Of a DNA stretch of 64,000 nt, positions 1-64,000 are shown piece after piece. The notes beneath the pieces were generated by a model. That model saw only the letters and a program-made list of their open reading frames with translations. It did not search any database and was not told the DNA's origin. The position numbers and the translations under genes are program-made. Origin of the DNA: Brevibacterium mcbrellneri ATCC 49030. GTDB lineage: Bacteria > Actinomycetota > Actinomycetes > Actinomycetales > Brevibacteriaceae. The stretch's first letter is position 1. The number at the start of each line of letters is the position of its first letter. The stretch is taken from the NCBI RefSeq assembly GCF_000178455.1, contig NZ_ADNU01000023.1, positions 62,001 through 126,000 on the forward strand, given 5' to 3'.

Positions 1-1513
1 CTCACAGGTGTGGTGCAGGAGACCGACAAAGCAGTCCAAGCTTTTCACGAGGCAGGATGGCTTCTAGGCGACATTCACCCGAAGAACATTGTTCTGGAGG
101 GAGGCACACGACCGGTCTTTATCGATTTCGAATTCGCACATCCGGTGGACCCTGACTGGCGCATAGGTCAAGTCGCACCTGGGTATGGACCCCGTAAGGG
201 TTTATCGGGGAGCGACGCCGACCTGTGGTCACTGGGAATCACGCAGTTGGACATGGTCCTCCCTCAGGCTACGACAGCAGATCAGGGCAATGAGGGGCTT
301 TTATACAGGCTCCTTGACGAAGCAGATCAGGAGTTGTCGCTCCCAGCGAGCGTGAGTCATTCGATCTCCCAAAAGCTTCCTACCGACGATGACGGAGGGG
401 AGCAACAGACGTTGCAGGCTGCACCGCTGGACACGGTTCTGAATCTCCTGGTGTCAGGCGTTGAAAGACACATTAGGTTTACCGATGACAGCCCAGCGTT
501 GCCAGGAGACATTGAACTCTTCGGCCGGGGAGGCGTGGAGGCGGCACTCTCATACCCGTACGGGATCGCGGGAGCTCTCGCCGTCACAGCGAAAGCCGGG
601 CGTCCGTTAGACCAGAGGTATGTCGAGCTCTCCGTCCCGTGGATCGAGAAGAACCTTTCGCACGTGAGCACACCAGGATTCCGGGGACGGGATGGCCTCG
701 ACTACGGCCTCCGGCAGGCCGGAATGCGCGAGCTCGCCTTGGAGGTTTCATCGTTATCTGTCGCGGACCCCGTCGACCCCACGTATTGGTCGGGTTGGGC
801 CGGATTAGGGCTCAATGCCCTGTCGTCGAACGAAACTGACAAGGCTCTCAGAGCCTCTGCAGGCCTCAGGCGGATGTTGCGTGATGGGCTACACCACGGA
901 GTCAGCAGGTCTCCTGTATGGATGGTCCGGCGCGGCTATTTTCTGGTCTGAGCTCTACAAGAGGTCAGATCAAGAGGGTGAACTTGTAGACCTGGCTAAA
1001 GAGGCCATTGATCGCGAATTGCGCCGGTGCTCGCTGACGCAGAACGGAACCGTCGAGTACGACGAAGGATGGCGGACACTTCCGTACCTGGGTACGGGAT
1101 CGTGTGGTATCGCCCTGGCGATTCACGAGCTTAGAGCTGCAACTGGTACGGATCTTTACGAAGACGAGTACCGCAAATTAATACGCGCGTGCACGTACTA
1201 CCAATGTGCGCAAGGCACGTACGGATACGGGTTGGCAGGGTTTGCGACAGTGCTGAATCGGGCCAAGGCCTCACTGTCGCCTGATGCAGCCATGGCACTA
1301 AAGAAGGCCCCAGATACGTTGCGGCTCTTCCTTGTACCAAGGGATGGCTCTGCCTTCGTCAGGGGCAACCAAGGCCTCAAGCTTTCATGTGACTTCCTGA
1401 CCGGGTCGTTGGGAGTAGTCGCGGCGCTTTCCGCACTACGAGGCGACTGGTCAGGGGTTCCGTTCCTCCCCGGGGGCGGAAACGACGCGAATGAACGAGA
1501 GGAGGTGTATTAG
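1..1513 (+). pseudogene. Class III lanthipeptide synthetase LanKC, C-terminal part, frameshifted
   Basis: The start lies left of the window. The first frame (to 951) carries the end of a Ser/Thr-kinase-like domain: catalytic loop GDIHPKN near nt 67-87 and a DFE metal motif. A cyclase (LanC-like) domain follows from about nt 510. Near nt 880-900 the homology moves to the next frame, which continues with the cyclase motifs GLLYGWSG and TLPYLGTGSCGI up to a stop at 1511-1513. One protein is therefore split by a +1 shift. LanKC enzymes phosphorylate and dehydrate Ser/Thr of the precursor and close lanthionine or labionin rings; no obvious zinc ligands are seen in the cyclase, as in LabKC-type enzymes. 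The stop lies just ahead of the precursor gene, whose RBS sits inside this reading frame. The shift could be real inactivation or an assembly error; I see no slippery sequence. Confidence 0.8.
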
Positions 1514-1515
1514 TC

Positions 1516-1650
1516 ATGATGGAGCAGATTCTGAACTTTCAGACCATGTCCACCGATGGTGAGCGTGAGGACTTCGCTCGGGTGAGCACGTTGAGCTTCA
1601 ACGGACCGTGCCCCGGTCTGCCGAGCGCTTTCACCTACAGCAACTGCTGA
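1516..1650 (+). CDS. Class III lanthipeptide precursor peptide (LanA)
   Basis: A 44-aa ORF starts at ATG 1516 (a second ATG follows at 1519), about 9 nt after a strong GAGGAGGTG ribosome site. The leader contains ILNFQ at residues 5-9, which resembles the ILxLQ leader motif recognised by LanKC enzymes. The C-terminal half is rich in Ser/Thr/Cys/Pro and holds two labionin-type patterns: S24-xx-S27-xxxx-C32 and S37-xx-T40-xxx-C44, the last Cys being the C-terminus. It lies between lanKC and a peptidase gene, as expected for a precursor. The leader contains no Pro; P31, P33 and P36 all lie inside the core, which bears on how the neighbouring prolyl-oligopeptidase-like enzyme could process it. 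The identification rests on context and motifs, not on a database match. Confidence 0.85.
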   Translation: MMEQILNFQTMSTDGEREDFARVSTLSFNGPCPGLPSAFTYSNC

Positions 1651-1658
1651 CCCAACTG

Positions 1659-1703
1659 GTTGGGTGGCGACTGTAAGGCTGCCCTTGCAGTCGCCACCCT
1701 AAC
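1659..1703 (+). terminator. Intercistronic hairpin after the lanthipeptide precursor gene
   Basis: A long inverted repeat (1659-1673 with 1688-1703, about 14-15 pairs with one G-U) begins 8 nt after the precursor stop. No T-run follows. It therefore looks like an attenuator or mRNA-stabilising stem that would raise precursor output over the downstream peptidase and exporter. Confidence 0.6.
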
Positions 1704-1782
1704 TGTCGCACGACGATTTGCACTGGGTCTTAGAACACGGTTTTCAGCACCATCAGTACAGATCGTAAAATGAAGGAGTCCT

Positions 1783-3624
1783 GTGAGCAGAATCGAGATT
1801 CCTAGTTTCTGCGTCGATGCGCGCGAGCTTCAGCCTGTTCTCAGCCCGCTTGTAGAAGAGTTGAAGGCTTTCGAAATAACGTCGCAATCGGTCCGGCCTG
1901 ACGACCGAGGCGACGCGGCTTCTAAAAAGCCGAAGGTATCACCTGCTGTTGTTGGTGGACGCTTACTTTTGCGGATCGCTGACGAGGGCTCTACACGTGA
2001 GATTGTGTTGCCGGATGTGAGCGTACATCGAATAACCGGCCTTGTGGTGAGCACAGAGAACACCCTTGTAGCCGCAGTCCAGCAAGCAGTCAATGGTGAC
2101 GACTTCGAATTGTACATATTTGATATTTCCGGAGAATCAGCTAAGACCCTCACCCAGAGCTCTAGCTCGGGTCGAGTCGTGACTCAGCTCGGCTCGAATA
2201 TCGCGTGGCTGGAGCGCAATACAGCGCGGCACCCGGTACGACTTGTCATGTGCGATGAACAGGGGCACCGGTCCACACTCATTGAGATGACTGAGCCCGA
2301 TCGGTGGCTGTCACTTCAAGCCGTGGACCCGGAGTTGCTTGTAGTCGCCGGCCACGGGCCGGATGGGACCGAACACTTCGTCATTGACATTCGTTCACGC
2401 GAGACCGTTAAGAGATTCCACTGCAGGCTAGATCCAGATGACTGTATTACCGCATGTGACGGATCTGTATGGACCATCGATTCAACTCGCAGGCTACTTC
2501 TCCGATGGGCAATGGATGGTACGCAATGGACAGACGCAAGCACGCCGCTGCCTCCGGGCTTCCTTCCGACCGACCTAAATTCCCGTGGCGGCGTGCTCTG
2601 GGCAGCAGGCCGGGTTGATGGTCGTGCCGCCGTTTGGATCCCACAGCTCGGTAGCGATAGTGTCTGGACGGCACCTCCGAGCGGCATCATCCGACTCATT
2701 GAAGTCCGCGACGGTTGCCCAGAGTTTATCGTTTCTTCCCCCATTCATCCTCCGGAACTTGCCAAAGGTTCCGACGGAGGCGCGTGGAGGCGCCCTCTTG
2801 CCGGTTTGCCCGGGGTATCTGCCCTTGAGGTTCGAGACATACCTGGCAGGCCCGCTGCCGTGGGTGCGACCCTTTTCTTCCAACAAATTCGGGCGCGGGA
2901 ACTTCACTCTTGCCCTGTGCTGGCTCTCGTGTATGGGGCATATGGCCTTCCCAACGAAGGCGCTTTTGACCCTCAGCTCGCGGCGCTACTGACCTCGGGC
3001 GTCACTGTGGCCTTCTGTCATGTGCGCGGCGGAGGAGAATACGGGCCCTCATGGCACAAGGCCGGCAAAGGCGAAAAAAAGCAAAATAGTCTCGACGATT
3101 TCGTCGCGATCCTCGAGCATCTACGAAGCCAAGGACTCTGCGAGCCGACCCGGATCGGAGCAAGTGCGTCCAGCGCGGGCGCGCTAGTAGCGGCTAGTGC
3201 GGCCGTGGAACATCCAGATCTCATCGCGGCGGTGTATCTAAACCACCCATTCTTAGCTCCTGAGGTCCTCTCACACTGTCCTGGTGGCGTGTCTGCACCC
3301 ATCGACTGGGACGAGTTCGGAGATTCAACGATCATCGGTCATCCAGTGCTTTCCGCGCTGATGAAGGCAGAAGAGGCGGTGCATCGGTCTGGGCGTCCCA
3401 AGGTGTGGATCACCGCTGGAGTGTCTGATCGCAAGGCACCTCTCTCGTCAGTTATTGAGTGGGCTGAAGCGTACTCCGACATCGCAGGCGACATGGATGT
3501 CATCTTGGATCTCAAGGACGGAGGGCATACCGCGCCCAGAGACCAGACGAGGAGTTGGCTGCCGATTGCATGGGTTCGGCAACAACTGACCGCGCCGGTC
3601 CCCACGGAAGGAGCGCCCCGTTGA
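1783..3624 (+). CDS. S9 family prolyl oligopeptidase-like peptidase of the lanthipeptide cluster
   Basis: This 613-aa protein starts at GTG 1783 behind AAGGAG. The N-terminal two-thirds look like a beta-propeller. The C-terminal alpha/beta-hydrolase domain begins near LALVYGAYG and has the family's RGGGEYG motif. The catalytic triad is visible as S464 in SSAGALV, D549 in GVSDRKAPL and H582 in DGGHTAP. The usual Gly before the nucleophile elbow is replaced (ASSAG instead of GxSAG). In some class III clusters (the flavipeptin type) such a peptidase removes the leader. That role fits the position between precursor and exporter, but it is inference. No signal peptide is seen, so it is probably cytoplasmic. 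The stop codon overlaps the exporter start. Confidence 0.85.
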   Translation: MSRIEIPSFCVDARELQPVLSPLVEELKAFEITSQSVRPDDRGDAASKKPKVSPAVVGGRLLLRIADEGSTREIVLPDVSVHRITGLVVSTENTLVAAVQQAVNGDDFELYIFDISGESAKTLTQSSSSGRVVTQLGSNIAWLERNTARHPVRLVMCDEQGHRSTLIEMTEPDRWLSLQAVDPELLVVAGHGPDGTEHFVIDIRSRETVKRFHCRLDPDDCITACDGSVWTIDSTRRLLLRWAMDGTQWTDASTPLPPGFLPTDLNSRGGVLWAAGRVDGRAAVWIPQLGSDSVWTAPPSGIIRLIEVRDGCPEFIVSSPIHPPELAKGSDGGAWRRPLAGLPGVSALEVRDIPGRPAAVGATLFFQQIRARELHSCPVLALVYGAYGLPNEGAFDPQLAALLTSGVTVAFCHVRGGGEYGPSWHKAGKGEKKQNSLDDFVAILEHLRSQGLCEPTRIGASASSAGALVAASAAVEHPDLIAAVYLNHPFLAPEVLSHCPGGVSAPIDWDEFGDSTIIGHPVLSALMKAEEAVHRSGRPKVWITAGVSDRKAPLSSVIEWAEAYSDIAGDMDVILDLKDGGHTAPRDQTRSWLPIAWVRQQLTAPVPTEGAPR

Positions 3625-5321
3625 CTCCAAGGCTTAAACGGGCAGCCAGGCCCGCCCAGAGGTTGAACCTCGTTCGTCATCAAAAGGGGCGGGTGGTCGT
3701 CGGCGGACTGCTGACCCTCGCTGGATCAGGCGTTACACTTCTTCAACCTCTTATAGCTGGCCAGGTGATATCCGCAGTTGAGAGACAGGTCAGTGTTTGG
3801 GGATACGTCCTCGTGCTGGTCGGAATTTTCTTTGTGCAGGTGGCCACCCAGGCCGGTGGACAGTATGCGCTGGAAGTCGCGGGAGAATCTTCATCCAGAG
3901 CACTCAGATCCGACGGAGTAAGGAGAGTCCTTCATGCGAGTATGGACGCTGTCTCTCGCTTTAGAAGAGGAGACTTCGTATCGCGCCTAGTGAACGACAC
4001 CACGGCCGCTCAGGAATTCGTCGCCCATGGTTACATCGGCGTGATCCTCGGGGCAACGACTCTCCTTGGAGCCGTTATCTTCATATACTTGATCAGCCCC
4101 ATATTGCTTGTGACTATCGTCTGCGTTTTCCTGGTGGCAGGAGTGGGAGCTTTCTTGGTCCTCTCCCAGCTCGAATGCGTAGCAACCCGTCGGCAACAGG
4201 CCTTAGCGTTGCTGACAGCGGACCTTGAAGGAACCTTGCAATCACTGCGAACTGTCAAGGTAACGAACGCTGAGACGCACGAGCGGGAGCATCTCAACAG
4301 CTCTATCGAGTCGGTATTCACTGCGGCAAAGCGTCAGGCGGCGCTCGGTGCAATCATCACACCAGCCGCCCAGTTAGCTGCGACGGGATCACTCATCGCT
4401 GGCGTCGTCATCGGAGGCGCACAAGTCGCGAGTGGACACCTCTCACTTGCGGGCCTCGTCTCCGTCCTCCTTTACTCCACCTCAATGGTTCTGCCCCTCG
4501 CCAATCTTATGAAGGGGTACTCCGCGGTCATGACGGCACGAGCATCTCTAACCAGGCTGGAGGAGGTTCAAAGCCTTCCGTCTGAGCGCGCACGGAGGGA
4601 CGATATCCGGCCGCACGTGGTGGCGAAAACGACATCACCGGCTATTGAGTTCGACGACGTTTCCTTTCGATACTCGCCTGATGCTCCGGCGATATCATCG
4701 CTAGACCTGTCGATCCCACGAGGATCGCGCTGCCTGTTGATCGGGCCGTCGGGAGTAGGAAAGTCGACCATACTCAACCTGATCTCTGGCCTCTATGTAC
4801 CGAGTGCTGGCTCGGTCCGGGTCTTTGGGGAGCAGATGTCAGCGCACACGGTCTCGGCGTTACGTGACCACATGGCCCTCCTCGAGCAGTCCGCGCCCGT
4901 AATGTACGGTTCGGTTCGTGACGCCGTTGCGTACACAACGCCTGCAGTCTCAGATGATCAGGTGTTAGGAGTTCTTCACACTGTGGGACTTCGAGAGAAG
5001 TTCCCTGACGCGCAATCCCTCGACACGCGGATCAACGATTCAGGCGAAAATTTGTCAGGGGGCGAGCGTCAGAGAGTTGCACTTGCGCGAGCGCTCTTGA
5101 GGCGGCCCGATCTACTCCTCCTAGACGAACCGACCTCAAGCTTGGACGCAGAAACCTACGCGATGGTAATGGACGCGCTTTATCAACTGCCAGAAGACAT
5201 CACTGTCGTCATGGTTTCCCACGATGCGCGTCAAAGGGAGTGGGCCGACTACACAATCGAACTCGAGTTCGGAGGTGGCGTCAACGTCTCAAGTACAGCG
5301 GACCAGCGCACTGCCGGTTAA
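3621..5321 (+). CDS. ABC exporter (fused permease and ATPase) of the lanthipeptide cluster
   Basis: A TTG start at 3621 overlaps the peptidase stop (TTGA) and sits about 9 nt after GGAAGGAG, giving 566 aa. A longer ORF from an upstream ATG would lack this RBS. The N-terminal half is a type I ABC exporter membrane domain with about six hydrophobic segments. The ATPase has Walker A GPSGVGKST, signature LSGGERQRVALARAL, Walker B LLLLDEPTSSLD and the H-loop SHD. There is no N-terminal C39 peptidase domain, which fits leader removal by a separate enzyme. Likely role: export of the (possibly modified) peptide, or self-protection. Confidence 0.88.
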   Translation: MTPRLKRAARPAQRLNLVRHQKGRVVVGGLLTLAGSGVTLLQPLIAGQVISAVERQVSVWGYVLVLVGIFFVQVATQAGGQYALEVAGESSSRALRSDGVRRVLHASMDAVSRFRRGDFVSRLVNDTTAAQEFVAHGYIGVILGATTLLGAVIFIYLISPILLVTIVCVFLVAGVGAFLVLSQLECVATRRQQALALLTADLEGTLQSLRTVKVTNAETHEREHLNSSIESVFTAAKRQAALGAIITPAAQLAATGSLIAGVVIGGAQVASGHLSLAGLVSVLLYSTSMVLPLANLMKGYSAVMTARASLTRLEEVQSLPSERARRDDIRPHVVAKTTSPAIEFDDVSFRYSPDAPAISSLDLSIPRGSRCLLIGPSGVGKSTILNLISGLYVPSAGSVRVFGEQMSAHTVSALRDHMALLEQSAPVMYGSVRDAVAYTTPAVSDDQVLGVLHTVGLREKFPDAQSLDTRINDSGENLSGGERQRVALARALLRRPDLLLLDEPTSSLDAETYAMVMDALYQLPEDITVVMVSHDARQREWADYTIELEFGGGVNVSSTADQRTAG

Positions 5322-5959
5322 ACGCCCCGACCGCGGAACACATAACGAATGCTCGTGTTCATACATAGGTAGGAGATCATCGTCGACTTGATATATATGG
5401 ATTACACTGTGCTCGATCATGAGTTCTATGGGTCGCCACCCGCTCGGTTAGGTGGGTGACAAAAGCTCCTCATCGATGTGCATTCCGACTGGTCTATGTG
5501 GGCTACCGCCGAATTCGACGATGGCGACGCTATCGTACTACCTCCACGTTGCTCTCGGTCGCATTCCCAGTTCTTTGCACCTTGCGATCTAGCGAAATGC
5601 CACTCTTTACCCGTCGGTACTCAGCAACGCGACGGCATACGGTAGGGCCACACGCTTCACCTGTGCATCGCACCATCCTGCGGCGGTGAGCTCGCCGGGG
5701 ACGACGACCTGATTACCCGGCTTGCTCGCGAACGCTACTGTGGAGTGGAGAAAGGTGACGATACCACATCTACCTTCTTGCTCCTTGCCTTCAGGCCGAA
5801 CTAGACGGCCGATGGTGTCCTTCGCGCGTGAATGAGAGAACCCTTGACCTAGTCAGCTGCAACAGGCGATGTCAGGTCGGTTGCCGTCACACACTAATGG
5901 ACTGCGTTAACGGCATCGTCGCTTCATCTGCAACCTCTCAATAGTTCAATCTACTCGAG
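5322..5959. other. 638-bp gene-free stretch after the lanthipeptide exporter
   Basis: No convincing gene is seen. A 77-codon ORF at 5456-5689 is Arg-rich, lacks an RBS and resembles nothing. A weak stem (5432-5440 with 5451-5460) may end the cluster transcript. The segment 5686-5754 is a scrap of the nearby DeoR-type regulator gene (separate entry). The rest looks like decaying sequence. Confidence 0.5.
5686..5754. repeat. Diverged copy of an internal piece of the DeoR-type regulator gene
   Basis: About 67 nt match 7395-7461 in the same orientation with only some 7-9 differences, including the exact 20-mer gggacgacgacctgattacc. The counterpart encodes the regulator's effector domain. Similarity fades on both sides, so this is an orphan fragment, probably left by duplication and deletion around 5960-7014. 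Confidence 0.75.
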
Positions 5960-6982
5960 CTATTTGGGGTTAATGGTGATTTGTAGCCTCCCGAGCTGGA
6001 GTATGATTGAGCCTGACGTTTTACTGGCGTACTGATGGTGAGCGAGGAATGTGTCGGAACGCTCTAAAACTCGTCTTAGAACGGCGTCCTCTTCCTCAAT
6101 GGAAGCCTTAGAATTCTGTGCGCAAGCCAATGCTGTTCGGGCGTCCTTAACTGCTTTACGGTTAATCCGATGCCACAGGCGGGCGCGGTTACCGCGCGCT
6201 ACACAATAAATCAGAGTGGGCATAACTGCGATAGCGAGGTCTATCACCATGACTATGATTAGGTACCACCAATGTTTGATTTCAACGTTTGCGTACACGA
6301 GTCCGTACCAACTGCTTCCCGTGAGAAAGAAGAAGGCACCAAGCAGTGGCCACCCGAACCGCATGGGGAACTTGATCAATGCCGACTTGTAGACCGCGAG
6401 AGATGTGCCGATCCATCGCCACATACCATTGACATCTGCAGCCGTGTCGAGACTTTTCGTGACTCGCGATGCGTCAACTTCTTTCGCTATATTCAATGAG
6501 TGGCGAGGCATGCTACTCTCCCACTCGTCCAAGCGTTCAGTCAAGAAGTCTGGGTTGAGACACCCCTGTCTGGGGTCGTCAGAATATTCCTTTGCTGCTG
6601 CTCGTATGGCGAATGGATTATCAACCAGTTCCGAAGGATCGCCGACTCTGTTCATGACCAAACGAAGAATCACGACCAGTGCGGCCTCTGCGGCGAGAAA
6701 GGCAGCGATGCCAGCGACCAGGTGCCGGAAGAGCGTGGCTCCACTCAATACTTCGTAGAAGACTGAAGCCGAGATGCTAACTAACGAGCCTGAAATTAGT
6801 GCACCTAGGGCGGGTAGAGCGACCGTCTGGTACTGATTGGCTGCCAGTCGAATGTAAGTGAATGTCTTGTCCTCGGGAGGGCGAATTGTGCCGACTGTGG
6901 CCAGCTCTACTATACCTGCGAGTAGTTGGGCGAAGAGGAGCAGTCCGCCAATGACAATCTGTGCGGTTGTGAAGTCTTCCAT
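5960..6982 (-). CDS. Multi-pass membrane protein of unknown function
   Basis: This 340-aa protein starts at ATG 6982 behind GAAGGGA. It has two clusters of hydrophobic segments: near residues 8-30 and 55-115 (about three), and near 195-265 (about two to three). A polar stretch of about 80 residues lies between them, and a charged C-terminal tail of about 75 residues ends the protein. No family is recognised. It sits between a regulator scrap and a damaged DeoR-type gene, both suggesting an accessory region; the duplicated regulator segments flank it. Confidence 0.65.
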   Translation of the reverse strand: MEDFTTAQIVIGGLLLFAQLLAGIVELATVGTIRPPEDKTFTYIRLAANQYQTVALPALGALISGSLVSISASVFYEVLSGATLFRHLVAGIAAFLAAEAALVVILRLVMNRVGDPSELVDNPFAIRAAAKEYSDDPRQGCLNPDFLTERLDEWESSMPRHSLNIAKEVDASRVTKSLDTAADVNGMWRWIGTSLAVYKSALIKFPMRFGWPLLGAFFFLTGSSWYGLVYANVEIKHWWYLIIVMVIDLAIAVMPTLIYCVARGNRARLWHRINRKAVKDARTALACAQNSKASIEEEDAVLRRVLERSDTFLAHHQYASKTSGSIILQLGRLQITINPK

Positions 6983-7014
6983 GGTGCATCCCTTCTTGTT
7001 TTATGCTGCTCATA

Positions 7015-7821
7015 TCAGATTCTGTGGCGACGCTTTGAGAGTTCTCCTGTCGGATGTCGTGATTGACTAATGGCGAGCACTCGGTCGGAGTCCAGATAAT
7101 TGAGTCGATTCTCATGAACACGCCTCGGCCTTAAGCCTCGCCAGTGGCTCGGGCCGATGCTATACAGGGGAACCCGTGGACGTTTCCCGTTGACGGACGA
7201 CTCCTCGGCCTCGATGACTGTGACGCCAGCAATGTGTGCCTCTGCGGTGACCCCGGGGGTGCTTTGCGTCGTGATGATGGTGCCGAGGTCGGCGATGAAG
7301 GCGGAGCGGAGGGCGGCCGTGTGGTTGAACTTGTCGGCTGTTGAGGCCAGGAGAACTCGCTGGGCCGAGGCGAAGGCCTGATCATCGTGGTCGATGAGCC
7401 CGCCGGGGACGACGACCTGATTACCCGGCTTTCTCGCGAGCGTTGATGCGGAGTGGAGAGAAGCGGCCATCCCGGACTGGCCCTTGCCTGATAGCTCTTT
7501 GGCGATTGCGAGTGCGGTGGTGCCGTTGTCGATGAAGACACTCTCTCCTGGCTCGATGAGCTCGGCGGTGGCCATGGCCAGTGCCTGCTTGAGGTCGATG
7601 TCTGAGGCTTGCTGTAGAGCGAAGGCGTAGTCGGCTCCACGGTGAGGCATCGGGGCGGCGCATCCACGGATGCGGCGGATGGCGCCTTGGTCGGCAAGTT
7701 CGACGCGGTCTCGCCGGATGCTCACGGAACTTGCTCCTGTCATTTCCGCGAGTGCGTCAATGGAGCGCGGGCCGGAGTTTACCGTCTCAATGATCAATTT
7801 CTGGCGATTTGATCGTTGCAT
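7015..7821 (-). CDS. DeoR-family transcriptional regulator with abnormal C-terminus
   Basis: The ORF has 268 aa. The N-terminus has a DeoR-type winged helix (residues 1-55, with ALAEMTGASSVSIRRDRVEL). An effector domain follows with FIDNGTTALAIAKEL and the VVVPGGLID strand typical of the family. After about residue 195 (GVTAEAHIAG) similarity stops: the expected segment that senses a sugar phosphate and ends in a DSSKF-like motif is replaced by an unrelated basic tail. That looks like an old frameshift or substitution, so function is doubtful. A duplicated piece of the effector region lies at 5686-5754. Confidence 0.6.
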   Translation of the reverse strand: MQRSNRQKLIIETVNSGPRSIDALAEMTGASSVSIRRDRVELADQGAIRRIRGCAAPMPHRGADYAFALQQASDIDLKQALAMATAELIEPGESVFIDNGTTALAIAKELSGKGQSGMAASLHSASTLARKPGNQVVVPGGLIDHDDQAFASAQRVLLASTADKFNHTAALRSAFIADLGTIITTQSTPGVTAEAHIAGVTVIEAEESSVNGKRPRVPLYSIGPSHWRGLRPRRVHENRLNYLDSDRVLAISQSRHPTGELSKRRHRI

Positions 7822-8017
7822 GTGATCATCCTGGCACGTACCTTGAGCGAATGGTACTAAAATTCAGGACAGGGCCTCGTGGCGTCGCCGGTGTCGGAGT
7901 CTTCTTCATCAGTAGCGGGGCGGTCTTCGCGACCCCTGTCGACCCGGTGCCCCCCGGGATGAGGTGTCCCGCGCTCGGTCGCCTCAGACACTGACATCCA
8001 CGGAGAGGACACCTACT

Positions 8018-8827
8018 ATGTCGACGCTGCTCATCGACTACGCGCAAGTGCTCGCGAAACTGTTCCTCGATACGGCGAAGGCAGAACTCGCTCACCGTGC
8101 CGATATGCCTGTATCTGTCTTCTGACAGCGGTACTGGGATCACCGTGAACCCTACGACCGCGGCCAGTCCTCCCGTGACTACTGGCAGACCGTGCAAGGG
8201 GAACTGACGCCCAGTCAGCTCCTTGAGAAGCTGGGCTTGGGAGGCGTTCTCAAGTCGCGGGTGAAGGACCTTTCAGGTGGTCAGAAGCGCAGGCTTCAGC
8301 TGTTCATCGTCCTCATGGATGAGCCCAACGTTCTGATTCTTGACGAGCCCACGAACGACATGGACACCGACATGCTCGCTGCCATGGAAGATCTGCTCGA
8401 TCAGTGGCCGGGCACGCTCATCGTCATTTCGCACGACCGCTACTTCACGGAACGCGTCACTGACTACCAGTACGCGGTACTCGGCGGGCACATACGCCAC
8501 CTGCCCGGCGGAGTCGATGAGTACTTTGCCCTGCAGCAGCGGGAGGGGGCAGCACCTCGGCACGCGCAAAAGCAGGAAGCGCCCACTGAGGACGCAAGCG
8601 GGTTGAGCCCTGCTGAACACCGGCGAATCACTAAAGAGGTGCAGGCCGTGACGCGCAAACTTGAGCGGATCGACAGCGAAGTTGCTCGGTTGGACAGCAC
8701 GATCGCAGAGCACGACCAATCTGATTTTGAGGGGCTGGCTGAGCTGTCTGCGTCACGCAATGAGCTGCTCGAAGAGAAGGACGAGCTGGAACTGCAGTGG
8801 CTCGAACTGTCGGAGCAATTGGAATAG
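8018..8827 (+). pseudogene. HAD-like N-terminal remnant fused in frame to the C-terminal part of an ABC-F ATPase
   Basis: The reading frame opens at ATG 8018 behind GGAGAGG with MSTLLIDYAQVL, which looks like the start of a HAD-family phosphatase. It meets TGA at 8123 and continues in frame with RYWDHREPYDRGQ, again HAD-like. From about 8210 the same frame reads as the second ATPase domain of an ABC-F protein: LSGGQKRRLQL, LILDEPTNDMDTDML, VISHDRYF, then an acidic coiled coil. About two-thirds of a normal ABC-F protein (about 600 aa) is missing. The open part 8192-8827 (211 aa) could be translated but has no Walker A and should not work as an ATPase. It is most simply a deletion-generated chimera. 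Confidence 0.75.
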
Positions 8828-8831
8828 AGAA

Positions 8832-8863
8832 GTGCCTCGGGGGAGTGGGTCCACCCGAAGCAC
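8832..8863. terminator. Hairpin between convergent ABC-F remnant and MarR gene
   Basis: GTGCCTCGGG at 8832-8841 pairs with CCCGAAGCAC at 8854-8863 (10 pairs with one G-U). It lies in the 54-nt gap between two converging genes and could serve both strands. Confidence 0.6.
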
Positions 8864-8881
8864 ATTTATGTACGGCCTTTT

Positions 8882-9391
8882 CTAAATGCTTTTGCAGAGG
8901 GTTTTCGCGACCAGGTTGAGGTGATCCGTCATTTGACTGACCTCATTGCGGTGGGACTCTGTAATGGGTTCGAGAGCGCGACCCACCCGGCGGTAAAAGT
9001 CAACGGCTAAGTGCGCAGCTTTTTCCGTGTAGTACAAAACGATGCGGCGTTTGTCAGCGGCATCGCGGTCACGCACAATCAGTTCGCGTTCAGCCAGGCG
9101 CTCAAGGATCGACGTCAAAGTCGACGCAGAAAGCGACAAGTGCTCCGAAATGTACCCCGGCGTGACAGTGATGTCTTTATCGCTTGCGGTCATCACTGAC
9201 ATGAGCACATAAAAGTCCGCTTGGTTCAGATCGATTTCACGCGCGAAACGGGCGCCAACGAGGCGCAGAATCGTGCTCTGGCGAACGAGAGCATGGGTAA
9301 GCCCGGCGAGTTCATCATCGTTGATGCCTGGTGAAGGGAAATCGTCGGACCCCGTTATGGCAAAAAGTTCATTAAGGGAATCAGGCAACAT
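8882..9391 (-). CDS. MarR-family transcriptional regulator
   Basis: This 169-aa protein has a MarR winged helix. Helix-turn-helix region: YISEHLSLSASTLTSILERL, residues about 95-115. Wing: RDRDAADKRRIVLYYTEKA, matching the family's DxRxxxxxLT pattern. No Shine-Dalgarno sequence precedes ATG 9391, but TATGAT lies 6 nt upstream of it, so the mRNA may be leaderless. The gene is divergent from the nucleoside-transport operon across a 202-nt gap, so control of that operon is plausible but unproven. Its ligand is unknown. Confidence 0.85.
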   Translation of the reverse strand: MLPDSLNELFAITGSDDFPSPGINDDELAGLTHALVRQSTILRLVGARFAREIDLNQADFYVLMSVMTASDKDITVTPGYISEHLSLSASTLTSILERLAERELIVRDRDAADKRRIVLYYTEKAAHLAVDFYRRVGRALEPITESHRNEVSQMTDHLNLVAKTLCKSI

Positions 9392-9593
9392 ACGGCAATC
9401 ATATGCAATGCCTGATCAGAAGGTATATCTGTCTCAATTTAAAGGACATGTGAACATGGTGTGTCTTTTCAGTGAATCCGCTATTATTGGAACTGTTGTA
9501 AAGTTTGCCAGTTGCGCCAATGTGGCACGTGGCCCCCGCTGGTAGCCCTGACGGGGCGAAGGTTTCAGTGTGCCCAAAAGTTTAGGAGAAAAG

Positions 9594-10685
9594 GTGAAGC
9601 GTAAGTTTCTTGCTCCCGTTACCGCCATTTCAGTTATCACCGCACTAGCAGTTTCTGCGTGTGGCCAGGCTCCCGAAGAAGGCGGGGGCGACAAGCAGGC
9701 CTCAGATTTCAAGTCGTGCATCGTTTCTGATGCCGGTGGTTGGGACGACCGTTCCTTCAATGAGTCTTCCAAGGACGGTTTCGATCGTGCTGTTAACGAG
9801 TTCGGTTTGCAGAAGGGTGAAGCAGAGTCCAAGGATGACTCCGACTACGTCCAGAACGTTGACAACATGGTGCAGCAGGGATGCAACCTCATCTACGGTG
9901 TTGGTTTCAACCTGGCTGGTGTTCTCACCGACTCTGCAAAGCAGAACAAGGATGTTCACTACGCGCTGATCGACTCGACCTTCGCAGAAGCAGATGGAAC
10001 CCCCGTTGAAGTTGAGAACGGCAAGCCACTCCTCTTCAACACCGCAGAAGCCGCATTCCTCGCAGGCTACCTGGCAGCTGGTACCACGGAAACTGGAAAG
10101 GTAGCGACCTTCGGAGGAATGCAGATTCCTTCGGTTTCTATCTTCATGGACGGCTTTGCTGACGGTGTGAAGAAGTACAACGAAGACAACGGCAAAGACG
10201 TCAAGCTCCTGGGTTGGGACAAAGAAGCTCAGAAGGGCTCATTCTCTGGTGACTTCGACAACCAGTCGCAGGGTCAGGCCCTGACAGAACAGTTCCTGTC
10301 ACAGGGTGCAGACATCGTCATGCCGGTTGCTGGTCCGGTTGGACTGGGTGCCGCTGCGGCAGTCGCTAAGGACGACAAAGCACGCCTCATCTGGGTTGAC
10401 GCTGACGGTTACGAAGCAATCCCTGACTACAAGGACCGTGTTCTGACCTCGGTTGTGAAGCAGATTGCAAACGCTGTGTACGACACCACCGTTGAGTCCA
10501 AGGACGACAAGTTTTCGTCTGAACCATACGTCGGAACGCTTGAAAACGAAGGTGTGGGACTTGCTCCGTACCACGACTTCGAAAGCAAGATCGATGATGA
10601 ACTCAAGTCAAAGGTTGAAAACCTGAAGCAGGACATTATTGACGGCAAGATCAAGGTCGAAACCCCGAACGCGCCTACGAAGTAA
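9594..10685 (+). CDS. BMP-family nucleoside-binding lipoprotein (PnrA-like)
   Basis: GTG 9594 follows AGGAG by 5 nt. An upstream in-frame GTG (9570) has no RBS and would spoil the signal peptide. The 363-aa protein has a lipobox (VSAC, acylated C23), then the BMP pattern with DAGGWDDRSFNESSKDGF near the N-terminus and FGGMQIPSVSIFMDGFADG in the middle. Proteins of this family bind purine or pyrimidine nucleosides outside the membrane and deliver them to a CUT2-like ABC importer, encoded directly downstream. An intercistronic hairpin separates it from the ATPase gene, likely allowing excess binding protein. Salvage enzymes later in the run support nucleosides as substrates. Confidence 0.9.
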   Translation: MKRKFLAPVTAISVITALAVSACGQAPEEGGGDKQASDFKSCIVSDAGGWDDRSFNESSKDGFDRAVNEFGLQKGEAESKDDSDYVQNVDNMVQQGCNLIYGVGFNLAGVLTDSAKQNKDVHYALIDSTFAEADGTPVEVENGKPLLFNTAEAAFLAGYLAAGTTETGKVATFGGMQIPSVSIFMDGFADGVKKYNEDNGKDVKLLGWDKEAQKGSFSGDFDNQSQGQALTEQFLSQGADIVMPVAGPVGLGAAAAVAKDDKARLIWVDADGYEAIPDYKDRVLTSVVKQIANAVYDTTVESKDDKFSSEPYVGTLENEGVGLAPYHDFESKIDDELKSKVENLKQDIIDGKIKVETPNAPTK

Positions 10686-10695
10686 TTCCATAGCG

Positions 10696-10728
10696 ATACC
10701 CGGTCCGGAACTGTTCCGGCCCGGGTAT
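10696..10728 (+). terminator. Intercistronic hairpin after the nucleoside-binding lipoprotein gene
   Basis: 15-nt arms (10696-10710 and 10714-10728) pair with one mismatch around a 3-nt loop, followed by TGTTGT. It lies between binding-protein and ATPase genes, where partial termination or 3'-end protection is common. Confidence 0.7.
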
Positions 10729-10758
10729 TGTTGTGCTTGAGCCCTGTGAGGAGACACC

Positions 10759-12333
10759 GTGCAACTTGAATTACAAGGAATTACTAAGCGATTCGGGTCG
10801 TTTACTGCTAACGATTCGATTGACCTCACCCTTAAACCCGGCGAGATTCACGCTCTGCTTGGTGAAAACGGTGCAGGTAAATCTACGCTTATGAACGTCT
10901 TGTACGGGCTGTATGAACCCACAGAAGGATCAATCTTTCTTGACGGGAAGCCCGTAAAGTTTTCCGGCCCCGGCGACGCTGTCGCCGCTGGTATCGGAAT
11001 GGTGCACCAGCACTTCATGCTTATCCCTGTTTTCACGGTTGCCGAGTCGGTTGCCTTGGGTTACGAACCAACTAAGGCGCTGGGACTTCTCAACCTTGAC
11101 GAGGCTCGGTCCAAAGTGCGCGAAATTTCGGAACGGTTTGGGTTCGATATTGACCCGGACGCCGTTATCGGTGATTTGTCCGTGGGAGCGCAACAACGCG
11201 TAGAAATCATTAAAGCGCTGTCCCGTGACGCTCAAGTCTTGATTTTGGATGAGCCCACTGCAGTTCTGACACCACAAGAGACCGATGAACTCATCGAGAT
11301 CATGCGTCAGCTCAAAGAGCAGGGCACGTCGATTGTGTTCATTACTCACAAACTTCGTGAAGTCCGCGCCGTAGCTGATGCGATCACCGTGATCCGCCGC
11401 GGAAAAGTCGTCGGTACAGCTTCACCTGAATCGACCGAATCCGAGCTCGCTGGTTTGATGGTGGGGCGTGACGTCAACCTCACAACCGATAAGCAGGATG
11501 CACAAATTGGCGATGTGAAGTTCGCCATCAAGGACCTCACGGTTCTAGACAAGTCAGGGTTCCCAGCGGTCAAAGACATTTCATTTGAAGTGCGTGCCGG
11601 TGAGGTGTTAGCAATCGCCGGTGTGCAGGGGAATGGTCAGACAGAACTGACAGAAACCATCATTGGCCTTCGAACACCGGCACAGGGATCCATATCGCTT
11701 GGCGGAAACGAACTCGTGGGCACATCGGTGAAACACCGTTTGGACGCCGGAATAGGGTACGTCCCAGAAGACCGGTCCACAGACGGCATGATCAAAAACT
11801 TCTCGATCCGCGAAAACATGATTCTCGACTGGTACAACCGCCCGCCATACTCACAAGGGCTTGCGCTGAAGCCACAGGTTATTCGCGAAGAAGCTGCGAA
11901 GAAAGTCGAAGAGTTCGACATTCGGCTCGGAACAATTGACGACCCAATTTCCACTCTGTCTGGTGGTAACCAGCAGAAAGTCGTTTTGTCGCGAGAGTTG
12001 GGACGTGAACTTAAGCTCTTGATTGCCTCTCAACCCACTCGAGGTCTTGACGTTGGGTCAATCGAGTTCGTGCACAAACGCATTATTGCGGAACGCGACG
12101 CAGGTACTCCGTGCATTATCGTGTCCACGGAACTCGACGAAGTTCGTAACCTTGCTGACCGTGTTGCGGTTATGTACCGGGGAAGCATCGTGGGGATTGT
12201 CCCTGCTGATACCCCGCGTGACGCGTTGGGCCTCATGATGGCTGGAGCGTCGGAAGAAGAAGCTATGGCTCGCGTCGCTGATGGATCAGCAGTGACGGAA
12301 GTCAGTGAGGCAGCGCAGGAGGACATCGTATGA
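10759..12333 (+). CDS. Nucleoside ABC transporter, two-domain ATP-binding protein
   Basis: GTG 10759 follows GAGGAG; 524 aa. The first ATPase domain has Walker A GENGAGKST, signature LSVGAQQRVEI and LILDEPTAVL. The second begins near residue 255 with a degenerate Walker A (GVQGNGQTE) and signature LSGGNQQKVVLSREL. This tandem pattern with a weakened second site is typical of sugar and nucleoside (CUT2) importers. The stop overlaps the first permease start (ATGA), so expression is coupled. It should energise uptake with the two permeases and the BMP lipoprotein. Confidence 0.92.
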   Translation: MQLELQGITKRFGSFTANDSIDLTLKPGEIHALLGENGAGKSTLMNVLYGLYEPTEGSIFLDGKPVKFSGPGDAVAAGIGMVHQHFMLIPVFTVAESVALGYEPTKALGLLNLDEARSKVREISERFGFDIDPDAVIGDLSVGAQQRVEIIKALSRDAQVLILDEPTAVLTPQETDELIEIMRQLKEQGTSIVFITHKLREVRAVADAITVIRRGKVVGTASPESTESELAGLMVGRDVNLTTDKQDAQIGDVKFAIKDLTVLDKSGFPAVKDISFEVRAGEVLAIAGVQGNGQTELTETIIGLRTPAQGSISLGGNELVGTSVKHRLDAGIGYVPEDRSTDGMIKNFSIRENMILDWYNRPPYSQGLALKPQVIREEAAKKVEEFDIRLGTIDDPISTLSGGNQQKVVLSRELGRELKLLIASQPTRGLDVGSIEFVHKRIIAERDAGTPCIIVSTELDEVRNLADRVAVMYRGSIVGIVPADTPRDALGLMMAGASEEEAMARVADGSAVTEVSEAAQEDIV

Positions 12334-13538
12334 GCGCGCCCGTAAAAGAAAAGAAGACAGAAGCGCAATCGACACCACAGTCACCTTCGGTCATGCGGCA
12401 GATTGTGACCGGGACGTTCGGTGTATCAGTCTTGTCGATTGTTCTTGCGCTTGTGTTTGGGGCATTTCTGATCGCGTTCGCCAACCCAGACGTACAGCGA
12501 GCCGCGGGGTATTTTTTTGCCCGCCCCACTGACCTGCTGTACTACGCATGGACGTCCGTCAGTGAGGCGTATGTGGCGCTTTTTCGTGGAGCGATCTTTG
12601 ACTGGCAAGCGAATTCATTCACCCGCATGATTCGTCCTATAACCGAATCGCTCGTGCTGTCCACCCCACTCATCTTCACTGGTTTGGGAATTGCCTTGGC
12701 GTTTCGGTCTGGTCTGTTCAACATCGGTGGACAGGGACAGGTGATTCTTGGAGCCGTAACTGCTGGTTTTGTGGGTTATGCGATCAACTTGCCGCCGGTG
12801 ATTCACCTTCTAGTTGCGCTTGTAGCCGGAACGCTAGCGGGCGCTGTGTGGGCAGGAATCGCAGGTGTCCTCAAAGCACGCACAGGTGCCAACGAAGTGA
12901 TCGTGACAATCATGCTCAACTCGATCGCTGGATTCCTTCTGGCATATCTGCTCAAACAAGCGTGGTTTAGGCAAACAGGTTCAGCGAACCCCATCACTAC
13001 GGAGATCCACAGTTCTGCGGCATTGTTCCCGCTTCTCCCGGCTCCTTTCCGTCTGCACTTCGGTTTCCTGATCGCGATCGCCGCCACCGTGCTCGTGTGG
13101 TGGATTCTGGAACGATCAACGATTGGTTTTGAGTTCCGCGCAGTGGGGTCAAACCCTGAAGCATCCCGCACAGCAGGTATTTCTGTTCAGCGCGTCACCA
13201 TTCTGGTGATGGCGCTTGCCGGTGCACTCGCCGGTTTGGGCGGCGCGGCTCACGTGCTGGGAACTGAAATGAAGATTACAGGCGGTATTGCCGGGCAGAT
13301 CGGGTTTGACGCGATCACGGTAGCGTTGCTTGGGCGGTCCAGGCCGCTTGGTACGTTCTTTGCCGGTTTGCTGTTTGGTGCTCTGAAGTCCGGTGGGTAT
13401 CTCATGCAGGCACAGACTGGAACGCCCATCGACATCGTTTTGGTTGTGCAGTCAACGATCGTGCTTCTGATTGCGGCACCGCCGCTGGTCCGCGCGATCT
13501 TCCGTCTGCCAGCGCCCGTTGCTAAGGAGGCTGCATGA
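12330..13538 (+). CDS. Nucleoside ABC transporter permease 1
   Basis: This 402-aa protein starts at an ATGA overlap with the ATPase stop. It has a polar N-terminus of about 25 residues and about nine hydrophobic segments. Family motifs of BPD_transp_2 (CUT2-like) permeases are seen: GLFNIGGQGQ near residue 125, and the cytoplasmic GSNPEASRTAGI loop that contacts the ATPase. It forms the membrane channel with the next gene product, with which it also overlaps by ATGA. Confidence 0.92.
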   Translation: MSAPVKEKKTEAQSTPQSPSVMRQIVTGTFGVSVLSIVLALVFGAFLIAFANPDVQRAAGYFFARPTDLLYYAWTSVSEAYVALFRGAIFDWQANSFTRMIRPITESLVLSTPLIFTGLGIALAFRSGLFNIGGQGQVILGAVTAGFVGYAINLPPVIHLLVALVAGTLAGAVWAGIAGVLKARTGANEVIVTIMLNSIAGFLLAYLLKQAWFRQTGSANPITTEIHSSAALFPLLPAPFRLHFGFLIAIAATVLVWWILERSTIGFEFRAVGSNPEASRTAGISVQRVTILVMALAGALAGLGGAAHVLGTEMKITGGIAGQIGFDAITVALLGRSRPLGTFFAGLLFGALKSGGYLMQAQTGTPIDIVLVVQSTIVLLIAAPPLVRAIFRLPAPVAKEAA

Positions 13539-14812
13539 ACACCCTAACTAAGGAAGCACAAATGCCTACGGCTCTGCAGCCCGTTGAGTGGAAGTACCCC
13601 ATTGTCTACGGCGTTTTGGCTCTTCTGTCGCTTTTCGTGTTTGGGTTCGGGGCGCCTGGTGACGCTCAGACGACGTTCGCGTTTACCGCACCTGATGCGT
13701 TCATCTCTCTCCCAGATCTGGTGGTAGCTTCGAAGATTACTGCGATCGTGGTGGGTGTCATTCTCTTGGCACTTGCCGGTTTCAGTTTGTGGGCTACGCG
13801 TGCCCGGGCCGAGGTGGGAGTATGGCTCCCGCTGGCGTTCGGAGTTTTGTTTGTGTTTGCGTTCTTGACATGGGCCGGTGCGGGCCGAGGTGTCATTGCA
13901 ACGACCTCGTTGTTGGCTGGTGGCCTGGCGCTGTCCGTTCCGCTGATCTTTGGTGCCATGTGTGGTCTAGTTGGGGAACGTTCTGGCATTATCAACATTG
14001 CGATTGAGGGTCAGCTTTTGGCTGGCGCTTTCCTTGCAGCAGTGGTTGCCAGTGTTGCTAAGAACCCGTACGCAGGTCTGGTTGCAGCGCCACTGGCAGG
14101 GGCCATTGTGGGTGCAATCCTGGTGTTCTTTGCCGTGAAGTACTGGGTGAATCAGATCATTATTGGTGTTGTTCTCAACGTGCTCGTGGTGGGTCTGACT
14201 AACTTCTTGTTCTCGACTCTTCTCACGCAGAACCAAGAGCTGTGGAACACGCGCCAGGCGTTGCCGGCTTTACCTATTCCTCTGTTGAGTGAAATCCCGG
14301 TGCTTGGCCCCGTGTTCTTTAAGCAGAACATTTTGGTGTACCTCATGTATGTGGTTGTCATTGTTCTGCACGTGGCTGTGTTCCACTCCAAGTGGGGCTT
14401 GCGGATGCGTGCAATCGGTGAACACCCACGGGCTGCCGACACGGTGGGTATTCACGTCAACCGTGGACGTGTTCTGAACACGATCTTCGCTGGTGCGATC
14501 GCAGGTCTTGGTGGTGCGTTCTTTACGATCGGCTCAGGTTTGGCTTTCGGTAAAGAAATGACTGCCGGTCAGGGGTACATCGCTTTGGCCGCAATGATTT
14601 TGGGTAAGTGGAACCCATTTGGAGCGCTGTTCGCAGCGGTTCTGTTCGGGTTCACCAAGAACCTGGGTAACTCGCTTTCCGCGATCGGAGCACCTATTCC
14701 GCAGGACCTTCTGTTCATGTTGCCGTATATCGTGACGATCTTTGCGGTTGCAGGGTTCGTTGGGCAGGTTCGCCCACCTGCCGCAGAAGGTATCCCATAC
14801 TCCAAGCAGTAA
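13535..14812 (+). CDS. Nucleoside ABC transporter permease 2
   Basis: 425 aa, ATG 13535 overlapping the previous stop. It has about ten membrane segments, with the permease motif GERSGIINIAIEGQLL near residue 150 and the ATPase-contact loop IGEHPRAADTVGI near residue 300. The second internal ATG (13562) is possible but lacks an equally coupled RBS. Pairing of two different permeases is usual for BMP-type nucleoside importers. Cytidine deaminase follows 11 nt downstream. Confidence 0.92.
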   Translation: MNTLTKEAQMPTALQPVEWKYPIVYGVLALLSLFVFGFGAPGDAQTTFAFTAPDAFISLPDLVVASKITAIVVGVILLALAGFSLWATRARAEVGVWLPLAFGVLFVFAFLTWAGAGRGVIATTSLLAGGLALSVPLIFGAMCGLVGERSGIINIAIEGQLLAGAFLAAVVASVAKNPYAGLVAAPLAGAIVGAILVFFAVKYWVNQIIIGVVLNVLVVGLTNFLFSTLLTQNQELWNTRQALPALPIPLLSEIPVLGPVFFKQNILVYLMYVVVIVLHVAVFHSKWGLRMRAIGEHPRAADTVGIHVNRGRVLNTIFAGAIAGLGGAFFTIGSGLAFGKEMTAGQGYIALAAMILGKWNPFGALFAAVLFGFTKNLGNSLSAIGAPIPQDLLFMLPYIVTIFAVAGFVGQVRPPAAEGIPYSKQ

Positions 14813-14823
14813 AAGAGGTCAGG

Positions 14824-15207
14824 ATGGATTGGGACGTTTTGCGTGAGCGCGCACGTGCCGTGATGGAGAACGCGTATGTCCCGTATTCGAAATACCCAGT
14901 TGGCGTGGCCGCTCTTGTTGACGACGGTCGCATCATCGTGGGGTGCAACGTCGAGAATGCGTCCTACGGGTTAGGCCTGTGTGCCGAATGTGGCCTCGTT
15001 TCGGAGTTGCACCGGACGGGAGGTGGCCGGTTGGTGGCTTTTGCGTGCGTTGATAAACACGGCAACAAACTGGTGCCGTGTGGCCGGTGCCGTCAGCTGT
15101 TGTACGAACACGGTGGGCCAGATCTTCTTCTGGACATGCCGTCTGGGATCGCGTCGCTGTCCCAGGTTCTTCCTGAAGCTTTTGGACCCGATCACTTAAG
15201 GAGCTGA
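14824..15207 (+). CDS. cdd: Cytidine deaminase
   Basis: 127 aa, the usual size of the small tetrameric form. The zinc and catalytic motifs are clear: CAEC near residue 57 (here CAECGLVSE, with the catalytic Glu) and PCGRCRQ near residue 84. Substrate-binding NVENASYGLG is present. It converts cytidine and deoxycytidine to uridine and deoxyuridine, feeding the phosphorylase encoded next. The stop lies one base before the deoA start. Confidence 0.95.
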   Translation: MDWDVLRERARAVMENAYVPYSKYPVGVAALVDDGRIIVGCNVENASYGLGLCAECGLVSELHRTGGGRLVAFACVDKHGNKLVPCGRCRQLLYEHGGPDLLLDMPSGIASLSQVLPEAFGPDHLRS

Positions 15208-15208
15208 C

Positions 15209-16489
15209 ATGATCGAACCGTTTGATGCCGTGGATGTGATTCGCACAAAGCGTGATCGTGCCGAACTCAGTGACGAACAGATCGCATGGGTCATCGACGC
15301 CTACACGCGTGGTGTTGTTGCCGATGAGCAGATGTCGTCCTTGGGTATGGCGATCTTCCTCAACGGGATGAGCCCACGCGAAATCGCCCAGTGGACGCAC
15401 GCGATGATCGAGTCCGGTGAGCGGATGGACTTTTCCAGCTTGTCGAAACCCACCTCGGACAAGCACTCAACAGGGGGAGTGGGGGACAAGATCACTTTGC
15501 CACTGGCACCCTTGGTCGCAGTCTTTGACGTGGCCGTGCCGCAGCTGTCTGGACGTGGACTTGGGCACACCGGTGGCACGCTGGACAAGCTGGAATCGAT
15601 TCCCGGTTGGCGCGCGAACTTGAGCAACGACGAACTCATGAGCCAGCTTGAGGACATCGGCCCAGTGATCTGTGCTGCTGGAACTGGCCTGGCGCCGGCT
15701 GACAAGAAGCTCTATGCGTTGCGCGACATCACCGGAATCGTCGACTGCATTCCGCTCATCGCGTCATCGATCATGAGTAAGAAGATCGCTGAAGGCACCC
15801 AGGCATTGGTGCTTGATGTGAAGGCGGGTTCGGGAGCGTTCATGAAGGACGTCGAACAGGCGACCGCTCTTGCCCGCACCATGGTGGAGTTGGGGAAGAA
15901 CGCAGGTGTTGAGACCTCGGCGTTGATTACCGACATGTCGACCCCGCTTGGGCTCACGGTTGGTAACGCGCTGGAAGTCCGGGAGTCTGTTGAGGTGTTG
16001 GCAGGCGGAGGCCCAGCTGATGTCGTTGAGCTGACGGTTGAGCTGGCACGTGAGATGCTCGCACTGGTTGGGAAGACCGAGGTGGATGTCGAGGCCGCGC
16101 TGAAAGACGGTCGGGCGATGGACATGTGGAACCGCATGATTGAACGTCAGGGTGGCGACCCGTACGCGATCCTGCCAACCGCAAAAGAAACCCACACCGT
16201 GACTGCTGAAGAATCGGGCGTTGTCACAACCCTTGACGCGCTGAGTGTAGGAGTTGCCTCGTGGCGTTTGGGTGCTGGGCGCGCACGTAAGGAAGACCCA
16301 GTGCAGGCCGGTGCAGGTATTGAGTTGCACGCCAAACCAGGTGACACCGTGACTGCGGGCCAGCCTTTGATGACGTTGCACACGGACGAGCCGCAGCGTT
16401 TTGAACGTGCGCTCGAATCTCTCGAAGGTGCGTGGAGTATTGGCCAGCAGGCCGCGCCTCGCACTGTTATTTTGGACCGAGTTTCCTAA
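15209..16489 (+). CDS. deoA: Thymidine (pyrimidine nucleoside) phosphorylase
   Basis: 426 aa, ATG 15209 behind AAGGAG. The family signature is present ([12 protein letters not shown] near residues 82-93 and [20 protein letters not shown] near 114-133), as is the C-terminal PYNP domain. It phosphorolyses thymidine or deoxyuridine (and uridine in pyrimidine-type members) to base plus deoxyribose-1-phosphate. Context with cdd upstream and deoC downstream supports deoxyribonucleoside catabolism. Whether uridine is also used cannot be told here. Confidence 0.94.
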
Positions 16490-16506
16490 CCGAAAGGACC
16501 CTCCCA

Positions 16507-17220
16507 ATGATCACCCGCACTGATGTTGCACAGATGATCGACCACACGCTTCTCAAGCCCGAATCAACTCCTGATGACTTCGCTGCGCTGGTTGAGGCCG
16601 GTAAGGAACTGGGTGTGAAGGCTGTGTGCGTATCGCCTTCCGCCCTGCCAGTCACCGACACTGGTGACCTGGTGGTGGCCACGGTTGTTGGCTTCCCGTC
16701 CGGTGCGGTCAAGCCACAGATTAAGACTGCCGAGGCGGCCCAGGCTGTACGCGACGGCGCCCGTGAGATCGACATGGTGATCAACGTGGGGCAGGCAATC
16801 GCGGGCGACTTCGCCGGGGTCGAAGCTGACATCAACGGGGTAGTGACTGCCGTTGCCGAGGCGGCAAAGGACTTAGGTCTTCCGGTTGCGACCGGCCCGG
16901 AGTCAGCGACTGAAGGTGCCGCGATCGTCAAGGTGATTATTGAGTCGGCGGCTTTGAACGACGAGCAGATTGTGGGTGCGTGCGAGGCTGCTGTGCGTGC
17001 AGGAGCCCACTACGTGAAAACATCGACTGGGTTCCACCCGGCAGGTGGCGCAAGTGCTCACGCTGTCAAACTGATGCGCTCAACCGTGGGCGATGCCCTG
17101 GGTGTCAAGGCTTCCGGTGGGATCCGTGACGCACAGGCAGCACAGTCCATGATCGAGGCTGGGGCGTCGCGCCTGGGCCTGTCAGGAAGTGCTGCCGTGC
17201 TCGACGGTTTCACGGCGTAA
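16507..17220 (+). CDS. deoC: Deoxyribose-phosphate aldolase
   Basis: 237 aa from ATG 16507 behind AAAGGA; an upstream in-frame ATG inside deoA has no RBS. The DeoC class I aldolase motifs are present: IDHTLLKPE at the start, EIDMVINVG in the middle, and the Schiff-base lysine in HYVKTSTGF, followed by KASGGIRD. It cleaves deoxyribose-5-phosphate to acetaldehyde and glyceraldehyde-3-phosphate. The last 117 bases of the gene are present a second time, 638 bp downstream, as an exact copy. Confidence 0.95.
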
Positions 17221-17223
17221 GCA
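17104..17223 (+). repeat. 120-bp exact direct repeat, copy 1 (3' end of deoC)
   Basis: The final 117 bases of deoC plus 3 bases beyond its stop recur without any difference at 17742-17861. This copy is joined to the intact deoC reading frame. Confidence 0.97.
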
Positions 17224-17236
17224 CCGTAAACGGTTG

Positions 17237-17295
17237 AAGGGCGTTGTTTGGGTGCGCCTGGCAAGGAGGTCACCCAAACAGCGCCCTTGATTTTC
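17237..17295 (+). terminator. Rho-independent terminator of the nucleoside salvage operon
   Basis: 18-nt arms at 17237-17254 and 17271-17288 pair with one G-U (AAGGGCG...CGCCCTT), followed by a T-rich run GATTTTCTTGT. It ends the deoC transcript. It lies within the segment enclosed by the deoC repeats. Confidence 0.85.
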
Positions 17296-17311
17296 TTGTA
17301 AAGGTATCTAG

Positions 17312-17551
17312 TCAGGGCCGTCGCAGGGAGACGATCACATACACAATCCAAAAGCTACCGAAAAGAAGGGTAAGTAGACCACTCCAAGGAAACAATAGCT
17401 CCGCTGGTGAGCCGTATATGTTTGCGTCGCGAGACATTCCTGTAATAGTTCCGCATGCAACAAATGTTGCCAAGCTCATTGCGAATGTAGCGCCCAAAAC
17501 AGTGTTTGTGATAATTTTTCGCGACATAGGCTTCCTCACTTCGGGTTGCAA
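17312..17551 (-). CDS. Small membrane protein in the deoC insert
   Basis: 79 codons (71 if translation starts at the internal Met of MSRKIITN, 17527). Two hydrophobic segments are predicted (about residues 16-35 and 52-75), with a basic end (SLRRP). No family is recognised. It lies entirely inside the 518-bp segment framed by the exact deoC-end repeats, so it probably arrived with that insert. Real coding status is uncertain. Confidence 0.45.
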   Translation of the reverse strand: MQPEVRKPMSRKIITNTVLGATFAMSLATFVACGTITGMSRDANIYGSPAELLFPWSGLLTLLFGSFWIVYVIVSLRRP

Positions 17552-17741
17552 GCTTGTGCGATGGTCTGGGGCAAATCTGTAGGAGTGATTTTGTGCCTAG
17601 GCTTTTTATTCTTTTGCCCTCTACCACGGACTTAATGAGCGACGCTTTTGCTACTGCATAATCAGTGCGCGTGATCACTCATACCTTGCACCGCGGTGTG
17701 CGATAAGTGATATGCACAATTGTACGGTACATCAACGGCGC

Positions 17742-17861
17742 GTCAAGGCTTCCGGTGGGATCCGTGACGCACAGGCAGCACAGTCCATGATCGAGGCTGG
17801 GGCGTCGCGCCTGGGCCTGTCAGGAAGTGCTGCCGTGCTCGACGGTTTCACGGCGTAAGCA
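17742..17861 (+). repeat. 120-bp exact direct repeat, copy 2 (orphan deoC 3' end)
   Basis: An exact copy of 17104-17223, cut off from any start codon and lying 13 bp before the stop of the convergent phosphohexomutase gene. Left of position 17742 the match stops abruptly. Confidence 0.97.
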
Positions 17862-17874
17862 GCTCAGCCACGTA

Positions 17875-19683
17875 TTACTGCAGGAACTCAGCGAGGTCTG
17901 CAGTAATACGGTCCAGCTTGGCGCGCGCTTCTGCAAGAGCCTGCGGGTACGTGCTCTCATCAGCCGTTTCAACGGCTTCCAGGTAGCACTTGAGCTTGGG
18001 TTCTGTTCCCGACGGGCGGATCACTACGCGGTCGCCAGATTCGGTTAAGAGAGCAAAACCGGGGGTACCCGGAAGGGACGCCGACCCTTCCGACAGGTCA
18101 ACAACCTCGGTCACGGCAGACCCACCCAGATCAGCGGGAGGTGCCGACGCGAGCCGGTCCAACATCTTGTCAATATGCTTCAGGTTGGTGACACGAATCG
18201 TATAAGGCGCGGTGAGGAAAATACCGTCACGCACGCGAATGCGCTTCAGCTCGTCATCAACGGTGCGCCCTTGTGCGTGGAGTTCGGCAACAAGGTGAGC
18301 GATGACAACCGCGGCCGACACGCCATCCTTATCGCGCACAACCTGAGGGTCCACGCTGTAGCCCAGCGCCTCCTCGTAGCCGAATACCAGGTCGGTACCA
18401 CGGGAAATCCACTTGAAACCGGTCAGTGTGGTGCGGTGCGGGACCCCGTGGAAGTCCGCGGCCTGGGCCAACGCGCGTGACGACACGAGCGAATTGGCCA
18501 CGGTCCCAGGGGTCCGGGACGCAATGAAATCGCCCAGGAGCAAACCAACCTCGTCACCGGTCAGCTGACGGAATGCGCCGGGCGAATCCGGGATCGGAAC
18601 AGCGATCGACACGCGGTCAGCATCCGGGTCGTTGGCGATGACCAGTTGCGCGTTCGCAGCTTTTGCCGTTTCAAACGCCAGGTCAAGAGCCCCGGGCTCT
18701 TCCGGGTTAGGGAATGTGACAGTGGGGAAGTCCGGATCGGGTTGAGCCTGCGCCTCCACCGGCGTAATACGCGTGAACCCGGCCTGCTTAAGAGCTGTGA
18801 GCGTAGTGTCGTTGCCCACCCCGTGCATCGACGTGTGGACAATCCGCAGATCAGCCGGTGCGTCAGACACTCCCAAACGCGACCTGACCTCGGCGATGCT
18901 GGCCAAGTATTCCTCGGTGACATCGACGCTTTCCCAGCCGGACTCAGCGCGGGCAACATCGGCGACACTTTCAACACGGGCAATATGTGACGCGATCTGC
19001 GCATCAAACGGCGCAACGATCTGGGCCCCTGCGCCGTGCGTGGCGCGTTCGTGAGCAACATCCTCACTCGCAGCCCCAATCCCAGCGAATGCCATTCCCG
19101 GTGCCCCCGCCGTAGCGTGAGCGACACTGGCTTGGGACACGGTTTCAGCCAGGTACACGGCTGCCTGCGGGCGGGCACCTAAGTACACCTTGTACCCATT
19201 GTCCCGAGGTGGATTGTGGCTGGCCGTGACCATTACCCCGGCATCGGCGTCGAGGTGGTTGACGGCAAACGCCAGCATCGGAGTGGGTTTGCGGGCTGGC
19301 AGCATGAGCGCACGGCCACCGGCAGCGGTGACAACGGTTGCGGTGTCGCGGGCAAAATCCTCTGACCCGTACCGGGCGTCACACCCGATCACCACGGTGA
19401 AATCTTCCCCTACGGTGTCACGTAGAAACGCGGTGAGCCCGGCTGCTGCGCGGATCACCACGGCACGGTTCATCCGGTTGGGGCCACCGCCTAGTTCGCC
19501 ACGCAGACCCGCGGTCCCAAACTGCAGCATGCCAGAAAAGCGGTCGGCCAAATCATCGAGTGCCCGGGCCGACTCTTCACCCGGCTCCTGCGTCGCTTCG
19601 ACCAGGTCAGTCAGCTGTTTCCGAGTTTCTGGGTCCGGGTCATCTGCGATCCATGCGCGTACAGCATCAAAGTCCACACTCAT
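17875..19683 (-). CDS. Phospho-sugar mutase (phosphoglucomutase/phosphomannomutase family)
   Basis: 602 aa with all four alpha-D-phosphohexomutase signatures: the phosphoserine loop VTASHNPPRDNGYKVY near residue 155, the metal loop NDPDADR, the sugar-binding FGYEEALGY, and the phosphate-binding IRPSGTEPKLKCY near the C-terminus. The length fits PgcA/PGM2-type enzymes. Next to nucleoside phosphorylases it likely acts as a phosphopentomutase or phosphoglucomutase, moving phosphate from C1 to C5 or C6. The exact sugar specificity is inference. It lies 7 nt after the purine nucleoside phosphorylase gene in the same operon. Confidence 0.9.
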   Translation of the reverse strand: MSVDFDAVRAWIADDPDPETRKQLTDLVEATQEPGEESARALDDLADRFSGMLQFGTAGLRGELGGGPNRMNRAVVIRAAAGLTAFLRDTVGEDFTVVIGCDARYGSEDFARDTATVVTAAGGRALMLPARKPTPMLAFAVNHLDADAGVMVTASHNPPRDNGYKVYLGARPQAAVYLAETVSQASVAHATAGAPGMAFAGIGAASEDVAHERATHGAGAQIVAPFDAQIASHIARVESVADVARAESGWESVDVTEEYLASIAEVRSRLGVSDAPADLRIVHTSMHGVGNDTTLTALKQAGFTRITPVEAQAQPDPDFPTVTFPNPEEPGALDLAFETAKAANAQLVIANDPDADRVSIAVPIPDSPGAFRQLTGDEVGLLLGDFIASRTPGTVANSLVSSRALAQAADFHGVPHRTTLTGFKWISRGTDLVFGYEEALGYSVDPQVVRDKDGVSAAVVIAHLVAELHAQGRTVDDELKRIRVRDGIFLTAPYTIRVTNLKHIDKMLDRLASAPPADLGGSAVTEVVDLSEGSASLPGTPGFALLTESGDRVVIRPSGTEPKLKCYLEAVETADESTYPQALAEARAKLDRITADLAEFLQ

Positions 19684-19690
19684 GATTCCC

Positions 19691-20512
19691 TCACTTCAGG
19701 ATTCGACGAACAATGTCAGCCAACAACTGCGAGATCCGGGGGCCGGCCTGCTGCCCAGCCTCTAACACCTCGGCGTGGTTGAGCGGTTGTTCAGAAACAC
19801 CGGCACCAAAGTTCGTCACCAGGGAAATCCCCAGGATTTCCATGCCTGCTTCACGTGCAGCGATGGCCTCCAAGGCAGTGGACATTCCCACCAGGTCAGC
19901 GCCCATGGTGCGAGCCATGCGAACCTCGGCAGGGGTTTCGTAGTGCGGGCCGCGGAACTGTGCGTACACGCCTTCGGCAAGCGTGGGGTCCATCTCTTTG
20001 GCAACTGCGCGCAACCGCGACGAGTACAGGTCGGTGAGGTCCACGAACGTGGCACCTTCCAGCGGGCTTGAAGCTGTGAGGTTGAGGTGGTCGGAGATGA
20101 GAACGGGAGTTCCGGGCGCGAAGTCCGTGTGCGTGGATCCGCACCCGTTGGTCAAAATGATGGTTGTGGCTCCTGCGGCCGCAGCTGTGCGCACTCCGTG
20201 GGCTACCGCGCGCACACCCTTGCCTTCGTAGAAGTGGGTGCGGGCTCCGAGGACTAGAGCGTGTTTGGGGCCTGCCTGCGTGTCCACCTTGATGGTGGTG
20301 AGGGTTCCTGGGTGGCCGGACACCTGCGAGGTGTGGAAGCCGGGCACCTGGTCTGCTGGCGTCGAGGCTACGGGGTCGCCCAGCAACTGTGCTGCTGACC
20401 CCCATCCCGAGCCCAGTACTAGGGCGATGTCGTGGCTGTCGATTCCGGCTGCGTCGTTGAGAACCTGGGCAGCCTGCTGTGCGCTTTCAAGCGGTGAGTC
20501 GTTCGTGCTCAT
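19691..20512 (-). CDS. Purine nucleoside phosphorylase
   Basis: 273 aa of the trimeric PNP type. Motifs: VLGSGWGSAA at the phosphate loop (near residue 32), the HFYEG loop, LTNGCGSTH, and FRGPHYETPAEVRM with MVGMS-like DLVGMSTALEAIAAREAG. It phosphorolyses inosine, guanosine and their deoxy forms to base plus (deoxy)ribose-1-phosphate, which the downstream mutase would convert to the 5-phosphate. It is the first gene of a two-gene minus-strand operon, divergent from the 20588 gene. Confidence 0.93.
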   Translation of the reverse strand: MSTNDSPLESAQQAAQVLNDAAGIDSHDIALVLGSGWGSAAQLLGDPVASTPADQVPGFHTSQVSGHPGTLTTIKVDTQAGPKHALVLGARTHFYEGKGVRAVAHGVRTAAAAGATTIILTNGCGSTHTDFAPGTPVLISDHLNLTASSPLEGATFVDLTDLYSSRLRAVAKEMDPTLAEGVYAQFRGPHYETPAEVRMARTMGADLVGMSTALEAIAAREAGMEILGISLVTNFGAGVSEQPLNHAEVLEAGQQAGPRISQLLADIVRRILK

Positions 20513-20587
20513 ACCAGTGACACTAGACGAAAACGGGTGGTGTTTTCATGTGATCTTCGCAAAAACGTGCCACGTTAGGATTTAAGC

Positions 20588-21580
20588 ATGATGACAATCC
20601 GCCCGTTTGCCCCCGGTGATGACCTGGCGCTCAACAACATTCTGAGCGACCCCAACGACCCCGCGCACCACATGCTGCGTTCGCTTGTGTGCGAAGATTC
20701 GGATTCGGCGCCGGTGACGCGCACGGTTGTCGCCGAGGTGGCCTCCGGCGTGCTCGTGGGTGTTGCCGTGTGTGCGCAGTCGCCGGCGCACCCGCAGCGG
20801 GCGTGGTTTCATACTGAGGTGGCTCGCGAATTAGACAGTGAAGAGGCCGCCGAGGTGTCCGCCCAGTTGCGTGAAAAGCTCAGTCACGCTGTTGCCGGGA
20901 CCGTTCTTGAAGGGCTTCCTTTGCGTACCAGAGTTGGTGTGGGTGCGGGTAGTTCAGACCCGGTCGTGGGTAGCGCGGGCGCGGGTAGCGCGGATGGTGG
21001 CACGGAGCTGTTCCGAACCCGGATCGTGCGCGTTGAAACCCTGGCGTTGGGTGGCTTGGGGGCTGACCGTTTGGACGACTTTGTTGTCACAGCTACCGGT
21101 TCGGTGGAGCTCACTCGCGCCTTTTCGGAGTGGTACACCGGAGTCAACAGGGCTGACCCTGCTGCGTCCATGACCTTGGGCGAGTTCAACCGGCGTTTCC
21201 TGTCCGAGGCCACCGGCGCACACGGAGCAGCCATGTTCAAACGCGACGGGCAGGTGAATGCGTTCGCCGTGTCGTACCCGCCAGAACAGTGTGGTGAAGG
21301 GGGCGCAACTCAAGAGAGCTCTGAGGCCACAGAACTCACCGTGGGTGTCATGGCTGATGCCGTTGAACCACGTCCGGAACGCGATTCGGCGGAATACCAA
21401 GCCGCACTCGGCGATGCGGGAGCACTCATTGCCCGCCTGTCCACGGACACCGATGTTGTGGTGGAAGTGACCAGCGAAATGCCGGTGCTCACCGAACTCA
21501 TCGACGGCCTTATACAGGCGGGCAAAGCACACGTGCTCTACGAATACGCCACGCTGGGAAGCGCGCCACTCAACGCCTAG
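20588..21580 (+). CDS. Hypothetical protein, weakly acetyltransferase-like N-terminus
   Basis: 330 aa from ATG 20588. The beginning (MTIRPFAPGDDLALNNIL, then VAEVASGVLVGVAV) resembles the first strands of GNAT acetyltransferases, but no clear acetyl-CoA loop is visible. The middle holds a Gly/Ser/Val repeat-like stretch (GVGAGSSDPVVGSAGAGSA), and the second half could be another GNAT-like fold. The stop overlaps the convergent acetoacetyl-CoA synthetase stop by 4 nt. The function cannot be assigned. Confidence 0.7.
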   Translation: MMTIRPFAPGDDLALNNILSDPNDPAHHMLRSLVCEDSDSAPVTRTVVAEVASGVLVGVAVCAQSPAHPQRAWFHTEVARELDSEEAAEVSAQLREKLSHAVAGTVLEGLPLRTRVGVGAGSSDPVVGSAGAGSADGGTELFRTRIVRVETLALGGLGADRLDDFVVTATGSVELTRAFSEWYTGVNRADPAASMTLGEFNRRFLSEATGAHGAAMFKRDGQVNAFAVSYPPEQCGEGGATQESSEATELTVGVMADAVEPRPERDSAEYQAALGDAGALIARLSTDTDVVVEVTSEMPVLTELIDGLIQAGKAHVLYEYATLGSAPLNA

Positions 21581-23598
21581 TCGCGCTTCTTCTGCACCCG
21601 CTGACGCGCAAAGTCCACATACCAGTCCACGGTGGCAACGTCCTCGGCGACGGTGCGGTTAACTGTGCTGGGGTCTGCTCCCTGGAAGATTTTCTTAATA
21701 GGCACTTCCATGAGCTTTCCGGTGCGTGTGCGCGGAACCGCGGGGGCCTCAATCATTTCATCGGGCACATACCGGGGCGAGATCTTGGTGCGGATCGCCT
21801 CAACAACTGCGCCCTTGAGGTCCTCATCGAGTGTGTGCCCGCGAGCCGGAACCACGAAAAGCGGCATGTAGTAGTCGCCGTCTCCCACCTCGGCGCCAAT
21901 CACCATCGAGGTGGCAACCCCGGGCACCTGGTCAACAACGTCGCAAATGTCAGCCGAGCCCATACGGATGCCGCCACGGTTGATGGTGGAGTCGGAGCGA
22001 CCGTGAATGATCCACGGGCCTTCCGGCAACTGGGTAGCCCAGTCGCCGTGGCGCCACACGCCGGGGAAGTCCACGAAGTAGGCGTTGTGGTACTTGCTGC
22101 CGTCCGGGTCGTTCCAGAACATGACTGGCATGTTGGGCAGAGGCTGCGTGAATACGAGCTCACCCACTTCGCCAATCACGGGCTCGCCTTGTGAGTTAAA
22201 CGCGTGTGCATCGACGCCCAGCACCTTGCCTTGGAGTTCGTTGACGTACACAGGGTCGTACGGGTTGGCACCTAGGATGCCCGAACAAATGTCGGTTCCA
22301 CCCGAGCTGGAGCCCAGCTGGAAATCGTGTTTGATCTGCTCATATGCCCACCGCCAGGTGGACCCGGGGAGGGTGGAGCCGGTGGACATAATGTGTTCCA
22401 GGTGAGGGAGCTTGTAGCTTTCCGACGGGTTGATGCCGGCTTTTTCGATGAGGCTGAGCAGGGCGGCTCCGGTGCCGATCTGAGTGACGTTTTCGCTTTC
22501 CGCAATGTCGAACAGGCGAGCGGGTGTGGGGTAGGCGGGCGAGCCGTCGTAGGTGATGGTGGTGGCGCCTAGGGCCAGCACGTTCACCATGAGGTTCCAC
22601 ACCATCCAGGTGGTGGCCACGGCGAAGTACATGCGGGTGTTTTCGTCCGACCCGTTGTGCAGGCCAGCCATCTTGTACACGTCCAGAACGATTCCGCCGT
22701 GCCCGTGCACGATTCCTTTTGGCTTGCCTGTTGTGCCTGAGGAGTACAGGATCCACAGCGGGTGGGAGAACTCGACTGGTTCAAATGCCGGGTCTTGCGG
22801 GGTGGCGGTGATTTCGGAGAAGCGGTGATGCGTGACCGAGGTGGTTGCGCTGGCGCTTTCCTGTCCGGGGAGGTCTGTGTACGTGTCTGGGTGGGAGTCA
22901 CGGTGACGGTCGATGAGGATGTGGTGTTCTACCGTGGGGAGCACGCTGAGTGTGGATTCGATCTGGGGGAGCATGTTTCGGTATGTGCCGTTGAAGTCGA
23001 ACCCGTCAACCGTGAGGAGGACTTTGGGTTCGATTTGGGCAAAGCGGTCAGCGATCCCGTTTTCACCAAAGTCGGTGTTGACCACCGACCACACGGCACC
23101 CACGGTGGCCGAGGCCAGTAGTGCGATGATGGTTTCAGCAATGTTGGGGAGCACGGCGGCCACGCGGTCGCCGGGGCGAACGCCCATGTCACGCAGTGCC
23201 GCGGCCAGTGCGCCAACCTTTCCGTTGAGTTCCTTCCACGTGTAGCTTTCGCGGGGGTCGGATTCGTGGAGGGCTACTACGGCTTCGCGGTCTGGCATGG
23301 TGTGGACGTGGCGTAGCAGGTTTTGAGCATAGTTGACGCTGGCGCCGGGGAACCATGTGGTTTTTTCGATTGAGTCGCCTGTGCGTACGGGGCCGTCGCC
23401 ACGGGTGCCTATGACGTCGAAGTACTCCCAGATGCTTTCCCAGAAATCGTCGAGGTTGTCGACTGACCACTTGTGTAGTTCGGCGAACCCGGTGGTGTGA
23501 ACTCCCTTTTTGTCGGCCAGCCACTGCTGATACGCGTACATGGGGGATTGGCGAATACGTTCTTCACTGGGCTGCCACAGCTTTTCACGAGTGGTCAT
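21577..23598 (-). CDS. Acetoacetyl-CoA synthetase (acetoacetate-CoA ligase)
   Basis: ATG 23598 follows GGAGGATCAG; a start 11 codons upstream lacks this RBS. The 673-aa protein shows the acyl-adenylate motif YSSGTTGKPKGIVHG near residue 285, later GRSDSTINRGGIRMGSADI and the C-terminal PRTRTGKLMEVPIK with the acylation lysine. The N-terminus (MYAYQQWL, then LHKWSVDNLDDFW) is the form seen in acetoacetyl-CoA rather than acetyl-CoA synthetases. It activates acetoacetate with ATP and CoA. It lies 34 nt after the FtsK/EssC-like gene on the same strand, perhaps by chance. Confidence 0.9.
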   Translation of the reverse strand: MTTREKLWQPSEERIRQSPMYAYQQWLADKKGVHTTGFAELHKWSVDNLDDFWESIWEYFDVIGTRGDGPVRTGDSIEKTTWFPGASVNYAQNLLRHVHTMPDREAVVALHESDPRESYTWKELNGKVGALAAALRDMGVRPGDRVAAVLPNIAETIIALLASATVGAVWSVVNTDFGENGIADRFAQIEPKVLLTVDGFDFNGTYRNMLPQIESTLSVLPTVEHHILIDRHRDSHPDTYTDLPGQESASATTSVTHHRFSEITATPQDPAFEPVEFSHPLWILYSSGTTGKPKGIVHGHGGIVLDVYKMAGLHNGSDENTRMYFAVATTWMVWNLMVNVLALGATTITYDGSPAYPTPARLFDIAESENVTQIGTGAALLSLIEKAGINPSESYKLPHLEHIMSTGSTLPGSTWRWAYEQIKHDFQLGSSSGGTDICSGILGANPYDPVYVNELQGKVLGVDAHAFNSQGEPVIGEVGELVFTQPLPNMPVMFWNDPDGSKYHNAYFVDFPGVWRHGDWATQLPEGPWIIHGRSDSTINRGGIRMGSADICDVVDQVPGVATSMVIGAEVGDGDYYMPLFVVPARGHTLDEDLKGAVVEAIRTKISPRYVPDEMIEAPAVPRTRTGKLMEVPIKKIFQGADPSTVNRTVAEDVATVDWYVDFARQRVQKKRD

Positions 23599-23632
23599 CT
23601 GATCCTCCGTTGGATTCGTAACGTGTGTCACG

Positions 23633-26600
23633 CTACATCATGCCCGAACAATCGTTCGGTTTTCTAGTAGAGCACGGTACGTGGACGGGCACGCGCACAT
23701 TCGCGTGTACGAACCACGCGCATGAGTCGTGCGGTGGAATAAACGGAAGGTCGCGCGCTACGTGCCCCAGCTCCTGTGGTGAACGCGCGCCGACGATGAG
23801 CATGGGTCCGCGGTTGCGAGCCTGTGCTAGTGGCGAGCCATACCCAGGTGTGTGGTCAAGAGGCGAGGCAACCACGGTGAGTTCCCCGAACTCCCAAGAA
23901 TCTTCGTGCGCTCGCAGAACCACGACTGTGCCACGCGGCAGATGCTCAGACAATCCAGCAAGAAGCGGTGCGGTTGCGTGGTCTGGGCCTAATACGTTCA
24001 AGACTGGCCCTGTTGCCGGATCCCAGTACACCGCATTGCCCAGCGGGCTCGTCCCCACCAGGACTCCGCTGCCCACATTGGGAACTGGCTGGTGGGTAAA
24101 CGGCACGTGGGTGGAAACCTGAGCGTCGACCCCGTCGGAAGCTGCGATCGACGGGGAGGAGAGGAGACCTCGGCCGGGGTCCTTCATGCCTGCGAACCGG
24201 GCGGGCTTCACTCCAAAGAAAACAGCATCCGCTGCCACGGCCGGTGGGAACGTCAAACGGGTTGAAGCTCGCGTCGCCACTGCTGAAGCCACCCCACGCC
24301 GGCCTGTCACCAGGGCAAACGGCCGGTGTGCCAAAACCAGATCCAGCCTGGCGCGGTGCGTGGGAGAGAACAGGTCGTCCGAGTCGTCCACTGCGACAAA
24401 CACGGGGTGCGAACTGGGCAGTGACTCCAACAGGCTGAGTGCGGCTTCATGCATCCACTCCGTGTTCGCGTACACGTGGGCTGCCTCCATGGACGTTCCT
24501 TGCCGTCCGAATCCCACCATCACGTGCGTGTCACTCGCGTGGCCGGCAAGTACGTGGAGAGCGTGGGTCTTTCCGCACCTCGGGCCCCCGCTGATGAGCA
24601 CCGCCCCGTCCCGGTCCGGTTGGTAGGTCCACGGGGTGAGTCCTGCCGAGGTGTCAAAAACTGCGCTGGCTGTTCCGTCGAATGTGCGTGGCAGTGGGGG
24701 AGGGACGATGGTGTTGGGTGTTGTGCCAAGCGAGTGGTGAGAGACCTCATCCCTGCCGGTGTTCACAGTCTGTAGCGCGCTGTTTTCGTAGCCGGGGAGA
24801 GGTACTTCTGTTTGCGGCGCGTCCTCAGCGCCGGCTGGGCGCCATCGCATGACGGCCGGTTCCGGTGCGCCCGTGTGGCCCGACCGGAATAGGGTGAGTC
24901 CGTGCGAGGTGGAGATGAGCCCGAGGCCGGGTGCGTTCGCGTCGAGGAGGGCGGCATCGGGGGAGTCGATGACGTCGTTTGAGTCCTGCGTGTCCCTCAC
25001 GCGTAGGCACACGCGCATCGAAATGTTCGACTTCATCCGGGCTGTCACCACGCCGGAGGGCCGTTGGGTGGCCAGTATCGCGTGGATCCCCAGAGACCGC
25101 CCTAACGCGGTGAGCTGTTCCAGGATCTCCACGCTTTCTGGGATCTGGTGGACCAGGGCTTGAAACTCATCGATGACGGTGACGATCCGGGGGAGTGGTG
25201 CGTTGTTTTCGTTATATGCGGGCAGATCGCTCACTCCGGCGCGTGCGAACAGCTCTTCGCGGCGTGTGACTTCTGCCAGAACGTACCTCAGCGCTCTGAG
25301 TCCTAAGAACGTGTCCAGGTTCGAGACAACCGTGTCGGTGTGCGGCAGGTTTTGCAAGGGCGCAAACGCGGCACCGCCTTTGAAATCAACCAGCACAAAC
25401 CGGACTTCTTCAGGTGTAAGCACGGCCGCTAAAGATTGAATCCACGCGCTTAAGAACACCGACTTCCCACTGCCTGTTGTCCCCGCAACAAGCGCGTGCG
25501 GCCCGTCGGCAAACAAGTCAAGAAACACGGCGCCGCTTTCGCTCACCCCAACCGGGACCGCGCTGCGCGAATCATGGGATGCTACCCGGGTGAGTTCTTC
25601 GACACTCATGGACGCCAACGTGACCGCGCCTGTTTCCCCAGCCCCACCCAGCACGCGCACGAACCGGTGGGCGAGCATACACCTGGGAACGATGCGGCCA
25701 GGCACAGGACCAGCGCCCACCGGTGGCGGGCAATGTAGATTCGCCGCCACCGAATCCGGGCAGTCCACAATCCACGTGTCGGCCACCTCGGCGGGGGTGA
25801 ACCGGATGGTCTCACCCCAGGTGACGGTAATGACCGGCCCCGAGGCGGCCACCCCTACCCGCAGAAACTCCGGCCCATCTGGGGGCGGGTCCAAAACCAC
25901 GGCCGCGCCGCACGCCCGGAGCGTGACGATGATTCCGCGGGCCACCTCGGGCGCGGACTCACCACACACAACCAGTTCCGTACGTTCCAGATCCACGGTG
26001 ACGACCTGGTTGTTGGACACCAGGTGCGTGTGGCCGTCGCGGGTGATCCCAGGGACACTGACACGAGCAGCCACACGGTCAAACGGCGGTTCGTATTCCG
26101 GTGGAGCCTTTACGGTGGCGCTCACGCAACACGTCCCAACACCCACCGGGATTCTGGACAGTGAAAACGGGCGTTGGCTCTCAGCGCTCGCGGCACGGGC
26201 GCAGTTGGTGCGGATATCGGACTCGAACTGCTCAACCGCCCGCGAAAACTCTTGCAGCGCCTGGGCGAGGTCGCGGGCATACCGCCGCCGACTGCTCCAC
26301 CACATCACCCCGGCGCTCAAAGGCCCGGCAACGCTGAACAACAGAAACCACCACATGTGCGTGACGAGCATGAGCACCACGCCTAGCACAATCGGGATCG
26401 CGTAGTGCGCCATGTGTGGCGCTCGCGGGGGCGTGACACGTGGGGCGGCTGGCCAGGTAAGTGGTTCCGGTGGGGTGGTGCGCTCGCGTGGGTCGTACGT
26501 CCCGAGGTGGGTTGCCCCAAGCGTGGTGAGTGCGGCTGCTGCGGCGGGGGCGAAGGGGGTTGGCGTGCGGCTCATGTGTGGATCGAACAGTTGCAAGGTG

Positions 26601-26968
26601 GCTTCAGACGATCTGCCCACGGTGAAATCGGAGCGGGTCCACGGGGTGCAAAATCCGGAGTCAGGGCCTGCCAGCACAGAGACCGACTTTCGTTCGACCT
26701 CGGGTACGGCGTGACATGCGGGGGCGCTTGCCTGTTCAATCACCGTCACCGGGCTGCGGGTACACCACTCGAACCATCGTTCGTGTGGCGTGGGCGCGGC
26801 GCGGGCGAAATTGCGCGCAGTGTAGGCGTTTGGGGTGTCAATGCCACGAGCGGTCATGAGTGCGGTCAACACGTCAGCAGCCGTGGCGTACCCCGGCGCT
26901 TCGACGTGCAGGGATGACAGGGAGTCACCTTCCACAATATGAACGATCGTGCTGTACATGTTCGCCAT
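23633..26968 (-). CDS. FHA-TM-FtsK/SpoIIIE ATPase, EssC/EccC-like, orphan
   Basis: 1111 aa. The order of parts: an FHA-like segment near residue 119 (VGRSSEATLQLFDPHMSR), two membrane segments at about 198-245, a linker, then an FtsK/SpoIIIE domain with Walker A GTTGSGKS near residue 494 and Walker B VTVIDEF. A second ATPase-like domain starts near 790 with a degenerate loop (SGGPRCGKTHAL). FHA-TM-tandem ATPase order is that of the type VII secretion motor EssC/EccC. No WXG100 substrate, EccB/D/E or mycosin gene is in the window. The start ATG 26968 has no good RBS; ATG 26959 is an alternative. It may work with an unlinked secretion system or on DNA. Confidence 0.82.
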   Translation of the reverse strand: MANMYSTIVHIVEGDSLSSLHVEAPGYATAADVLTALMTARGIDTPNAYTARNFARAAPTPHERWFEWCTRSPVTVIEQASAPACHAVPEVERKSVSVLAGPDSGFCTPWTRSDFTVGRSSEATLQLFDPHMSRTPTPFAPAAAAALTTLGATHLGTYDPRERTTPPEPLTWPAAPRVTPPRAPHMAHYAIPIVLGVVLMLVTHMWWFLLFSVAGPLSAGVMWWSSRRRYARDLAQALQEFSRAVEQFESDIRTNCARAASAESQRPFSLSRIPVGVGTCCVSATVKAPPEYEPPFDRVAARVSVPGITRDGHTHLVSNNQVVTVDLERTELVVCGESAPEVARGIIVTLRACGAAVVLDPPPDGPEFLRVGVAASGPVITVTWGETIRFTPAEVADTWIVDCPDSVAANLHCPPPVGAGPVPGRIVPRCMLAHRFVRVLGGAGETGAVTLASMSVEELTRVASHDSRSAVPVGVSESGAVFLDLFADGPHALVAGTTGSGKSVFLSAWIQSLAAVLTPEEVRFVLVDFKGGAAFAPLQNLPHTDTVVSNLDTFLGLRALRYVLAEVTRREELFARAGVSDLPAYNENNAPLPRIVTVIDEFQALVHQIPESVEILEQLTALGRSLGIHAILATQRPSGVVTARMKSNISMRVCLRVRDTQDSNDVIDSPDAALLDANAPGLGLISTSHGLTLFRSGHTGAPEPAVMRWRPAGAEDAPQTEVPLPGYENSALQTVNTGRDEVSHHSLGTTPNTIVPPPLPRTFDGTASAVFDTSAGLTPWTYQPDRDGAVLISGGPRCGKTHALHVLAGHASDTHVMVGFGRQGTSMEAAHVYANTEWMHEAALSLLESLPSSHPVFVAVDDSDDLFSPTHRARLDLVLAHRPFALVTGRRGVASAVATRASTRLTFPPAVAADAVFFGVKPARFAGMKDPGRGLLSSPSIAASDGVDAQVSTHVPFTHQPVPNVGSGVLVGTSPLGNAVYWDPATGPVLNVLGPDHATAPLLAGLSEHLPRGTVVVLRAHEDSWEFGELTVVASPLDHTPGYGSPLAQARNRGPMLIVGARSPQELGHVARDLPFIPPHDSCAWFVHANVRVPVHVPCSTRKPNDCSGMM

Positions 26969-27011
26969 GGTGCACGTTCGTGGGCAGTGGTTCTAGACCC
27001 TGGCTTTGAGG

Positions 27012-27036
27012 TGTGGATAACGCTGTTTTGTCCACA
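27012..27036. promoter_or_regulatory. DnaA-box pair upstream of the FtsK-like gene
   Basis: TGTGGATAA (27012-27020) is a perfect DnaA box in inverse orientation, and TTGTCCACA (27028-27036) differs at one base. They face each other 7 bp apart in the 162-bp gap between the Tad operon end and the FtsK-like gene. Confidence 0.55.
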
Positions 27037-27130
27037 CCGTGAGTGGCAGGTAGTCGCAGGGCCTGTGGACGCAAGTGCGCGGCCGAGGTGGGGTGAGGCA
27101 GCGCTGTCAGATCGCCCGGATGCGTCAGGA

Positions 27131-27568
27131 TTACCGAAGCGAGCCACGGGCTTTAGTTGTTGAGGTCAGCGCAATGCCTTTGGGAACAAAAGGCGAGATG
27201 AGGACGGGTTTATAGCGGGCGTGCGCGGTGACGTGAACATTGCGCGAATCAGCAATATGTGCGCTTACTCGAATGTGTGAGAGGTTCGAAGGGGGACTGA
27301 TACGAGCCACATGCTGGTTCGCTTTCTTCTCAATTCCATGGGCGTCGAAAACGAACGTGGGTTCACCGCCTGGCACTGGCTGGTAGCTTTCCACAGCCGC
27401 CAGGGCAGCTGAATCGGCAATCGCGTACAGCTTGCGGTGAGCCGTGTAGTAGTCGGTGATGATGGTAATGATGGTGACCAAAGCGAGGACAATCACGCAG
27501 AACCCAACGGCAAGGGGCGTGATCGAACCGGCTTCACGGTGAGCCGGTGATGCCATGTGTGATGTCAT
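27131..27568 (-). CDS. TadG-like / Rv3654c-type secretion-neighbourhood protein
   Basis: ATG 27568 follows GGGAGGACACC; an ORF start 23 codons further up lacks an RBS. The 145-aa protein has a short N-terminus, one membrane segment (about 15-38: PLAVGFCVIVLALVTIITII) and the post-TM motif AHRKLYAIADSAALAAVE typical of Tad/Flp locus proteins with a pilus TadG-like N-domain. The rest is probably outside the membrane. It is the last gene of the pilus operon and overlaps the preceding TadE-like gene by 35 nt. Confidence 0.82.
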   Translation of the reverse strand: MTSHMASPAHREAGSITPLAVGFCVIVLALVTIITIITDYYTAHRKLYAIADSAALAAVESYQPVPGGEPTFVFDAHGIEKKANQHVARISPPSNLSHIRVSAHIADSRNVHVTAHARYKPVLISPFVPKGIALTSTTKARGSLR

Positions 27569-28082
27569 GGTGTCCTCCCGTGGGTGCGACGATGTCGGTA
27601 TGTGAAGCTGTGACGGTAATGCGCCCGGCTGTGTCACTGTTGAAAACGAATGGAATCCCAGGAAGAGCTACCCGGGTTTCCACATGTGCGGTGACAGTTG
27701 AACCTGGGGTGTCACATTTTTCTGAACAGGAAAATTTCACGCGGTGCGGTGTCCCGGTGAGACCAAAATCATCCAGGTGTAAAGACGCGGTAGCGTTGGC
27801 GCGGGCATGTGCAGTGTCTGGGTGTCTGGAAGCGTAACGGGCCGCGTCGATCGCAATAGCTTGCGTGGCATAGGTGCCCGCTTGCAGCGTGCTGATTGCT
27901 ATGACGATGTACACGACAGGCACCAGCAACACCACCGAAGCAAAAATGAACTCAATGGCGGCGGTTCCGGATTCGTCCCTGGCGCTTGCATGACCCGCGG
28001 TTCCACGCAGGGTCTCTCTGCCAGGACCCGGGGCCGTCAACTGTCTAGTCATGTGCACTGCACCTTGGCTCTTAGGACTCAT
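27534..28082 (-). CDS. TadE-like pseudopilin (second)
   Basis: From ATG 28082, overlapping the stop of the preceding gene, the protein has 182 aa; an internal ATG at 28052 has a somewhat better RBS (AAGGTG) and is a real alternative. Residues after the basic start carry the TadE signature: ESGTAAIEFIFASVVLLVPVVYIVIAI, that is, a G..A.EF prepilin-like cleavage zone plus one membrane helix. Two Cys (CSEKC) in the extracytoplasmic part could pair. Role: minor pilin-like part of the Tad pilus or secretion device. Confidence 0.8.
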   Translation of the reverse strand: MSPKSQGAVHMTRQLTAPGPGRETLRGTAGHASARDESGTAAIEFIFASVVLLVPVVYIVIAISTLQAGTYATQAIAIDAARYASRHPDTAHARANATASLHLDDFGLTGTPHRVKFSCSEKCDTPGSTVTAHVETRVALPGIPFVFNSDTAGRITVTASHTDIVAPTGGHHDITHGITGSP

Positions 28083-28482
28083 ACACCGGTTCAACGAATG
28101 CGCGTCCCTGCCTGGTCATGACACCGGTGGGACCCCACATTCCAATCACGGGCACTGCAGTTGTCACTTCCACGACAGCCACGTCATCGCCGTGAACACT
28201 GTCGAATCCCACATTGATTGGCCCTGCGAACCGTTCGCCAAGGGAACTCACAATCAGAGTCCGAGTCACCTCGCGTGCGTCATCAGCGTTGCCATCTCCC
28301 ATAGCAAGAACCCGGGCGCCAGCCACGGCGGCATCGGTGACGGTATTGCGCACGTGAATAGTCAGACACACTTGTAATACACCGGCGAACACCAACGATA
28401 AGAGTGCTGCAACGAGCACAAATTCGGCTACCGCTGAACCACGATCCGATTTCAGGTGTGTAAGAGAATTGCTGGGTCGCAT
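28072..28482 (-). CDS. TadE-like pseudopilin (first)
   Basis: 136 aa with RGSAVAEFVLVAALLSLVFAG near the N-terminus, the TadE pattern with conserved Glu after the predicted processing site, one membrane helix and an exposed C-terminal domain. It lies 7 nt after the small pilin gene and overlaps the next TadE-like gene. It probably assembles as a minor pilin. Confidence 0.85.
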   Translation of the reverse strand: MRPSNSLTHLKSDRGSAVAEFVLVAALLSLVFAGVLQVCLTIHVRNTVTDAAVAGARVLAMGDGNADDAREVTRTLIVSSLGERFAGPINVGFDSVHGDDVAVVEVTTAVPVIGMWGPTGVMTRQGRAFVEPVYES

Positions 28483-28489
28483 GAGGGAA

Positions 28490-28717
28490 TTACCCCGCGT
28501 TGCGCACCTTGTTCATTGAATCATTGAAGAAATTCGTAAACGCTTCACCGGCCAGGGCCCACAGGGCAACGACCAACGCCGCGGTCATAACAGTAATCAA
28601 AACCCAACCCGGCACATCGCCGCGATCTGAGCGTCGGTAGCGGGCACCTCGGGGGCGGGGACGGGGAGTAAACGCAAGTAAAAGGGTGGACATAAAGGCG
28701 TAGAACCGGACAAACAT
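28490..28717 (-). CDS. Flp-type small pilin candidate (DUF4244-like)
   Basis: 75 codons (67 from the internal Met at 28693). A basic N-terminus is followed by RSDRGDVPGWVLITVMTAALVVALWAL, a single hydrophobic helix, and a short tail (FNDSMNKVRNAG). Its size and place between TadC and TadE genes are those of the Flp major pilin in actinobacteria, but the classical Glu at position +5 of mature pilins is not evident. No prepilin peptidase gene is in the window. Confidence 0.75.
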   Translation of the reverse strand: MFVRFYAFMSTLLLAFTPRPRPRGARYRRSDRGDVPGWVLITVMTAALVVALWALAGEAFTNFFNDSMNKVRNAG

Positions 28718-28731
28718 AGCTCCTCCTTGAG

Positions 28732-29670
28732 CTAAAGACCTACTTTGAGAACTGCCAACGACGGATAAACAGCGAACAGGACGGTAATGGGAAGAACGAA
28801 AAGCACAACAGGGACAAGCATCCCTACTTCCTTCTTGCCCGAAAGTTCCATGAGTTTGCGACGACCCTCCTCTCGAACATCGGCGGCCTGAGCACGCAAC
28901 ACCTCAGAAAGCGGCGTGCCACGGGACAGTGCAATTGCAAGCCCGTCAACGAACTGAATGAGGCTCTGGATATTGGTGCGACGAGCCATTGCGTCCAGCG
29001 CATCTACCAGTGATGTGCCAGTGCGCGCCTGAGCTAATGCGATCCGCAGTTCGTCACTGAGCTCGCCTGTTGCGGTGTGACACACGCGGTTAAGAGCGTC
29101 GACGGTTCCCTCACCAGCAGTAATGGACAGTGCTAAGAGTTCAGCAATGGTGGGGAATTCGGCCAGTATGCGCTCTTCACGCTTCTTGACCGCCTGGGTG
29201 AGGAGCCAATCGTTAAGAAAATGGCCACCTACGCCACCAAGAACAATCAGAACAACACACACCACAGGGTTGAAACCGCGCGCCACAATGATCACCGTGC
29301 ACATGAGCGCACCCACCACAAGGCCGGCGATAATGAGCAACACCTGACGGGCACGGAAACTGTCGACCGTGTGTGACGGGCCCAGTTTTGAGAGTCGCAG
29401 AGTCACTGACACATCGGTCGTCATGCGCGAGTTCAGCCAGTGAAGAGCTCGGTGAGCGAAATGACGGGCAAGACCACCAAACCCAGTCTCAGTCGGGGCG
29501 GTGAGGTGGTACTTCTCTTCAGCCACTTGAGTAGTCCGCAAATACGGGCCGATGCGATCCTCTAACCGCGGACGCCGCATCACAGGCAAGGACAGTACAA
29601 AGAACGTCAGCGACAAACCAACAGAAAGCCCAAGCGCGCCAATAACAAGCGGGTGATCGATCGACATCAT
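28732..29670 (-). CDS. tadC: Tad pilus inner-membrane platform protein TadC (GspF domain)
   Basis: 312 aa. One hydrophobic segment lies at the start, then two near residues 110-150, a T2SS-F-type cytoplasmic domain (LALSITAGEGTVDALNRV, RRTNIQSLIQFVDGLAIALSRGTPL) and a C-terminal helix near 285-305. Start ATG 29670 overlaps the TadB stop. With TadB it forms the platform that couples the CpaF motor to pilin assembly. Confidence 0.9.
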   Translation of the reverse strand: MMSIDHPLVIGALGLSVGLSLTFFVLSLPVMRRPRLEDRIGPYLRTTQVAEEKYHLTAPTETGFGGLARHFAHRALHWLNSRMTTDVSVTLRLSKLGPSHTVDSFRARQVLLIIAGLVVGALMCTVIIVARGFNPVVCVVLIVLGGVGGHFLNDWLLTQAVKKREERILAEFPTIAELLALSITAGEGTVDALNRVCHTATGELSDELRIALAQARTGTSLVDALDAMARRTNIQSLIQFVDGLAIALSRGTPLSEVLRAQAADVREEGRRKLMELSGKKEVGMLVPVVLFVLPITVLFAVYPSLAVLKVGL

Positions 29671-30539
29671 CGTAAAACCCGCGCCTCTTCAGGCAATCGC
29701 CCGATCCGCTTCATGACACTGTAGGCACACAGCGAAATGACCAAACCCACAACCAACAAAACAGTGCCTTGGGCAGTGTTATACGCATCCGCGGTTTCCG
29801 GGCGGGTGGCAAGGAGCCCCAACACCACCCACGGGGCAGCCACACCCAGCTTGGCTCCTGTCACAGTCCACGACTGGCGGGCTGTTAACTCAGCACGGGT
29901 ACGAGCATCCTCCCGCAGAAACTGGCTCAGCGTTTTGAGCATCGCACCCAAATCCGTCCCACCCACTTCGCGGGTGATGTGCAAAGCTGCCACCATGCGG
30001 TCAGCAACCGGATCAGCCGCCGACTCTTTAAACCGATTGAGGGCCAGACTAAACGAACCGGTAGCACGGTACTCACGGGCAAAGACCTCGAACAAGGGCC
30101 GCAACGCAACTGGACCGCGGGCACTCAAGCCGCATACCGCCTCGGGCAGGGAAAGCCCCGCGCGCACCCCGGAACTCAAATGGTCGATGGCTTCCGGCCA
30201 CAACGTGCGGCGGGAGACCGAGGTCTTGCGGGCCCGGATCTTCACGATCTGGTACGGCGCGACCGTTGCGAACAACCCAAAACACACGGCAATGGGTAAC
30301 GCGGGCGAAAACACGTACGTCACCGAAGCAACCATCAACCCGCACACTAAGCACACCGTGAAAAGCTGTGCCGGGCTCACCCGGTGAAGCCCCGCAGCCC
30401 TGAGCTCATCGCGCGTGCGCAGAATAAAAGCGGGTGGGGACTTCTTCTGGGCCGGCGCTTCCCACATGGACCACCACACGCAAAACAGCCCCGCCCCAAG
30501 AGTGAGGCCACACAGCGCACCAGCCAACGACGTGGTCAT
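29667..30539 (-). CDS. tadB: Tad pilus inner-membrane platform protein TadB (GspF domain)
   Basis: 290 aa. Hydrophobic segments lie at the N-terminus, near residues 60-100 and at the C-terminus. The T2SS-F domain includes DHLSSGVRAGLSLPEAV and HITREVGGTDLGAMLKTLSQFLRED. ATG 30539 overlaps the TadA stop and its own end overlaps TadC by ATGA, so the three genes are translationally coupled. Confidence 0.9.
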   Translation of the reverse strand: MTTSLAGALCGLTLGAGLFCVWWSMWEAPAQKKSPPAFILRTRDELRAAGLHRVSPAQLFTVCLVCGLMVASVTYVFSPALPIAVCFGLFATVAPYQIVKIRARKTSVSRRTLWPEAIDHLSSGVRAGLSLPEAVCGLSARGPVALRPLFEVFAREYRATGSFSLALNRFKESAADPVADRMVAALHITREVGGTDLGAMLKTLSQFLREDARTRAELTARQSWTVTGAKLGVAAPWVVLGLLATRPETADAYNTAQGTVLLVVGLVISLCAYSVMKRIGRLPEEARVLR

Positions 30540-31762
30540 GCCGCCTCCAAAATGTGGTGGATATCTTTGCCCACGCGGGCAAAGCGCTCGCCGAGGTGGG
30601 TAAACCCAGTGCCGCGGACTAAAGCTCCGCGCTCTGTAGCGTGGAAAACGGTTTCAAGTTCAACTGTGTTGTTTTCCATTCCGCCGGGGATGGCAGCGAT
30701 TTCGTCGACCCGGCGGGTGCCGGATGGGTCGAGTTTGACGTGCACAATTAAGTCGATGCACGTTGCGACCGTGGGGGTCACGAACGCTGAGCCGATGTTG
30801 GGGCCGGCTAAAAGCGGGAGGGTGCACATTTTGGTGACCGCTGCACGTGCGGAGTTCGCGTGCAGGGTGCCCAGTGTGGGGAGGCCACTGTTGGCGGCGA
30901 CGAGGAGGTCAAAGCTTTCGGCTTCGCGGACCTCGCCCACGATGATCCGTGACGGGCGCATACGCAGCGCTTCTTTTACGAGCTTGCGCAATGTGACTTC
31001 ACCGGCACCTTCAAGCGACGGTTGACGGCATTGGAGCGCGACCCAGTCACGTGTGGGCAGGGACAGTTCAAACACTTCTTCGCACGTGATGACGCGCTCG
31101 CGGGCTGGGATCGAGCCTGCTAAAGCGTTGAGCATGGTGGTCTTACCCGCTTGGGTCGCTCCAGAGACGATGATGTTGGCTCCTGCGATCACTGCTGCGT
31201 CAAGAAACTCGGCTGCTGGTGGGGTAATCGTTCCGTTTTCCACCAGGTCTCGCAGGGAGCGCGTGCGCGAAATGAACTTGCGGATGTTGACGCTGGGGTA
31301 CTTGCGGGTGATGTCGGGGAGCACTACGTGCAGGCGCGAACCGTCAGGAAGGCTGGCGTCGACGAAAGGGCTGGACAGGTCTACGCGTCTGCCGGTTGTG
31401 CGAAGCATCCGTTCGATCAAGTCGTAGATGTCTGTTTCGGTCAGGATGGTGGTGGTGAGTTCGGAAACTCCGCGCCGACTGATGAAAACACCTTGTGGTC
31501 CGTTGATCCAGATTTCTTCAATGTCCGGGTCGTCGAGGTACTTCTGTAAGGTGCCGAAGCCCGCGACGTCGTCGAGAATGCTTTGGAACGCCTCTTCTGG
31601 GTTGGACAGTACGGGGAGGTTTCCCTTGAGAGTGCGCTCGTCGTAGTCAGCGATGACATCTTTGATGACGTCGCGTGAAGCGGCGGTATCTATTCGGGGG
31701 TCTATTCCAGTTGCGCGAATTCGGTCACGCACTTCCGAGGTGATGATGTCGACAGCGTCCAT
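30536..31762 (-). CDS. tadA: Tad pilus assembly ATPase TadA/CpaF
   Basis: 408 aa, a complete CpaF-type secretion ATPase. It has an N-terminal domain, then Walker A SGATQAGKTTML, Asp box and Walker B RIIVGEVREAE (the family usually has GEVRGAE), and the His box TLHANSARAA. It powers pilus assembly from the cytoplasm. It is the first gene of the seven-gene pilus operon and is divergent from prfB. No TadZ/CpaE gene precedes it here, unlike in several actinobacteria. Confidence 0.92.
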   Translation of the reverse strand: MDAVDIITSEVRDRIRATGIDPRIDTAASRDVIKDVIADYDERTLKGNLPVLSNPEEAFQSILDDVAGFGTLQKYLDDPDIEEIWINGPQGVFISRRGVSELTTTILTETDIYDLIERMLRTTGRRVDLSSPFVDASLPDGSRLHVVLPDITRKYPSVNIRKFISRTRSLRDLVENGTITPPAAEFLDAAVIAGANIIVSGATQAGKTTMLNALAGSIPARERVITCEEVFELSLPTRDWVALQCRQPSLEGAGEVTLRKLVKEALRMRPSRIIVGEVREAESFDLLVAANSGLPTLGTLHANSARAAVTKMCTLPLLAGPNIGSAFVTPTVATCIDLIVHVKLDPSGTRRVDEIAAIPGGMENNTVELETVFHATERGALVRGTGFTHLGERFARVGKDIHHILEAA

Positions 31763-31839
31763 GATGTCTCCAACCGGATTTGCGGGTGCTCAACAATTTA
31801 GCCCGCTGAATGCTGAATGGGAATACCCTTAACAAAATC

Positions 31840-31848
31840 TGTGGATAA
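31840..31848. promoter_or_regulatory. Perfect DnaA box between tadA and prfB
   Basis: TGTGGATAA, the exact complement of TTATCCACA, in the 190-bp divergent intergenic region. It may be a chance match alone, but see the nearby cluster at 33644-33861. Confidence 0.45.
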
Positions 31849-31952
31849 CTTTTCGAGGTTGTGCCGTGTAGTTGTGGCCCGAGGTTGAGTTACGGGGTGG
31901 CACCTTAGCGAGTGGAACTGCGTGGGGTTGGGTGAAGTAGAGTAGAAGCATT

Positions 31953-33083
31953 ATGGCCATTGACTTTCCAAGCGAGATCGCTTCACTGCAGCAAACGTTT
32001 TCCTCAATTCGTGAAGTGTCTGACGTTGAACAGCTGAAGTCTGAAGTAGCGGAGCTCACCGAGGCCGCCGCCGCTCCTGACCTGTGGGACGACCCCGATG
32101 TTGCGCAGGCCATCACCTCCAAGCTCAGCCACAAGCAGGGCACGTTGGAAAAGCTCCAAAAGTTTGACCAGCGCATTGAAGACGTTGAGCTTTTGGTCTC
32201 GATGGGTGAAGACGAAGGCGATGAGGACGCTTTGAATGAAGCGGCCGCAGAGGTTGAAAAGCTTAAGTCTGAATTGGCTGCGCTGGAGATCTCGACTCTA
32301 CTGTCTGGCGAATTTGATGAGCGTTCAGCTGTGATTACGGTTCGTGCTGGTGCTGGTGGCGACGACGCGACTGACTGGGCACAGATGCTCACTCGCATGT
32401 ATATCCGTTGGGCTGAGAACCGTGGCTACAAGGTTGAAGAGCTGGACACGTCGTATGCGGAAGGTGCGGGCGTGAAGTCAGCGACCGTCCAGGTAAACGC
32501 GCCGTACGCGTATGGAACGCTCTCGGTAGAAGCGGGTACGCACCGGCTTGTGCGCATTTCGCCTTTCGATAACCAGGGCCGCCGCCAGACCTCCTTTGCC
32601 GCTGTTGAAGTGGTTCCTCTGATTGAGCAGACCGACCACATCGACATCGACGAAAACGACCTCCGCATTGATGTGTTCCGTTCTTCGGGACCTGGTGGTC
32701 AGTCGGTGAACACCACGGACTCGGCGGTGCGTATTACGCACGTCCCTACGGGTGTGGTTGTGTCGATGCAGAACGAGAAGTCCCAGATTCAGAACCGTGC
32801 CGCTGCGATGCGTGTTTTGCAGTCGCGCCTGTTGCAGCTGAAGCGGGAAGAGGAAGAGGCGCAGAAGAAGGACCTGGCTGGTGACATTAAGGCCAGTTGG
32901 GGTGACCAGATGCGGTCGTATGTCACGCACCCGTATCAGATGGTGAAGGACTTGCGTACGGGTTATGAAGTGAATAATCCGCAGGCGGTGTTTGACGGGG
33001 ATATTGACGACTTCTTAGAGGCGGGGATCCGCTGGCGTAAGGAAGAAGAGAAGGCGGCCGAGGCGGCAGCCAACCAGCCGTGA
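31953..33083 (+). CDS. prfB: Peptide chain release factor 2
   Basis: 376 aa in one uninterrupted frame, so there is no autoregulatory +1 frameshift. The stop-codon-reading SPF tripeptide is present ([11 protein letters not shown]), as is the peptidyl-hydrolysis GGQ motif ([17 protein letters not shown]). It releases finished proteins at UGA and UAA. ATG 31953 has a weak RBS, and a TAGAGT box 11 nt upstream suggests a very short leader. smpB follows after 72 nt; the ftsE-ftsX pair usual between these genes is not present. Confidence 0.96.
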
Positions 33084-33155
33084 GTCTCATCTTGCGCGGG
33101 CGCTGGTAAGATATTCATCTTGTGCCTGCAAGGAATGTGAGAGGAGGGCTGGCAC

Positions 33156-33626
33156 GTGGCAAAAGACACTGGTAAGAAGACGATTGCGAAGAACCGCAAA
33201 GCGCGTCACGACTACCACATTGAAGACACATATGAGGCTGGTCTTGTTCTCACGGGTACTGAGGTGAAGTCGTTGCGTGAGGGACGTGCTTCGCTTACGG
33301 ACGGGTTCGCGTTGATTTTCCAGGGTGAAGCGTGGCTAGAGAACGTTTATATCCCTGAGTATTTGCAGGGGTCGTGGACGAACCACTCTGCGCGTAGGAA
33401 GCGGAAGCTGCTTCTGCACAAGGCTGAGATTCTGAAGATTTCGCACAAGCTGAAAGAGTCTGGTAGGACTCTGATTCCGCTGGAGCTGTACTTTGATGGT
33501 TCGCGGGTGAAGGTGGAGATCGCTGTGGCCCGAGGTAAGAAGGACTGGGATAAGCGACAGACTCTGCGCGAGAAGCAGGATCAGCGTGAGGCGCAGCGTG
33601 CGATGTCCCTCCGCCGGAATATGTAA
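33156..33626 (+). CDS. smpB: SsrA-binding protein SmpB
   Basis: 156 aa, GTG 33156 behind GGAGGG. SmpB motifs: [22 protein letters not shown] at the start, then [14 protein letters not shown], and the basic C-terminal tail ([18 protein letters not shown]) that inserts in the ribosome. It works with the tmRNA encoded 356 nt downstream to rescue stalled ribosomes. Confidence 0.96.
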
Positions 33627-33643
33627 CCGTGTCCGAAACCTCC

Positions 33644-33861
33644 TGTGGATAAAGGTCGTTTCTGTGATTATTCACACGTGTGGAAAAGCTGGGGATATCC
33701 CGGAATGACGCACTCTTTCACAATGTGGAATGTATGATCTACTGAATTATCCATAGGCTCTGACCTGCGACAACGCTATTTGTGCGACAAGGTGTGGAAA
33801 GTTTATCCACAGTGTGGATAGGGCTGTGGAATATTGCGCGAAGCGCAGGTGTTGTGTATAA
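33644..33861. promoter_or_regulatory. Cluster of seven DnaA boxes between smpB and ssrA
   Basis: Within 218 bp are: TGTGGATAA 33644-33652 (perfect); TTATTCACA 33668-33676 (fits TTATNCACA); TGTGGAAAA 33679-33687 (one mismatch); TTATCCATA 33747-33755 (one mismatch); TTATCCACA 33803-33811 (perfect); TGTGGATAG 33813-33821 (one mismatch); TGTGTATAA 33853-33861 (fits the consensus). Weaker matches lie between. The gap has no gene. No dnaA or dnaN is near, so a DnaA-titrating or regulatory site is likelier than oriC. This is inference from motif density. Confidence 0.65.
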
Positions 33862-33982
33862 CGCACGGAAAAACTTGAGGTCACGCAGGTGGATCCCTAT
33901 GGCTCCCGCAGGCTGTGTTTTTCTTGCGTTTTTGTTAGAATAGAAAGTCCCGCTTTGTGCGGGGTGTTTGGCAATTGCATAT

Positions 33983-34366
33983 GGGGATGATCGGTTTCGA
34001 CGTTGGACATTGCGTCGGGAGAAGCGGGCCGAGAATGCAGACTCAACTCGTGATGCTGTCTGTAAAAAAATAGGTGCTAAATCTAACAACCGCACCGAGT
34101 TCGCTCTCGCCGCCTAATTTAGGCCTTAATCCGCGAGCTGCGACTCCGTCAGCCTAGAGGTGCTTTCCCTCTAGATCCTGGCGTCGTTTAGAAAGCCACT
34201 GCTGCTCACACATGTTGGGGGTGTGAGTGGGACTTTTACTCAACTCCGTTCGTTGGGATAGTGTGTTCGTGCGCTCCCCAGGACCTAAGACACATTTACA
34301 CGTACTGCGCCCGGAGAAGAATCGACAATTTGCCGACGGACGCGGGTTCAATTCCCGCCATCTCCA
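33983..34366 (+). ncRNA. ssrA: Transfer-messenger RNA
   Basis: The gene begins GGGGATGATCGGTTTCGAC and ends with the T-arm GGGTTCAATTCCCGCC and the acceptor strand CATCTCC plus A, which pairs with the 5' GGGGATG. The 3' CCA is not encoded. The reading frame for the tag starts at GCT 34076 and ends at TAA 34115-34117, giving AKSNNRTEFALAA, a typical actinobacterial ending. Pseudoknot arms are visible as CTAGAGG/CCTCTAG near 34155-34175 and CTCACAC/GTGTGAG near 34205-34227. Only the exact terminal base is uncertain. Confidence 0.95.
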
Positions 34367-34373
34367 CAAAAGC

Positions 34374-34416
34374 GAAGTCTCGGGACATCGTTCACTCGAT
34401 GTCCCGAGACTTTTTA
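34374..34416 (+). terminator. Terminator of the tmRNA gene
   Basis: A perfect 15-bp stem (34376-34390 with 34397-34411, AGTCTCGGGACATCG / complement) around TTCACT is followed by a T-run. The first 36 bases of this unit recur exactly at 35287-35322. Confidence 0.92.
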
Positions 34417-34565
34417 TATTGGGGCGTTGAGTCATGTGGTTTTCTCTACACTCTAAGCTCTTTTTCTCGAGGGTTGTAGAGTAACAGGGCGATTTTCGCG
34501 CGAAAACGTGAACAAAACGAACAAAAAGGGTGTTTACTCTACAATCCTGATCGAGAAGTGTAGAG
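34374..34565 (+). repeat. tmRNA-side repeat module, copy 1
   Basis: Three blocks recur downstream in the same order: 34374-34409 (36 bp, exact), 34431-34450 (20 bp, exact) and 34461-34565 (105 bp, exact). The module contains nested inverted repeats: TTTTCTCTACAC (34440-34451) facing GTGTAGAGGAAA (34558-34569), TTGTAGAGTAACA (34474-34486) facing TGTTTACTCTACAA (34531-34544), and the palindrome TTTTCGCGCGAAAA in the centre. Confidence 0.95.
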
Positions 34566-34592
34566 GAAATCGCTCTTGCGTGTGCGCCAACT

Positions 34593-35159
34593 GTGTCGAA
34601 GGTGAGAGACTTCTCTGGCTTGTGGGAAACTTTGAATGTGAATGAGATCATATGGGGATTTTCTTCCGGGCAGTGGGGTGCGGTCGCTGCCATTGGAAGC
34701 CTGATCACGGCGATTATCACTTATCGGGTTGCTGCACAGAATCGAAAATTAACGCTGAGTATTCATCGCCTGAGTGGTCCGTATCCAGTGATGCGTATCT
34801 GTCGGGAGAGAAGTACGAGCCTGAGCGAACCGGCGCACTTGATGATTGTGAGAGTCGAGAACATAGGCCGAATTGCTTGTGAGGTTTCTCCGCCCGTCAT
34901 CGACACTAATCGTATTGGGAAGCGCGTGGTAGTGGATCCACATCTCCGGTTCGAGGGGCCGATCCGGCGGGTGCGTATCGAGCCTTCCAGGCATGTCGAT
35001 TGGACACTCAATATTGACAAGCTCTCAGAAGCTGACAAGAAGAGGGTCGTCTATGTTCACCTTGAGACCCGTGCCACCGGCGGCAATGTGAAGCGGCAAA
35101 AGGTCTTATTGGGTGACTCCTCGAGGCTCATCGATCGGCTGCCTTTGCTGTGGCACTAA
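34593..35159 (+). CDS. Hypothetical protein with one N-terminal membrane segment
   Basis: 188 codons from GTG 34593; TTG or GTG starts a few codons later are equally possible because no RBS stands out. A hydrophobic segment (about residues 28-46, WGAVAAIGSLITAIITY) is followed by a basic, soluble domain (RKLTLSIHRLSG onward). No family is recognised. It is the only gene between the two copies of the repeat module behind ssrA, so it is probably cargo of a small inserted element. Confidence 0.6.
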   Translation: MSKVRDFSGLWETLNVNEIIWGFSSGQWGAVAAIGSLITAIITYRVAAQNRKLTLSIHRLSGPYPVMRICRERSTSLSEPAHLMIVRVENIGRIACEVSPPVIDTNRIGKRVVVDPHLRFEGPIRRVRIEPSRHVDWTLNIDKLSEADKKRVVYVHLETRATGGNVKRQKVLLGDSSRLIDRLPLLWH

Positions 35160-35168
35160 GAACTATTG

Positions 35169-35245
35169 AGGTGGGTGCATGAGATCCGGATTTTGCACCT
35201 ACCCGCTCCGGTTTTGCACCCGCCCTTGCTGAAAATGCACCCACA
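35169..35245. mobile_element. IS21-like terminal remnant (multiple GGTGCAAAA repeats)
   Basis: GTGGGTGCAT (35171-35180) faces ATGCACCCAC (35235-35244) as a perfect 10-bp inverted repeat. Between them, read on the minus strand, are GGGTGCAAAAC and AGGTGCAAAAT, 20 bp apart. Repeated GGTGCAAAA units near the ends are characteristic of IS21-family insertion sequences. No transposase is present, so this would be a solo end or miniature derivative. Confidence 0.5.
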
Positions 35246-35286
35246 TAGAACACTCGTATCAATACCTACGTGGTGACAACCCATGT

Positions 35287-35518
35287 GAAGTCTCGGGACA
35301 TCGTTCACTCGATGTCCCGAGATTTATTGTGTTAATGGGTGTTGGTGTGTCGGGTCATCGTTCCCTTTTTGTGGGTGGGTGTGTCATGTGGTTTTCTCTA
35401 CATCCCAAGTCCATTTTTCTCGAGGGTTGTAGAGTAACAGGGCGATTTTCGCGCGAAAACGTGAACAAAACGAACAAAAAGGGTGTTTACTCTACAATCC
35501 TGATCGAGAAGTGTAGAG
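35287..35518 (+). repeat. tmRNA-side repeat module, copy 2
   Basis: The same three blocks as copy 1 are found at 35287-35322, 35383-35402 and 35414-35518. About 39 bp of extra sequence is inserted after the terminator block. The terminator hairpin itself is intact, but its T-run is altered (GATTTATTG). Nothing encoding a tmRNA end precedes this copy. Confidence 0.95.
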
Positions 35519-35589
35519 TAAACGGTTTCTGTTTGAGTGGTCGGGGGAGGGGCTCAAGAGCGTAGGGTCTACGGTGTGAACAATATCGG

Positions 35590-35844
35590 TCACTCGGTGC
35601 CTCTAGACTTTTTCTTATTCGCTCTCTTTTCTACTCTGCGTTGACGTGCCCGGGCACGTTTGGTTTTGCGGATTTTGACAACCCAACGCGGAACAAAGGG
35701 CCACGGCAGTGGAATCCCGAGAGCGCCGGTGAAGCCGATGACTCCAACGAGGAATGCAATAACGATAGGCACCTGGAATACCGTTTGGATAGGCTCGGAA
35801 AGGCGAAAGGCCTCGACTAGTCCTGCGGCGCCTGCTGCGCCCAT
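35590..35844 (-). CDS. Small basic membrane protein (island)
   Basis: 84 aa. A short N-terminus is followed by one to two hydrophobic stretches (about 20-50, PIVIAFLVGVIGFTGALGIPLPWPF) and a strongly basic tail (RKTKRARARQRRVEKRANKKK). It starts 2 nt after the stop of the neighbouring small gene and is probably co-translated with it. The function is unknown; the size and charge would also suit a toxin-like peptide, but nothing proves it. Confidence 0.55.
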   Translation of the reverse strand: MGAAGAAGLVEAFRLSEPIQTVFQVPIVIAFLVGVIGFTGALGIPLPWPFVPRWVVKIRKTKRARARQRRVEKRANKKKSRGTE

Positions 35845-35846
35845 GA

Positions 35847-36029
35847 TCAGCGAGCCGTAGGGGAAATATAGAGTGCGCCATCACTGTCTGCGCCTTGCGC
35901 ATCGCCGGTGTCGTACCAGGCCTCCGATTCGGGAGTCCTCCGCACGCCCAAGATGTAATAAATCCAATAGAGGATCATGAAAAGGAACAACCCCAGAGCA
36001 ACGAGTAACTCGGTTGTATCCATTCTCAT
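35847..36029 (-). CDS. Tiny single-pass membrane protein (island)
   Basis: 60 codons from ATG 36029, with GGAGG 9 nt upstream (a second ATG is two codons later). Residues about 8-28 form one hydrophobic helix (LLVALGLFLFMILYWIYYIL), followed by an acidic tail (ESEAWYDTGDAQGADSDG). It is the first of two coupled small genes. The good RBS and coupling argue that it is real. No family is recognised. Confidence 0.6.
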   Translation of the reverse strand: MRMDTTELLVALGLFLFMILYWIYYILGVRRTPESEAWYDTGDAQGADSDGALYISPTAR

Positions 36030-36191
36030 AGACTGTGCCCTCCGGTGGACGCTTGTGGCGGTACCGAATAGAAACGTACCAGCCTTCGGTTAGGTCGGGC
36101 ATGTAGTGAAACTTAGACCATGCGAGTTAATCCGAGCTGCGATGGTGGCATGTACGCCTGTCGGGCGGGATTGTAGAGGTAAGGCGGTTCC

Positions 36192-37127
36192 TCAGTATTT
36201 CCACAAGGGCAATGTGGCCCAATCGGTGGGGACTCCCATGTGGCTAAGAGGAAGAATCTTTGTTTGTGGGTAAGTTGTCAACACTGTCGGAAGGGTCGTT
36301 CTGTCGCCAATGCCGAGTTCGGCCAAGAGGTATTGAATGAGCGTGAGCTGACCGAAGGATCTGTTGATTGCGTTTGCCACTGGGGCGAGTTCAGGAACGT
36401 CGTGCTTGGCGGGCAGCTTCGGCTTCAACGTATAGACCCGATTGAACATGCGGTTGTGATGTGCTGAGTAGTTTCGAACAATATTCAATGTTCTAAGCCA
36501 CGAACCAAACTGTGATGCAGATAGTCTGATCTGGGATGCAATGGTGTCTCGTGCGTCTATTGGCGCGAGTTGGTAGAGATATGACAGCGCGCCCCAGTCG
36601 ATGATCTCAACAGCCGCCCAAATGGGCAGTTGCCCTGAATACTTCTTCTTGTGATGAGCAACGAAGTCTTCGCGCGACCGCGACAACTCCTTGTCAAAGA
36701 TGCCCCTCCACTCCGTGTAGGTTCGAGACGGTTTAGCGGACGGCTTTTTATTTCTGGCAACCGGGCCAAGTAGGTCGGGTTTCAAATGAATCAGAGGATC
36801 GATGCGCCCGAGTTCGTGTCCCAAAGCTGAACGGAGTGCCAGCTCGATGGGAATTAGGCAGGTGAACACACCTGCCCGAAGTCGTTCATCAAATTCATAC
36901 AGCGCAAATACTTCTTCAAAGGAAGTGCCATTGACGAACGTATCGAGTCGCTGCCTGCGGTTTGGAGACATTTCACGGTATGGGTACCAGTACCCTGAGA
37001 GTCGGTAGTAGCTCACGTGTTCGAGTGTTCGACGGGCCTCGACCTCATCCTCAAACTTCATACCACGCGAGCGCAGGATATCGATCTGTTGTCCATGTGA
37101 CTTGAAGATTTTCGACGCCTGCGACAT
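36192..37127 (-). CDS. Abi_2 family abortive-infection protein (AbiF/AbiD-like)
   Basis: ATG 37127 lies about 9 nt after GAAGGGA; a start 38 codons further up would run through a promoter and hairpin and is rejected. The 311-aa protein has the Abi_2 pattern: HVSYYRLSGYWYPYR near residue 35, FEEVFALYEFDERLR, IPIELALRSALGHELG, and near residue 220 the R-x4-H motif NIVRNYSAHHNRMFNR, matching a HEPN-type RNase site. Members of this family stop phage growth by killing or arresting the cell. It lies in the small island behind ssrA and is monocistronic. Confidence 0.88.
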   Translation of the reverse strand: MSQASKIFKSHGQQIDILRSRGMKFEDEVEARRTLEHVSYYRLSGYWYPYREMSPNRRQRLDTFVNGTSFEEVFALYEFDERLRAGVFTCLIPIELALRSALGHELGRIDPLIHLKPDLLGPVARNKKPSAKPSRTYTEWRGIFDKELSRSREDFVAHHKKKYSGQLPIWAAVEIIDWGALSYLYQLAPIDARDTIASQIRLSASQFGSWLRTLNIVRNYSAHHNRMFNRVYTLKPKLPAKHDVPELAPVANAINRSFGQLTLIQYLLAELGIGDRTTLPTVLTTYPQTKILPLSHMGVPTDWATLPLWKY

Positions 37128-37149
37128 CTGATTTCCCTTCAGAAGTGCG

Positions 37150-37201
37150 AAGAAAAATGAGGACCGGCCCTGGACTGCCACGAAGAGCAGCGGAACCGGT
37201 C
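37150..37201 (-). ncRNA. Hairpin plus U-tract leader upstream of the Abi gene (candidate small RNA or attenuator)
   Basis: Read on the minus strand, GACCGG (37201-37196) pairs with CCGGTC (37167-37162), and inside this CTGC pairs with GCAG, giving an interrupted hairpin. CTCATTTTTCTT follows directly. A transcript from the promoter at 37213-37241 would fold this way and could stop about 35-45 nt later, before the Abi start at 37127. It could be an attenuator or a short RNA with its own role. Confidence 0.45.
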
Positions 37202-37212
37202 TTGGTGGTGTA

Positions 37213-37241
37213 ATTCTACCGTATTCAACGCTTGCGGGCAA
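37213..37241 (-). promoter_or_regulatory. Promoter of the Abi gene
   Basis: On the minus strand TTGCCC (-35, 37241-37236) and TAGAAT (-10, 37218-37213) are separated by exactly 17 nt. Transcription should begin near 37206, about 80 nt before the ATG. Confidence 0.6.
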
Positions 37242-37498
37242 CGGCCAGACGAAACGGCGCTAAGTGAGCGTCTCGCCCCAACGCTCCCAACACTCGACCG
37301 AAGTGCCGCAAAACTTGTACCACCCCGCCTCCGCCTCCAGCACCCCGCACAACCACTCTCACCAGGCCTCATGTGACGAAAAGTGGCAAAGATAACAATT
37401 TGAACGCGCCTTTCGTGTCGCCGCCTCAAAGTTGTGAGGAGACTCACAGGTGACGCTATAGTGAAGCATTACGTGATCCATAACACACTGGAGGAAGC

Positions 37499-39157
37499 AT
37501 GCGGTCTGCATGGAAAAAGAAGGCGTTCGGCGCTGTTGCCGTTGTCGCCTCAATGGCTTTAGCCGTAACTGGATGCGCCAAGTCGCAACGTGGCGAAGGT
37601 GGCGGGGGAGACGTCGACGGCCACTTTATTTTTGCTGCGTCATCTGACCCCAAAACGCTTGACCCAGCGTTTGCAAGCGACGGTGAGTCATTCCGCATTA
37701 CTCGCCAGATCATGGAAGGGCTGGTGGGTACTAAGCCTGGAACGGCTGACCCAGCTCCTCTCTTGGCCGAATCATGGGACACCAGCGAGGACGGCCTGTC
37801 CTACACCTTCCACTTGAAGGAAGGCGTGAAGTTCCACGACGGAACCGACTTCAACGCTGAAGCAGTCTGCGCAAACTTTGACCGTTGGTACAACTTCACG
37901 GGCATCCAGCAGTCTGAAGCAGTTGCGTACTACTACGGCAAGCTCTTCCGTGGCTTTAAGGACAAGCCAGAAGACGCTGTGTACAAGTCTTGCGAAGCTA
38001 CCGACGAGAAGACCGCAAAGGTCGACCTGGCCCAGCCATTCGCTGGATTCATTGCTGCTCTGTCACTCCCAGCATTCTCCATGCAGTCGCCAGAAGCCAT
38101 GGAAAAGTACAACGCTGACAAGATTGGTGGAAGTGCTGAAGCTCCAGAAATGAGCGAATACGCTCGCGAACACCCAACGGGCACCGGCCCGTTCAAGTTC
38201 GAAGCGTGGAACCCTGGTCAGGACATCAAGCTGAAACTCAACGAAGACTACTGGGGCGAAAAGGGACAGATCAACCAGATCACGTTCCGTGTCATCGACG
38301 ACCCGGTTGCCCGTAAGCAGTCCTTGGAAGCAGGCGAAATTGACGGTTACGACCTGGTTGCACCTGGTGACGTCAAGCCACTGTCTGACGCAGGCTTCAA
38401 CGTGATGAACCGCGACCCATTCACCATCCTGTACTTGGGCTTCAACCAAGAAGTCAAGGAACTCCAGGACGTCAAGGTGCGCCAGGCGATCAGCTACGCG
38501 ATCGACAAGGACGCCCTCATCAAGCAGACCCTTCCTGAAGGAACCAAGCCCGCTGTCACGTTCATCCCTGACAGTGTGAACGGTTACACCGAAGACGTCG
38601 AAAAGTACGAATACAACCAGGAAAAGGCTAAACAGCTTCTGAAAGAAGCCGGCTACGAAGACGGTTTCACTATCGACTTCAACTACCCGACTGGCGTTTC
38701 ACGTCCGTACATGCCTACTCCTGAACAGGTGTTCTCCAACATTTCTGGTCAGCTTGAACAGGTTGGCATTAAGACCAAGGCTGTTCCGGAAAAGTGGTCT
38801 CCTGACTACCTTGACCGTATCCAGGGTGGCAAAAACCACGGCATCCACCTCTTGGGATGGACCGGTGACTACAACGACACCGACAACTTCGTAGGTGTGT
38901 TCTTCGGGACCGAGAAGCCAGAGTTCGGTTTCAACAACCCTGAACTCTTCAAGGCGCTTTCGGACGCCCGTAAGGAACCAAAGTTGGAGAAGCAGACGCC
39001 ACTGTACGAAGACATCAACAAGAAGGTTGCTGAGTTTGCACCGGCCGTGCCTTTGGCACACCCTGCTCCATCGCTCGCGTTCTCAGAACGCGTGGAGGAC
39101 TTCCCGGTCTCACCTGTCAACGATGAAGTCTTCAACGAGATCAAGCTGTCTAAGTAA
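37499..39157 (+). CDS. Peptide ABC transporter substrate-binding lipoprotein (SBP family 5)
   Basis: 552 aa, ATG 37499 behind GGAGGAAG. There is a clear lipoprotein signal peptide with lipobox AVTGC (acylated C26). The mature protein has the family 5 hallmarks: SSDPKTLDPAFASDGES, then LAESWDTSEDGLSYTFHLKEGVKFHDG, and YWGEKGQINQITFRVIDD. It binds oligo- or dipeptides outside the membrane for the two permeases and fused ATPase encoded next. Codon choice is strongly biased (many AAG, GAA, CCA), as in highly expressed genes. An intercistronic terminator-like stem follows. Confidence 0.93.
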   Translation: MRSAWKKKAFGAVAVVASMALAVTGCAKSQRGEGGGGDVDGHFIFAASSDPKTLDPAFASDGESFRITRQIMEGLVGTKPGTADPAPLLAESWDTSEDGLSYTFHLKEGVKFHDGTDFNAEAVCANFDRWYNFTGIQQSEAVAYYYGKLFRGFKDKPEDAVYKSCEATDEKTAKVDLAQPFAGFIAALSLPAFSMQSPEAMEKYNADKIGGSAEAPEMSEYAREHPTGTGPFKFEAWNPGQDIKLKLNEDYWGEKGQINQITFRVIDDPVARKQSLEAGEIDGYDLVAPGDVKPLSDAGFNVMNRDPFTILYLGFNQEVKELQDVKVRQAISYAIDKDALIKQTLPEGTKPAVTFIPDSVNGYTEDVEKYEYNQEKAKQLLKEAGYEDGFTIDFNYPTGVSRPYMPTPEQVFSNISGQLEQVGIKTKAVPEKWSPDYLDRIQGGKNHGIHLLGWTGDYNDTDNFVGVFFGTEKPEFGFNNPELFKALSDARKEPKLEKQTPLYEDINKKVAEFAPAVPLAHPAPSLAFSERVEDFPVSPVNDEVFNEIKLSK

Positions 39158-39198
39158 GACCGCGCCCGAGGTGTCAGCCCGGTTGGTCTGATACCTCA

Positions 39199-39235
39199 CC
39201 AAAAGGGGTGGAGCGACTCCGCTCCACCCCTTTGG
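39199..39235 (+). terminator. Intercistronic hairpin after the peptide-binding lipoprotein gene
   Basis: A strong stem (AAAGGGGTGGAGCG with its complement, 39202-39215 / 39220-39234, tetraloop) sits between binding-protein and permease genes. Partial termination here would give more binding protein than channel. Confidence 0.8.
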
Positions 39236-39278
39236 CCGGTCATTTTGACGCTGAAATACAACTGAAAGGCATCTGCCC

Positions 39279-40283
39279 GTGCTTCGACTTATAGGCAAGC
39301 GGCTCTTGCTGCTTATCCCTACGCTTTTTGGGCTTTCAATTCTCCTGTTCTTATGGGTGCGCGCTCTACCAGGTGGCCCTGCAACTGCACTGTTGGGTGA
39401 CAAGGCCACGCCCGAGGCCGTTGCGGCTGTGAATAAGGCGTACGGTTTCGACCGCCCCATATTAGAGCAATACTTCGTGTACATGAGCAAGATTCTGACA
39501 GGTGACTTTGGAAGGTCAATCCTTACCAATAGGCCTGTTCTTGAAGAGTTTGCCGCTCGCTTTCCCGCAACGCTTGAACTGTCAATTTTTGCAATCATCT
39601 TTGCGGTCGTCGTGGGTATTCCATTGGGCTACTGGGCTGCACGCAACGTAGGGAAGTGGCAAGACCACCTGGCTGTTCTCTTCTCGCTGTTTGGCGTGGT
39701 TATCCCTGTGTTCTTCCTGGCATTCCTCCTCAAATGGGTGTTTGCCGTTGAACTGGGTTGGCTACCCACCGATGGTCGACAAGACCCACGTATCGACGCC
39801 ACCCACTACACCAACTTCTACATTTGGGACGGAATCAGCACGGGCGAATTCGACGCCGCCTGGGACGCCTTCCTCCACCTCATCCTTCCGGGAGTGGCAC
39901 TGGGAACAATACCGTTGGCCATCATCGCGCGTATTACACGCGCAGCTGTTCTCGAAGTGCAAAACGCGGACTACGTTCGCACAGCACAAGCAAAGGGCCT
40001 AGCACCCCGTCTTATCCGTAGCCGGTTCGTGATCCGCAACTCAATGCTTCCTGTGATCACTACCATGGGTCTACAACTTGGTTTGCTGATCTCTGGTGCA
40101 GTTCTTACAGAAACAGTGTTTGCGTTCAACGGGATCGGCTCGTTCTTGTGGGGCGCGATCTTTAACCTCGACTTCCCAGTCTTGCAAGGCTTCATCATCT
40201 TTATTGCGCTGATCTATTCGATCATCAACTTGATCGTCGACGTGTCTTATGGACTCATCGACCCGAGGGTGCGTGTGTCATGA
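39279..40283 (+). CDS. Peptide ABC transporter permease (DppB/OppB-like)
   Basis: 334 aa from GTG 39279. The N-terminus MLRLIGKRLLLLIPTLFG is the standard DppB start. About six membrane segments and the ATPase-contact EAA loop (YVRTAQAKGLAPRLI) are present. The stop overlaps the next permease by ATGA. Confidence 0.93.
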   Translation: MLRLIGKRLLLLIPTLFGLSILLFLWVRALPGGPATALLGDKATPEAVAAVNKAYGFDRPILEQYFVYMSKILTGDFGRSILTNRPVLEEFAARFPATLELSIFAIIFAVVVGIPLGYWAARNVGKWQDHLAVLFSLFGVVIPVFFLAFLLKWVFAVELGWLPTDGRQDPRIDATHYTNFYIWDGISTGEFDAAWDAFLHLILPGVALGTIPLAIIARITRAAVLEVQNADYVRTAQAKGLAPRLIRSRFVIRNSMLPVITTMGLQLGLLISGAVLTETVFAFNGIGSFLWGAIFNLDFPVLQGFIIFIALIYSIINLIVDVSYGLIDPRVRVS

Positions 40284-41278
40284 CAATGAATCTTCCTCCA
40301 AAACCAGGCGGCGCAGCCGCCAACAACGCTGACAATCTCGCTGCGAGCCCTGAACAGGTTCAAGCAGGACTCACACAGACAACATCGGAACCCACGATGG
40401 ACCAAAAAGGTACGTCGGTGTGGAAAGATGCTTCCTTGCGGCTACGCAAGAACCCTGCGGCAATTGCGGGCTTTGTGATTGTGGCTCTGTTCGTTCTGGT
40501 CAGTATTCTGGCTCCTGTTTTGGCGCCACATCCTGGCACTGCGGTCCCCGGGGCGCGCGAAATCACCCCCAGCCACATTCCTGGACCCGGTGAGCTGTCA
40601 GAGTTTCCACTAGGGCTCGACCGCTTTGGTGGCGATGTCCTATCCAAGCTCATTTGGGGTGCGCAGTCATCCTTGGTCATCGGTGTCGTATCGACAGCAT
40701 TGGGCCTCTTGGGAGGTATGCTCCTTGGCCTGCTCGCCGGCACGTTTGGCGGATGGGTAGACGGCCTGGTGATGCGTATTGTCGACATCTTGCTGTCGGT
40801 TCCTAACCTTCTGCTGGCGGTCTCAATCGCAGCTATTCTGGGCCAGACTCCGTACGCGGTCATGATCGCAATCGGTGTTTCCCAGGTTCCGATCTTTGCG
40901 CGGCTTTTGCGGTCTTCCATGCTCACGCAGAAGGGACAAGACTACGTGCTGGCCGCCCAGACTCTGGGGCTTAGCCGGGGAACCATCACCATGAGTCACA
41001 TTCTTCCTAACTCCCTTGGCCCTGTGATCGTGCAGGCGACGCTGACTCTCGCCACCGCCGTCATTGACGCTGCCGCACTGTCGTTCTTGGGACTTGGTGG
41101 TGGACGTCCAGAAACCGCCGAGTGGGGCCGAATGCTGACCTATGCGCAGTCGGAACTTGGAACAGCGCCCTGGCTTGCGTTCCTCCCAGGCATTTGCATT
41201 GCGCTGACGGCTTTGGGCTTCACGCTTATGGGCGAATCGCTCCGCGAAGCTCTCGACCCCAAATCACGGGCAAGGTGA
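40280..41278 (+). CDS. Peptide ABC transporter permease (DppC/OppC-like)
   Basis: 332 aa, ATG 40280 coupled to the previous stop. It has a polar N-terminus of about 55 residues, then a membrane domain with LRKNPAAIAGFVIVALF, the DppC-type motif FPLGLDRFGGDVLSKLIWG (the usual form has GTD), and the EAA loop YVLAAQTLGLSRG. With the DppB-like subunit it forms the channel. Confidence 0.93.
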   Translation: MTMNLPPKPGGAAANNADNLAASPEQVQAGLTQTTSEPTMDQKGTSVWKDASLRLRKNPAAIAGFVIVALFVLVSILAPVLAPHPGTAVPGAREITPSHIPGPGELSEFPLGLDRFGGDVLSKLIWGAQSSLVIGVVSTALGLLGGMLLGLLAGTFGGWVDGLVMRIVDILLSVPNLLLAVSIAAILGQTPYAVMIAIGVSQVPIFARLLRSSMLTQKGQDYVLAAQTLGLSRGTITMSHILPNSLGPVIVQATLTLATAVIDAAALSFLGLGGGRPETAEWGRMLTYAQSELGTAPWLAFLPGICIALTALGFTLMGESLREALDPKSRAR

Positions 41279-41282
41279 CACC

Positions 41283-42944
41283 ATGACTCAGACTCCTAAA
41301 GAAACACCTAACCTCCTTACGATTCAAGACCTCGAAGTCTCTTTCACCACCATGCACGGCAAGGTGCAAGCGGTGGAAGGCGCCAGTATGGAACTGCCAG
41401 CAGGTGGAACACTGGCAATCGTGGGGGAATCCGGATCAGGTAAATCCACCACCGCAATGGCAACCATTGGTCTGCTGCCCGGCAGCGGAAAAGTGACCGC
41501 TGGTTCTATTGTTTTTGACGGTCAAGAACTCGTGGGGCTGGCAGAACCAAAAATGCGTAGCATCCGAGGTCGTCAGATTGGGTTGGTTCCGCAGGACCCC
41601 ATGAGTAACCTCAACCCGGTGTCACGGATCGGAACCCAGATTTCTGAAACCCTTCTCACTCACAAACTGGCGACCAAACAGACGGTGCAGGAACAGGTTG
41701 TGGAAGTGATGGCTCAGGCCGGTATTCCGGAACCTGAAAGGCGTGCTAAACAGTTCCCGCACGAACTTTCAGGCGGGTTGCGTCAGCGTGCGCTCATCGC
41801 GATTGCTTTGGCATGTAAGCCCAAACTTCTCATCGCAGACGAACCCACCTCGGCGTTGGACGTCACTGTTCAGCAGGTGATTCTTGACCAGATTGACTCG
41901 ATGACCGCAGAGCTAGGAACCTCGGTTCTGCTCATCACACACGACCTGGGACTAGCGGCCGAACGGGCCCAGAACCTGGTGGTCATGCACCGGGGGAAGG
42001 TTGTGGAATTCGGCTCATCTCGTCAGCTTTTGGAAGACCCGCAACACCCGTACACGCAGTCGCTGGTCAAAGCGGCGCCGTCAGTTGCTGCGGCTCGTCT
42101 GCTCACCCAGGAGCACACAACGGGAGAGACCGGCGCGGAGGCGAAAGAGGAAGAAAAGCCCCTTGTAGAGATTTCTGGCCTCACGAAGGTGTATCCAATT
42201 CGTGGGCAAGACGATTTCTACGCTGCAAAAAACGTGAGCCTGGAAATCCCTCGCGGAAAAGCGGTCTCGATCGTGGGGGAGTCCGGCTCGGGGAAAACGA
42301 CCACCGCTCGTATGCTTTTGAAGCTCATCGAGCCCACTGAAGGTTCCATTACCTTTGAAGGAAAAGACGTTTTGGCGCTCAAAGGTAAGGACCTCAAGGA
42401 CTTCCGGCAACGTGTACAAGCGGTGTTTCAGGACCCATACTCGTCGTTGAACCCCATGTTTACGGTGGGCAAGATCATTGAGGAACCTCTAGCGGCCTAC
42501 AAGCGGGGGAATGCCGCAGAGCGTCGCAAACGCGTTCTTGAGCTGATGGAACAAGTAGCACTGCCACAACACTTCTACCGCAGATACCCGGCCGAGCTCT
42601 CCGGAGGGCAACGTCAACGTATCTCAATCGCTCGCGCACTTGCGCTCAACCCCGACCTCATTGTGTGCGACGAACCTGTCAGCGCTCTTGACGTACTGGT
42701 GCAAGACCAGATCCTGAACCTGCTGAAGAACCTTCAAGAAGAACTGGGGCTGTCCTACCTGTTCATTTCGCACGACCTCGCCGTGGTTAGGCTCATCTCT
42801 GACTACGTGTGCGTGATGAAGGATGGTGAGCTGGTTGAAGCCTCAACTTCGGAAGAAGTGTTCACTAACCCGCGTCACCCGTATACGCGCAAACTCCTCG
42901 CTTCAATTCCCGGCAACGAACTCGGAATTGACGAAGCGAGCTGA
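41283..42944 (+). CDS. Peptide ABC transporter, fused ATP-binding protein (DppD-DppF)
   Basis: 553 aa holding two full ATPase domains. Domain 1: Walker A GESGSGKST (near residue 45), signature LSGGLRQRALIAIAL, LLIADEPTSALD. Domain 2 from about residue 290: GESGSGKTT, LSGGQRQRISIARAL, LIVCDEPVSALD. Each has the C-terminal extension (HPYTQSLVKAAPS, HPYTRKLLASIPG) typical of the Opp/Dpp family. The single fused chain replaces DppD and DppF, which is common in actinobacteria. Confidence 0.94.
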   Translation: MTQTPKETPNLLTIQDLEVSFTTMHGKVQAVEGASMELPAGGTLAIVGESGSGKSTTAMATIGLLPGSGKVTAGSIVFDGQELVGLAEPKMRSIRGRQIGLVPQDPMSNLNPVSRIGTQISETLLTHKLATKQTVQEQVVEVMAQAGIPEPERRAKQFPHELSGGLRQRALIAIALACKPKLLIADEPTSALDVTVQQVILDQIDSMTAELGTSVLLITHDLGLAAERAQNLVVMHRGKVVEFGSSRQLLEDPQHPYTQSLVKAAPSVAAARLLTQEHTTGETGAEAKEEEKPLVEISGLTKVYPIRGQDDFYAAKNVSLEIPRGKAVSIVGESGSGKTTTARMLLKLIEPTEGSITFEGKDVLALKGKDLKDFRQRVQAVFQDPYSSLNPMFTVGKIIEEPLAAYKRGNAAERRKRVLELMEQVALPQHFYRRYPAELSGGQRQRISIARALALNPDLIVCDEPVSALDVLVQDQILNLLKNLQEELGLSYLFISHDLAVVRLISDYVCVMKDGELVEASTSEEVFTNPRHPYTRKLLASIPGNELGIDEAS

Positions 42945-42952
42945 AACCAGGG

Positions 42953-42988
42953 GCCGTTCCTTGTCATGTAAGAATGACAAGGAACGGC
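42953..42988 (+). terminator. Hairpin ending the peptide transporter operon
   Basis: A perfect 15-bp stem (42953-42967 with 42974-42988, GCCGTTCCTTGTCAT and complement) with a 6-nt loop lies 9 nt after the stop. No T-run follows, so termination may be partial. Confidence 0.7.
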
Positions 42989-43132
42989 GCTGAAACAGTC
43001 GTAGTATCAGATCTGAAACAAAGTAATAGTCGAGACATTCAGTAGTTCTCAACGTTGCTATGGTTGAAGAGTTCGCGCTCAAGCAAAATGAGAACGTGTA
43101 GTCATGAGCGTGAGATGTGAAAGGGGGCCACG

Positions 43133-43687
43133 GTGTCGGTGCCGTTTGGATCAGGGCCGGGTGGTAATCCATTCGGAAGTTCACCGGTGAACCAGCCGGG
43201 AGGGCCACCAGCACAGCAACCAGGCATGGCGCCTCAACCTGGAATACCGCCACATGCACCTCAACAGGGCCACGCCCCTCACACCTCGGACTCTTCCAGC
43301 CCTTTTGGATCCCAAAACCTAGGCAGTCAACCAGGCGCGCAACAGGCCCCTGACGCACCGTTCGCAGCAGACTCCGGGCCCAGCGACCTCACCGTCGCCG
43401 GACCGCCCATGCACATTCTCTTCATCGTTCTTGGATGCGCAGCCCTGGGGATTATCATCGCGATACTGCCGTGGGGCTTCACCGGAATCATCGGATGGCT
43501 GATCGCCGGACCAGTCGCGATCCTCATGTTGGGGAACTTCACCACCACCGATGTGCGCAGGCGAGCCGCCGGCATGTACGCCTCACGCTCAGCCGCCACA
43601 ACCTTGTACTGGATGGCCGCGATTCTGACATTGATCGCTGTGATCGTGACCGCAATTCTGACAGCACTGTGGGTGGGACGCCTGTGA
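43133..43687 (+). CDS. Pro/Gly/Gln-rich protein with two C-terminal membrane segments
   Basis: GTG 43133 follows AAAGGGGG; 184 aa. Residues 1-85 are low-complexity (PGGNPFGSSP, QQPGMAPQPGIPPHAPQQGH). Two to three hydrophobic segments follow (about 90-130 and 152-182). It is the first gene of the nine-gene tubulin/GAP1 operon, and its stop overlaps the vWA gene start (GTGA). The disordered tail resembles those of later members of the operon and may serve as a docking surface. No family is assigned. Confidence 0.8.
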   Translation: MSVPFGSGPGGNPFGSSPVNQPGGPPAQQPGMAPQPGIPPHAPQQGHAPHTSDSSSPFGSQNLGSQPGAQQAPDAPFAADSGPSDLTVAGPPMHILFIVLGCAALGIIIAILPWGFTGIIGWLIAGPVAILMLGNFTTTDVRRRAAGMYASRSAATTLYWMAAILTLIAVIVTAILTALWVGRL

Positions 43688-46600
43688 AAAACGTTCGTGT
43701 GCACGCTTTCAAACTTCTCATCGGCTTTTTTGCCACCTTCTTTCTTCTCGCACAAAGCCTGGCAGGTTTTTCAACCCCCGTTCACGCTCAGCCAAGTGAG
43801 GATCCCTCACAGGACAGCGGTGACTCACAGCAGTCAGGTGGGAGTGACCTCGGCAGTGCCAAACCACTCCCAGAACAGTTCTCAGCCTGCGCGGCAGCAG
43901 GAGGCAACATTGACGTTCTCATTCTGGTAGACGAATCGGGAAGTCTGGTCGACAGCGACCCCAACAACGCGCGCGTGACCTCGGGGTTACACCTTGTTTC
44001 ACGCATGTCTAAACTGACCAAATCAGGCAATCTCTCCGTGGCGGTCAGCGGATTTGGCCACGAGTATTCCACTGTCCGTGACTGGCAAGAAGTCAAGAAT
44101 GACGGTGATGTCGAAAGCCTCCGCGGAGCCATTAACGATCTGTCCAACCGCACCAACGGAATCGACACCGACTACTGGACAGCCATGGACGAAGCGCGCA
44201 AGCAACTCGCGAACCGCGCGCACGAACGCGGAAGCGACGCAAAGAGCTGCCAAGCGATCATCTGGTTCTCTGACGGTGAACTCGACTATGAAGTTCGCAA
44301 AGGCAACATGGCCAGCAAGTATGGTGAAACCAAACCGTTCGCGCCAGACATCAGCCTGAAAACTGAAGACGGCGCTAAAAAGGTCGAAGAAAAAGCACGC
44401 GAGGACATTTGTCGCTCTGGTGGTCTAGCTGACCAGCTACGTAGCTCGCGTGTTGCCATGTTCGGTGTTGGGTTGGGGTCGAAAGACGGAAAAGAATTTG
44501 ACCTCATGCGTTCAATCGCAACCGGTAAAGACAGCGGTGGAAAGTCCTGCGGTGACCTCACCGACCCTGTTCCCGGCGAGTTCTACCTCGCATCAGACAT
44601 CGACAGTTTGCTCATCGCTTTCGACTCGATTTCCGGTCTGGGACAAAAACCTATCACCAACGACCACGGGGTGTGTGTCAAGGACTTCTGCCAGGACGAA
44701 GCCCACACGTTCGTCTTAGACAACACCACCCTGGACGTTGACGGTTTTGCTACTGCCACAGCAGACGGTCTTCGCGCCGCGCTTCAAGGACCCGACGGGA
44801 AGATCGTCGACCTGAAAAAGGACGCAAAGAACGAAAAGACCGAAGTTTCTGGCGTGCCGTTGACCTACTCATGGGAAACCGGCAGAAGCCTGAGCTTCCG
44901 ACTCGACGGCACATCTAAAGGCAAAATTGGTGACAAAGGCCCATGGGTAGGTGTCTGGCGGCTGGCATTCATCGCCGACGAAGGCGCAGACTCACAGGCA
45001 AAGTCCAAATCAAACCTCCACATCACCCCAGGTATAGTCCCAGCGTGGCCTGGCAAAGACAACGCTGATGTCCGTGCCGGGTCAACACTGAATGACGTCA
45101 CCTTTGCGCTGCATGACCGCGAAGGCAACGACGTGCCCGTAGACTCCATCACCAGCACAGGTAAGTTCACTGCGACATTTACCGACTCTGCTGGCAAACA
45201 GAGCACGTTGACTGATACCAGCACATTCGGGGACATCACCAAGCCATTTAACTGGGACCTCGGAAGCGCACCCACGGGAGGCGGAACCCTCAACCTGTCG
45301 CTGGAACTGACGACGGCCTCGGCGAAAGACTCTGACGGCAACGACGTCCAAGGTACCAAGCTGAGTCCTGCTACCGTGGCTCTTCCTGTCACGGTGCAAC
45401 CGCCTCTGGACTACCCCACAGTGCCCACCAAAGTGGACTTTGGTGAAGCTAAAGGCAAGATCGACCTGAACTCAGTTTTGAAACTGGGTGGAAAAGGTTG
45501 CGCCTGGGTAGAACCCGACTCCACAGAAGTGATCGCTTCGCCTGCCGGACTGGACAAGGTCCAGGTGTCCTCCGATGCCTCGAGCAAGGACAACTGTGTG
45601 AAAGCCGGTGAAGACTTGGGTCTGACGCTGGCCTCTGACCAGCAGGGCAACGGGGCGATAAACGGAACGTTCGTCGTCGCGTCGGCGCCCGAAAACGGCC
45701 AGGGCGAACCGGTGAAAACCAAGGTTGAATTCACCGCTAGCGCCGTCAAACCGCTCAACACGCTCAACTTCGTGACCACCCTGATCATCGCTTTGTTGCT
45801 GGGCCCGGGAATCCCGCTACTGATCCTGTACTTCGTCAAATGGCGAGGAGCGAAGATCCCGTCGCAGCCACTGGTCGCAGTGCGTGCGCAGATCGAAAAG
45901 ACCTCCACCGGGGTGACCCGTGACGGTTCACGGTTCGCGTTCAACCAGGGCGATATGCGCAACACGGTCATGATCGGTTCGGGCGGTTCCCGCCAGATCG
46001 ACGCCGCAGGTGTAACGCTCAAGACCAAGATGGGCGGATCACCGCTGGGACCAGGTTTTGTGGTCGCAGAAGTGCCAATGAGCGTGTCGAAGCACGACCC
46101 GGCACGCATACCGGCACGACTGCCTTTGGCGGTTCACAACCACTGGTTAGTCATGCGTAGCGAAGGTATGAACGAGAACCAGGCTGAGATCGTTGTTTTG
46201 CTCGCCGGCAACATTGATGAGAAGCAACGCGAAAAGATGGAAGACGAAATCGCTCGCGAAGCTGGTGACCTCATGGACCGTTTGCCGTTCACGGGAGCAC
46301 AGGCCCCGGCTGGGCACGACTCGCCGTTCGGCGGGCCGTCTGAACCGCAGGCCAACCCGTTCGCCGAGGCGGACGCACCTTCACCTGCTCCGTCCAGTCC
46401 GTTCGGCGGACCGGGGTCGGCAGGGCCAGGTTCTGCCCCTCAAAGCCAGCCGCCAGCTGGTCCTCCGCCAGCGGGGCCCGGTAGCCAACCTCCTGCCGGA
46501 CCTGGTGCTCAGCCCCCAGCAGGGCCGGGTGTACCTCCGTCAGGTCCACCTCCAACAGGTCCAGGTTTCCCGGGCCCAGGTGGCGGACCCGGCGCTCCCG

Positions 46601-46749
46601 GTCCTGACACCTCGGGACCCGGTGGCCCTGGGCAAGCTCCAAACAACCCCTTCCAGAACGGCCCTGGGCAACCTGGCCCCGGTCACTCCGGTCCAGGACA
46701 GTCCGGCCCTGGACAGCCAGGGCAAAACCCTTTTAGTTTTGGCCAGTAG
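43684..46749 (+). CDS. vWA-domain membrane protein of the tubulin/GAP1 operon
   Basis: The start is GTG 43684, overlapping the previous stop; it opens a proper signal peptide (FKLLIGFFATFFLLAQSLAGF, then VHAQ). A longer ORF from 43435 would bury it. The 1021-aa protein has a vWA domain at about 65-290 with an intact MIDAS start (DESGS) and WFSDGELDY, beta-rich Ig-like sequence to about 690, one membrane helix (about 695-722), a cytoplasmic stretch, and a long Pro/Gly tail (GPG repeats, about 870-1021). It is therefore an outside sensor or adhesion module tied to an inside scaffold. It is probably the membrane-spanning partner of the cytoplasmic proteins encoded next. Confidence 0.85.
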   Translation: MKNVRVHAFKLLIGFFATFFLLAQSLAGFSTPVHAQPSEDPSQDSGDSQQSGGSDLGSAKPLPEQFSACAAAGGNIDVLILVDESGSLVDSDPNNARVTSGLHLVSRMSKLTKSGNLSVAVSGFGHEYSTVRDWQEVKNDGDVESLRGAINDLSNRTNGIDTDYWTAMDEARKQLANRAHERGSDAKSCQAIIWFSDGELDYEVRKGNMASKYGETKPFAPDISLKTEDGAKKVEEKAREDICRSGGLADQLRSSRVAMFGVGLGSKDGKEFDLMRSIATGKDSGGKSCGDLTDPVPGEFYLASDIDSLLIAFDSISGLGQKPITNDHGVCVKDFCQDEAHTFVLDNTTLDVDGFATATADGLRAALQGPDGKIVDLKKDAKNEKTEVSGVPLTYSWETGRSLSFRLDGTSKGKIGDKGPWVGVWRLAFIADEGADSQAKSKSNLHITPGIVPAWPGKDNADVRAGSTLNDVTFALHDREGNDVPVDSITSTGKFTATFTDSAGKQSTLTDTSTFGDITKPFNWDLGSAPTGGGTLNLSLELTTASAKDSDGNDVQGTKLSPATVALPVTVQPPLDYPTVPTKVDFGEAKGKIDLNSVLKLGGKGCAWVEPDSTEVIASPAGLDKVQVSSDASSKDNCVKAGEDLGLTLASDQQGNGAINGTFVVASAPENGQGEPVKTKVEFTASAVKPLNTLNFVTTLIIALLLGPGIPLLILYFVKWRGAKIPSQPLVAVRAQIEKTSTGVTRDGSRFAFNQGDMRNTVMIGSGGSRQIDAAGVTLKTKMGGSPLGPGFVVAEVPMSVSKHDPARIPARLPLAVHNHWLVMRSEGMNENQAEIVVLLAGNIDEKQREKMEDEIAREAGDLMDRLPFTGAQAPAGHDSPFGGPSEPQANPFAEADAPSPAPSSPFGGPGSAGPGSAPQSQPPAGPPPAGPGSQPPAGPGAQPPAGPGVPPSGPPPTGPGFPGPGGGPGAPGPDTSGPGGPGQAPNNPFQNGPGQPGPGHSGPGQSGPGQPGQNPFSFGQ

Positions 46750-46777
46750 CCGACTCACCCCTCGAAAGGTATAGATC

Positions 46778-49700
46778 ATGTACAAGTTCCTCGTCGTCGG
46801 TTGTGGTGGATCCGGTGGTGAAACACTGGCACGGATGATGGACCAGTTGCGGTCTGAGCTCATGCCACACGGCATTTCGAAGCTTCCAGATGGCTGGCAG
46901 TTCGTGCACGTCGACGTTCCGACTGTCCCTGACACTGACGTCAAAGGCGTGGGTAACGTGCGCGACCAGGGCGGTACGTACATTGGAACTGCGCCTTCCT
47001 CGGGTTCCTACTCCGTCCTTGATTCGGCTGTGAGCCAAAAGCTCCAGCAGTCGGGAGACTTGGACCAATTTGTGACGTGGGCACCTCGCAAGCCCGCCTC
47101 AGTGACCACGCCGTTGAAGAACGGTGCTGGTCAGATGCGTGGTGTGGGTCGTGTGATTACGCTCAACCGTGCCCCCGATGTGTTCCAGGGTCTGCAGCGT
47201 GCGGTCAACAAGATGAAGACCACGGAAGCGAATGCGGAAATGGCCGAGGCGGCCCGCGCCATCCCTGGTTCCGGCGGCTTTGATCCTGAAGGTTCGCCCA
47301 TGGTTTTGGTCGTGTCGTCGATGGCCGGTGGCGCCGGTGCGTCGATGGCGCTGGACGTGTGCCGTCTGTTGGGTCAGGTGCAGGGTGTTTCGGTCAACGA
47401 CACGTGTGTGTACATGTACACCTCGGATATTTTCCCAGACCGCCTTGAAGGTGTGCGCCCTAACGCTCTGGGAATGTTGGGTGAGATCGTCTCAGCTCAG
47501 TCGGTGTCGTCCGAAGAGCACGACGTGCGCATTCTGGAAGCCTTGGGTCAGCACATTGACCGTTCTGGTGGACCGTCGTTTGCGCGTGTGTTCCCGGTTG
47601 GTAAGTACCAGGGGTTGGACCGCACCACTTTTGGTGATGGAACGCAGCAGGGTGTGTACCGTGGTTTGGCCCGAGGTCTCGCAGCCCTCATGGTGTCCGG
47701 TTCGGCTTCGTCTTCGTTTAGGCAGTACGACCTGACCAACAAGGACGGTCTGTCGCCTAACCGTAGGTACTTGGGTTGGGGTGTTGAAGCGGGCGAACGC
47801 CTGTCATGGGGTACGTTCGGGTTCGGCTCGCTGAACCTGGGCCGTGACCGTTACCGTCACTACGCATCCCAGCGGCTAGCACGTACGTCCGTGGACCGTC
47901 TGCGTGAAGGACACTTGCAAGAAGGTTCAAGTGCGGGTGCTCAGCAACAGCTCAACCGTCTCATCGACTCCCAGTGGGACACATTCTTGAGTCGCGTGGG
48001 CCTGCCGAATGAAGTGCAGGTTCGCGACATCAACCAGTTGGCAACGTGGATCCGTGGAGCAGCCGGTGGGCAACAACTTGACTCTGCTCTGCGCCAGTTC
48101 GTTGAACACCAGGCCGGTTCACAAATGCCACGTGCACAGGGACAGTCTGGGCCAAACTGGTTGGCCAGTTTGGAGACGTACCTGCGCAGCGCTAACCCGC
48201 ACTTCCGCCAGTTTGCCTCGCAAACGGTGGTGCGCACCACGTTCGACTGGATGCTCAACTTTCAGGGTGCTTTCCTGGGTTCGCTGGAAGACGCTATTTC
48301 TGACTACGGTCTGCCGTATGCCCGCGGGCTCATGGAGAGGATGAAGTCCTTCCTCCAGCACGAACTCACCGCCGCATGTTCCAACCTGGGTGCCAACCAA
48401 GCTCCTGACATCATGCGCCCAAGCCAGCAGGTTTCCACCTCGGTTTCGGCAGTCCGCGGAAACATTGTTCAGGGTGACCAGTTTGAACGCCAGGTCATCA
48501 ACGACCTTCACGTGGGTCTGCTCAACGGGTGCTTTATTGAAGCGAGCAAGATCTTTGCCGACGTCTTGAGCGAAGCACCGCGTGATTTCATCCAGCCACT
48601 TCTGAAGACCATTGATGAGTCGATCCAGGCGCTTGATCTGGTCGTCAATGAGACGAGCCGCACGGTTGGTTTGGCAAATGTGGAAACCGATGTCTATTCC
48701 GCGTGGCCGTCGGATCAGGATCAGCGCGTGCCTGAACGGTTCTCGACCGCTCATAACGAAGTGCTCATCACTGCAGCCGAAGACTTCCAGAACCTGTACA
48801 ACAGTCACCTTCCTGCCACGATCGAAGGTGACAACGGATGGGATGCTGCCCGCCAAAAGGGAGCAGCTCACGTCATCTCTGGACAGTGGCCAGCAGCAGA
48901 AGGTTCCCGCGCACCTGGTGGACTCTTGGAAGTCAACTCAGACTGGCGCCCCACCTTCTACAAATTTGACCCACGTAGCCAGGAACAGCGCACCATTACA
49001 CCCACCTCGGGACGCTATACCTTGCACGTTAAGGCGAACGAATTGCGTTACCGTGCCCTGGAATTTGTCAACCGTCGCAACGAAGCGTTTGAGCACTACT
49101 GCGCTTTGTCGCTCGAGGACTACATTCTGGGTCACGACGGTGCCGCTCCACACGAAATCGACCAGCGTAAGAAAGACGTTGCTGACAAGTTCCGCAAGAC
49201 GCTGACGCGAGCACTTCCACTGGCAAGTGTCCACCCGGATGTGGTTTCGAGTGTCCACTCCTCAGCAGTGCGCTACCAGTACAAGTTCTCGTCCGTACCC
49301 TTTGGTGCGGCCCCGGACCTTGTCGACGCTCTGACCGAAGTTCTCACGTCCCAGCAGTCGGTTGACACGCAAACGATCGACATCTTTGAGAAGGTCGTTT
49401 CGCAAGGACAGACTGCCGCAGGTATCACCCACGTCGACATCTTCGGATCGTTTGGAAACTTGAGCCCCATCGCATTCGACGGGGTTCTGCAACCGGTTTC
49501 TGACCGGTGGTCACGCTTGACCTCGGCTGGTCAGCGCCGTGATTTCTGGACGTTCCGCCGCGCACGCCCACTCCCAGCGTCGCTGCCCATGAGCGACCTG
49601 GAGCGCCGCGCCATGATCGCCGGTTGGTACGTGGCTCAGCTGACCGGTCAGTTGCAGATCCCTGACCGTCGTAACTTGAGCCGCCCGGTACGTGTGTACC

Positions 49701-50290
49701 GCGCAGAAACCCAGCAGTGGATCGACTTCCCCAACCCGCTTCTCACACCACCGTCTGAGTTCGTGGGGGAGACGTTCGACTGGTTGCCTGCAGTCCTGGA
49801 GTCGTTCCTGTTGGCTATCGCGAACGCTCACCAGAGCCCAGTCCTAGGTTCGCTCATTCCGTACCAGACTCTGCGCTCCATTTATGACGGCAGTGAAGAA
49901 GAACCGGCCTCGGGTCTGCAGATCGTGTCCGCACGTGACTTCCTCACCGACTGGATGTCAACGGGTAAGACCCCGTCCGGTGCACCATCGCGAGCCGACG
50001 CTGATGACCTTGAAGGCCGTTACACCAACGCCCGCCAGTTCCTCGAAACGGTGCACACATTCGCGGCCAGCAAGCTCGACACCTCAGCGAACAAGTCGAC
50101 CCCAAGTGTCCGTGTTGATTCGCGTGCGCAGGGATCAGTGACCCCGATCTTCTGTGACTTGGTGCCTGACATTGTGCAGGTGACCGAAGAACTGATGACC
50201 CTTCTTGACGAAGCCAAGTCCGACGCTGAAAGCAGCGGCGGTAACAGTGGTTTCGCAAACGATCTACCTGAAGGATTTGGAGCCTTTTAA
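46778..50290 (+). CDS. Tubulin-like (Tubulin_2 family) protein
   Basis: 1170 aa, ATG 46778 behind AAAGG. The N-terminus is a nucleotide-binding Rossmann start (FLVVGCGGSGGETLARMM). Near residue 181 is SSMAGGAGASMALDV, the equivalent of the tubulin/FtsZ GGGTGSG signature loop. This combination marks the large bacterial tubulin-like proteins of accessory operons, not FtsZ. The remaining about 900 residues are mostly helical and unassigned. It probably binds GTP and may form filaments or ring-like assemblies. It lies between the vWA membrane gene and an 899-aa partner, with no gap before the latter. Confidence 0.82.
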   Translation: MYKFLVVGCGGSGGETLARMMDQLRSELMPHGISKLPDGWQFVHVDVPTVPDTDVKGVGNVRDQGGTYIGTAPSSGSYSVLDSAVSQKLQQSGDLDQFVTWAPRKPASVTTPLKNGAGQMRGVGRVITLNRAPDVFQGLQRAVNKMKTTEANAEMAEAARAIPGSGGFDPEGSPMVLVVSSMAGGAGASMALDVCRLLGQVQGVSVNDTCVYMYTSDIFPDRLEGVRPNALGMLGEIVSAQSVSSEEHDVRILEALGQHIDRSGGPSFARVFPVGKYQGLDRTTFGDGTQQGVYRGLARGLAALMVSGSASSSFRQYDLTNKDGLSPNRRYLGWGVEAGERLSWGTFGFGSLNLGRDRYRHYASQRLARTSVDRLREGHLQEGSSAGAQQQLNRLIDSQWDTFLSRVGLPNEVQVRDINQLATWIRGAAGGQQLDSALRQFVEHQAGSQMPRAQGQSGPNWLASLETYLRSANPHFRQFASQTVVRTTFDWMLNFQGAFLGSLEDAISDYGLPYARGLMERMKSFLQHELTAACSNLGANQAPDIMRPSQQVSTSVSAVRGNIVQGDQFERQVINDLHVGLLNGCFIEASKIFADVLSEAPRDFIQPLLKTIDESIQALDLVVNETSRTVGLANVETDVYSAWPSDQDQRVPERFSTAHNEVLITAAEDFQNLYNSHLPATIEGDNGWDAARQKGAAHVISGQWPAAEGSRAPGGLLEVNSDWRPTFYKFDPRSQEQRTITPTSGRYTLHVKANELRYRALEFVNRRNEAFEHYCALSLEDYILGHDGAAPHEIDQRKKDVADKFRKTLTRALPLASVHPDVVSSVHSSAVRYQYKFSSVPFGAAPDLVDALTEVLTSQQSVDTQTIDIFEKVVSQGQTAAGITHVDIFGSFGNLSPIAFDGVLQPVSDRWSRLTSAGQRRDFWTFRRARPLPASLPMSDLERRAMIAGWYVAQLTGQLQIPDRRNLSRPVRVYRAETQQWIDFPNPLLTPPSEFVGETFDWLPAVLESFLLAIANAHQSPVLGSLIPYQTLRSIYDGSEEEPASGLQIVSARDFLTDWMSTGKTPSGAPSRADADDLEGRYTNARQFLETVHTFAASKLDTSANKSTPSVRVDSRAQGSVTPIFCDLVPDIVQVTEELMTLLDEAKSDAESSGGNSGFANDLPEGFGAF

Positions 50291-52990
50291 ATGGAAACGA
50301 ATCTGAGTCTTGTCGTGGCTCCTGCGCACCTCATTGGTGTGCGTGAAACGTTGCGTGACTGGCAAGTGAGTGGACTTGTTTCCGACTTCATTTGGATTCC
50401 CGTTGAGGCTCAGGATATGGGGCGCAATCTCAACGCGCAGCTGGTGTCTCACGGGGCACTCAAGCCAGTTGACGTGCGCTATTTGTCTGGCCAGGTTCAG
50501 TACTCCCGTATTGGGGTGTTGGTCTTGGGCGCTGTCACGGGGTCCGAACGGGACGCTGCACGTCTGTCGAAGACAGGTGAAGTGGGTTCGTTCGTCCGTG
50601 ATGTGGTCACCCAGGACTTTGGTGCGGCGCAGGTTTCCGCGATCCGTGCCGTGTTTGCGACTGAGGATTCGTCAAACAAGGTGGAGTTGCCGGATTCTAA
50701 TGGCTGGGTTGATGTCGTTTTGAGTCCGTCGGATTCGAAGGGCCCCCGGGTTGGGTCCCGTCCGGTGAATTCGTCGAATATCGCCGAGGTGTGTGCTTTC
50801 TTGGCATCCCAAGTTGCCCCGTTGGCGGGTATGTGGGATTCGGTTCCGCAGGGGACTCTGGACGATCTACCACCGTCGTACCAAGGGTACCGAGGTCGTT
50901 TAGTCCGCTCGTTTTTCCGCAGGCTTGACGGCACCGCAGTTGAGGACGCGTTGCGTGACAAGGCATTTGAAACGGCCACCGGATATCCGCTACCTAACTT
51001 CAGCGGTACTCCAGCACGCTACTTTGATGACGATGGAGTAGTCGTTGATCAGGCACTTCAGCATTTCTGGGCAAAGCACGGCTACCTGGTAACCCCTAAC
51101 CGGGAACAGTATGTTTCGCCTGAACCTCAACCGATCTCAGCCGGTGAAGCTCTCAAGATGTTTGGCACGTTCTTGGGGAATGCGATCAAGGGCACGCCTG
51201 GCGCATTAGCAGCTGGGCTCGTTGACTCCACAAAAGCCGCGGTTGCACAGACTGTTCACGGCCTGGTTTTTGGCGACCGAGCTTCTGAGTACAACGTGGT
51301 TGTGGGTGGTATCGACGCAAGCGGTCGCCCAGTGGGTTGGCAAGAGTCGATGAACGCGGCCCAGCGGATTGAAGGTGCGCTGGGGGTAGACCGTCACAAC
51401 ATCGACATGTCGGGTGTATGGCGCTCCATGGTGCTGAGTTCCCTCACGCTCCTGGACTATGGGACGGCTGGCCGTGACATGCCGACTCTTTCCCCGCAGC
51501 CGGCGATTGTGCGAGACCCAGCTGTTGTCGCTCCTGACCCGGAGGACATGTTCACCCTCAAAGGGTCGGTTGCCGGGCGCCTAGGTGCGATGAGTGTTCA
51601 ACCGGCCGATCTGGTTCACGCCCAGGAAGTGGGTCGGCAGATCAAGACGGTTGCACAAGACCCCAACATGCAGACCCCTGACGCCGACGCGCAGCTTAAC
51701 GAGATGACGGACTGGTACGACCGAAGCCGGAAGTCGTTTGTCAGCCGGATTGGCGAAACTATTTCGACTAACTTCGAAGCTCGTCGCCAAGAAATCGCCG
51801 AACGGATGAAGAACCTGGGGCGCAATACAGAAGAGCAAGACGACTCGGAGCACCTGCTGGCTGAAGCACACCGCATTCTGAGTGTGAAGCTCAGGCAGCT
51901 GTTTGGCTACTCAGCTGCTTTGACCGTTCTTGTGTTCTTCCTTGCCGGAATGGACTGGGCGCCGTGGTGGCTCGCGTGGACCGTTTTGGGGCTCAGTGTC
52001 GTAGGAAGTCTGGCAGGTGCTTTTGGCCTGTTCATGCGGTCTCAAACCGATATTTTCCAAGTGATTCACCGCAGGAAAAAGGACCGGGAAGATCAGGAGA
52101 TCGATGTTCGCAACCTCAAAGCGACAATCTCCGAATTTACTCGCCTCGGTGAAGCCTACTCCCAGTATTTGCGATGGGCAGACATTGTGGGGGCTTTTGT
52201 CCACCGGCCGTTCGGCTCCCGCACACAGCTGGCGCGTGGCGAACAGCGCCGCTTCGATGATCTCCCTATCAGCATGGGTAGTGCAGAATACGTAGTTGAT
52301 TATGCGCAGGTTGAAGAGACCGCCAGAATGCTACGCACCGAAGTGTTTTACACGGGGTGGGCATCTGAGCAGTTCTACAACTTTGCCAACGTGAGTCTCC
52401 AGCGCGCTGGAATCAACAACTTCCCACTGAGCTCGGACATGCACTCCCTGTTCGCAGAACAGTCCACCGCTGACGACTCGGTTCTCACTGTTCTGGCCCA
52501 GTCACTGAGAAACAACGGGGTAGACCCTGTTCTGGAAGCCGATTACTGGGAACAGATGCGCAAACGCATCGACCACCCAGGAATGGAAGCTGCCCGCAGC
52601 TCTCTTCTCAGCCAAATCCACATCAGCGGAGAACACGCCAGCCAAAGCCTGGAAGACTTCCGTGGAACCGTTGGCCTAGAAGACAACCAAGAAATCAGAG
52701 AAACCCTGGACGACGAACTCCTCACAGCAAACGCCGTGGGATTCGACAAGAACGCAGTCATTGCGAACAGCGTGCGCAAACAGCCAGCCGGTTTTGGTGA
52801 AGTGCTCGTTCACACACAGATCACAGGTGACCTCACACCTGATGACCTGAAGTTCGCACAAAGCTACAGCGGTGATGTCAACTGGGGTAACTCGGAATGG
52901 TCGGTCTCTGACCCGGCACAAAACGTACAGCCTGCACAGGACGAACAACCCACAACGTGGAATAACCCATTCGGAGGTGACGCCATCTAA
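50291..52990 (+). CDS. Large membrane-anchored protein of unknown function (tubulin/GAP1 operon)
   Basis: 899 aa, starting on the base after the tubulin-like stop, with GAAGGAT/GGAG inside that gene as RBS. An unassigned N-terminal region of about 530 residues is followed by two close membrane helices (about 540-585, LFGYSAALTVLVFFLAGMDW and beyond). A charged C-terminal cytoplasmic region follows (FQVIHRRKKDREDQEIDVRN). No motif is recognised. Its fixed place after the tubulin-like gene suggests a membrane receptor or anchor for it. The stop shares one base with the next start (TAATG). Confidence 0.8.
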   Translation: METNLSLVVAPAHLIGVRETLRDWQVSGLVSDFIWIPVEAQDMGRNLNAQLVSHGALKPVDVRYLSGQVQYSRIGVLVLGAVTGSERDAARLSKTGEVGSFVRDVVTQDFGAAQVSAIRAVFATEDSSNKVELPDSNGWVDVVLSPSDSKGPRVGSRPVNSSNIAEVCAFLASQVAPLAGMWDSVPQGTLDDLPPSYQGYRGRLVRSFFRRLDGTAVEDALRDKAFETATGYPLPNFSGTPARYFDDDGVVVDQALQHFWAKHGYLVTPNREQYVSPEPQPISAGEALKMFGTFLGNAIKGTPGALAAGLVDSTKAAVAQTVHGLVFGDRASEYNVVVGGIDASGRPVGWQESMNAAQRIEGALGVDRHNIDMSGVWRSMVLSSLTLLDYGTAGRDMPTLSPQPAIVRDPAVVAPDPEDMFTLKGSVAGRLGAMSVQPADLVHAQEVGRQIKTVAQDPNMQTPDADAQLNEMTDWYDRSRKSFVSRIGETISTNFEARRQEIAERMKNLGRNTEEQDDSEHLLAEAHRILSVKLRQLFGYSAALTVLVFFLAGMDWAPWWLAWTVLGLSVVGSLAGAFGLFMRSQTDIFQVIHRRKKDREDQEIDVRNLKATISEFTRLGEAYSQYLRWADIVGAFVHRPFGSRTQLARGEQRRFDDLPISMGSAEYVVDYAQVEETARMLRTEVFYTGWASEQFYNFANVSLQRAGINNFPLSSDMHSLFAEQSTADDSVLTVLAQSLRNNGVDPVLEADYWEQMRKRIDHPGMEAARSSLLSQIHISGEHASQSLEDFRGTVGLEDNQEIRETLDDELLTANAVGFDKNAVIANSVRKQPAGFGEVLVHTQITGDLTPDDLKFAQSYSGDVNWGNSEWSVSDPAQNVQPAQDEQPTTWNNPFGGDAI

Positions 52991-54924
52991 TGTCCTCCTT
53001 CGACTTTAACGATCCGTTCGAAATCCCAGAGCCACGTATCGACGTGCCACCACCTCGGGCGGGGAACGAAACCCAGGAGCCAGCCTGGGAACCACCTGCC
53101 CCGTATGTTCAGCCTCACGGCGCTCAGAACCAGGACGTCGAGCAGGCAGGCGACACCCAAGAGGAACCCCAACAGCTACAGGGGATCCGGTTTGCGCCGT
53201 TTAACTTTGGGCAACAACCAACGCCACTCACCATGAAGGCGAAACCCCAAGAAGACGGTGTTCACCTGGCATGGAAGCCCAGCGAAACCCCGTGCGTGTA
53301 CCGCGTGGTGGCGCAAAACGCCGGCGAACCGCACTCGCCAGACATGGCCGAAGAAGTCGTTGTCACTCAAGGCACCACGGCAATTGATACCGACCGGCCT
53401 CGGCACGCTGTTAGGTACTACCAAGTGTGGCGCTACGAAGCTGAAACCGTTGAGGAAGCCCAGACGGTACAACCGATACTTCACGCCGCCCGCCGGATCA
53501 CACACGGAATACAAAACCCCAACATTCGCTTAGACGAACAGTACGTTGTGGGGAAGTGGGACTCGCTCGAAGGCATTTCAAGCGTTCACGTCTACCGGGT
53601 TCCCGCCAAAGTCAAAACCACAGGTGTCGCCGGCCCTGAATACCGGGTTGCCGGAACCAAACCGAACACGCAAGGATTCACCGACGGGCAGGGAACCCCG
53701 GGCGAAACGTACATCTACCAGTTCGTCTCAGTGTCACACGATGGGTTTGCATCAGACCCCACCGAGTTCACTATGTCGATCCCTATTCGGCTGCAACCGG
53801 TGACTGATCTGGAATTCGTCCTGCACGAACCCGACGAAACCGAGGGACGTCGCAGCCCAGAATTCGACCTCAAATGGAGCACTCCGGTCCACGGTCGCGT
53901 CGAAATCTATCGAACCGAAAAACCTCCCGTTTCCGGCCTCGAACAGGAAACGGACCTCACCGCCACGTACCTCAACGACCGTGGTTTCCTCCCCGATGAC
54001 GCTAGGCTCGCAATGCCTGTGCACAAAGGTGGAGACGGCACATCGTCCATGTTCAGCGTCCCATGGCCAGAACAGTGGACTCGCGCATACTTCACCCCCG
54101 TCGTATTTGACGGCGACAAAGTGCGCGTGGGAAAGACCATCCACGGTCAACGAGTCCGGCCTGTCACGGAAGCGAAGTTCACCGAACGCATTGGGCGCAA
54201 GATCATCAGCTTCGCGTGGCCAACCGGAGCTGACACAGTGCGCGTCTACCGCACGCACATAGACGGTGATGCACAATCTGCTCTCAGCGGATCACCCGTT
54301 GTGCAGATCGACGAATCGAAGTACCGCGACCAAGGCGGGGTATCGCTACCGGGAGAAGACGACCGAGGTGGATCCACCTACTACCTGGTGGCCGGACTTT
54401 TCAGTGGGGGACGGGACATCTTGTCCAAACCCACTCGCTTGGATTCCAACCCCCTGGTCAAGTTGCAGTATGAGTTCGCAATGAACCTCAACCAGGCCGG
54501 TGGCTTGGACGGGCAACTGTATGTCAAAGCGGTCGCAAGTGACCTGCGTGAACAGGTGAGCCTGTGCGTTGTCCATAACCCCACGCGCCTGCCCTTGCAC
54601 CCCGATGACGGGGCCCGGGTCCTGCTTACCCGCATCTCACCAGCGAACGACGAACCACGACGTAGCGTGCGACCCCACGCGCTGTACGCGGCATTCGAGA
54701 ACCCAGACAGTGCAGTGTACGCATTCGCTGTTCCACAACCCAACGGTTTCGTCCGTGCGTTCCTCGACATGCGTACTGAAGATCTCAAACGGTATACCCT
54801 TCTGGACCCAGCGGTTGTCAGGCTTCAGCCAGCAGAATGGCTCAGCTTCTTCTACCAACAGCAAGGCATGCAACAACAACCCATGCCACCCCAGCAACAG
54901 CAATACCAGCAGGGGAACTGGTAA
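52990..54924 (+). CDS. Protein with fibronectin-III-like repeats and Gln/Pro tail
   Basis: 644 aa from ATG 52990 (TAATG overlap). A Pro-rich start (about 1-70) is followed by four or so beta-sandwich-like repeats with the FnIII pattern: VHLAWKPSETPCVYRVVAQ, YYQVWRYEAE, FDLKWSTPVHGRVEIYRTE, IISFAWPTGADTVRVYRTH. A Gln/Pro-rich end follows (MPPQQQQYQQGNW). There is no signal peptide, so it appears cytoplasmic, unlike most FnIII proteins. It is probably a protein-protein scaffold in the complex. It overlaps the GAP1 start by one base. Confidence 0.78.
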   Translation: MSSFDFNDPFEIPEPRIDVPPPRAGNETQEPAWEPPAPYVQPHGAQNQDVEQAGDTQEEPQQLQGIRFAPFNFGQQPTPLTMKAKPQEDGVHLAWKPSETPCVYRVVAQNAGEPHSPDMAEEVVVTQGTTAIDTDRPRHAVRYYQVWRYEAETVEEAQTVQPILHAARRITHGIQNPNIRLDEQYVVGKWDSLEGISSVHVYRVPAKVKTTGVAGPEYRVAGTKPNTQGFTDGQGTPGETYIYQFVSVSHDGFASDPTEFTMSIPIRLQPVTDLEFVLHEPDETEGRRSPEFDLKWSTPVHGRVEIYRTEKPPVSGLEQETDLTATYLNDRGFLPDDARLAMPVHKGGDGTSSMFSVPWPEQWTRAYFTPVVFDGDKVRVGKTIHGQRVRPVTEAKFTERIGRKIISFAWPTGADTVRVYRTHIDGDAQSALSGSPVVQIDESKYRDQGGVSLPGEDDRGGSTYYLVAGLFSGGRDILSKPTRLDSNPLVKLQYEFAMNLNQAGGLDGQLYVKAVASDLREQVSLCVVHNPTRLPLHPDDGARVLLTRISPANDEPRRSVRPHALYAAFENPDSAVYAFAVPQPNGFVRAFLDMRTEDLKRYTLLDPAVVRLQPAEWLSFFYQQQGMQQQPMPPQQQQYQQGNW

Positions 54925-57815
54925 TGAGCCAAGGACAAGTGGGCGGGCCACCCACATTTGGCCACCGACAGGGAAGAGCAGTCCCCGAAAAAACGAGCCC
55001 GGCACCTGCTGCGCGCATCACGATGCCACAGACCGAGAAACCTGTTGCCACCTCGGGCGCGGTACCACCAACACCCGCCCCAACGGTCGCGAAACAGCCA
55101 CCCGCAACCCGTTGGGCGCAGTTGACCTACGCCTCGTTTGACCGGGCTGACGGCTCTCCAGGTGGGTGGCAAGAAAAAGACATCGTGGGCGACCCCACAG
55201 ACGAAGAACGCCGAACCCTGCGACGATACGTCATGTCGCAGTTTTCGTACCACGGCACACTTCCCAAGTTCGCAACCCCGGAACAAGTCTCAGCCCTACC
55301 GGTCCGGTTCGCCTACCATGCACCGGACAACGAGCGACCAGGTATTTACGCCTACGCCGTTAACGCGGGAGTCGACTCAACTGGACGCCCCGGCAACGTG
55401 TACAGCCACATCTTGATGGACCGCAACCCAGACACCATGCGACCCATCGATCTGTGGCGCTCGCCCAGCTTTGCCCGGCCCGCGAACGTCGACGACATTC
55501 TGCACACTCAGATCGCAGAAACGCCTCAAAACATGCAGGCGGGAAACCTGCGAATGATCACGCAGGTCCTCCAGACACAGGGGTACACTGAACCGATTCT
55601 CGCCGCCGCCGACGCCCTCATGAACACGCAACACAAAGGGACTGTGGTGCTCGTCAGCGACAGGCAAGACTGGAGCGCGATCGTCATCATGGCGGTTCAG
55701 TACCTCATGAGCCCCTCTCTTGCGCGAACCGTGAACTGGTCGGTGTACGAACGTGCACGCGATATACGTAGCGACATGCAGATCGTGGCAGTGCCCGAAT
55801 GTGACCGTGAAGACGTCCAACGCATGGACCATACGTACGTGATCTGCGATGGCGACATTCTGCGCATCGAAGGTGACCAACACGTGCTCGGTCAAAGTCG
55901 CGCGATCCCGGTTACGGCGTTCTCAACACTCATCCGCGCGTGCCTTGCTCAGCCGCATGAACTCGTATCCAGGCTTGAAGCCCTGACTCGTATGGATCAG
56001 TGGGCTCGTGTTGAAGTGCACGAAAACGTGCAACCGGTATGGGCCCTAGCAGCGCTTTTGGCCATGGAACCAGGGTCGTTGGACCAGGGCACAGCGGATC
56101 TGGCGCTCGACGTTGCAACTCAGAGTTTCCCCGCCTCGGCACGCACAATCGACAAACTGTTTTCCCGTGTCAGCCAAGGCGTAGTTGAGCGTGTCAACGG
56201 GAGTTCAGATCCGTGGTCGGTTGTGAGCGAGTACCCGCATGACGCCCACAGTGCTGAACGTTTCGTCGCACAACGGGCCGCCCTCATCGCCACCTTGGAA
56301 GGGCGGGCGCAAGTTCCGCACCCATCGCAGGTTGTGAGTGCCACTGAGTTGGCGAAGGACGCCGAGGTCGTCGAACGTGCTGTCAAACGTGTCGACCAAG
56401 AGCGGGAACATGTGACCGAGTCCTCTTTTGCGGTTGCTGAAATGCTGTGTGTAGCCGGTACCGCAGACGTTGGTTCGAACCCGCAACTCACTGCGCGACT
56501 CTTCGACCTCATCGCTCAACTGCCGCAGATAGCCCCAGAGTATGGCAACCCGATAGAACTCGACGCGCGTGCCATCGACGTGTTTACGCACGCTCTTCTC
56601 GAAGCCGAAAACGCACACATTCCAGAAAGCCCGGAAACCACCTCGGCGGTTCCTCCCCGGCCAGCCGCGCCGCCACCTCGGCCCACGGCACCACCCCCAG
56701 CCGCACCCGCGCGCCCTTCCGCTCCACCACCCGTTCCACCTGCGAAGTCACCGGAGCCTGCAAGCCCGTGGGCGCCTAAATCCGACAGCCCGTGGGCGCC
56801 GCCAGGTGAACGAAGCGGAAGCCAGCCGGCGCACACAACCGCGAACAGCGACACCCAGCAGGCACGACCAGTTGCGGAAACACTGGCGGTATCCGCGCCA
56901 CTGGCTCGCGCACTCGTGAGCAACGGCCTACCGCTGCCAGTAAAGGAACGCGTGGACACCAACGCGTTCACCCCGCTGACCGCGCAACTGACTGCGCTGA
57001 TTCTCAACAACCAACCGCAACTGGCCGTGCCACTGACCCGGTACTTGCAGACTCTGTCACCGGACAAGCAACCCACGCGAGTGCTTAAACACATTGTCAC
57101 GTTGCCCATCGAAGTGGCGGTCGAATGTTTCCATTCCGCACCCCAACTGTTTGACACAGATCTGATTCTGACGCTGATCAACGCGCATGCATGGTCACCA
57201 GAATTGAAAAACCTGTGTGAATACCTCGTTGCAGGCGGGTCAGCGAGCCGACGCGTATGGTATCCATGCATGTTGCTCGATGCATATGATCAGCCACGAG
57301 ACATCGACTCCGCCACGCTGATGGCAGTGACGTACGACCTGGGTGATTGGAAGCGACACCACCAGCAGGCGATGAGTTCATATCTGTACACCTATCAGTT
57401 GGCTTCGACACTGTTCCCTGGTTCGTACAGGCTTGAGAAGAATGCGCCGGTGCAGTCGGTGAACGTGGACGACATCGACCCCGCGAGCGTGGACCCCGAC
57501 CGTGTGCGGCGTCTGCTGTATCTTGCGCACCCGGACATTCAACCGGAAAAGCTAGTGGTCTTAGCTGTCACTGACAGAAAGGTGCAAGAGGCCATGCCGT
57601 CAGCGACCCTACGCGTCGTGGATATGATGCAAGGCAACCGACGCATCATCAATGCGGTATGCGAACAGTTCGCAGATGACATTTGTGCAGAAGACGTGGT
57701 GGACTGCGCAAAGGACTTCATTACGGCCAGAGGCGGAACACTCCGCAAGATTGGTATGGGAATTGACGTGAAGAACACCCTGAAGTCATTACAACGGCAG
57801 GAGGCCCAGCAATGA
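54924..57815 (+). CDS. GTPase-associated protein 1 (GAP1)-like protein
   Basis: The real start is ATG 54924 (TAATG); an in-frame ATG 29 codons upstream is rejected. The 963-aa protein has a Pro-rich start. Its N-domain opens with WAQLTYASFDRADGSPGGWQ and contains YAVNAGVDSTGRPGNVYSHI near residue 140, the pattern of GAP1 proteins found beside GTPases in actinobacterial conflict operons. A middle domain runs to about 560, a Pro/Ala-rich linker spans about 575-640, and a helical C-domain follows. In such systems GAP1 is proposed to regulate or be regulated by the partner GTPase, which here lies two genes downstream. The stop overlaps the next start (ATGA). Confidence 0.8.
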   Translation: MSQGQVGGPPTFGHRQGRAVPEKTSPAPAARITMPQTEKPVATSGAVPPTPAPTVAKQPPATRWAQLTYASFDRADGSPGGWQEKDIVGDPTDEERRTLRRYVMSQFSYHGTLPKFATPEQVSALPVRFAYHAPDNERPGIYAYAVNAGVDSTGRPGNVYSHILMDRNPDTMRPIDLWRSPSFARPANVDDILHTQIAETPQNMQAGNLRMITQVLQTQGYTEPILAAADALMNTQHKGTVVLVSDRQDWSAIVIMAVQYLMSPSLARTVNWSVYERARDIRSDMQIVAVPECDREDVQRMDHTYVICDGDILRIEGDQHVLGQSRAIPVTAFSTLIRACLAQPHELVSRLEALTRMDQWARVEVHENVQPVWALAALLAMEPGSLDQGTADLALDVATQSFPASARTIDKLFSRVSQGVVERVNGSSDPWSVVSEYPHDAHSAERFVAQRAALIATLEGRAQVPHPSQVVSATELAKDAEVVERAVKRVDQEREHVTESSFAVAEMLCVAGTADVGSNPQLTARLFDLIAQLPQIAPEYGNPIELDARAIDVFTHALLEAENAHIPESPETTSAVPPRPAAPPPRPTAPPPAAPARPSAPPPVPPAKSPEPASPWAPKSDSPWAPPGERSGSQPAHTTANSDTQQARPVAETLAVSAPLARALVSNGLPLPVKERVDTNAFTPLTAQLTALILNNQPQLAVPLTRYLQTLSPDKQPTRVLKHIVTLPIEVAVECFHSAPQLFDTDLILTLINAHAWSPELKNLCEYLVAGGSASRRVWYPCMLLDAYDQPRDIDSATLMAVTYDLGDWKRHHQQAMSSYLYTYQLASTLFPGSYRLEKNAPVQSVNVDDIDPASVDPDRVRRLLYLAHPDIQPEKLVVLAVTDRKVQEAMPSATLRVVDMMQGNRRIINAVCEQFADDICAEDVVDCAKDFITARGGTLRKIGMGIDVKNTLKSLQRQEAQQ

Positions 57816-58798
57816 CTGTATTTATGCTGAACCGGGGCGCGTCCGTAAGCGTGAACCGGTCCCGCTTGACCCTGTCGGTCACACTGCCCAGTCAGTCCGA
57901 CACGATCAACGTGGTCGACGACTCAGGTGCGGCGATCGACTTCGTTGCACCAGCGCCAGGTTTCGTGATCATTCCGGAACCTCCAGACAGTTTCACTGTG
58001 TCTGTTCAGTCTGGGGCGCAAGAGTTTCCGCGCGGTTCGTCGATCTTCGCGAACGTCAAGGTCGATGCAACCGACTACACCGACGAAGACGAAGTACGGC
58101 TCTCTGAAGGGATTGACCCGTCAGGTTTGCGGAGCGTGAACATCTTGCAGTTCAACGCTGACGGTGGATCGTTGCGAGTGGAACTGCCCGCGGTGTCCAC
58201 GGTCGCGCAGGATTTGTCGTCTTCGGCCGAGGCCGTTCGAGTCGAAGCGCGCCGTCAACTTGGCAATGTGGATGGGACTTCGCGTCCCGTGGTGATTGCG
58301 TTAGATGCTTCGGCATCAGCACACACCCTGGATGCGAAGAATGTGCAAGAGACCCTTGAACACATCATTGGATATGCCTCTCAGGTGACTTCAGAAAACA
58401 ACATTTCGGGAGCCTTGGTATCTGACAGGTACGTTCCAGTGGCTAGCGGAGAACTGGCGGAACTTCCTCAGCGAATGGTGAAAGAGCTAGAGAGTGCACC
58501 GTTGCGTTCGTCTTCTGTGATTACCAGCGAAGCACTCATCGCGACTTTGCCCCAAGATGCGCTGGTGATCTATGTCAGTGATTCGCTTCCGATCGACTTT
58601 GCACGCTTAGGAACCTGCGGGGTTGAGGTGAAGCTGGTAGTCCTGATGTCCCGTGAAGCGTGGGATGTTGAGACACGCGGAGTCGAGATCCCTGTCCCAG
58701 CTACTCACGTTGACACGCACGCTTTAGCGAACATGCCTGAAGCTAGCCGATCGGCTGCACTGTCTCAGTTTGTCCAAGCACTTTCCCAGAGGAGTTAA
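57812..58798 (+). CDS. vWA-like protein of the tubulin/GAP1 operon
   Basis: 328 aa, ATGA-coupled to GAP1. A beta-rich N-terminal half is followed by a vWA-like fold that begins PVVIALDASASAH near residue 160 (DxSxS, a MIDAS-type start) and includes DALVIYVSDSLPID. There is no signal peptide or membrane helix, so it is a cytoplasmic vWA protein, in contrast to the secreted vWA of the second gene. It may bind a metal-dependent ligand such as an acidic tail of a partner. Two bases separate its stop from the GTPase start. Confidence 0.72.
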   Translation: MTVFMLNRGASVSVNRSRLTLSVTLPSQSDTINVVDDSGAAIDFVAPAPGFVIIPEPPDSFTVSVQSGAQEFPRGSSIFANVKVDATDYTDEDEVRLSEGIDPSGLRSVNILQFNADGGSLRVELPAVSTVAQDLSSSAEAVRVEARRQLGNVDGTSRPVVIALDASASAHTLDAKNVQETLEHIIGYASQVTSENNISGALVSDRYVPVASGELAELPQRMVKELESAPLRSSSVITSEALIATLPQDALVIYVSDSLPIDFARLGTCGVEVKLVVLMSREAWDVETRGVEIPVPATHVDTHALANMPEASRSAALSQFVQALSQRS

Positions 58799-58799
58799 T

Positions 58800-59981
58800 G
58801 TGGCGAAGTGTGCAGTTTGTCTGTATGACGTTCCCTACGATACGTACACGTGGGCGCTAGAAAACACGGGTAGCGCGCCAGTTGTCGACAATAACGCGTC
58901 ATTTTACTTAGGCCGTGAAGTCCGGATTGAAGCCACATTGGACCTCGATGCGGACGTCATGGACAACATGTATGTTCAACCCAACGCGGAAGCCGCGCTG
59001 AATGAAATCGTTGCAGGCGGAGGGCTGCCTCAATCTGTACGCCTGGGCGATGAGCTCTGCCCGATTTGTCACAATCCATTAGCGCCTGGTTGGCGTTTTG
59101 CTAACGTCACGGTCGTTGCAATGTGCGGGGCACGTGCATCGGGAAAAAGCCTGTACATTGCGACTGCTGTCAAGGAGCTGAAACGAGAGCTTCTTAGCAA
59201 GGGAACCAGTTTGCAGATGTACACAGACATTACGGATGAGAACTATCAGACGTATTATGAGCGTCCTCTCTTTGAGCAGATGGGATTGATGGGAGCCACC
59301 GTGCGCGCTGACACGGGACAGGCATATCAACTCGACCCACTGATCTTTAGCGTGGGTGGCAACCACCAGAACGGTCGACAACTGTTGGTGTTACGCGATG
59401 TGGCTGGCGAAGAGCTAGAGAACCCGCCAGAAAATGACGGCCACTTGGACTTCATGAAGCGCGCTGATGTCATCTTGTTTATGTTTGATCCACTGTCAGT
59501 TGACGCGATTGCACGGCGACTGAACGACCTCGTTCCAACGCAAGCACGTTCCTCGGGTAGCCCAGTTCAAGTGCTTGACAATTTGCAACGTCGAATCGGG
59601 ACAACGGAGCCCGTGCCACGTGTAGGGGTTGCACTGTCCAAGTTTGACGTCATGCAGACGCTGGCTGACATCGACGACCAGGACTGGAGCCGTGTCATGG
59701 CTAACCGCGGGTCCGCGATGATGCGCGAACGTCTGGACTCAGATGACCCAGAAGCCGATCAAATGTTGCTTCACCAAGAAGTGAAGAGCTTGCTGTTGCG
59801 AATGGGGGCAGACGAAATCGTCAATAAGATTGAAAACCCGCACACAGGTCAGCAGATCCCACACAGGTTCTTTGCGATTTCCGCGCTGGGATATGCCCCG
59901 GTAGGGGAACAAGTTTCAAGTTTGGGAATTGCGCCGTTTAGAGTACTCGACCCACTCCAGTGGGCTATGGAAGCAAGGTAA
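58800..59981 (+). CDS. Zinc-ribbon GTPase of the tubulin/GAP1 operon (TRAFAC/double-GTPase-like)
   Basis: GTG 58800 follows GAGGAG; an upstream ATG lies inside the previous gene and lacks an RBS. The 393-aa protein begins with CAVC (residues 4-7), which together with CPICHNP (near 88) forms a split zinc ribbon. The G domain has P-loop GARASGKSL (near 110), G3 DVAGEE (near 200) and G4 SKFD (near 279). No membrane segment is seen. GTPases of this kind occur next to GAP1 in computationally defined conflict systems. Nucleotide switching here probably gates the complex built by the other members. Confidence 0.82.
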   Translation: MAKCAVCLYDVPYDTYTWALENTGSAPVVDNNASFYLGREVRIEATLDLDADVMDNMYVQPNAEAALNEIVAGGGLPQSVRLGDELCPICHNPLAPGWRFANVTVVAMCGARASGKSLYIATAVKELKRELLSKGTSLQMYTDITDENYQTYYERPLFEQMGLMGATVRADTGQAYQLDPLIFSVGGNHQNGRQLLVLRDVAGEELENPPENDGHLDFMKRADVILFMFDPLSVDAIARRLNDLVPTQARSSGSPVQVLDNLQRRIGTTEPVPRVGVALSKFDVMQTLADIDDQDWSRVMANRGSAMMRERLDSDDPEADQMLLHQEVKSLLLRMGADEIVNKIENPHTGQQIPHRFFAISALGYAPVGEQVSSLGIAPFRVLDPLQWAMEAR

Positions 59982-59985
59982 GAAC

Positions 59986-60870
59986 ATGATTTTAGGTACT
60001 CCGTTAGTGTTCGCGTTGTTGATGGCTCACCTTGTTGTAAGCCCTGTTGTGGGTATCCAGCTTGCGCGGATCATTGGTTTTTCATGGTGGATCGGTCTCT
60101 TAGTGGCGGTCTTTGGCGGTGGTCTGGGAACTCTGGTAATGGGGGTCTGGGCACTCGTTGTGTCATTTGGACGCTTGGGCGAAGAACTTCAGGTTCAACC
60201 TCCGCGTCAAGCATTCGAAGGGCGAAGCGATCTGGCATTTAACACGCTTGGAAAACTCCTTGCAGCTATTGGGCCAATTGTTTTTATCATCCCCATTGTT
60301 CTTACGCACTGGCTTCCATGGAGCGCTGGGGGAGTGTTGCCTGCAGGGGATCAGCGCTTTCTTATCGGGATTGGTTCTCTGCTCCTTGCATTCGCACTGA
60401 TTTGCGCGCTATGTGCAGCACCACGATGGGCAAACCTTTTCACCTTGAGCGTGTGTTCGCTTGCGTTTAATCAAACGTTCTTTTCGTTCAAAGAGACAGA
60501 CGCCTCCAATTTAGAAGCAGGATTTTGGATCCTGTTTATTGCGACAGTCATTATCTGGTTGGGCTGCTTGATCTTCGCGATCATGATGAAAGGTCCACAG
60601 AAACGTCAAGAACAGCCACCCGTCGTTCAGCACCATCAGCAACAAAATGCTCCAGCAATGGCTGGAGCACCAGGCGGACCAGGGAACATGGGTCCTGGGA
60701 CCGCGGGACCAGGGTACGGGCCAGGCCCTGTTATGCCGGGACCAGGCCAAGTTGGACCTGGTTCGGCCGGACCAGGATATGGGGGCCAGGGAACCGGTGG
60801 CCCCGGTTACGGATCCGGACCTGGCTATGGTTCTGGACCTGGATACGGATCAGGGCAACAGCAGTACTAA
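59986..60870 (+). CDS. Multi-pass membrane protein with Gly/Pro-rich tail
   Basis: 294 aa from ATG 59986, 4 nt after the GTPase stop, with AAGGTAAG as RBS; a longer ORF overlapping the GTPase is rejected. About five to six hydrophobic segments lie in residues 1-205. A polar Gln/His stretch follows, then a GPG/GYG tail (GPGYGPGPVMPGPGQVGPG and on). It is the last gene of the operon, closed by a strong terminator. It may form the membrane effector or anchor; that is inference from position and topology. Confidence 0.8.
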   Translation: MILGTPLVFALLMAHLVVSPVVGIQLARIIGFSWWIGLLVAVFGGGLGTLVMGVWALVVSFGRLGEELQVQPPRQAFEGRSDLAFNTLGKLLAAIGPIVFIIPIVLTHWLPWSAGGVLPAGDQRFLIGIGSLLLAFALICALCAAPRWANLFTLSVCSLAFNQTFFSFKETDASNLEAGFWILFIATVIIWLGCLIFAIMMKGPQKRQEQPPVVQHHQQQNAPAMAGAPGGPGNMGPGTAGPGYGPGPVMPGPGQVGPGSAGPGYGGQGTGGPGYGSGPGYGSGPGYGSGQQQY

Positions 60871-60913
60871 ACGCAAGCGGGGCGCACTCAGAGTTGGTGC
60901 GCCCCGCTTGCGT
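60871..60913. terminator. Bidirectional terminator after the tubulin/GAP1 operon
   Basis: A perfect 17-bp stem (60871-60887 with 60897-60913) around AGAGTTG-like loop sequence, placed directly after the last operon stop and 17 nt before the end of the convergent agmatinase-family gene. Confidence 0.9.
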
Positions 60914-60930
60914 AGTACCTGTTCATTGAC

Positions 60931-61944
60931 CTAGTTCTGTGCGAACCGTTCAGCGATAGGACCTGTGGGGGACGTGTGACCGGCTTTCTGCGCAGCCCAC
61001 AGAGAAAGAATTTCGTAACCGACCTGGGCAGCCGCCAAACCGGTGAGCTCAGCGTGGTCATATGCGGGGGAGACCTCCACAATCTCTGCACCCACAACAT
61101 TGAGTCCTTGAAGCCCACGAATTGAGTTGAGCAGTTCGCGACTTGTCATTCCACCGGCTTCCGGGGTGCCAGTTCCAGGGGCAGCGGAAGGATCTAAAAC
61201 GTCGATATCGACCGAAAGATATACGGGAGCGTCACCCAAACGCGCACGAATCGCATCGACGATTTCAGGCAGTGGGCGGAACTGGTAGTCATCGCAACGC
61301 AGAACCTGGAATCCAAGAACCTTGTCGTCTTCTAAATCCTTCTTGCCATACAACGGGCCACGAATACCTACGTGCATGCACCGTTGAAGATCTAAAAGAC
61401 CTTCTTCTGACGCCCTGCGGAATGGGGTGCCGTGAGTGTACGGGGCGCCCATGTAGGTGTCCCAAGTATCTAGGTGCGCATCAAAGTGGAGAACTGCAAT
61501 AGGACCGTGATCTTTTGCCACGGACCTGATGTTCGGAAGAGCGAGAGTGTGGTCCCCGCCTAAAGTGAGAAGCTTGGACCCGTCTGAGCGCAGTTCATTT
61601 GCAAGAGTCTCCACCTCAGAGACTGCCTTGTCAATGTCAAAAGGATTGACCCCTACGTCACCACAGTCCGCAATCTGCAAGATTGAGAACGGGTGAATGT
61701 CTGTAGCTTGGTTGTACGGGCGAAGCAGTTTAGAAGCTTGGCGGATGTGTTGTGGACCAAAACGCGTACCTGAACGATACGAAACTCCAGCGTCAAACGG
61801 AATGCCAACGACTTTGACATCGATCGGTGCGCCAGGCCGCTCTTTTTCAACCTCATCAATACGGGGAAGAAGCCCAAACGTGGGCGGTCCGGCAAAACGT
61901 GGAGTGAGACTGTAATCAGCAGGTCCCAATGGCGTTTCACTCAT
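60931..61944 (-). CDS. speB: Agmatinase / arginase-family ureohydrolase
   Basis: ATG 61944 follows GAAGGACACTC; 337 aa. A start 14 codons upstream has no RBS. The two-manganese site is complete: [19 protein letters not shown] and [22 protein letters not shown]. The long N-terminus ([18 protein letters not shown]) and overall pattern fit the agmatinase branch (agmatine to putrescine plus urea). Guanidinobutyrase or a related activity cannot be excluded. It is on its own transcript or follows the Bat-like genes 69 nt upstream. Confidence 0.88.
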
Positions 61945-62013
61945 GAGTGTCCTTCTTTCACAGGGTACGTGTGACCTTTCGCACAAGGCGTGTCACCTCA
62001 TTCTGCCATGTAT

Positions 62014-62886
62014 TTACCACGGCTTATCGGACCATGAAGAGCCACTTGACTGGTCGTTGTTCTGGCGCCCTTGAGCATCCTCGTTTCGTTTAGCGAGTTC
62101 CTCTTGTTTGGGATCAGTTCCTTCTTCGCTTCCCTTGCCAGAAGGCTGATCGGAGCCTGCACCCCCAGCGCCGTTGCTGTCGCCGTCACCCGACCCTTTA
62201 TCCTCTTCGCCTGGGTCATTACCAGAGTCACCGTCTTGCGTTGGATCGTCACCGCCGTCGGAGCTATCCTTCTTCATTTCTTCTCCGCCGTCTCCTTGAT
62301 CCTTCTGCTTATCACCGTCCTTCTTTTCTTGTTCCTTTTTCTTCTTTTCCTCTTCTTCTTTGCGCTTCTCTTCTTCCTCTTGTTCTTTACGCTCTTGTTC
62401 AGTCTGGTCCATGCGCTTCTCGGCCTGGTCCATATTCTGCTTTTGCTGGTTCTGACGGCACCCTTCCGGCGCGTCTGTCGAAATCTTCTTCGCCTCTTCT
62501 AAAAGCTTCTTCGCTTCGTCGCGTCGGTCCGCTTCCCACGCGACGTTCGACTTTTCTTCAATCACCGCGGAAAGGTTCTGGCGAACGGCACATTCGTCAC
62601 GTTCAGGCGTCAGGTCCAGTGCGGTACGTAGCTCGTCTTCAGCTGCGTCAAGCTCGCCTTTCGCCGCAAGCGCCGTTCCCACGTTGAAAGGTCCTTTGTG
62701 CTTGTCAAAAGGGACAAAAGAGTCATAGCGTTTAGCGTGCGCAATCGCAGAGTCATAATTTCCCTTGTTATACGCGGACGACGCGAGAGCTAAAAATGAG
62801 GATGCGACGGCACTGTAGATACCTACAGCGAGTATGAGCAGACCCACAACGATGCTGATCAGCGTACCTAGTGAAAGCTTCTTCAT
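62014..62886 (-). CDS. TPR-like membrane protein with acidic/basic low-complexity tail (BatC-like)
   Basis: 290 aa. An N-terminal membrane helix (about 8-35) is followed by TPR-like helices (YNKGNYDSAIAHAKRYDS, then ALAAKGELDAAEDELRTALDLTPE). A Glu/Lys coiled stretch (about 155-195) and a Gly/Asp/Ser-rich tail end the protein. ATG 62886 overlaps the vWA gene stop (ATGA). TPR plus vWA neighbours recall the BatABCD-type arrangement; the biological role of those sets is poorly known. Confidence 0.78.
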   Translation of the reverse strand: MKKLSLGTLISIVVGLLILAVGIYSAVASSFLALASSAYNKGNYDSAIAHAKRYDSFVPFDKHKGPFNVGTALAAKGELDAAEDELRTALDLTPERDECAVRQNLSAVIEEKSNVAWEADRRDEAKKLLEEAKKISTDAPEGCRQNQQKQNMDQAEKRMDQTEQERKEQEEEEKRKEEEEKKKKEQEKKDGDKQKDQGDGGEEMKKDSSDGGDDPTQDGDSGNDPGEEDKGSGDGDSNGAGGAGSDQPSGKGSEEGTDPKQEELAKRNEDAQGRQNNDQSSGSSWSDKPW

Positions 62887-63869
62887 TTTCGACCGATCCT
62901 TGCGATTTCGCGTACACGCTTCAACGCCATGGTGGTTTCAACGACGATCCAGGCATACACCAGAATGAGCGGGATCCAGAACAGCTCATCCACTCCGCGT
63001 TGGTCTTTCTTATCAACGAACGACTGTTCAAAAGACGGCACCGAGTAGTCCTGAGTGATCTTTGAGCGCGCGGTGCGGTGGTGATAGTCGGTTCCCATTG
63101 AAGAAGCGATCTTCTTCAATGTCGACTCGTCAATTTTTGACAGGGCAGGTTCCCTGGTTTCGGGGTCGTCGATGTATTCGGGGTCGCGGCTGAGGAAAGA
63201 GTCGAGAGTTTCCTTCATCTTCCCGCCCTTTTCGGTGCCGTATCCAAAAACTGCACCGCCCGCGAGGTTGAAATCACCGTCGAAAGAATCAGCACCCTTC
63301 TCAGAGGTCTTTTCGCCATCGCCAAAATAGAAGACGTACTGGTCTTCACCCGGGTGCGCTTCCTGCCCCTTAGCCAAGCGAGAACTAACTGTTTCTGCCG
63401 GCGCGAAGGGAGAAGTTCCTGCTGAACTGCGAGTAATTTCCGGAGCCAAAATGGAAATCGCAGACTTCACAGCAGCGTCATCCGTAGTGAGCGGGACACG
63501 CACATGTGACTCCGAACCAAAAGTGATGAGCGAAAACTTAGCCCCGGGCATCGCGTCGACCAGTTCTGTTAGGTCTTTCTTCAAACCCTCCAAACGTGGC
63601 TCGGAACCATCCCAGTCTTCCGCAATCATCGAGGCAGTCACATCGACCACCAGATAAACCTGAGCCGACGCCTCTTGTTTGAGGACAACAACCTCGGTGG
63701 GAATTCCTGGACGCGCAATCGCGGTCGCCAAAATAAAAACCACCACAGCGCGCAAACACCACATAACTCGTTGATGGGAGCGGGTAAACGCCGCAACACA
63801 GCACCCGATCATGACCACCACGACCAAGGGAACTAAAACAACGAACGGGATAAGCGGGTTAAACGTCAC
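62883..63869 (-). CDS. vWA-domain membrane protein (BatA/BatB-like)
   Basis: GTG 63869 overlaps the upstream gene's stop (GTGA) and follows GGGGAG; a GTG five codons earlier is the alternative. The 328-aa protein has two N-terminal membrane helices, a vWA domain from about residue 75 with MIDAS-like DVTAS (Thr in place of the usual Ser) and LITFGSESHVRVPLTTDD, and a C-terminal helix near 295-315. It is anchored on both sides, as BatA/BatB proteins are. Confidence 0.85.
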   Translation of the reverse strand: MTFNPLIPFVVLVPLVVVVMIGCCVAAFTRSHQRVMWCLRAVVVFILATAIARPGIPTEVVVLKQEASAQVYLVVDVTASMIAEDWDGSEPRLEGLKKDLTELVDAMPGAKFSLITFGSESHVRVPLTTDDAAVKSAISILAPEITRSSAGTSPFAPAETVSSRLAKGQEAHPGEDQYVFYFGDGEKTSEKGADSFDGDFNLAGGAVFGYGTEKGGKMKETLDSFLSRDPEYIDDPETREPALSKIDESTLKKIASSMGTDYHHRTARSKITQDYSVPSFEQSFVDKKDQRGVDELFWIPLILVYAWIVVETTMALKRVREIARIGRK

Positions 63870-64000
63870 AGTTTCACTCCCCACGCAAGAACAAGAATGA
63901 TGAGAAGGATGACCCCGGTGATGCTCAGCGGAATCGCTGGGTGGTCGTGAGTCAGCGTCACTGCGTCGCCAGGCGTCAACGCGGCCTCTTCCTGCTGCAC
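63866..64000 (-). CDS. C-terminal end of a membrane protein (partial, upstream gene of the Bat-like set)
   Basis: Only the last 44 codons are in the window. They read VQQEEAALTPGDAVTLTHDH, then one hydrophobic helix (SITGVILLIILVLAWG) and VKL before TGA. A C-terminal single helix after an extracytoplasmic segment would fit a Bat-like or vWA-set protein, but the family cannot be told. Confidence 0.6.
   Translation of the reverse strand: MQQEEAALTPGDAVTLTHDHPAIPLSITGVILLIILVLAWGVKL

Follow-up and report, generated by a model that had tools for sequence, protein, structure and literature searches.

The abi locus of Brevibacterium mcbrellneri

The window analysed in the current study, a stretch of 64,000 nucleotides from Brevibacterium mcbrellneri ATCC 49030, carries on its minus strand a gene for an Abi_2/AbiF-type HEPN toxin of 311 amino acids (36192..37127, stop codon included), which starts with the ATG at 37127 and ends with the stop codon at 36192. 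Upstream of this gene and on the same strand, we found a -35-like TTGCCC (37236..37241) separated by 17 nt from a -10-like TAGAAT (37213..37218), a hairpin (37162..37201) that we propose as an RNA antitoxin of AbiF based on folding, alignment and covariation, and the Shine-Dalgarno sequence GAAGGG (37135..37140). The hairpin consists of a lower stem of 9 bp, a 1-nt bulge on the 5' side, a 3-nt bulge (CCA) on the 3' side and a variable upper stem-loop. It is directly followed by CTCATTTTTCTT (37161-37150), in which the U-rich tract at 37150..37157 is a proposed terminator or attenuator tail. Including its conserved 5' and 3' tails, the full extent of the RNA under the covariance model R1 (see below) is 37155..37208 on the minus strand (67.9 bits, by construction, the window sequence being a member of the R1 seed alignment).

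A previous sequence-only reading of this DNA had described the promoter-like boxes, and behind them a bulged hairpin, a U-rich tract and the abi ribosome-binding site, and all these elements are indeed present. It had also assigned the span 36192-37241 to the gene. The Abi_2 gene does lie there, but the 5' end at 37241 had to be abandoned, as it belongs to a mechanical TTG-to-stop frame, the TTG of which coincides with the -35 box and the N-terminal extension of which corresponds to the promoter and the RNA leader. The TTGCCC-17-TAGAAT pattern is found at chance level (one in a 3-kb region versus a shuffle mean of 1.3). Three Abi_2-linked relatives (L005, L006 and L007) have TTGAAG-17-TACACT at the matching place.

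The abi cassette is located between the tmRNA gene (ssrA) and an opp-type transporter operon (window 33983-37499). The closest relative (L112, 74% identical) also lies 3' of a tmRNA gene, at a distance of approximately 230 nt, which might point to a common insertion site.

The encoded protein belongs to the Abi_2/AbiF family

The 311-aa protein matched the Pfam family Abi_2 (PF07751) with an E-value of 1.7e-49 and 169.1 bits (cut-off 25.6), and its PADLOC match was AbiD (3e-61). The HEPN motif RNYSAH is found at residues 218-223 (36459..36476, minus strand), and R218, N219, A222 and H223 were invariant in all 33 aligned rows, the window protein counted. In a phmmer search against PDB chains, residues 10-310 matched 8vz6 (PbAbiF) at 2.3e-36, all other matches having E-values of only about 0.5-1, and a profile search against 8vz6 reached 1.9e-66. 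The AlphaFold2 model of the protein (pLDDT 95.5) had a single Foldseek match at E<=0.001, again 8vz6, 'PbAbiF dimer bound to ncRNA' (E 4.2e-15 and TM 0.80/0.83 against 8vz6_A). With sequence and fold in agreement, 8VZ6 is the one convincing solved relative of the window protein. The assignment of the gene to the Abi_2 HEPN proteins, as made before from the letters alone, is thus confirmed, and its product is likely a phage-defence toxin, its toxicity and RNase activity being inferred.

The leader hairpin is a conserved and covarying RNA

The leader (37212-37128) has a predicted folding energy of -31.2 kcal/mol (z -3.71), and only one of 200 dinucleotide shuffles folded as well or better. That the hairpin is more than a chance fold follows from its conservation in relatives. 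Four relatives with protein identities of 50-51% (from Gulosibacter, Kocuria, Brachybacterium and Brevibacterium) have a matching hairpin directly upstream of the gene, with identical bulge letters (GGUUCCGC...GUCCAGGGCC) and an upper stem-loop that varies. In the 11 nt corresponding to the U-tract, the 11 tabulated Abi_2-linked relatives have 3-9 T's.

The covariance model R1 was built from an alignment of 27 sequences (MAFFT, not model-fitted). Using R1 alone as query, matches were obtained in 36 of 396 sampled genomes of the order and in 15 of 394 of the class (both at E<=0.01), and in 3 of 396 of the phylum (at E<=0.001). These draws overlap, and the searches used stricter filters, so that weak matches were lost. 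The order and class draws together gave 54 distinct R1 places, 29 of them with a same-strand Abi_2 within 1.5 kb downstream. The proportion with a downstream Abi_2 was 20/27 at scores of at least 60 bits, 4/10 at 50-60, 5/12 at 31-50 and 0/5 below 31 bits. The distance from the R1 match to the start of the Abi_2 homology was 3-45 nt in 22 of the 29 places and 107-153 nt in the other seven. Among the 25 places without a downstream Abi_2, one is at a contig end and five are weak matches (<31 bits). The RNA is retained beside Abi_2 proteins down to 33% identity.

Covariation was assessed on 62 R1 matches (53 distinct) in a model-fitted alignment that included the seed members. Pairing was found in 95.0% of the cells versus 87.3% after shuffling, and 63 cells were double-changed versus 20.3 +/- 3.5, a value of 63 not being reached in any of 500 shuffles. 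When the pairing partner was slid by 1-3 columns, only 2-6 double-changed cells remained. The number of pairs with a double change was 6 versus 3.6 (reached in 4 of 500 shuffles), and the bulk of the covariation signal comes from the upper stem. The seed alignment, made with MAFFT without model fitting, contained 24 double-changed cells versus 7.8 shuffled. The leader hairpin is therefore a structured RNA, conserved and covarying in the Actinomycetota. The sequence-only reading had named the lack of a conserved structure upstream of orthologues as an outcome that would refute it, and the covariance search that it had suggested found such a structure in many Actinomycetota.

The window contains a single R1 match and lacks the tandem RNA repeats before the toxin gene that are a feature of type III systems. 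Elsewhere, L133 and L134 contain two R1 matches each, of slightly different sequence (1648-1700, 1501-1546), the second of which is weak in L133, and L008, the Brevibacterium relative, has a second similar hairpin before Abi_2 (upstream of 2916).

The RNA differs from the Rfam abiF class

The window contains no match to the abiF RNA of Rfam (RF03085) at the gathering score, nor does the region 37050-37300 at E<=10. The sole Rfam match of the window at gathering was the tmRNA (33983-34369), and the leader at E<=10 gave three unrelated chance matches, none of them abiF. Conversely, R1 fails to match the abiF RNA of phiC2, the homologue of which shows 28% identity with the window protein in alignment. 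The two classes share their architecture, i.e., a stem, an asymmetric internal loop (1 nt on the 5' side, longer on the 3' side) and an upper stem, placed upstream of Abi_2; the window also has this asymmetric-loop hairpin directly upstream of its Abi_2 gene, without sharing the letters. The conserved letters of RF03085 are AAGC...GCUCAAAU, whereas those of R1 are UUCCGC...GUCCAGGG. Thus, the window RNA belongs to a class that Rfam does not hold. AbiF RNA covariance models were built by Zilberzwige-Tal et al., as named in the accessible part of PMC12804078, and these may already cover it.

Within the same genus, RF03085 itself is found upstream of the paralogues L029 and L035, whose identity with the window protein is 24% and 23%, respectively. 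A longer Abi_2 group is preceded by a related hairpin, GACAGGYCYG..., for which R1 gave 20.5 bits in seven loci, and hairpins of yet other kinds precede the genes of the remaining Abi_2 lineages inspected. The source genome has three further Abi_2 matches (C76 = L002/L031, C66 = L003/L038 and C57 = L004), and R1 was absent from the stretches fetched around them (C66 is at a contig end). Upstream of the long Abi_2 of this genome, L031, lies a related GACAGGCCUG hairpin. The distribution of the RNA types over the protein tree is clustered, with 5 changes for 4 labels versus a shuffled mean of 13.4 (as low in none of 200 shuffles). The R1-positive L125 and L138 are separated from the remaining 24 R1 proteins, the grouping of which is itself only moderately supported (85/90), and parts of the tree, which has several long branches, are unsure. 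Each Abi_2 lineage hence tends to be accompanied by an RNA class of its own, although the correspondence is imperfect.

R1 RNAs without a toxin gene in viral contigs and bacterial genomes

A strict pattern of the hairpin matched 18 stretches in IMG/VR, eight with an Abi_2 sequence downstream and ten without, and the same pattern read backwards matched none. In 60 genomes of the family, the pattern was found in seven versus none for the control. Only pieces of Abi_2 are left after the RNA in four of the eight viral stretches (L052, L054, L057 and L062); these and L056 share one identical RNA, which was counted once. Relaxed patterns gave 106 new viral loci, all scored with R1. Only six of them (L069, L077, L081, L092, L093 and L171) reached at least 30 bits, and the other 100 were treated as chance matches. 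With these additions and after collapsing duplicates, there were 14 distinct viral solo RNAs. PF07751 was not detected in any of the 16 records behind them (the 14 and two duplicates), which may be fragments. The patterns fix the letters of the inner stem and bulge, and the conservation of those letters in this set is by construction; the absence of Abi_2 and the adjacency to tRNA genes were not selected for.

Six of the 14 viral solos have a tRNA gene on the same strand at a distance of 4-7 nt, namely tRNA-Met (L046 and L055), tRNA-Asp (L069), tRNA-Ser (L077) and tRNA-Ala (L093), with L058 placed between tRNA-Asn and tRNA-Trp. Random placement put on average 0.16 solos within 50 nt of a tRNA gene and reached six in none of 20,000 draws; this permutation was done on the stored stretches, not on whole contigs, with L046/L049 and L060/L063 collapsed. 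The remaining eight have no tRNA within 50 nt. In L077, the lower stem carries a compensatory change (GAAC/GUUC instead of GACC/GGUC). There are 1-3 T's after five of the six solos adjacent to tRNA genes, a lower number than at most of the 11 tabulated loci linked to Abi_2; L069 has 6, and the other eight viral solos have 1-7.

Phage genes identified with PHROGs beside the solos include portal and terminase (L046 and L055), terminase (L069), integrase (L050 and L092), major head protein (L081), tape measure (L061) and a phage phosphoesterase family (L053). Nine of the 20 proteins tried had no match, including all those from L058, L077, L093 and L063; the phage nature of these four loci and of L048 and L171 rests on IMG/VR. 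In L050 (7319-7371) and L092 (10435-10488), the solo RNA is found just downstream of the integrase gene, and L081 has two tandem hairpins (2260-2313 and 2374-2430), the second being a weak match.

The tRNA pair around L058 resembles mycobacteriophage pairs such as that of D29 (71% over approximately 175 nt). When two of the tRNA-linked solo hairpins were compared with named phages by BLAST, all matches were weak (best E 3-6). The tRNA-gap hairpins of D29, Priamo and Conspiracy, together with a Ruegeria phage stretch, were rejected as R1 members (best 9.0 bits, E 0.53). The three mycobacteriophages have a recurring strong hairpin of their own in or beside tRNA genes (L161 866-905 in D29, L162 750-790 in Priamo, L163 866-908 in Conspiracy), with the sequence GCGGGCGGUYCCC...GGGGAGCCCCYGC or close to it and unlike R1, which is possibly another small RNA.

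Solo R1 RNAs also occur in bacterial genomes. The codons that come after the RNA in L121 and L129 resemble an Abi_2 start; solos without Abi_2 remnants exist as well, such as L159 with L111 and L131 with L148. The members of these pairs (L131/L148 in G056 and G005, L111/L159 in G005 and G027) share their flanks between two genomes of the same genus, have no downstream Abi_2, and one of the pairs stands just after a phosphomutase-like gene, as judged from the open reading frame. A weak R1 match on a short bacterial contig (L141 1501-1551, 32.4 bits) has a compensated stem (GGCCAG/CUGGCC) and lies directly after an apparent tRNA 3' end, where ARAGORN calls no tRNA.

RF03085 RNAs without a toxin gene in named phages

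An abiF RNA has been reported in cyanophage S-CREM1, where it may well be functional; in the part of that report accessible to us, no link to counter-defence was noticed (PMC9964418). We located this RNA between tRNA-Asn and tRNA-Gly, 4 nt before tRNA-Gly, and detected no Abi_2 match in the whole S-CREM1 record of 177,957 bases. BLAST with the S-CREM1 RNA matched 51 records, many of them weakly. Eight further records were fetched, all of which contained RF03085 above the gathering score, and Abi_2 was not found in any of the nine named phage records. RF03085 precedes tRNA-Ala by 4 nt in S-SZBM1 and, in S-SRM01, by 5 nt a tRNA that was found by Rfam and is unannotated in the stretch, so that three of the nine have the RNA 4-5 nt before a tRNA. 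In the Omegavirus mycobacteriophages Optimus, Redno2, Thibault and Ejimix, it lies approximately 270 nt before tRNA-Gly. No tRNA was seen near the RNA in the T7-like Aeromonas phage PZL-Ah8, which has it between the connector and capsid assembly genes, or in Salicola phage CGphi29. Further Omegavirus and Aeromonas records were present among the BLAST matches beyond the nine examined. A reference title in PMC12737573 (Rince 2000) credits a region of phage sk1 with protection against AbiF. Our scan of the whole sk1 genome found two tRNAs and no RF03085 match at E<=1, and sk1 as a carrier of this RNA is unsupported.

A probable RNA antitoxin that may double as a terminator

The closest experimental parallel is the AbiF-RCd22 pair of the Clostridioides difficile prophage phi027, in which an Abi_2 HEPN protein and a hairpin RNA encoded upstream of it share one promoter. 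As far as the accessible text of that work goes (PMC12373285), AbiFCd is toxic, and RCd22 is transcribed from the shared promoter, in most cases only as far as a terminator that precedes the gene, and neutralises AbiFCd in cis as well as in trans through direct binding. In RCd22, there are two RF03085 motifs and a separate terminator, whereas in the window a single hairpin of a different class seemingly also serves as terminator. With its U-tract directly after the hairpin, the window would thus contain the parts of AbiF-RCd22 in a more compact form. Likewise, PbAbiF, solved as a dimer with its ncRNA AbiFr (8VZ6; Zilberzwige-Tal et al. 2025, known to us through what PMC12373285, PMC12737573 and PMC12804078 say of it), is a full-length homologue of the window protein. 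Both systems lend support to the link between AbiF-type proteins and RNA antitoxins that the sequence-only reading had named, and its suggestion that the leader restrains the protein or acts as an attenuator gains support from the conserved hairpin and the AbiF homology, with binding and release remaining inferred.

Based on these data, we consider it very probable that the locus is a type III-like toxin-antitoxin or abortive-infection unit, composed of AbiF and an RNA antitoxin that possibly doubles as terminator. Transcription from the putative promoter at 37213-37241 would yield a transcript beginning with the bulged hairpin RNA. Most transcripts would end at the hairpin and U-tract as a short RNA of approximately 50-60 nt, and readthrough would give the toxin mRNA. 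The RNA is predicted to bind to the AbiF-type protein, an HEPN RNase that is probably dimeric, and to block its active site; infection would upset the balance of RNA and protein, and free AbiF would then cut RNA and stop growth. The gene identity, the HEPN motif, the predicted fold and the conserved, covarying upstream RNA distinct from Rfam abiF are observed. As there are no transcript, binding or toxicity data for the R1 clade, promoter use, termination, binding, toxicity and trigger are inferred in it. A structured, conserved noncoding RNA directly upstream of the toxin gene, as in type III systems, is present. As to an intrinsic terminator between RNA and toxin gene, another feature of such systems, the hairpin followed by UUUUUCUU is seen, and a simple terminator scan did not flag it.

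The position of the hairpin and U-tract directly before the gene would also fit a purely cis-acting attenuator or terminator of the abi mRNA leader, without any action on the protein. We regard this as improbable, since the letters around the asymmetric bulge are conserved beyond what a terminator needs (later members having partly been chosen by those letters), the toxin-less solo copies adjoin phage tRNA genes and mostly have few U's after them, and the homologous RCd22 works in trans, as far as its accessible description shows (PMC12373285). It is scarcely credible that the hairpin lacks any regulatory role and is shared only through recent horizontal spread of the cassette: the cassette is mobile, being found on plasmids H1 and H2 and on viral contigs, but neither the compensatory changes in the stem nor the retention of the RNA beside strongly diverged proteins would be accounted for by such a spread.

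Phage copies as possible decoy antitoxins

For the phage solos, an antitoxin copy placed where tRNA enzymes would cut appears best explained as a decoy, an interpretation by analogy for which there is no experiment and in which host AbiF classes have not been matched. Specifically, tRNA processing enzymes would cut the solo RNA from the tRNA cluster as a free small RNA, which would bind the host AbiF and disarm the toxin, and each phage would carry the RNA class that fits the AbiF of its hosts. We lean towards this reading, in which solo AbiF RNAs of at least two sequence classes act in this way in unrelated phage groups, with some confidence only. Phage RNAs that mimic the RNA part of a host defence are known from the pseudo-ToxI of PhiTE (PMC3475682) and from the Racr RNA anti-CRISPRs (PMC10651486); these concern other defence systems, and the accessible parts of both papers do not mention tRNA arrays. 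We found no paper proposing phage solo AbiF RNAs as counter-defence, in a search that lacked many subscription papers and covered no preprints.

That the phage solos are instead what is left of degraded AbiF cassettes, or mere neutral passengers, is rather unlikely but cannot be set aside. Such leftovers are suggested by the Abi_2-like codons after the bacterial solos L121 and L129, by the mere pieces of Abi_2 in the viral L052, L054, L057 and L062, and by the eight of 14 viral solos without a tRNA nearby. Yet the records of the viral solos (0/16) and of the named phages (0/9) had no Abi_2 match, and the six R1 and three RF03085 sites adjacent to tRNA genes are hard to explain as leftovers; the decoy function remains our preferred, still conditional, reading.

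Implications

AbiF and its RNA have been proposed as the ancestor of Cas13, according to the accessible parts of PMC12373285 and PMC12737573. The class described here, a second one that is distinct in sequence and comes with a protein lineage of its own, provides a natural series for the study of how antitoxin RNA and HEPN RNase change together. The phage solos, some of which are present in named phages with common laboratory hosts, make testable both the role of some non-tRNA pieces in phage tRNA arrays and the defeat of AbiF by phage RNA mimics. They also suggest a route to RNA counter-defences, namely the search for orphan copies of the RNAs of defence systems.
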